A stretch of DNA of 22,599 nt from a virus. Within the stretch, counting starts at the first letter, position 1. The number at the start of each line of letters is the position of its first letter. The notes beneath the pieces are model-generated. The model had not been told where the DNA came from and searched no databases. It saw only the letters and a list, made by a program, of their open reading frames with translations. The stretch lies in the IMG/VR virus record IMGVR_UViG_3300020438_000302, positions 1 to 22,599 of that record. One strand, given 5' to 3'. The position numbers were made by a program, and so were the translations under genes. Shown here piece by piece: positions 1 to 22,599 of this stretch.

Positions 1-763
1 CTTCAAAGTCCTCATCATTCATTATGTTTTGATATGCACCGATACCTATACCAACACCAAGTGCAGCTCTACCAAGCCCAGTACCACCTAGAACCTTTCC
101 TAAGTTTAGGATACCACCACCAACCAATTTCAAAATACCTACAAAACTTTTGATCGTACCTAGAGGATTTGTTAGGAATGATAGTCCAGCTAATGCTATT
201 GCTGCTGCTCCTAACAATCCACCTGCACCTGTGATCCTTTCCATCAAGGTCTTATCTTGTCCGAATGCTTTATCCCAGTTCGTTGTGATCCACGTGTATA
301 GCCACGTCAACTTGTCTCTGATCCATACAAACATATTCTTGAAAAGAGTCAGTGTTTTGATTATTCTCTCTCGGTTCTCTGGTTTTGATAACCAATCTAA
401 TGCAGCATAAGTGATAAGTCCCTTGAAAAACTTCCATAAACGTCCTAGGAACCCTAGACCACCCTTTGCAATATTCTTTATTACATTACCTGCACCATCA
501 CCAGGTGTTTGTGATTCTATTCTTGCTTCTCTTTGTCTATCTGCTAATAACTTTGCACGATCCTTTGCATCTTTTGCTTGCTTTAACTGTTGTCTTTTCA
601 GTCCAGTCAATCCAACAGCAATACTATTAACTGTAGCACCTAGGGAATTAATTGCCTTAATGGTCGTAGAAAATTGTGTGCCAGCGACAGTCTTACTACC
701 AACAGTGATCTTAGTCTCACCCTTTGGTGGAGTTACATATTTGTAGAATCTTACAGTAGCCAT
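1..763 (-). CDS. Virion structural protein, N-terminal part (cut by window edge), paralogue of the 770-aa neighbour
   Basis: The open frame runs from an ATG at 763 to the window edge, about 254 codons, and its C-terminus lies outside. The start overlaps the stop of the upstream 770-aa gene as TAATG, which implies translational coupling. The N-terminal ~140 residues resemble those of that neighbour: both begin MAT, both have a DRQRE-(S/A)-(K/R)-IE motif (here residues 75-83), and both have an L-(N/D)-W-(M/L)-S-x-P-x-N motif (here 122-130). A charged, probably coiled-coil stretch around residues 55-85 is followed by Gly/Ala-rich hydrophobic segments. The protein is inferred to be a tail or baseplate-associated structural protein because it sits in the gp26/gp4/gp54-like block. 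The exact role is unknown, and a peptidase domain cannot be confirmed or excluded in the missing part. Confidence 0.75.
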   Translation of the reverse strand, partial: MATVRFYKYVTPPKGETKITVGSKTVAGTQFSTTIKAINSLGATVNSIAVGLTGLKRQQLKQAKDAKDRAKLLADRQREARIESQTPGDGAGNVIKNIAKGGLGFLGRLWKFFKGLITYAALDWLSKPENRERIIKTLTLFKNMFVWIRDKLTWLYTWITTNWDKAFGQDKTLMERITGAGGLLGAAAIALAGLSFLTNPLGTIKSFVGILKLVGGGILNLGKVLGGTGLGRAALGVGIGIGAYQNIMNDEDFE

Positions 764-3075
764 TAGATGTCTTTAACTGGTCTATTAACTGGAACGACTT
801 GATCACCACCACCAGTCTGGATAAAGTCACGTAACACTGGTTGTACAATGAATAATGTATTTGTAACGTCACCTCTGAGCTGTGCTGAGCTCTCTGCTTC
901 GGAACGCTGCTTCAATTCACTATTTAGTTTACCTCCTTTACCAGTACCACCTACAACATAATCAGATACTGGTTCTAATCTACCTGTGAAAGGAGACTCT
1001 TTACCATACTTAGTTAATGGATCAAAGATAGACGGACCTCCATAACCCACATCTTTAGGATTAGTGGAAGTCTCCCAGTGAAGGTGAGGTCCTGTAGATC
1101 TTCCTGAGTTACCTGCTTCACCCACCACTTGACCTGCTCTTAACTTTTGTCCGTCCTTCAACTTAGACATCTTATCCATATGTGCATAGAACTGTCCTAT
1201 GCCATCCCTTGTTGTAAATGCTATGTAATTACCATATCCTTTATCGTATCCAACATTCTGTACTACGCCATCCATAAAACTATGCAACTTCTCACCTATT
1301 TCAGTAGCAATATCAACTCCCTTGTGGATCTTACCCCACCTCATTGTCATTGCTTTAGAAGTAACTATATGATTAGTCATTTCAGCAGCAGCCGCGGCTG
1401 GGAATATTGAGAAATTGGATTTGGGTTGTATTCCTCCTTCACTTACTTTTTTAGACTGTAATTCCAGTAACTGCTTTTCAGCGTGTGGTATTAGAACTTC
1501 TTCCCAATGCTTAATCTTTTCATCAATGGTTGAACCAAGTGGATTCCAGTGTCCATTCCACATACCCATACCTGCTGCACCATTTGATGTCCTAGGAACG
1601 CCATCAACTCCAACACTTATCCACCTCTTATCTCCACCTTTCTCCTCTCTATCTTTTTTAAATTGGGCTAACTGCTCCTTCAATCGCTTAACGTCAAATG
1701 CTTCATTCTCTGTTTGTGCTTGTATTTTATCGTCACCAGTAGAAAAAATACGTTGGTACGTATTAACAGTACCACCTGCAAAATTAGCAATATTTGTGAT
1801 AAGACCACCCAGTATCTTCGAACCTGTGCTAATTAACCATATCAATGATTCAATTGCTTTTCCGACAGGTCCGTTGACAAGATAATCAGTATATCCTTTT
1901 ACAGCACTACTCATTAGAGGAGATATCTTTCTCCATACCATTTGTATGACTGGAACTACTGTCTTAATATATTCTGCTATTGTTTCTCTAAATGGTTCAA
2001 GGAATGCTTTAAAACCTGGTAAAAAGATACTCACAAAATAATCTTTTATAGGTTTGATTATAGGTGTTATAGCATCACCTATGAATGCACCAATCTTATC
2101 ACCTAAGAATCCACCAACTATATTACCGACTATAGGTGCAAAAGGTCCTAGTATTGGTGTTAAGAATGCTGTTAGTGCAACACCACCAATAGCAGCACCG
2201 ATACCACCACCTGCTGCCTTCTGTAAACTATCTCCCTGTGACATTCTTGTTCCAAATGAAACGAGACCACCAACAACAGATAATCCACCACCTTTCATAA
2301 ACCTACCTGCTTTCACTTTAGTCAAACGTTTCATACGAAGCATTCTCTTCGCACGTAGTTTCTTTGCTTTAATTTTGTTTATATTCTGGAGTCTTTGCTT
2401 CGCTATTTGTTTCTTAGTGAGTTGTTGAGTTGCTGAATTTTTAGTTGCATTCTTTCCATCTACACTAATTAACTTCCTAAGTCTATTCGCATCTCCTATT
2501 AACTTCCAAGGTTGTAGTATTCTATCTGCTAGGAAGAGTGCAGAAATACCACCAATTATCTTCAATGCTCCCATCACAGGAGAGTTTTCAGAGAATGCTT
2601 CTAATATCCAATTAACACCAGTTGATAATACTTTCCAAAACGTCTTCAACCATTTACCTATCCACGGTAATACAGTCTTAATGAGTTTTGTATTCTTTGG
2701 ATCGGACATCCAATTCAATGCAAGAAAACCAAGCAGCTTGGTACCAATCCAGATAAAGGGACTTAGAAGATTCTGTAAGAGTCCACCTGTCTTACGCAAA
2801 ACATTGTTACCCTTCTTATCTTCCCTATCCATCTCCTTCGACACATCTGCTTCTATCTTACTTTCTCTCTGCCTATCTCTAGTTAATTTTCTTTGGTCTT
2901 TCTGATCATCCAACCACTCCATCTTATCCATATGCATCTTTTGAATGATGCGTCCTAAATCTTCGACAACAAATCCAAGACGATTAATAGATGTCGTCAT
3001 TGAGGCTACAGGATCTGTGCGAACATCACCTGTGGTTTTCGCTGGTAAAAAAGATCTAATCTTTAATGTTGCCAT
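763..3075 (-). CDS. Virion structural protein with C-terminal M23 (LytM-type) peptidase domain
   Basis: This 770-aa protein carries a zinc metallopeptidase M23 domain at about residues 575-680. The ligand motifs are HKGVD (H584, D588) and GPHLHW (H664, H666), and a YAHM motif lies between them. M23 enzymes cut peptidoglycan cross-bridges, so the protein probably helps the tail open the cell wall. The N-terminal part has a charged coiled-coil-like region (about 50-90). The middle (about 265-370) is Gly/Ala-rich and hydrophobic, like tape-measure or membrane-interacting virion proteins. Residues 1-140 resemble the next gene downstream. The start overlaps the stop of the preceding frame as TAATG. 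Cyanomyoviruses commonly carry a large M23 structural protein next to gp26. The domain call is firm; the exact position in the virion is not known. Confidence 0.88.
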   Translation of the reverse strand: MATLKIRSFLPAKTTGDVRTDPVASMTTSINRLGFVVEDLGRIIQKMHMDKMEWLDDQKDQRKLTRDRQRESKIEADVSKEMDREDKKGNNVLRKTGGLLQNLLSPFIWIGTKLLGFLALNWMSDPKNTKLIKTVLPWIGKWLKTFWKVLSTGVNWILEAFSENSPVMGALKIIGGISALFLADRILQPWKLIGDANRLRKLISVDGKNATKNSATQQLTKKQIAKQRLQNINKIKAKKLRAKRMLRMKRLTKVKAGRFMKGGGLSVVGGLVSFGTRMSQGDSLQKAAGGGIGAAIGGVALTAFLTPILGPFAPIVGNIVGGFLGDKIGAFIGDAITPIIKPIKDYFVSIFLPGFKAFLEPFRETIAEYIKTVVPVIQMVWRKISPLMSSAVKGYTDYLVNGPVGKAIESLIWLISTGSKILGGLITNIANFAGGTVNTYQRIFSTGDDKIQAQTENEAFDVKRLKEQLAQFKKDREEKGGDKRWISVGVDGVPRTSNGAAGMGMWNGHWNPLGSTIDEKIKHWEEVLIPHAEKQLLELQSKKVSEGGIQPKSNFSIFPAAAAAEMTNHIVTSKAMTMRWGKIHKGVDIATEIGEKLHSFMDGVVQNVGYDKGYGNYIAFTTRDGIGQFYAHMDKMSKLKDGQKLRAGQVVGEAGNSGRSTGPHLHWETSTNPKDVGYGGPSIFDPLTKYGKESPFTGRLEPVSDYVVGGTGKGGKLNSELKQRSEAESSAQLRGDVTNTLFIVQPVLRDFIQTGGGDQVVPVNRPVKDI

Positions 3076-3275
3076 TATAGTTCTTGGCTTGTGCCCTGTG
3101 CTTGTTTCTGTCTCGCTTCTTCTTCACGAAGATATCTAATTAACAAGTTCACGTAAACATCCCTCTCCCAAGGCATCATATTCTCAAGTTCAGTTAAACT
3201 GTACTTGTGGTGTTGCATAAGGGCAAAGTTAACCTCATACAAGTTCAATAGAGAGTCGTGAGCTAGGGCTATTCG
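3075..3275 (-). CDS. gp51-like C-terminal extension of gp26, probably translated by -1 frameshift
   Basis: The frame is open for 66 codons from 3275 to a TAA at 3077-3075, and it overlaps the next start as TAATG. It lies in the -1 frame of gp26 and begins exactly at the slippery heptamer near the gp26 end. The predicted peptide contains SLLNLYEVNFAL, then SLTELENMMPWERD and a charged helix ending in a Q-rich tail. There is no ATG or GTG in this frame before codon 3218-3216, so independent initiation would give only 47 aa and lose the LNLYEV segment. A GAGG lies about 13 bases before that ATG and is the alternative. In T4, gene 51 (baseplate hub assembly) directly follows gene 26, and the position matches. 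A frameshifted product would be a 299-aa gp26 fusion, comparable to the lambda gpG/gpGT chaperones. Confidence 0.7.
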   Translation of the reverse strand, partial: RIALAHDSLLNLYEVNFALMQHHKYSLTELENMMPWERDVYVNLLIRYLREEEARQKQAQGTSQEL

Positions 3276-3973
3276 AAAAAAGCTGCTAGTCCTTCTAATG
3301 TCACAGTGCTTTTGACTTCAGTCTTTGGATTAAATACCTCGATCTCGTGAGATAACTTAGGCATAGTTTCAAAGAACTTTTGAACATCAGCAAACTGTTT
3401 AGAGTTCATACCTTCAAAGAAAGAAACTAATTCTGCTTTCTTATAGTCCTTGGCTTCGTGTAGTTCATCACCTTCAGCGATAGTATCAGTACAATCTGCT
3501 GCTAGTTTGAATACATCATCGATACCAGGTTCATCTGTCAAATTATTCTTAACGAAAGAATCCAATGAAGGATACTTCATAGTAAGAGTAACTTCGTCAG
3601 TCAGTACGATCTTATTAGAATGGTCTTTAGGGATTTGAATCTGAACATCATCTAAGTTCACTTCAACATCGACCGTTGTTTTTTCATCATCTGGGCAAGT
3701 GATTTTAAATTCACTCACTTCTCCAACAGACTTACCACGTATCTTCAAGAATAAAAATTCAATATCAAAAGTAGTTAATGTATTAACGTTTTTAATATTG
3801 GTGCAGTTTTTGATGATCTCTTTGACTGCTTTAATCATTTCTTTCTGGTTCTGAGATTCCATTGCTACGTATAGCAATTTCTCTTCACGAACTAGGAAAG
3901 GTCGATAAGTGACTTTTTGTCCAAATGGAAGTACGCATTCGTAATCTGGAATGCTAAGGGTTGGTAAAGGCAT
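3269..3973 (-). CDS. 26: gp26-like baseplate hub / tail assembly protein
   Basis: This 234-aa protein resembles the T4 baseplate protein family that contains gp26 (T4 gp26 is about 208 aa). The N-terminus has the typical form of a short peptide that reads 'PLPTLSIPDYECVLP', followed by a region of basic and acidic helices. A TFDIEFLFLKIRGKSVGE-like segment at about residues 68-85 is characteristic of the family. T4 gp26 is required for assembly of the baseplate hub. The stop is immediately preceded by a T_TTT_TTC slippery sequence that leads into a downstream -1 frame, so the gene probably makes both a short and a long form. A late-promoter-like CTAAATAG lies about 30 bases upstream of the start. 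No clear Shine-Dalgarno sequence precedes the ATG. Confidence 0.85.
   Translation of the reverse strand: MPLPTLSIPDYECVLPFGQKVTYRPFLVREEKLLYVAMESQNQKEMIKAVKEIIKNCTNIKNVNTLTTFDIEFLFLKIRGKSVGEVSEFKITCPDDEKTTVDVEVNLDDVQIQIPKDHSNKIVLTDEVTLTMKYPSLDSFVKNNLTDEPGIDDVFKLAADCTDTIAEGDELHEAKDYKKAELVSFFEGMNSKQFADVQKFFETMPKLSHEIEVFNPKTEVKSTVTLEGLAAFFE
3275..3296 (-). other. Candidate programmed -1 ribosomal frameshift site (SD-like element plus T_TTT_TTC)
   Basis: On the minus strand, an AGAAGGA (3296-3290) is followed eight bases later by TTTTTTC (3281-3275). In the gp26 frame this reads T TTT TTC, a canonical X_XXY_YYZ slippery heptamer. A one-base slip back there enters the open frame that ends at 3075. 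Internal SD sequences placed about ten bases upstream of a slippery site stimulate frameshifting in bacterial genes such as dnaX. Without the slip, translation ends two codons later (GAA TAG). No strong downstream stem was recognised. Confidence 0.7.
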
Positions 3974-4001
3974 TTTGTAAGAGGATTACAATTCAGTATT
4001 A

Positions 4002-4009
4002 CTATTTAG
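4002..4009 (-). promoter_or_regulatory. Late-promoter-like motif CTAAATAG upstream of gp26
   Basis: The motif lies about 30 bases upstream of the gp26 start and contains the TAA stop codon of the preceding gene. It resembles the T4 late -10 element TATAAATA. The same 7-8-base word occurs in front of gp32 and of the 13594-13833 gene in the same stop-codon-overlapping position, which supports a functional role. Confidence 0.45.
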
Positions 4010-4725
4010 ATGCCAAACTGAGTGTTTGTATCAGTCCCAAGTCCTAACGCTTGGGCGACATCTAAATTCTCGGTTATAACTTTGTCATCAGTCCAGTCTT
4101 TAGGTTTCTGAACTTTAGTGGTGAACCTATATCTCTCAAAGTTAAAGAGCATATTCATTTTCAAGACTCCACCAGCATCATTTGCAAATTCTAGTCCACC
4201 CATATTAACTGGATAACATTTTGTGAATTGATAGATACCAACTGCCTTGTTCATACGTGAGAAATAATCTACACCACCGTGTTTTACGTGATTCAAATAG
4301 TTTGAACCTCTTTCCCACTTTCTAACGTATATATCAGTTGTATAATCATCATAGAAACCAACTCTATTCTCAGAGTCTGGTGCAATCTTCTGCATCCACT
4401 TTTCAAAGAAGTTTCTGTGCCAACCACTTTTAGTCATCATAAAACTTATAGTTAGTTGATTCTCTGTCTGACCTGTTGCATATTTCCTTCCTATTCCAAA
4501 ATTCTTGATGTCCCCTGTGGTGATGTTACGTGAAGGTATACTTACACCATCAGAAAAATAGTTCATATGATTATACCAGCTCTGCACATCCAACTCAAAA
4601 CCAGGTATGTAGTTAGTAATTGCAGGCAAACCGAACTCTACTGAGTATAGATTACCTAGAGTAGGTTCACTATAACCGCCACCTGCGATGTCTTTAAAGA
4701 CTGTAAATGAATTTGGAGCTGCCAT
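4006..4725 (-). CDS. Tail-tube-fold baseplate protein, gp54-like (baseplate-tail tube initiator)
   Basis: This 239-aa protein has the pattern of the myoviral tail tube / tube initiator family. An early YSVEFGLP strand is followed by 'NYFSDGVSIPSRNITTG', then a GRKYATGQTENQLTISF strand-rich segment. Next come RNFFEKWMQKI and a 'YDDYTTDIYV' segment, and finally a YQFTKCYPVNMGGLEF strand. It lies between gp26 and gp4 and opposite gp48, and in T4 gp48 and gp54 together cap the baseplate and start the tube. The gp54 assignment rests on fold-like pattern and context. It is shorter than T4 gp54 (about 320 aa), so another tube-like baseplate protein remains possible. The start overlaps the upstream stop as TAATG. 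Confidence 0.6.
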   Translation of the reverse strand: MAAPNSFTVFKDIAGGGYSEPTLGNLYSVEFGLPAITNYIPGFELDVQSWYNHMNYFSDGVSIPSRNITTGDIKNFGIGRKYATGQTENQLTISFMMTKSGWHRNFFEKWMQKIAPDSENRVGFYDDYTTDIYVRKWERGSNYLNHVKHGGVDYFSRMNKAVGIYQFTKCYPVNMGGLEFANDAGGVLKMNMLFNFERYRFTTKVQKPKDWTDDKVITENLDVAQALGLGTDTNTQFGI

Positions 4726-5177
4726 TATAGGTAATTTTTGTATACGATATTACTGGGGAGTGGTATGTTGACCCCATTGATAGTAGAAATCCATTCTTCT
4801 GTAGGAAGATAACCTATATCATCCCACTCCGCTTCTGGAATCTTATAAACTGGACTTAATATTTGACTACGAAGGTATTTATGTATGGTTTGAGGTGGTG
4901 ATTCTAAACTAAACCCTATCCTTCGTGCTGCTGGTTGCAAATAATGTACATTTGAACCCCAAAAATGATGTGTATCTTCACCAAACACATACACCATAGG
5001 ATATTTATCCCAAAACCTCATCTTTTCTCCAAACTTAGCATTATACTTGAATGTTATAGCAGTTGTTGGTATAGGACCGTCAGCACCTTCTAGAGCCCAG
5101 AACATTTGATTTCTCCACCAAACGTTAGCGTGTGCTTTACCACCACCCAGTTCTTTTATGTCCTCGAATAGACTCAT
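4725..5177 (-). CDS. Conserved phage protein of unknown function in the baseplate/head-completion block
   Basis: This 150-aa protein is rich in aromatic residues. It has a 'ANVWWRNQMFWAL' segment near residues 17-30, a KYNAKFGEKMRFWDKYPMVY stretch, and a 'FWGSNVHYLQP' motif near residues 70-82. Small tail or baseplate proteins of other myophages carry a similar pattern (a strand ending in a G-x-N-x-HYL motif), but no function can be assigned from the sequence. It overlaps gp4 upstream by ATGA and the gp54-like gene downstream by TAATG, so it belongs to a tightly coupled late structural operon. A virion or tail-assembly role is the most likely inference. Confidence 0.7.
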   Translation of the reverse strand: MSLFEDIKELGGGKAHANVWWRNQMFWALEGADGPIPTTAITFKYNAKFGEKMRFWDKYPMVYVFGEDTHHFWGSNVHYLQPAARRIGFSLESPPQTIHKYLRSQILSPVYKIPEAEWDDIGYLPTEEWISTINGVNIPLPSNIVYKNYL

Positions 5178-5614
5178 ACCTTTAACTCGTGTTCAGTTAA
5201 TATCACAAATTCCCATTTTCTGTCCTTACAATATTCTGATGCTGCTTTCCACTTCGCTTGATTCACACCCCAAGTAGCAATCTCTGTCAAAAGTTTTTTC
5301 GTCTTACGTCCTGGTTTAGGTGCTTTAGTTTGAGCAAACGGTTTGACCTCGATGAGTCTCTTAGATATCTGTCCATTCGTGTTTCTTGACTTGACATAAA
5401 AGTCTGGAAAGTAACGATGTACACGACGATCCAAAGGACTACGATAGGGTATAACAATCTCCTCACTTCCCCACTCCAAAACGTTTAAATTACAGTCACA
5501 CCATAGCATAAATTTCTTTTCCCACGAAGATCTATAAATAATGTTACTAGGATCCCCTTTATACTTGCCAGGATTACGTGGTTTGAACCTTCCTTGTTTA
5601 GTTTTATAAGGCAT
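5174..5614 (-). CDS. 4: gp4-like head completion protein with PD-ExK nuclease-type motif
   Basis: This 146-aa protein matches T4 gp4 in length (about 150 aa) and in the hallmark segments KYKGDPSNIIYRSSWEKKF (residues 17-35), 'SEEIVIPYRSP' (50-60) and RYFPDFYV (67-74). T4 gp4 acts after DNA packaging to make heads competent for tail joining. E32, P70-D71 and E89-V-K91 form the layout of a PD-(D/E)XK nuclease core like that of TnsA and other restriction-type folds, so a nuclease-derived role is plausible. The start codon is separated from the divergent gp48 start by only one base. Its promoter must therefore lie inside gp48; an AGATAAATAG at 5935-5944 is a candidate. Confidence 0.88.
   Translation of the reverse strand: MPYKTKQGRFKPRNPGKYKGDPSNIIYRSSWEKKFMLWCDCNLNVLEWGSEEIVIPYRSPLDRRVHRYFPDFYVKSRNTNGQISKRLIEVKPFAQTKAPKPGRKTKKLLTEIATWGVNQAKWKAASEYCKDRKWEFVILTEHELKV
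5532..5540 (+). promoter_or_regulatory. T4-type late promoter CTATAAATA for gp48-gp53
   Basis: This is an exact T4 late -10 element (TATAAATA preceded by C) on the plus strand, 75 bases upstream of the gp48 start and embedded in the gp4 coding region. It is the only exact match noticed in the window, and it is oriented toward the only plus-strand operon. Confidence 0.7.
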
Positions 5615-5615
5615 A

Positions 5616-6785
5616 ATGGCACTTTCAGATTTTATACAAACAGCATTAAAAGCATCTTTAGATGGTCAATCTACTGGTGATATCGATGTAAATATGGGTT
5701 CAGGCGGTACAGCACCGCTTGTTTATCCAAGGGAATTACCTGCTCAAGTAGGAAAGTCCAAGGATAATATCAGAGAAGATGATACTGTAGATACCCAATA
5801 CATTGATTACTTACGTATTCAAATATTCAAAACTCAAGGTGCAGGTGGTGCTAACCCCTATACTTGGGTCGGAGATGGTGCGTCAGGAACTCAACCATTT
5901 CAAGGTAGATCAGAACAGAATAACTTATTCAAATCTATTTATCTTTACCTCCCTCCTAATTTAAACGAACAGTATGGTGCCAACTATGAAACTACAACTT
6001 TAGGTGCAGCAGGTGCAGGTTTAGCAGGTGAAGCATCTAAGTTAGCTCAGGGTGGAAGCGTTACTATTGAAGATGCAACTGATACACTACAGAAGATGGC
6101 AGGTACTGCTAAACCACAGTTCTTAATGAACGCAGCAGCAACAGCATTAGGTGCAGTTAATTCAGCAGTTGGTTCTGATGGAAGTATAAGTGGTGATGAA
6201 TTGAGTGCTATAACAACGAAGAAAATATTTAACCCATATCAAGAAGTAACATTCAGAGGTGTACAGTATAGATCACATAACTTTACCTTCAAGATGGCAC
6301 CACGTAACATCAAGGAAGCACAAGAGTGTTATCGTATTGTGTCCACACTAAGAGAAAGAATGCTACCAACATATTCTGCTGGTACTAAGGATGAATTTCC
6401 TGGCAGTGCTGGTAACTTCGTAGGTTCAGGTGTTGGAAGTATCGGAGGTGCTAGGTACCTTAATATTCCAGACATCTTTAGACTTGCAATCGTGAGAGTA
6501 GAAGCAACTGAGACTGAGGAAGGTAACTTCAGTGCAATCAGACCTGCTGGTATTTCAAAATTAGTAAGATATCCAACCAAGTTGGTTCTATCTGACCTCA
6601 AGATTGATGCTGCTGGTGATGGTCAAGGATACATATCATTAAAGAACCTAGCAGATACTTTCCACGATTACGGTCCTGTGTCTATGAATCTTGAACTTAC
6701 ATTTAAAGAGACTCAGTTTGTTACACGTGAAATGGTTCAAGACAAACCACAAGTCTTCACACAAGGTCCTTCAACTAACGCATAA
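5616..6785 (+). CDS. 48: gp48-like baseplate tail tube cap protein
   Basis: This 389-aa protein is close to T4 gp48 in length (about 364 aa). The N-terminal part includes a TQYIDYLRIQIFK strand and an Ala/Gly-rich central stretch (about 125-180). The C-terminal half holds the recognisable 'GVQYRSHNFTFKMAPRN' segment followed by KEAQECYRIVSTLRERMLP, which is typical of the gp48/gp54 tail-tube-fold family. gp48 sits on the baseplate hub and primes tail tube polymerisation. A TAAGG six bases before the ATG is a good ribosome binding site. The stop overlaps the gp53 start as TAATG. A T4-type late promoter lies 75 bases upstream. The strand is opposite to the rest of the structural genes in the window. 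Confidence 0.82.
   Translation: MALSDFIQTALKASLDGQSTGDIDVNMGSGGTAPLVYPRELPAQVGKSKDNIREDDTVDTQYIDYLRIQIFKTQGAGGANPYTWVGDGASGTQPFQGRSEQNNLFKSIYLYLPPNLNEQYGANYETTTLGAAGAGLAGEASKLAQGGSVTIEDATDTLQKMAGTAKPQFLMNAAATALGAVNSAVGSDGSISGDELSAITTKKIFNPYQEVTFRGVQYRSHNFTFKMAPRNIKEAQECYRIVSTLRERMLPTYSAGTKDEFPGSAGNFVGSGVGSIGGARYLNIPDIFRLAIVRVEATETEEGNFSAIRPAGISKLVRYPTKLVLSDLKIDAAGDGQGYISLKNLADTFHDYGPVSMNLELTFKETQFVTREMVQDKPQVFTQGPSTNA
5935..5944 (-). promoter_or_regulatory. Late-promoter-like AGATAAATAG, candidate for the gp4 operon
   Basis: GATAAATA matches the T4 late -10 in seven of eight positions. It faces the gp4-leading minus-strand operon and lies inside gp48, about 320 bases from the gp4 start. A nearer, weaker TATAAAAT lies at about 5631-5638. 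Either could serve, because no intergenic space exists between gp4 and gp48. Confidence 0.3.
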
Positions 6786-7777
6786 TGGCATATTTTAAAT
6801 ATCTACCTAAAGTTTACGTACGTAATAGAACGATTCAAGAAGGAAATCATCCTTATCAATTGACTCGTAATATATTTCGTCGTATCAAAATTAAAGATCA
6901 ACTTCTTGGTAGTCTTCTAGGATTCACACAGTATTCTATTCAAGAAGGTGAACGTCCAGATCAAGTTGCACGTAAGTTTTATGGTGACTCTGGATTAGAT
7001 TGGATGGTATTGATTATTAATAATATCATCAACATATATGAAGATTGGCCAATGAATCGTGAAGATCTATATCGGTACACAGTAAAGCATTATGGTAGTG
7101 TGGATGCAATAAGTCACTATGAATCGGTTGATATATTTGCTACATCTGGTGAGAAACTTCTTAATGAAGGTATAACAGTTAATGAGAACTTCCAATATGC
7201 AAGACCAGACGGAACTCTTGTACCTAAAGAAGAATGTCGTAGAGCAGTGACTAACTTCGAAGTTCAATCTGCAAAGAATGAAGCAAAGAGGAATATCTAT
7301 CTATTACGTGAAGATTACGTTGGTGATTTCTTAAATGAATTTAAACGTTTATGTCGTTACTTGCCACACGGAGAAATAGATGCACAAGGCAATAAAAAAA
7401 CTCCTACTACTATTGCAGAGGAGTTCATTGGTGTATCAAGTTACAGGAAACCTTCTCAGTCTACAGCATCCACAGGATCAGCATCAGGTAGTGGTTCAAG
7501 TACAGCGTTAATTGCTAGTGGTGGAGGTGGAGATGATTCTACGACTGCTGCAACAACGACAAATGCCACAGTAGAAGATACCACCACATCATCCACATCA
7601 TCCACAAACTCATCGTCAACGTCATCATCAACTGATAGTTCTTCGTCATCGAGTTCAAGTTCTTCTTCAAGTAGTTCATCATCTAGTAGTTCATCATCAA
7701 GTTCTTCAAGTTCTTCCAGTGGATCTTCTAGTGGTGGAGGTTACTATGGTAGTGGATATCAACATTGGCATTGGTAG
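6785..7777 (+). CDS. 53: gp53-like baseplate wedge protein with poly-serine C-terminal tail
   Basis: The first ~215 residues match T4 gp53 (196 aa). They show an N-terminal YFKYLPKVYVRNRT, a LysM-like 'SIQEGERPDQVARKFYGD' (about 51-68) and LDWMVLIINNIINIYEDWP. gp53 links the six wedges around the baseplate hub. Residues ~220-330 are an extension absent from T4: a Ser/Thr/Gly-rich linker, then an uninterrupted run of 28 serines (about 285-312), then a short Gly/Tyr tail ending YQHWHW. The run uses five of six serine codons (10 AGT, 9 TCA, 6 TCT, 2 TCG, 1 TCC). The start overlaps the gp48 stop (TAATG). Only one base separates the stop from the convergent downstream gene, and no terminator is visible. 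Confidence 0.85.
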   Translation: MAYFKYLPKVYVRNRTIQEGNHPYQLTRNIFRRIKIKDQLLGSLLGFTQYSIQEGERPDQVARKFYGDSGLDWMVLIINNIINIYEDWPMNREDLYRYTVKHYGSVDAISHYESVDIFATSGEKLLNEGITVNENFQYARPDGTLVPKEECRRAVTNFEVQSAKNEAKRNIYLLREDYVGDFLNEFKRLCRYLPHGEIDAQGNKKTPTTIAEEFIGVSSYRKPSQSTASTGSASGSGSSTALIASGGGGDDSTTAATTTNATVEDTTTSSTSSTNSSSTSSSTDSSSSSSSSSSSSSSSSSSSSSSSSSSSSGSSSGGGYYGSGYQHWHW

Positions 7778-7778
7778 A

Positions 7779-8066
7779 TTATAATCCATTCCAAAATGTA
7801 TCTGTTGGTGATTGCATATTCCTAGAAATTACAAACAGACCTACATTACATAAAAACCAATAAACATTGGTCATCCACGCTTGTCTCCAACAATATTTCC
7901 TGTTGGTCTGAACAATATAATTGTTCCTCTCATTCATTTCAGCGATAACAGATAAAGGTCTAAACTTTAACCATTGTTCTAGTCCTAGTGAGATTAGAAA
8001 TCCAACCGCAAAAATATAGAACAATAGGTTTAGTAAACCTGCCATTGAAAATAAAAATGATAGCAT
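7779..8066 (-). CDS. Small membrane protein, unknown function
   Basis: This 95-aa protein has a strongly hydrophobic N-terminal segment (residues ~2-28, 'LLNLLFYIFAVGFLISLG') and a second one near 65-80 (VYWFLCNVGLFVIS). Two membrane spans with a basic, aromatic connecting loop are likely. It is coupled to the preceding 99-aa gene by a TAATG overlap and converges on gp53. No family is recognised. Small inner-membrane proteins of this kind are common in T4-like cyanophages. Confidence 0.65.
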   Translation of the reverse strand: MLSFLFSMAGLLNLLFYIFAVGFLISLGLEQWLKFRPLSVIAEMNERNNYIVQTNRKYCWRQAWMTNVYWFLCNVGLFVISRNMQSPTDTFWNGL

Positions 8067-8365
8067 TAGTCTCGTTGCCTCCAGTCGTCAGAACGTTCTT
8101 GATGAAACCAGTCTATCACATCTTCTGGACTTCCGAAACCCCTACGGTGATTACTTGAATCGGGGTCTCCAATATTCAAGTGATTAAGAAAAGACTCGTC
8201 TGGATTCTTTCGTATCCGACGAGCCTGATTTAGCATTCCTCGTGCTGAGGTATTTGCTTTAGATAATTTTTCTGCCCATATCATATCTTCTATACTCACT
8301 TCGGCACTCGCTGCAATGTCTTTGCATATCGCTTCGAGTCGTAAACGGTATTGTGTTGATAACAT
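8066..8365 (-). CDS. Hypothetical protein, 99 aa
   Basis: This is a soluble, helical, charged protein with no signal peptide. The N-terminal half (LRLEAICKDIAASAEVSIED) looks helical, and the C-terminal part is rich in Arg, Asp and Ser with an 'EDVIDWFHQERSDDW' segment. No family is recognised. It leads a two-gene unit with the membrane protein downstream. A TATAAATT late-promoter-like word (8396-8389) lies about 24 bases upstream of the ATG, which suggests late expression. Confidence 0.65.
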   Translation of the reverse strand: MLSTQYRLRLEAICKDIAASAEVSIEDMIWAEKLSKANTSARGMLNQARRIRKNPDESFLNHLNIGDPDSSNHRRGFGSPEDVIDWFHQERSDDWRQRD

Positions 8366-8388
8366 TTAGTAATGTGTAGTATTAATAT

Positions 8389-8396
8389 AATTTATA
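8389..8396 (-). promoter_or_regulatory. Late-promoter-like TATAAATT
   Basis: It matches TATAAATA in seven of eight positions, in the 59-base gap between the exported His-rich gene and the 99-aa gene, and is oriented toward the latter. Confidence 0.4.
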
Positions 8397-8424
8397 ATAC
8401 ATCTTTACTAACCATCATTTCTGT

Positions 8425-8724
8425 TTAGAAACACCAACCATTCTTTTTATAGAAGTAACAGGGAACTCCGTGTTCGTTATGTCTATTTGGATTAAAGTAA
8501 GGAGTGCGATAGGTACTCCTATTATGATGGTGATGACCTTGCCTATATTGTGGCCAGGCACTACGCTTGGGAACTGGTGTATACCAACAATTCCACGTTT
8601 CAAAAATCCCATCAAAGACACAATGCGAAGGTTCAATTTCTACACCGTCTCTTGTGTGTAGGTGATGTGCCATCGCTGGCGTAGACCAGAGAAGGGCAGC
8701 AGCAGCGATAGCAAATCTTTTCAT
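8425..8724 (-). CDS. Small exported His- and Cys-containing protein
   Basis: The 99-aa product starts with a classical signal peptide: a basic MKRF, an Ala-rich core and AMA before HH, giving cleavage after about residue 19. The mature ~80 aa are unusual. They hold many histidines, including HH right after the cleavage site and a GHHHHN run near residue 64. They also hold four cysteines, which could form two disulfides in the periplasm. Metal binding is possible but unproven. A GAGG lies about 12 bases before the ATG. The gene sits just downstream of gp32. No family is recognised. An overlapping frame (8415-8636) lacks a credible start or protein features and was rejected. Confidence 0.7.
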   Translation of the reverse strand: MKRFAIAAAALLWSTPAMAHHLHTRDGVEIEPSHCVFDGIFETWNCWYTPVPKRSAWPQYRQGHHHHNRSTYRTPYFNPNRHNEHGVPCYFYKKNGWCF

Positions 8725-8738
8725 AATAAACTTATCCT

Positions 8739-9644
8739 CTATTCATTTGCTAGTTTAGCAAAGTATGATAGAGCATCGTCATCTTCTGTGCCAGTTGTTA
8801 CATTGTCCACAGCAGAAGTCCATTCTTCTTTTGGTTGAACGGTCTTACCTTCAGACAAGTCTTCTAACTCAGACTCAACAACTTCACGATCAACAGGTTT
8901 AGGTGCTGATCCTAGTACAACCTTCAAACGTGCTTCAAGTTCTTCATAAGACTTGAACTCAGAAGGTGCAGTGAAATCATTTAGATCGTGTGCTTCATTG
9001 TACACAGACTCAAGTTTAGCATCATCAAAACCACCAAGTGTACCTGGTGTTGTGAATGCTGAATCATCATAATTCCAAAAACCTGCAACTTGCTTGATCT
9101 TTAGTTTAAAGTCAGCACCCTTCCATAGGTCGAAAGGATTGAATGCGGGTTCTGGATCATAATCATTATCGTTAGGTTGCATCTTGGCAATGATCTTGTC
9201 ATAGACACGCTTCCCATATTTGTATAGGAATACCTTACCTTCATTCTCTGGATTGAGTGGATCTTTTACGACGTAGATATTGCTGTAGTAGGAGAGTTTC
9301 CTCTTCTGCTTACGTGCGGTATCTTTGTCGGATTCATTACCAGAGTTCCATAGGGAACTGTTCAATGCACTTACTGGATCTTTCTGACCAACGGTAGTGA
9401 GAGAATTCTCAATGTACCAACCGCCAGGACCCTGAAATGCGTGACTCCATACCTGTGCCCAAGGAAGTTCTGCTCCCTCTGGTTCTGGTAGGAACCTAAT
9501 TACTGCAAACCCATTACCAGATTTGTCAACCTGTGGTTTCCAAAATCTTTCATCGACCTTCCGACCACCTGTGGTCATCTTTTCGATTTCTTTGGTAAGG
9601 TTTGCAAACTTACCTGATTTACTTTTTAAATTTGCGAATGACAT
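8739..9644 (-). CDS. 32: gp32-like single-stranded DNA-binding protein
   Basis: This 301-aa protein (T4 gp32 is also 301 aa) coats ssDNA in replication, recombination and repair. The core matches T4 gp32 in the GGWYIEN segment, in SYYSNIYVVKDPLNPENEGK (residues ~117-136), and in FKLKIKQVAGFWNYD. The N-terminal basic KSKSGKF resembles the cooperativity element. The C-terminus is acidic. The whole protein contains no cysteine, so the zinc site of T4 gp32 (one His, three Cys) cannot form. A CTAAATA late-like motif and an inverted repeat lie in the 55-base leader, and no canonical SD precedes the ATG. Confidence 0.93.
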   Translation of the reverse strand: MSFANLKSKSGKFANLTKEIEKMTTGGRKVDERFWKPQVDKSGNGFAVIRFLPEPEGAELPWAQVWSHAFQGPGGWYIENSLTTVGQKDPVSALNSSLWNSGNESDKDTARKQKRKLSYYSNIYVVKDPLNPENEGKVFLYKYGKRVYDKIIAKMQPNDNDYDPEPAFNPFDLWKGADFKLKIKQVAGFWNYDDSAFTTPGTLGGFDDAKLESVYNEAHDLNDFTAPSEFKSYEELEARLKVVLGSAPKPVDREVVESELEDLSEGKTVQPKEEWTSAVDNVTTGTEDDDALSYFAKLANE

Positions 9645-9675
9645 ATTTTGTAAATGTATGTAGTGTGAATTGTAC

Positions 9676-9690
9676 TACCCATATAGGGTA
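9676..9690 (-). promoter_or_regulatory. Inverted repeat in the gp32 leader, possible translational operator
   Basis: TACCC and GGGTA flank a five-base ATATA centre, about 32-46 bases before the gp32 ATG. The region between hairpin and start is A/U-rich and lacks an SD. In T4, gp32 represses its own translation by binding an unstructured leader next to an upstream pseudoknot, and the layout here is similar. Function is inferred only. Confidence 0.35.
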
Positions 9691-9696
9691 ACGTAT

Positions 9697-9703
9697 TATT
9701 TAG
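9697..9703 (-). promoter_or_regulatory. Late-promoter-like CTAAATA upstream of gp32
   Basis: The motif includes the TAA stop codon of the DUF1825-like gene and lies about 53 bases upstream of the gp32 start. It gives gp32 a way to be transcribed separately from the replication operon. Confidence 0.45.
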
Positions 9704-10038
9704 TCGTTGTCAAGAGCTCCTCTGAAGGTTCTCAGTTTATCTTCCATTTGTGTCAGGACTTCGTGAATTGACTGACCATTGGAGTAAACCTGTGACATTT
9801 TGTCTAGTTGTGCCTTGATGCGTGCTGCTTCTTTATCCTCTGTTGCCATTAGATTAAGTCTACCGTAGAAGACCTTTTGTTTTGCGATTAGCATCAATGT
9901 ATTATTGATATGGTCTACTTTCTCCTCTTCTGTTAAAGTGTCGTATTTAATGGATAATCGTGCGAGTTCAGTGTATAACTCTTCCATCGCTTTGATTTCT
10001 TCTCTGACGACATCAGATTCATAGAATTTGTCACTCAT
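9700..10038 (-). CDS. DUF1825-like protein of cyanobacterial type
   Basis: This 112-aa, all-helical, highly charged protein begins with a 'FYESDVVREEIKAMEELY' segment. That segment and the overall length are typical of DUF1825, a family conserved in cyanobacteria and often carried by their T4-like phages. The function of the family is not established. The gene lies between gp33 and gp32, overlaps gp33 by ATGA, and so is part of the replication and late-transcription operon. Its position invites the reading gp33, but the upstream 81-aa gene matches gp33 better. A host-derived protein with a transcription or replication-linked role is an inference from context. Confidence 0.72.
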   Translation of the reverse strand: MSDKFYESDVVREEIKAMEELYTELARLSIKYDTLTEEEKVDHINNTLMLIAKQKVFYGRLNLMATEDKEAARIKAQLDKMSQVYSNGQSIHEVLTQMEDKLRTFRGALDND

Positions 10039-10280
10039 ATCGGTAAGACTCCTCTTGATGTTTTCTTAACATAGTTTAGTTGTTGGGCATTAAACTTAAT
10101 TTTGTCCTTCAGAGGTTTTGAGATGAGTTTGTTGACAGTTTCAACTTCAATGTCCAGATCATCACAGACAACAATGACCGCATCGATATAGTTAACGAGA
10201 CCATCCGAATTTTTAACAACCTCCTCTACAGCAGCAGAGAATTTTGCTTGGGTCATAAATTTGTCTTTTAGTTCTTTCAT
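10035..10280 (-). CDS. 33: gp33-like late transcription coactivator
   Basis: This 81-aa protein is shorter than T4 gp33 (112 aa) but matches its core. A YIDAVIVVCDDLDIEVETV segment followed by KLISKPLKDKIKFNAQQLN aligns with the T4 'YLEATTAFLEENSIPE' region and the helix after it. gp33 bridges host RNA polymerase and the sliding clamp for late promoters, which fits the TATAAATA-type motifs in this window. It overlaps the nuclease gene upstream and the DUF1825-like gene downstream, both by ATGA. The family identification is by motif only. Confidence 0.75.
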   Translation of the reverse strand: MKELKDKFMTQAKFSAAVEEVVKNSDGLVNYIDAVIVVCDDLDIEVETVNKLISKPLKDKIKFNAQQLNYVKKTSRGVLPI

Positions 10281-10945
10281 TTTAGCATAGCCATAAATTC
10301 ATCGATGTACTCAATTAGTAAATGATAGTAAGTATCCAAGTTTGATTTCTCAAAGACTTGTACAGTACCATCTTCTACTGCAATAAGAGTCACGATTTTG
10401 TTTACCTCGATACCGCAAAGTTCATAGTACATTACAGCATACGCAGTTTCTTGAACAAAGTAATTTTCAATCCACTTTTCCTTCTTAGGTTTAGTTGAAG
10501 TTTTAAAGTCAATTACAGCGAGTTCACCATCGAACTCAGCAATACAATCAACTCTACCTGCTATCCTAAGTTTATCGGAATATAATGGAGATTCAAGAAG
10601 GTGAATATTGTCTATTCGATTTAAAGTATCCTTAGCGGTTTTAAACATAAAACTAGCTAGTGGAGAATCTTCATCGAATTTAACAGATTCATTGTTCAAA
10701 TAACATTCTACCATAGAATGAAATTTATTACCACGTGAAGTAGCTCTTGAGGAGATTTTGTTAGCTTCTTCCTCTCCAACTCTTTTTCTCCATTTGATAA
10801 TAGAATCTTTCTTTCTATGTCCTGTTACTGTAGTAACTGAAGGGTACCATTTACCTTCTTTCACTTCATAAAGACGACCAGTTGGTTTAGTAACAGCAGT
10901 CATCTCAGTCAAAGGGACTGGAGGTCCCACTGTTTTAAAAATCAT
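10277..10945 (-). CDS. PD-(D/E)XK exonuclease, RecB/Cas4-like
   Basis: This 222-aa protein has a complete RecB-type nuclease motif set. H76 lies in KFHSMVE, E118 in LLESPLY, and D133 in 'AGRVDCIAEF'. D146-x-K148 lies in AVIDFKTSTK, and QETAY (Q165 to Y169) gives the QxxxY motif. Such enzymes resect or degrade DNA ends. Here it could act in recombination, repair or host DNA breakdown. T4-like cyanophages often carry this gene next to phoH. It overlaps phoH upstream and gp33 downstream by ATGA. No helicase domain is present. Confidence 0.85.
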   Translation of the reverse strand: MIFKTVGPPVPLTEMTAVTKPTGRLYEVKEGKWYPSVTTVTGHRKKDSIIKWRKRVGEEEANKISSRATSRGNKFHSMVECYLNNESVKFDEDSPLASFMFKTAKDTLNRIDNIHLLESPLYSDKLRIAGRVDCIAEFDGELAVIDFKTSTKPKKEKWIENYFVQETAYAVMYYELCGIEVNKIVTLIAVEDGTVQVFEKSNLDTYYHLLIEYIDEFMAMLK

Positions 10946-11685
10946 AAACCTTGGTTAAGTTTGGCAATTAAGTATTCTCTAACAAGACCTGACCTTACAA
11001 TATCATCGATACCAAATTCAACGCATTCAAATGAAGGCATTGATTGTACGATTTGCATAAAGTCTAAGATACCTGTTTTATCATTAGATTTGATTAAATC
11101 AGACTGTGCTGCATCACCTGAGAAAATGATACGACAGTTATTACCTATTCTAGTGATAATACTATCAAGTTCGTGGAAATTCAAGTTACTGAATTCATCC
11201 ACAATAATAACAGCATCGTCAAAAGTCGTACCTCTAATAAAAGAAGTAGACCAGAATGAAATTGTATCTTGTGCTTTCAGATTAGTATAGAGAAACTCAA
11301 AGTCATTATCTGAAGGCATTTCAAACATATATTTTACCATATTTTTATATGGTATTTGATATAGATTTGACTTGTCTTCGTGGTCACCTGGTAGGAAACC
11401 AATCTCTCTAGTAGGTACTAGAGACCTAACCATATAAACTTTTTCATATGGAGTAGATTCATCGAGGACTTCGGCAAGTGCAAGATACAAACTAATAAAA
11501 GTCTTACCAGTACCTGCTGCACCGTGTAAGATTAGTTGTTTGTTATCTTTATATGCTTTAAACGCTAATTCTTGATTAGTGGTTAAAGGTTCGATTGTCT
11601 TAAGATTTTCAATACCAATAGGTTTCTTTCTTTTGATAGAAATTTTTGGATTGTCATCTTGTCGTTGCTTTCTACTTCTTGGCAT
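10942..11685 (-). CDS. phoH: PhoH-like P-loop ATPase
   Basis: This 247-aa protein carries Walker A GAAGTGKT at residues 55-62 and Walker B AVIIVDEF at about 158-165. The PhoH signatures VRSLVPTREIGFLPGD (about 87-101) and 'RIIFSGDAAQSDL' are also present. PhoH proteins are ATPases related to the helicase superfamily 1 core. The cellular role in phages is unresolved despite the phosphate-regulon name, and RNA-related roles have been proposed. It is one of the most common auxiliary genes of marine phages. It starts at a TAATG overlap with the MPTY protein gene and ends in an ATGA overlap with the nuclease gene. A basic, Lys/Arg-rich N-terminal ~25 residues precede the ATPase domain. Confidence 0.9.
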   Translation of the reverse strand: MPRSRKQRQDDNPKISIKRKKPIGIENLKTIEPLTTNQELAFKAYKDNKQLILHGAAGTGKTFISLYLALAEVLDESTPYEKVYMVRSLVPTREIGFLPGDHEDKSNLYQIPYKNMVKYMFEMPSDNDFEFLYTNLKAQDTISFWSTSFIRGTTFDDAVIIVDEFSNLNFHELDSIITRIGNNCRIIFSGDAAQSDLIKSNDKTGILDFMQIVQSMPSFECVEFGIDDIVRSGLVREYLIAKLNQGL

Positions 11686-11915
11686 TATGTAAAGCGAGAG
11701 AGATTTGCTTTGGGATGTGCTGCTTGCATTTTTTGCATCACTTCCTTAAACCCTTCGGTTTGTTTGGGTTTACCATACATCGTTGCTGGTGCTTGGTTAC
11801 CAAAATACCTTTCAAGTTCGGGGTGTTCTTCTTTATATTTATCGAGGTCTGCGATTTTCATCATATTAGTGACGATCTCGCCAGTCTCTTTGTTTTTCCA
11901 GTCGTATGTTGGCAT
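11685..11915 (-). CDS. Small conserved phage protein, MPTY start (FmdB-like N-terminus without zinc cysteines)
   Basis: The start chosen is the ATG at 11915, which overlaps the thyX stop as TAATG and gives a 76-aa protein beginning MPTYDWKNKETGE. An in-frame start six codons upstream exists but would sit inside thyX. The MPTYDW beginning and the turn that follows resemble FmdB zinc-ribbon proteins, but there is no cysteine, so no zinc ribbon can form. The rest is helical and charged ('DLDKYKEEHPELERYFG'). It lies between thyX and phoH. Function is unknown. Confidence 0.7.
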   Translation of the reverse strand: MPTYDWKNKETGEIVTNMMKIADLDKYKEEHPELERYFGNQAPATMYGKPKQTEGFKEVMQKMQAAHPKANLSRFT

Positions 11916-12622
11916 TAGTCTATCCTCAGACAAGGTTGTAAGTCATTCCAGTAATCGTCATTGCAATCACAGTCTTCTACTTCGGGACACCATCCTAATG
12001 CTTTAGAAATAGTAGGGAAGTTACATATGAAATGATCACGAACTAAGTTTGCGATGTCCATATGTTCTTTCTGGGTGCCATTGGCAGTACGTAGATTTAT
12101 ATAGTGAATCCACGACCTAGCACTACCAGTCATATAGAGTTTGGTAGGAGTTGCTAGTGGGAGAACAAATCTCGCACACTCCTTCGCAATTCCCTCACGG
12201 ATGAGTTCATTGTATAAATCAGTTCCTTCAGCGAAATACCTTGTAATAAGTGCTTGAAGCCTCTTTTTCTGGGTTTCATCGAAATCATCGATACTGTTTT
12301 GCCTATTACTTTTGTCCTGTCGTCTCAGATCAGGTGGTTCTATTGTATTAGTTAGCAAATTTGTGTCTGCATAACGTTGTGAGAATTCTTGAAAGGTAAA
12401 TGATCTATGTCTAAGAATCTGTGCAGCAATAGCACGAGAGGTTTGAATCTCTAGTGTCATATGTGCTTGCTCAAAGATAGACCAGTGACCGTGTTCAATA
12501 CAGTACTTTAGCAGACCAGCAACCTTTGGGTTCTTTTGATTGTTAGGGTTGGATACTCTAGCGATATATCCTATTGTTGTTTCAGCATCAGGTGTGACGC
12601 TTACTAAGCATACTTGAGTCAT
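11915..12622 (-). CDS. thyX: Flavin-dependent thymidylate synthase ThyX
   Basis: This 235-aa enzyme carries the signature RHRX7S (R71, H72, R73, then S81) followed by QRY. The N-terminal 'IGYIARVSNPNNQKN' and 'HWSIFEQAHMTLEI' segments are typical of ThyX. It makes dTMP from dUMP using methylene-tetrahydrofolate, FAD and NADPH, supplying thymidine for phage DNA synthesis. The C-terminal ~30 residues are Cys/Trp/Asp-rich (about 210-228). The start overlaps the stop of the upstream membrane protein gene (ATGA), and the stop overlaps the MPTY gene (TAATG). Confidence 0.95.
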   Translation of the reverse strand: MTQVCLVSVTPDAETTIGYIARVSNPNNQKNPKVAGLLKYCIEHGHWSIFEQAHMTLEIQTSRAIAAQILRHRSFTFQEFSQRYADTNLLTNTIEPPDLRRQDKSNRQNSIDDFDETQKKRLQALITRYFAEGTDLYNELIREGIAKECARFVLPLATPTKLYMTGSARSWIHYINLRTANGTQKEHMDIANLVRDHFICNFPTISKALGWCPEVEDCDCNDDYWNDLQPCLRID

Positions 12623-12849
12623 TTAAGTTTCAAGAATCGAATCATTGTGATAATACAAAATGCGTGAATATAATTAATCGTCTTAATTGCAAAGAGATAT
12701 GGCAAAACACCGTTCCAACATATCATAAACAACAAAGGACCCATTAAATAGATCCCTATAAACTTACCCACTTGCTCAGGGGTAACCGATGTCTCTGGTT
12801 CTCCTTCTTGATTGTAAGAAAGTTTATAGAATGGTTTCTTTTTAGTCAC
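12619..12849 (-). CDS. Small membrane protein, GTG start likely
   Basis: The frame can be extended to an ATG at 12915, but that lies deep inside the preceding gene. A GTG at 12849 (or 12852) sits 10-13 bases after AGGAGG and just beyond the TAA of the upstream gene, giving about 76 aa beginning (V/M)TKKKPFYKLSY. Hydrophobic segments 'IGIYLMGPLLFMICW' to 'LPYLFAI' and 'YIHAFCIITMIRFL' suggest two membrane spans, with a basic C-terminus. It ends in an ATGA overlap with thyX. No family is recognised. Confidence 0.55.
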   Translation of the reverse strand: MTKKKPFYKLSYNQEGEPETSVTPEQVGKFIGIYLMGPLLFMICWNGVLPYLFAIKTINYIHAFCIITMIRFLKLK

Positions 12850-13114
12850 CACTACTTCTCTTCCTCCTCTTTGGTTTCTTAGGTGGAGCGTTATTCCATA
12901 GATTTGGTGGAACACGACCGTTAGATTGCTTCAACCATTTAAATCCTTTCTTGTACTTGTCATAGTAGTGGTCAAACAACTCAACTGCTGCACCTCCAAC
13001 AGTTAGATCGTGATAAACTGCACCATCGATTTCATATTGTACCAAATACGCAGTATAAGGTAGTTTAGTATCGTCTGCGAGTTTTGGATCGCATTTCTCG
13101 TGGAGTATCATCAT
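12842..13114 (-). CDS. Conserved hypothetical cyanophage protein, 90 aa
   Basis: The start overlaps the upstream stop as ATGA. The N-terminal ~65 residues look folded, with an 'YTAYLVQYEIDGAVYHDL' strand pair followed by a helix rich in Asp/Tyr/Lys. The C-terminal 20 residues are a Pro/Lys/Arg-rich basic tail (PPKKPKRRKR), which suggests nucleic acid or membrane surface binding. No known family is recognised. It sits between a DUF6433-like gene and a small membrane protein. Confidence 0.68.
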   Translation of the reverse strand: MMILHEKCDPKLADDTKLPYTAYLVQYEIDGAVYHDLTVGGAAVELFDHYYDKYKKGFKWLKQSNGRVPPNLWNNAPPKKPKRRKRSSGD

Positions 13115-13554
13115 TTCTGAGGACCTCTACCACCCCATTTAATCTCAGGAAATGCTTCCCCTACTACTGTCTTTGTAATTCTATATTTCTTACCTAATTT
13201 TTTATCCTTAACAGCACAGAGAACTTCTGCTTCATCTTTATGCAATCCTTCACACATCTGAATGAACATACTCTCTCGCTTCATTTGCTGAAGGTGATCA
13301 GCACCACCTTTAATAAAGTAGTATAGTTTCTTTGCTTCGAGTTCTAAACGTGTGTGTTCAGTACCCATAGGTGCTTCATTGGGAGTGTAAGGAACCTCTC
13401 CCTCTGGAATGACGCATTTGATACTATCATCATAATTCATAATGAATAGTGATCTTAGTGCTTGTGTATTATTTGCTTGAAGAATTTTGATCTTCTCCGC
13501 TTTAGTCTTAGCGTTGTGTGTTTTCTGAAGAATTTCAGAGATCATTAATTTCAT
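13111..13554 (-). CDS. Conserved T4-like cyanophage protein, DUF6433-like
   Basis: This 147-aa protein has N-terminal helices, a central acidic 'EGEVPYTPNEAPMGTEH' segment (about 51-67) and a conserved C-terminal KYRITKTVVGEAFPEIKWGG. This arrangement is common to a protein found in nearly all T4-like cyanophages (DUF6433, named from memory and not searched). Function is unknown. An intrinsic terminator lies directly upstream, separating it from the 13594-13833 gene, so it needs its own promoter or read-through. Confidence 0.72.
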   Translation of the reverse strand: MKLMISEILQKTHNAKTKAEKIKILQANNTQALRSLFIMNYDDSIKCVIPEGEVPYTPNEAPMGTEHTRLELEAKKLYYFIKGGADHLQQMKRESMFIQMCEGLHKDEAEVLCAVKDKKLGKKYRITKTVVGEAFPEIKWGGRGPQK

Positions 13555-13568
13555 AGTTAATTTCTGAT

Positions 13569-13590
13569 AAAAGAGGGGGACGTTCCCCCC
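13569..13590 (-). terminator. Rho-independent terminator
   Basis: On the minus strand a GC stem (GGGGGAA...TCCCCC type, 5-6 bp, loop about CGT) is followed by TCTTTT. It stands just after the stop of the small membrane protein gene ending at 13594. Confidence 0.75.
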
Positions 13591-13593
13591 GAT

Positions 13594-13833
13594 TTAGTCG
13601 TCGTCATCTTCAACTATTGTATCACCTGGATCGGTAAAATGCAAGTAAAGTAACTCTGACTGGTCTACGCTTCCATCCTCATCTAACATTTCGGGATGGG
13701 TAATCGACTTGGCATACGCTGCGTTGTCAATGTAAGCATCAAGATATCCTTTGCCTACGAAGGTAACTAAACATCCTAGAAGGAAACTTCCAAAAAGTGC
13801 GAACGTATATATTGATCCAACGACTTGTTCCAT
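13594..13833 (-). CDS. Small single-span membrane protein with acidic C-terminus
   Basis: The second in-frame ATG (13833) is preferred, because GGAG lies six bases before it and the first ATG (13845) has no SD. The protein would then be 79 aa, beginning MEQVVGS. One hydrophobic segment ('FALFGSFLLGCLVTFVG') is followed by a soluble domain with THPEMLDEDG and an Asp-rich end (EDDDD). A protein of this form is common beside glutaredoxin in T4-like cyanophages. Its function is unknown. A late-promoter-like CTAAATAG lies about 55 bases upstream and a terminator follows the stop. Confidence 0.7.
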   Translation of the reverse strand: MEQVVGSIYTFALFGSFLLGCLVTFVGKGYLDAYIDNAAYAKSITHPEMLDEDGSVDQSELLYLHFTDPGDTIVEDDDD

Positions 13834-13887
13834 AGGTTTCTCCATAATGGTGAATTAAACAAAAAGATTCCTCCTACGAACTATTTC

Positions 13888-13895
13888 TATTTAGA
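13888..13895 (-). promoter_or_regulatory. Late-promoter-like CTAAATAG
   Basis: The same word as at 4002-4009. The glutaredoxin stop codon TAA (13893-13891) is inside the motif. It faces the small membrane protein gene. Confidence 0.45.
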
Positions 13896-14136
13896 GGATT
13901 CCACGTGAGCGAAAAAGATTGATGGTCTCATTACATCCACCAGTTTTCTCTCCGTCACAGATCAGTTGAGGAAATGTACCATTTCTACCGAACTCACCAA
14001 TGAACTGTTCTCTAGTAAAGTTTTCATCAAGTTTATACTCTGTATAACTCCATCCCTTAGCATCAAAGACCTGTTTGATCTTAGAACAAAATGGACACGA
14101 CTTTCGAGTATAGATTGTTGTTTGTTTAGGGGACAT
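13891..14136 (-). CDS. Glutaredoxin
   Basis: The 81-aa thioredoxin-fold protein has the dithiol active site CPFC at residues 14-17, a TFPQ cis-proline motif (P56) and a GGCNET segment at the end of the glutathione-binding region. Phage glutaredoxins reduce ribonucleotide reductase and so support dNTP synthesis. That fits thyX nearby, although no nrd gene is in the window. A terminator lies upstream, separating it from the barrel gene. Confidence 0.93.
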   Translation of the reverse strand: MSPKQTTIYTRKSCPFCSKIKQVFDAKGWSYTEYKLDENFTREQFIGEFGRNGTFPQLICDGEKTGGCNETINLFRSRGIL

Positions 14137-14152
14137 TAGGGTATTAAATCAA

Positions 14153-14180
14153 TAAAAAGGACGAAGATTTCTCTTCGCCC
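14153..14180 (-). terminator. Rho-independent terminator
   Basis: On the minus strand a nine-base stem (GGGCGAAGA / TCTTCGTCC, one G-U pair) with a GAAA tetraloop is followed by TTTTT. It ends transcription of the small barrel protein gene upstream of glutaredoxin. Confidence 0.85.
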
Positions 14181-14210
14181 AGTATATATTAAGTTTGCAG
14201 TATTTGCAAC

Positions 14211-14567
14211 TTAGAAAACGAACTTAACTCCTGCTTTAGCACCCCAGTCGATGTCATCGTTGTTAGTTGTTCCAGAGATTTCTCCGTAGAACTTATCGTA
14301 TGAACCACCTAGGTATCCTACCAATTCTACATCACCGAACTCATCAGTTGACTCAGTATGAGTTACTGTAGGACCTCCAGAGACGTAGTATCCAAGACCA
14401 CCTTCAGTTGTTCCTTCGTATCCGATAACTGCTTCTAGTCCACCTGATGTGTATGCTCCGTCTGGATATGAACCTGTTGCTTCAATATTAACATAGGGAC
14501 CTGCAAACGCAGCACCAGAGAATAGAAGAGGAGTTGCAGCAAGTGCTGCGATTGTTGATTTGATCAT
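14211..14567 (-). CDS. Small outer-membrane-like beta-barrel protein with signal peptide
   Basis: The ATG at 14567 is preferred to the one at 14630, because it yields a textbook signal peptide (MIKSTIAALAATPLLFSGAA, cleavage after AFA, residue ~22). The mature ~96 aa alternate hydrophobic and polar residues in Gly/Tyr-rich strands such as 'GLGYYVSGGPTVTH' and VELVGYLGGSYDKF. They end in VKFVF; a terminal aromatic residue is the usual insertion signal of outer membrane proteins. About eight short strands fit a small barrel. It may alter the host surface, for example by superinfection exclusion, but function is not known. A structured leader lies upstream and a terminator follows. Confidence 0.72.
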   Translation of the reverse strand: MIKSTIAALAATPLLFSGAAFAGPYVNIEATGSYPDGAYTSGGLEAVIGYEGTTEGGLGYYVSGGPTVTHTESTDEFGDVELVGYLGGSYDKFYGEISGTTNNDDIDWGAKAGVKFVF

Positions 14568-14585
14568 TTTGTTTTTAAAGTATCT

Positions 14586-14643
14586 CGCAAGGCAATAAAA
14601 AACCCTCGCGGATGATAATTCTCTCGACATAGAGAATTTTTTT
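14586..14643. other. Two-hairpin leader region upstream of the barrel gene
   Basis: Two inverted repeats occur here. One pairs 14617-14624 with 14631-14638 (AATTCTCT/AGAGAATT) and is followed on the plus strand by seven T. The other pairs 14586-14592 with 14604-14610 (CGCAAGG/CCTCGCG, one wobble) around an A/T-rich loop, ending about 19 bases before the ATG on the minus strand. The T tract makes the first look like a plus-strand terminator, but no plus-strand gene precedes it. The 138-base interval 14568-14705 holds nothing else recognised, apart from the CTAAATAG at 14686-14693. Confidence 0.45.
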
Positions 14644-14685
14644 ACATCTACGCAGGGGTACGATCTTTCGAGTCCTTTGTATGAT

Positions 14686-14693
14686 CTATTTAG
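14686..14693 (-). promoter_or_regulatory. Late-promoter-like CTAAATAG upstream of the barrel gene
   Basis: The motif sits in the gap after the 71-aa gene, about 120 bases before the barrel gene start. It would give a long structured leader containing both hairpins. Confidence 0.4.
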
Positions 14694-14705
14694 TATACAT
14701 AAACA

Positions 14706-14921
14706 CTATGATTCTGTCAAGGCTTCTAGTTTTTGTTTATATCGAAACACTTGATCTAGATCAAAGAATAGTTTATGGTTCTCTGTCGTGAGATAATATC
14801 CTTTTATCTCGTTACCGTCACAATGCCATCCATAACCGATCAGTTTTTCTGAAATACCATCCAATCGAATCTTCTTATCTCCCATCAAGTAATCGTGGTA
14901 GCGTTCGTCTAGGTTAATCAT
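14706..14921 (-). CDS. Hypothetical protein, 71 aa
   Basis: This is a small soluble protein, N-terminally acidic, with a central GYGWHCDGNEIKGYYLTT stretch that could form a beta hairpin and a helical C-terminus. Its start overlaps the end of the upstream 60-aa gene by eight bases. No family is recognised. Confidence 0.6.
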   Translation of the reverse strand: MINLDERYHDYLMGDKKIRLDGISEKLIGYGWHCDGNEIKGYYLTTENHKLFFDLDQVFRYKQKLEALTES

Positions 14922-15096
14922 TGTCTTGAATCTCCTTGAGTCGTGTTTGTAGAAAATCTATTGTCTCATCACGAAACTGGATCATCTCATTGAAGCAGTC
15001 TTGATTGTATGCACACCCACGAAGTCGAGGGTCAGGTTTATGAAGGCTCTCTATTAGAAGGGTCATTCCCCTGATCTTCGCTTCGTTTGTCGCCAT
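14914..15096 (-). CDS. Hypothetical protein, 60 aa
   Basis: The ATG at 15096 is preceded by AAGGAAG at good spacing, which supports it over a second ATG at 15066. The product is helical and charged, with a DPRLRGCAYNQDCFNEM segment containing two cysteines. It overlaps the preceding gene by 59 bases in another frame, which is long even for this genome. No family is recognised. Confidence 0.55.
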   Translation of the reverse strand: MATNEAKIRGMTLLIESLHKPDPRLRGCAYNQDCFNEMIQFRDETIDFLQTRLKEIQDND

Positions 15097-15301
15097 TGAT
15101 ACTTCCTTGTGAGGGTTTCCTTACATTATATATCGAATCGTCTAATCTTGCAACCTCTGCTAAAGGAGATCGAAAATATTTTCTAATTTTCTTGAGTTCC
15201 TTTGTCATTTTTTTCTGGTCACCACCAGCACGACCTAATCCCCTTTTGATAGCGGATAGTTCTTTTTGAGACTTTTGTAGTCTACGATCTGCGTAATCCA
15301 T
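15038..15301 (-). CDS. Hypothetical basic coiled-coil protein, 87 aa
   Basis: The ATG overlaps the stop of the 1273-aa gene as TAATG. The N-terminal ~45 residues are Lys/Arg/Gln-rich and helical ('RRLQKSQKELSAIKRGL'). The C-terminal ~20 are a disordered, polar Ser/Asn/Asp/Gly tail that overlaps the next gene. The tail could be a by-product of the overlap. No family is recognised. Confidence 0.55.
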   Translation of the reverse strand: MDYADRRLQKSQKELSAIKRGLGRAGGDQKKMTKELKKIRKYFRSPLAEVARLDDSIYNVRKPSQGSINGDKRSEDQGNDPSNREPS

Positions 15302-18300
15302 TAGTTAACTTCTGTTGCGATAATATCAAACCACCTTTGTTGGTTTGGTAAGTAAGCGTTTTGATTACTATACCACACCTGAGAGGTTTTGTCGTGCATT
15401 TGCTGATATATTGCAAATCTAGCGTTACGTTTGTAACGACTGTTAGTTGCGTCACGTACACGAACATTTCTAGGTAGGTCTGTTTGTTTAGGATAGTAAG
15501 GAGACTGTGGTTCCTTTCCTTGAGTGTACTGTAGTTGGGTCGGTGGCCAATCAGCACGCATAATAAATCCTTCTGAGTACGCTTTACCGTAATCCATTAC
15601 CTGATGTATCGATACGTTACCGAAGAAACCGTACCTATTATATCGTACTGGATCACCATTCTGATATGCAAGTTTATATGTGATACGTATTTTCAATCTG
15701 AATCTAAGTCCTTTACCTTTACTCTCTTCGTCAAAGTAATCTGTCATAAATTCAACAGCATTACCAAGAGATGTTTGCTTCAAGAAATACTCGTGGAAAG
15801 ATTGTGCTTGGTTACTTTCATCTATTCTAAAGAAACTACCAAGCATCTCATCTATATTGACAACATATTCATTGGACTGCATCACTTTATTATTAACTAC
15901 CAGTTGATCTATCTGTCTAGGTTGTGATAAGAAAGCAGCTTGTGATCCAATAGAGATGTCAAGGATCTCTCCATCAGAGTTAGCACCTTGAGGACATTCA
16001 ACATCATTGATGCCAGTTACCTTAATTCCTAAGTAATATTCATTCCTTCCATATAAGAAGTCTTCCTGTTCATCTTCTGGTACTTCACCCACTATAATAT
16101 TGAACTCATCATTCACTTGGAAACCACCTGCACCATAGTCTAAGACTTCAACCAGTTCCCAGTTAGTTTCGAATTCTTCTGCATCGTGTATTGTGTACTT
16201 TAATTTAAGAACGATACCGTTCGCACCTTCTGTTTCAATGAATCCAGTATCACCATCGTTTAGATCACTAACCTTAGAATAATTAACGAACATCATATTA
16301 TTTGTTTCACCAGCACCACGTACCTCTAATCCATTTCCTGATACACCTTGACTTGTTGATACAACTCTATTACTTAATACAGTAGTATAATTTTCCTTTG
16401 TATTGTCATCGTCATCTTCCTCATAATTAAACATTTGGAAACTGATAGGCAAACCACAAGGTTCTGTTGGTTCGTGTGATGCTAGGTTACCATTGTTCTG
16501 TGCAGGATTACTTGTCCTATAACTGTTAGAAACTGTAGTCAATAGAAGATCCCAGTGGAATAAGAACTCACCAGTGTCTTCATCTCTTATAGACATAGAA
16601 GGTGTGACTCTACCATTATAATGACCTGAATCTATAGATTTTAATTGGAAGGTAATTTTATCTCCCTTAGCAACCACAAACTGAACCAATGTCTTACCTA
16701 TCTTCTCCCAGTCACGTACCTTTGATCGTTTCTCATAGAACTCTGTACCATTTCTTCGAAGTGCCCAAGTAAACTCAGTGCAGTCACCATATCCTCCTGT
16801 CATACCACCATTAGATCTGATTGATAGATTAGCGTTCCTTCTTACACGTACACTCTGTGTTGTGTTTAATTTATACGAAACACCACCAGTACAATTAGCA
16901 CATCCAAAACTCTCCTTAGCTTCATTCATCTTTCCACATTCATTACGAGTCATCGCAATATTTCTAAACTCTTTCTTAAAGATAGTTGAATCGCAAGATG
17001 TATCTTGAGTAACGATGTCTGCATATTCTGGTACTGCTGGATTAGTAAAGACATAGCACTGAATACCTTCATACAAATACTCTGAGTCACCATACCTTAA
17101 ATGATATGAGAGTTTCATATCATTGAAATCATTATCTGGATTATCAATAAGATCTTCCCAGTATTGCCACGTTCTATCTGGCCACCTTGTCATATCTTTA
17201 CCATCTTTATTGAGGTGTGGTTGAGAGAATGCTACTAAGTTCTGTGACTGAGCTGAGGTACTCTGATCTATTCTCCATCCATTACCTGTATTAGTGAACG
17301 TGACTGCATCACCCTTCGATGTTCCTCTGTTGTCACCGTCAGGTATCATAAAGAATCCTAACTTACAAGGAATATATGGATTGAGTTCATCTGCGGTGAC
17401 TTTAAAATCAAATCTACCAGAAGCATCAGTGGCGTTCTCTAACAACACCCTACCGTGTATAGGTTCATTGTTAGCATTAGTAACGTACCATCCCATAGTA
17501 TTGTCATAGGCTGCTGAACCCTTTTGACAGTTGAATGTGAAGTTTAGATATGTTTCTGCCTTATCAGTTAGATTAAAGAATCCTTCGCGTAAGTTTGATT
17601 CAAGGGGAGGACCTCCAATAGGAGTCAAAGTATACCTGTGATCGTTAGATTGAGGGGAGTAATACCTATAAAGTGGTGCAGCGATTTCTCCATCCATCAA
17701 CTCTGAAATCATATCCTGTTTGTCTGAGAACCCATAGAATAACACAGTGTCACGTGAGCCCATACCAGCTGCGTTCATAGTGCTCACTTCACCAGTAGGA
17801 TCAGTCGTAAGCATATGATCTACAGTCGTTGATGAATATGATATGTACACAGGTACACTTCCACGTGCACCTTGTGATGCGTGTCCATAGAAATGAGGCG
17901 TTGACTTACTAACATATCCACCTGGCTGACTGTTGGATATGCTATACATATGATCAGATGATATTGAATTAGATAATATACTTAACCTACCATTCACATC
18001 GGAACCGTGACCATCTCTGAATACGATAGTCTTGTTAGTACCATACTCTTGATTCACTTCCACATTGTATCCACCTGTGGGGTGTAAACCAGTATAAGTT
18101 ATGGCGTAAGTTCCAGCAGTTAATGAAATTGTTTGTGTAGTTTTACCACGTGTACCTGATCGTGTGAATGTAACACCACCTACGTTTATGGTGTCTACTG
18201 CTGTACCTGCTGAGTACTGTTGATCTTTCCATCTATGTTCTAATGTGACCACAGCAGTACCCGAACCTGATACTGTTAGAGTATCCTTGTCTGTAAAAGC

Positions 18301-19122
18301 AGCAGTTGCGGTTGAAACTCCACCAAGTATGTGTTCATACACAGGGATACGTTCCGTTACACAGTTACGTATGCATATTTTTCTACTGACCCCAAACATC
18401 GACTGGGGAGTAAATGAATCACAATCTGCTTTAGGTGGCTTCCAAGCTCCCCCTACGTATGGTTTAAACAAACACTTTAAATGCTCTTTAAGACACCGTT
18501 CTAAATCTGGGTTCTTTGGAGGAGGACATTTGACTGGTTCACCGTGCAGACCAATACATACGTGGTCATCGTTTACATTTTCTATATTTGGTATGTATAA
18601 TTCTATCTTACCTATATCTGGTGTTGCTAAACCTTCACCATCTAGGATAGGAATTATGAAGTCCCAATCGAATCCCCATCTGTCATTAAAATCATCTTGA
18701 TCAGGTGTAGGAAAGTTATCTCCTCTCTTAATTGGATCACCATAACATTGTCCTAGGAGTTGTTCAACAACTGCATCAATAGTATTAGGAGCAGCACCAC
18801 CTGAAGGTGCACCGATAAAACCTCCACCACTCTGTACTTCTTGTTGTTCTTCTACCTCTTGACCATAACACGAACCATCTAGTTCATTCGTTAGTTGTAT
18901 CTTTGGTACATCATCTACTGCACCACCACCTGACTGAAGATCTGTTTGAGATGACTGTTGTATATTTTCTTCTGCGTCTGGAAGTTCTTGTGTTCTCTGA
19001 GCTATAGAAGATCCATCTGATGATGTATTAACTGCACCACCACCAGACTGTACTTGATTCTCATCTTCCTGACTTTGACCTGGATCACAGTTCTGTGTAA
19101 ACCAAGCATTATTATTACCCAT
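15301..19122 (-). CDS. Large mosaic virion/adhesin-like protein with DUF4114-type domain
   Basis: The 1273-aa product begins with a low-complexity region holding three QSGGG units (residues 25-29, 63-67, 97-101) and two CYG motifs (85, 126). Residues ~380-505 contain repeats of the form S-x-DH-M/R-Y ... FYG, like the lectin-like DUF5648 repeats (SSDHMYSIS, TVDHMLTTD, SNDHRYTLT). Residues ~587-676 match DUF4114: GFFMIPDGDN then WEDLIDNPDNDFNDMKLSY, an acidic Ca-binding-like motif. The C-terminal 600 residues are beta-rich and unassigned. There is no signal peptide. A tail-fibre or surface-decoration role is inferred from size and domains. AAATAAGG precedes the start, right after the pcyA stop. 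Confidence 0.72.
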   Translation of the reverse strand: MGNNNAWFTQNCDPGQSQEDENQVQSGGGAVNTSSDGSSIAQRTQELPDAEENIQQSSQTDLQSGGGAVDDVPKIQLTNELDGSCYGQEVEEQQEVQSGGGFIGAPSGGAAPNTIDAVVEQLLGQCYGDPIKRGDNFPTPDQDDFNDRWGFDWDFIIPILDGEGLATPDIGKIELYIPNIENVNDDHVCIGLHGEPVKCPPPKNPDLERCLKEHLKCLFKPYVGGAWKPPKADCDSFTPQSMFGVSRKICIRNCVTERIPVYEHILGGVSTATAAFTDKDTLTVSGSGTAVVTLEHRWKDQQYSAGTAVDTINVGGVTFTRSGTRGKTTQTISLTAGTYAITYTGLHPTGGYNVEVNQEYGTNKTIVFRDGHGSDVNGRLSILSNSISSDHMYSISNSQPGGYVSKSTPHFYGHASQGARGSVPVYISYSSTTVDHMLTTDPTGEVSTMNAAGMGSRDTVLFYGFSDKQDMISELMDGEIAAPLYRYYSPQSNDHRYTLTPIGGPPLESNLREGFFNLTDKAETYLNFTFNCQKGSAAYDNTMGWYVTNANNEPIHGRVLLENATDASGRFDFKVTADELNPYIPCKLGFFMIPDGDNRGTSKGDAVTFTNTGNGWRIDQSTSAQSQNLVAFSQPHLNKDGKDMTRWPDRTWQYWEDLIDNPDNDFNDMKLSYHLRYGDSEYLYEGIQCYVFTNPAVPEYADIVTQDTSCDSTIFKKEFRNIAMTRNECGKMNEAKESFGCANCTGGVSYKLNTTQSVRVRRNANLSIRSNGGMTGGYGDCTEFTWALRRNGTEFYEKRSKVRDWEKIGKTLVQFVVAKGDKITFQLKSIDSGHYNGRVTPSMSIRDEDTGEFLFHWDLLLTTVSNSYRTSNPAQNNGNLASHEPTEPCGLPISFQMFNYEEDDDDNTKENYTTVLSNRVVSTSQGVSGNGLEVRGAGETNNMMFVNYSKVSDLNDGDTGFIETEGANGIVLKLKYTIHDAEEFETNWELVEVLDYGAGGFQVNDEFNIIVGEVPEDEQEDFLYGRNEYYLGIKVTGINDVECPQGANSDGEILDISIGSQAAFLSQPRQIDQLVVNNKVMQSNEYVVNIDEMLGSFFRIDESNQAQSFHEYFLKQTSLGNAVEFMTDYFDEESKGKGLRFRLKIRITYKLAYQNGDPVRYNRYGFFGNVSIHQVMDYGKAYSEGFIMRADWPPTQLQYTQGKEPQSPYYPKQTDLPRNVRVRDATNSRYKRNARFAIYQQMHDKTSQVWYSNQNAYLPNQQRWFDIIATEVN

Positions 19123-19125
19123 ACC

Positions 19126-19809
19126 TTATTTAGTTGGGATATCAAATAACACCTCGTCTATGTATTTTCTAGCGAATAGGGGATCAAACCAATTACTTAG
19201 CACTGCGATTGTCTTCTTGTTTTTTCGTTGCTGTTTGCAATAATATATTTGATCATCCATACGTAGCATCTGATGCTGCCATACAGGATCAGATTCACTC
19301 TGAAGAATACGATCACAGAAAGACCAAAGACATTCAGTCAGTAGATAATGATAATCTAATTGTGCTTGATTATCTTTGAGTCTTAAGAACTGACAGTGAG
19401 GTGAGAAGATTTCATCACCCCATAGTGGTAACACTCTTCGATCATTAAACTTATATGAATTACATATCTCTCCAATATCTTTATACATATCAACCATATG
19501 TCTTACAGGACTGATGTCAACGATGGCAGCAGTTACTGTCTTAGGAGTAGCAACAATATCACATCCGAAAATAGGCAAAGGATAAGAAGGATCAGGAAAC
19601 AAAACACAATGGAGTACCGATAATTTTCCGAACTGTTCAGTCTGTCCTGTTTCTAAATGCAACTTCCTCATACCAGGACATTCCCACATCTCATTGACAA
19701 TATCTACACCGTCTGCCTTTACAGAATCATATTCTGTATGGACTGGTGTTGCTTTCAATTTTAATTCTATAGCAGTGCGAATAGTATTCGCAACATCATC
19801 AACTATCAT
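19126..19809 (-). CDS. pcyA: Phycocyanobilin:ferredoxin oxidoreductase PcyA
   Basis: The ATG at 19809 overlaps the def stop as ATGA and gives 227 aa; a TTG two codons earlier is less likely. PcyA reduces biliverdin to phycocyanobilin, the chromophore of phycobiliproteins and phytochromes, using ferredoxin. The core RKLHLE ... VLHCVLFPDP ... 'LPIFGCDIVA' matches cyanobacterial PcyA rather than PebA, PebB or PebS. His51, Glu53, His67 and Asp84 correspond to the catalytic His74, Glu76, His88 and Asp105 of Synechocystis PcyA. The HYCQQ-type segment (YYCKQQRKNKKT) and an RKYIDEVLFDIP end are also present. Cyanophages use this gene to alter host pigment metabolism. The N-terminus is shorter than in host enzymes. 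Confidence 0.9.
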   Translation of the reverse strand: MIVDDVANTIRTAIELKLKATPVHTEYDSVKADGVDIVNEMWECPGMRKLHLETGQTEQFGKLSVLHCVLFPDPSYPLPIFGCDIVATPKTVTAAIVDISPVRHMVDMYKDIGEICNSYKFNDRRVLPLWGDEIFSPHCQFLRLKDNQAQLDYHYLLTECLWSFCDRILQSESDPVWQHQMLRMDDQIYYCKQQRKNKKTIAVLSNWFDPLFARKYIDEVLFDIPTK

Positions 19810-20273
19810 TGCCAATAAGCAGGTTCATATGTACTCTGGTGTCTAAGAAAAGTTTGTCCTTCCATATGTTCATACTCGTGTTGGAAGACTCTTGCTGTTA
19901 ATCCAGAGAACTTTACCTTATGTATCTTCTTTTCTACATCCTCATATTTAACTACAATTGCATACGGTCTTGTTACTGCAACCTCTACACCAGGAAAGGA
20001 AAGACAACCTTCATCTATCTTCTCTACTCTTACAGATTTCTTTACTATCCTAGGATTGAATAGTGTTAGTGTTGCCTGTGTTTCTAGGTCAGTGTACATA
20101 CAGAAAGCACGCTCTTCAATACCAATCTGGTTAGCAGAAAGTCCTATCCCCTTGTGGTGAATCATATTCTCCACGAGTTCAAGGGATAAACTTTGACGAT
20201 CTAAATCGTAACTACACTTATCTATTTTTGTATGCAGTCTTGGATCATCATCTGGTATTAGGGTTCGTATCAT
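19806..20273 (-). CDS. def: Peptide deformylase
   Basis: The ATG at 20273 overlaps the upstream stop as ATGA and gives 155 aa; a start nine codons earlier would run into the upstream gene. All three family motifs are present: GIGLSANQ (42-49), EGCLSFPG (88-95, metal ligand Cys90) and HEYEH (132-136, ligands His132 and His136, catalytic Glu133). The enzyme removes the N-formyl group from new proteins. Only 16 residues follow the last motif, so the C-terminal helix of host enzymes is missing, as in other marine phage deformylases. A proposed target is newly made D1, encoded by psbA in this same window. It overlaps pcyA downstream. Confidence 0.94.
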   Translation of the reverse strand: MIRTLIPDDDPRLHTKIDKCSYDLDRQSLSLELVENMIHHKGIGLSANQIGIEERAFCMYTDLETQATLTLFNPRIVKKSVRVEKIDEGCLSFPGVEVAVTRPYAIVVKYEDVEKKIHKVKFSGLTARVFQHEYEHMEGQTFLRHQSTYEPAYWQ

Positions 20274-20506
20274 TGGTATGTCCAGTTCTCTAGCACCCAA
20301 TTCTCAGCAAAGTCTTCAGCGTTTTGTTCACTGGTAAACGTTTGGGTAATTGTAGTTGAAATCCTCTCCACATACTGTTTATAAGTCTTAGGAGTTGGTT
20401 CTTTATATGTAACACATAAAACTTTAAATGCTTCTCCAAAGAAATCAGTACGAATAACTTGTGCTTCTCGTAAGTGATCGTCAGAGTAGAAAGAATGTAG
20501 TATCAT
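20270..20506 (-). CDS. Hypothetical protein, 78 aa
   Basis: This is a small mixed alpha/beta protein with a 'EAFKVLCVTYKEPTPKTYKQ' middle, followed by a Thr-rich segment and a C-terminal helix 'NAEDFAENWVLENW'. That form resembles small phage proteins in which a strand-rich half is followed by an AxxFAENW-type helix. No family is assigned. Overlaps by ATGA at both ends place it in the same translational chain as def. Confidence 0.65.
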   Translation of the reverse strand: MILHSFYSDDHLREAQVIRTDFFGEAFKVLCVTYKEPTPKTYKQYVERISTTITQTFTSEQNAEDFAENWVLENWTYQ

Positions 20507-20697
20507 TTGCCTTTAAAGTTTGCGAGTGAGGTGCTGCTCTTTGTTCTGTTATGTATAACAATGAATCTATCTGCTGCAAATGTACCTGCAAGACAGACAT
20601 CTATCTCATCACCATCTTCCCAATTGATATCACCATTCTTTTTGGTGTGCTTCATTGCTTCTTTGATCTTCTCGATCACTTCAGTTGTTAATTCCAT
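20503..20697 (-). CDS. Hypothetical protein, 64 aa
   Basis: The N-terminal helix (EVIEKIKEAMKHTKKNGD) is followed by an acidic INWEDGDEIDV and a 'FAADRFIVIHNRTKS' strand. The protein is soluble with no recognised family. The start lies 17 bases inside the preceding gene, and the stop overlaps the next start by ATGA. Confidence 0.6.
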   Translation of the reverse strand: MELTTEVIEKIKEAMKHTKKNGDINWEDGDEIDVCLAGTFAADRFIVIHNRTKSSTSLANFKGK

Positions 20698-20911
20698 ATT
20701 GTGTTAGATCGTATTGTTGTAGGACTAATGGTTCACCTTTTAGTGGTGTGGGTTCTCCTATCTTATCTATGATAGATGCTGGAACCTTTTTAAATCGAAT
20801 GTCATAAGGAATAGGTGCATTAGATACACACACTCGAATACATTCGAGTTCCTTTTCAGTGAATGTAATGCCTTTGTTAGCACTCATATTTTTATAGACT
20901 CTTGAAGTCAT
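20681..20911 (-). CDS. Hypothetical protein, 76 aa
   Basis: The start at 20911 overlaps the oxygenase stop as ATGA; an internal ATG at 20887 is an alternative. The sequence has an 'FTEKELECIRVCVSNAP' helix and a Pro-rich 'IGEPTPLKGEPLVLQQYDL' end. No family is recognised. Confidence 0.6.
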   Translation of the reverse strand: MTSRVYKNMSANKGITFTEKELECIRVCVSNAPIPYDIRFKKVPASIIDKIGEPTPLKGEPLVLQQYDLTQYGINN

Positions 20912-21465
20912 TTTAATCTGATGTTGTAGGAAACAGAGAGACGATCCTCTTCTGAATAGTTATTAGTGACGTGATGCCAGAGATGACCTGGCATTAGATA
21001 GAACCTTCCAACTTCACAGTCGCATTTAAAAGTTCCACTCTGTCTACCGATCTTATTATATACTGCACCATCATTACGAACAATCTCTAATGTACCTGAG
21101 TCGTTTCCAACCTTGACATAAAATGTACCGATCAGTTCAACACTACCGTGCATATGAATTACATTGTATGCATTGGGAGGGTTAACATTTACCCAGTAGG
21201 AACATTCATCTACCTCCATATTATAATCTTGTCTTACAATTTGATTTGTAAATTCTACTACCTTTTCTTTTAACTTTGTAAGTTCATCAAAAGGCATATT
21301 ATATACCCAATTAGTTTGAAAACTATTTCTCCCTGATCTAGTACAACTGTGAGTAATCTCGTTTTTTAAAGTGTAGATTTCTTCTTCTAGTTTATCCACA
21401 GAGACATCTAACTCTGCTGAAGTAACAAAGTCCGAGAAGATAGCATCATAATGTATGTTTTTCAT
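20908..21465 (-). CDS. Putative 2OG-Fe(II) oxygenase
   Basis: This 185-aa protein has the pattern of the phage 2OG-Fe(II) oxygenase group. An IHMHG motif (H104, H106) follows 'YWVNVNPPNAYN', then GTFYVKV. Next come 'GRFYLMPGHLWHHV' (distal His164/165) and RLSVSYNIRL, with Arg175 as the likely 2-oxoglutarate-binding residue. These double-stranded beta-helix enzymes hydroxylate proteins, nucleic acids or small molecules; the substrate here is unknown. Many cyanophages carry several. The usual HxD/E first motif appears here as HxH, so the exact ligand set should be treated with care. Both ends overlap their neighbours by ATGA. Confidence 0.75.
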   Translation of the reverse strand: MKNIHYDAIFSDFVTSAELDVSVDKLEEEIYTLKNEITHSCTRSGRNSFQTNWVYNMPFDELTKLKEKVVEFTNQIVRQDYNMEVDECSYWVNVNPPNAYNVIHMHGSVELIGTFYVKVGNDSGTLEIVRNDGAVYNKIGRQSGTFKCDCEVGRFYLMPGHLWHHVTNNYSEEDRLSVSYNIRLK

Positions 21466-21650
21466 TTCTTCTTTGGATAAAGTGAATCAATTTTCTTCTT
21501 ACGAAGTTCCTCCTTCTTTCTTCTTGCTTCCACCTGTTCATCCCACCATACAACTGGAGCACGATTGAGTTTCAAAGCAGCAATCCATAATTTCTTACGA
21601 GGAAGACGAAAGTATCTCCTTATTATTTGTTGTAAAGATGGGAGTTTCAT
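21462..21650 (-). CDS. Small basic hypothetical protein, 62 aa
   Basis: The product is very basic (Lys/Arg-rich), with a central 'LNRAPVVWWDEQVEARRKKE' segment and a helical Lys-rich tail. It could bind nucleic acid or a membrane surface, but nothing in the sequence decides this. It is linked to neighbours by ATGA at both ends. Confidence 0.6.
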   Translation of the reverse strand: MKLPSLQQIIRRYFRLPRKKLWIAALKLNRAPVVWWDEQVEARRKKEELRKKKIDSLYPKKK

Positions 21651-22321
21651 TTCCAGAACCTATACCAAGGACAAGGTGATGTGTTATGAATCCATTGCGA
21701 AGTTTTACCAGGAAACATATGTTTAATATTTACTCTGGTCTGTGCTTGCTTCAACAGTTTATCAGTAGGTTCATCTTTAACTAAGTTGAACTTAGCATTG
21801 AGATTATGTTCTTGATAAAATGCCATACGGTATAGAGGATCACCTCTCTTAATCACAATAGGTTTAGAGTGATGTCTATGTTCAATAGCAATACCGTTAG
21901 GTCTTGGCCAGTCTGACAAGTTCCACCATCCACCTATGAATCTAAAGGTTTCATTCTCTGCTGCTTCTTTAAGTTCAATCCAAACATTCTTTTCTTTTGT
22001 CCAACATAACATTACTGGAAAATGTAATTGAAATGTTTGTCTGACATCCCAACTAGGTGGTAGTGTCATTAGGGAATTAAACTCTTTCTCTGGCAGTGTG
22101 GATTTGTATGTTTGATTATTAATATCTATCTGTAAATTAAAATCCTTTGGTGCATATACTGTGAACTCTCTCAGCATTTTGTGAGACCAAGCAGGACACT
22201 TACCATAAGTGACAGTGCTTGAATCTATGTCATCGTAAACCCTAGTCGGTTCAATATCTACCACTGGTAGATTCACTGGGTTGTCTGGATGATGGTACTG
22301 GAAGTAAGAAATGTTTACCAT
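21647..22321 (-). CDS. Conserved hypothetical cyanophage protein, 224 aa
   Basis: This is a soluble, Trp- and aromatic-rich protein with a beta-rich N-terminal half ('REFTVYAPKDFNLQIDINN', about 51-69) and a striking FIGGWWNLSDWPRPNG segment at about 128-143. A 'KRGDPLYRMAFYQEHNLN' stretch follows, and the protein ends in a Trp/Pro-rich segment (CPWYRFWK). The form resembles a family of uncharacterised cyanophage proteins, but no function can be assigned. It is the first gene after the psbA terminator. A TACAAT resembling a host -10 lies about seven bases before the ATG, too close for a normal leader. Confidence 0.7.
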   Translation of the reverse strand: MVNISYFQYHHPDNPVNLPVVDIEPTRVYDDIDSSTVTYGKCPAWSHKMLREFTVYAPKDFNLQIDINNQTYKSTLPEKEFNSLMTLPPSWDVRQTFQLHFPVMLCWTKEKNVWIELKEAAENETFRFIGGWWNLSDWPRPNGIAIEHRHHSKPIVIKRGDPLYRMAFYQEHNLNAKFNLVKDEPTDKLLKQAQTRVNIKHMFPGKTSQWIHNTSPCPWYRFWK

Positions 22322-22337
22322 AGTAATATTGTAGCAT

Positions 22338-22363
22338 AAAAAAAGACCCCTGTTAAGGGGTCT
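22338..22363 (-). terminator. Strong rho-independent terminator after psbA
   Basis: On the minus strand AGACCCC pairs with GGGGTCT around a TTAACA loop, and seven T follow. It lies about 28 bases past the psbA stop and isolates psbA from the downstream gene. Confidence 0.92.
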
Positions 22364-22384
22364 CGATCCATCTCGAACCAGAGG

Positions 22385-22392
22385 TATTTATT
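22385..22392 (-). promoter_or_regulatory. Late-promoter-like AATAAATA overlapping the psbA stop
   Basis: It matches TATAAATA in seven of eight positions, and the psbA stop codon overlaps it. The psbA terminator lies between it and the next gene, so transcripts starting here would need read-through. This makes its role doubtful. Confidence 0.25.
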
Positions 22393-22599
22393 AACCTATG
22401 GAAGGAGCAGTTAAAGCAACTTGTGTTGACTCTGCTGCTGCAAGGTCAAGAGGGAAGTTGTGTGCATTTCTTTCGTGCATAACTTCCATACCTAGGTTTG
22501 CTCTGTTAAGAACATCACCCCAAGTTGGAACAACTTTACCGTTTGCATCTACAACTGATTGGTTGAAGTTGAAACCGTTAAGGTTGAATGCCATTGTAC
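22391..22599 (-). CDS. psbA: Photosystem II D1 protein, C-terminal end (cut by window edge)
   Basis: The frame is open to the window edge and covers the last ~69 codons. The sequence [16 protein letters not shown] and '[20 protein letters not shown]' is the D1 C-terminus. It carries the Mn-cluster ligands corresponding to His332, Glu333, His337 and Asp342, and the DLA|AAES processing site after Ala344. The C-terminal extension that CtpA removes is intact, ending APSIG. D1 is the fast-turnover core protein of photosystem II, and phage copies sustain photosynthesis during infection. A terminator follows. Confidence 0.97.

Follow-up and report, generated by a model that had tools for sequence, protein, structure and literature searches.

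Comparative evidence for a proposed −1 frameshifted tail assembly chaperone at the gp26–gp51 junction of a T4-like cyanophage-type virus

Analysis of the gp26–gp51 junction in the IMG/VR record IMGVR_UViG_3300020438_000302 (positions 1 to 22,599; the whole stretch of 22,599 nucleotides is referred to as the window) indicated that this locus is a T4-like cyanophage tail assembly chaperone gene, which encodes a short form and a predicted long form reached by −1 frameshifting, a reading to which we assign a probability of about 0.93. The source is a T4-like cyanophage-type virus, and its closest named relatives by gp26 belong to the Kyanoviridae, e.g. S-WAM1 with 61% identity. The lambda G/GT-like −1 frameshift cassette proposed in an earlier note on this DNA is strongly supported by the conservation of the slippery heptamer and of the −1 codons, by T4 gp51, and by a modest resemblance of the predicted fold to the HK97 and YqbN chaperones. 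As genes 26 and 51 were identified as T4-like tail assembly chaperones in 2022 (Vladimirov, Gautam and Davidson 2022, Virology 566:9-15, doi 10.1016/j.virol.2021.11.003; as represented in papers citing that study), the cyanophage site is not new in kind, but very probably a further, sound example of a system already known, one that is real and widely conserved. The features of the junction and its neighbourhood are as follows.

4006-4725, minus strand: gene before gp26, encoding the tail tube protein (match to tail tube group phrog_45, E=4e-40)
3973-3269, minus strand: gp26, predicted short chaperone form (TAC-N), open reading frame of 234 aa (PF12322 T4_baseplate, PHROG 150)
3296-3290, minus strand: SD-like element AGAAGGA, 8 nt before the heptamer, encoding part of a conserved EGL motif
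3281-3275, minus strand: slippery heptamer T_TTT_TTC in gp26 phase, read from the sequence and conserved as T_TTT_TTY
3271-3269, minus strand: gp26 stop TAG, one codon past the heptamer, read from the sequence
3275-3075, minus strand: −1 frame after the slip, predicted TAC-C tail, RIALAHDSLLNLYEVNFALMQHHKY... to TAA, annotated as a small 'gp51' in relatives
763-3075, minus strand: next gene, tape-measure-like protein of 770 aa with an M23 peptidase domain (PF01551, E=9.6e-25)

The 3' end of gp26 reads GCT TTT TTC GAA TAG, and a second zero-frame TAG follows two codons after the stop (TAG CCC TAG). The −1 frame opens at 3317 and runs without a stop to the TAA at 3077-3075, with CGA at 3275 as its first post-slip codon; if this codon is numbered 0, the first ATG falls on codon 19 (at 3218), while TTGs occupy codons 9 and 11 (at 3248 and 3242). 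The end of gp26, the heptamer, the spacing of AGAAGGA, the limits of the −1 frame and the lengths of 234 and 299 aa for gp26 and the predicted fusion product had all been given in the earlier note and agree with the sequence to the base. The first ATG of the −1 frame at 3218 likewise agrees with that note, in which the two TTGs were not listed.

According to the proposed mechanism, most ribosomes would read gp26 to its TAG and release the short form TAC-N. A minority would slip back by one base when the two Phe tRNAs on TTT TTC re-pair on TTT TTT, and these ribosomes, for which the TAG is out of frame, would go on to translate the −1 tail, giving the long form TAC-NC of 299 aa. By analogy with lambda gpG/gpGT, both forms would coat the tape measure protein, the tail domain would recruit tube subunits, and both forms would depart before the tail is completed. 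The lambda slippery site is GGGAAAG, in place of the T_TTT_TTC of the cyanophage stretch.

A total of 106 non-identical junctions with an in-frame heptamer was gathered from IMG/VR and GenBank and reduced to 51 representatives differing by more than 15%. As this set was chosen for having the heptamer, the exceptions need to be stated: among the sequences scanned for it, only L172, Cygsa01 and K364 were without one. In-frame T_TTT_TTY was present in 51/51 representatives compared with 8/257 control Phe-Phe pairs from the same loci (Fisher p about 3e-50, with lineages treated as independent), 44 of the heptamers being TTTTTTC and 7 TTTTTTT. The codon preceding the heptamer's TTT is of seven kinds, encoding Ala, Ser, Asn, Asp, Thr or His, and every one of them ends in T. 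Distant phages retained the heptamer as well, namely KVP40, PX29, 65.2, LPCS28, Ci1, pf16 and Cr30, together with phiM12, D482, Desulfovibrio 7757, X1, Marzo, Astolliot and phiW-14. Searches of viral contigs with gp26 of D482, Desulfovibrio 7757 and K364 as queries found no relatives.

A slippery appearance could also arise by chance, if a conserved Phe-Phe happened to be encoded as TTT TTC after a codon ending in T and the downstream frame were a vestige; the Phe-Phe is indeed a conserved part of the protein, and Phe is more often encoded by TTT than by TTC (2276 vs 1807). However, only the above 8 of 257 other Phe-Phe pairs look alike, merely 30% of Ala codons and 49% of Ser codons in the same loci end in T, and the T4-type gp26, which needs no slip, encodes its Phe-Phe as TTC TTT. 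Chance is thus ruled out statistically and, in our estimate, very improbable.

The T-run also raises the question of a sequencing or assembly error that splits one gene into two frames, since homopolymers are error-prone and the IMG/VR locus L172 has five T's where the near-identical L171 has six. Against such an error, 79/79 full-length IMG/VR loci share this arrangement of two frames together with the run of six T's, and GenBank isolates from many hosts show this layout too; independent assemblies rule the error out, and we regard it as extremely improbable. In L172, a Stenotrophomonas-type phage, the five-T run (around 2250) abolishes the heptamer and extends gp26 in another frame, which is likely a homopolymer slip, either in the sequence (sequencing error) or in the genome (real change). 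The marine relatives L098, L124 and L143 continue the gp26 frame for eight codons beyond the heptamer to the stop, so that a slip site directly next to the stop is not required.

Inspection of the sequence following the slip site revealed that only the −1 frame is kept open: within the first 51 nt, stops occurred in 0/51 representatives in this frame, compared with 51/51 and 45/51 in the other two. A motif FFR[IV]AL.HDS is conserved among the 51 representatives from the first post-slip codon onwards, and, when codons are divided according to the −1 frame, substitutions favour their third positions (9562, 7506, 13478 differences). Across the 79 loci of the virus's own clade, the last gp26 codon is GAA, GAG, GCG or GCA; it varies freely in the gp26 frame, and the effect in the −1 frame is either silent (Arg) or an exchange of Ile and Val. 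Judging from these sequence comparisons, the −1 codons are under selection. The −1 tail matched phrog_634 (E=6.3e-29) and positions 236-276 of phrog_150 (E=9e-5). The peptide that the earlier note had considered plausible and conserved, beginning with the first post-slip codon, is indeed conserved across families, and relatives retained both features on which that note had staked its proposal, the slippery site and the conserved codons between 3219 and 3275. In the records of S-WAM1, Aeromonas 65.2 and Cronobacter LPCS28 (L190, L181 and L182, respectively), the −1 tail is unannotated.

Readthrough of the gp26 TAG would offer another route to a long form, and TAG is the commonest gp26 stop (82/106). 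This stop is explained by the −1 frame, where it falls within [AG]TA-G. The conserved tail lies in another frame, and readthrough would add just two residues because of the second zero-frame TAG two codons on; the sequence therefore rules it out, and its probability is close to nil.

The small gp51 could instead be a protein in its own right, translated either by ribosomes that re-initiate after terminating at the end of gp26 or from its own start (TTG 3248/3242 or ATG 3218). Databases do annotate gp51 as a gene of its own, and an ATG overlaps the gp26 stop (TAATG or TGATG) in D482, KVP40, Marzo and S-CRM01. Among the 51 representatives, however, the position of the first ATG in the −1 frame ranges between codons 1 and 32, and some have no ATG at all. 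Only 1/51 has an SD-backed start in codons 0-6, and in L098, L119, L124, L146 and L088 the first 19 codons include neither ATG nor GTG nor TTG. As no start codon position is conserved, separate initiation is disfavoured as a general mechanism. In the window itself, the two TTGs have no SD (0.4 kcal/mol), and a start at ATG 3218 would lose 19 conserved codons. Separate initiation would also leave the invariant heptamer and the in-frame fusion of T4 unexplained, and we consider it improbable. The TAATG/TGATG overlaps of the few lineages could add a second product.

Comparison with T4 provided further evidence for a frameshifted long form. PF12322 matches both T4 proteins (gp26, 8.8e-64; gp51, 3.9e-52), and T4 gp51 covers positions 13-280 of the 282 of phrog_150 as well as phrog_634, the group of the small cyanophage gp51. 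The alignment of T4 gp51 runs through the junction and shows this protein to consist of the short domain and the −1 tail, both read in a single frame. T4 gp26 ends where the cyanophage short form ends (RGLKEFFELL vs EGLAAFFE) and retains the Phe-Phe, and no heptamer was found in the gp26 genes of two-copy phages. In genome searches, T4, 44RR and Klebsiella CP-p-KP-21068 each gave two copies and ZZ1 gave three matching pieces at two loci, while each heptamer phage checked had one copy (KVP40, Marzo, P-SSM4, PX29, LPCS28, Cr30, Astolliot, phiW-14). At the level of sequence, T4 gp26 and gp51 are paralogues of the single cyanophage protein, and T4 is an independent witness. The earlier note had placed T4 genes 26 and 51 in this same order and remarked that they are treated as separate genes; they are in fact divergent paralogues on opposite strands, gene 26 on the minus and gene 51 on the plus strand. 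T4-group phages (L086, L184, L185, L186) carry gp26/gp51 paralogues as a short copy and an in-frame long copy, and in Klebsiella CP-p-KP-21068 both copies are adjacent on the same strand.

If the long form arises as proposed, the small 'gp51' annotated in hundreds of cyanophage genomes would be the C-terminal part of a frameshifted chaperone and not a 60-aa catalyst, which would correct its annotation. This identity would also explain the short gp51 of cyanophages, which was remarked to be only about 20% as long as other gp51s (PMC3037559). A review of T4 describes gp26 and gp51 as hub assembly chaperones, with gp51 absent from the particle and genetic support for gp26 in the hub (PMC3004832). 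Our results lend strong comparative support to the published view of the T4 hub genes 26 and 51 as chaperones of the tape measure, T4 being the case in which the gene was duplicated. The link between hub assembly and chaperones drawn in the earlier note is thus supported, but had already been published by Vladimirov et al. 2022.

The canonical heptamer is not universal, because Ackermannviridae and some Vibrio/Pseudomonas relatives have a single copy and a conserved −1 tail but no T_TTT_TTY heptamer. This group comprises the Ackermannviridae Marshall, Ds25CZ, YC and Ea2809 and also Cygsa01, D507 and K364, whose gp26 ends offer only pairs such as ATT TTC, CTT TTC, CTT TTT or GCT TTC one codon before TAA. 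These ends were recorded in loci L216, L217, L219, L220, L221, L083 and L090, each with a single PF12322 gene; Marshall (TAATT) and Ea2809 (TAATA) have no ATG at the gp26 stop either. We tentatively consider, at slightly less than even odds, that one chaperone family uses three schemes, namely the T_TTT_TTY heptamer, duplication with an in-frame long copy as in the T4 group, and a heptamer-less single copy. If true, the last scheme implies a non-canonical slip or stop-start coupling. It was not found in the literature searched, in which Vladimirov et al. 2022 was represented by its citing papers.

With respect to stimulatory elements, the SD strength of AGAAGGA is −6.1 kcal/mol, compared with −2.2 kcal/mol for other segments along gp26. 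Yet it is not stronger than synonymous shuffles of its own codons (p = 0.58; median p 0.42 over the 51 representatives), and as the conserved EGL/RGL (E/R-G-L) codons account for this strength, the SD-like element is a by-product. The dnaX-type SD stimulator suggested earlier consequently finds no evidence of independent selection in this comparison. Alignment of the junction across relatives, proposed as a check, bore out the heptamer and the −1 codons preceding the ATG, but not the SD-like element. Downstream RNA structure is ordinary in the window (z = −0.7) and reaches z < −2 in 20/51 relatives.

By profile match, gp26 belongs to PF12322 T4_baseplate (E=3e-67, 227 bits against a curated cut-off of 24.5), and it matched phrog_150 with E=5.8e-74. 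An AlphaFold2 model of the short form alone, built with 37 aligned gp26s (pLDDT 87), was compared with a structure library of 350,542 chains. Its top PDB matches by VIA-align were the HK97 tail assembly chaperone 2ob9 (Z 7.3) and YqbN 3klu (Z 6.8), each over residues 1-85 only; these matches are modest (Foldseek E 0.73), and a VIA Z under 8 can reflect merely a common arrangement. We take YqbN to be chaperone-like. A profile search of PDB sequences with gp26 gave nothing meaningful.

The gene order is tail tube, chaperone, tape-measure-like, and the ATG of the last gene overlaps the TAA of the −1 frame. Its 770-aa product matched the tape measure group phrog_167 (E=1e-21), with the peptidase part contributing most of the match, and the gene at the same position is annotated as tape measure in HTVC008M and Cr30 and as similar to tape measure proteins in phiM12; the tape-measure assignment of 763-3075 thus rests partly on the annotations of relatives. 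As proposed for gp26, lambda gpG/gpGT and HK97 have a short form and a −1 fused long form encoded between tail tube and tape measure, and the HK97 chaperone shows the modest fold resemblance over residues 1-85, whereas the PDB search showed no sequence similarity of these proteins to gp26. Frameshifting was reportedly found by Vladimirov and colleagues to be conserved in several T4-like groups.

The T4-like 26/51 chaperones agree with the locus in PF12322 and in having gp26 as the short form and a gp26-like domain with a gp51 tail as the long form; T4 differs in using two duplicated genes with no shift, where the cyanophage stretch has one gene with a heptamer. Of two papers citing Vladimirov et al. 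2022 (PMC10885494, PMC12846349), PMC12846349 credits that study with poly-T −1 frameshift signals in T4-like TAC-N genes, and PMC10885494 states that some T4-like phages have one short copy and one fused long copy in place of frameshifting. In Vandenendeviridae and Andersonviridae, a −1 shift occurs at a poly-T motif (GTTTTT) at the TAC-N end, and the downstream ORF is likewise annotated as a separate hypothetical gene (PMC12846349); these are other phage families, and the likeness lies in the shift site and gene layout.

Elsewhere in the window, the products of the two genes downstream of gp26, 2-763 and 763-3075, have a common N-terminal region (29% over 136 aa, E 4e-11), so that a duplication may link these two proteins, which are tape-measure-like or belong to the hub. 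The gene at 6785-7777 encodes a 330-aa protein with a long serine tract near its end, followed by a Gly/Tyr/His-rich tail.
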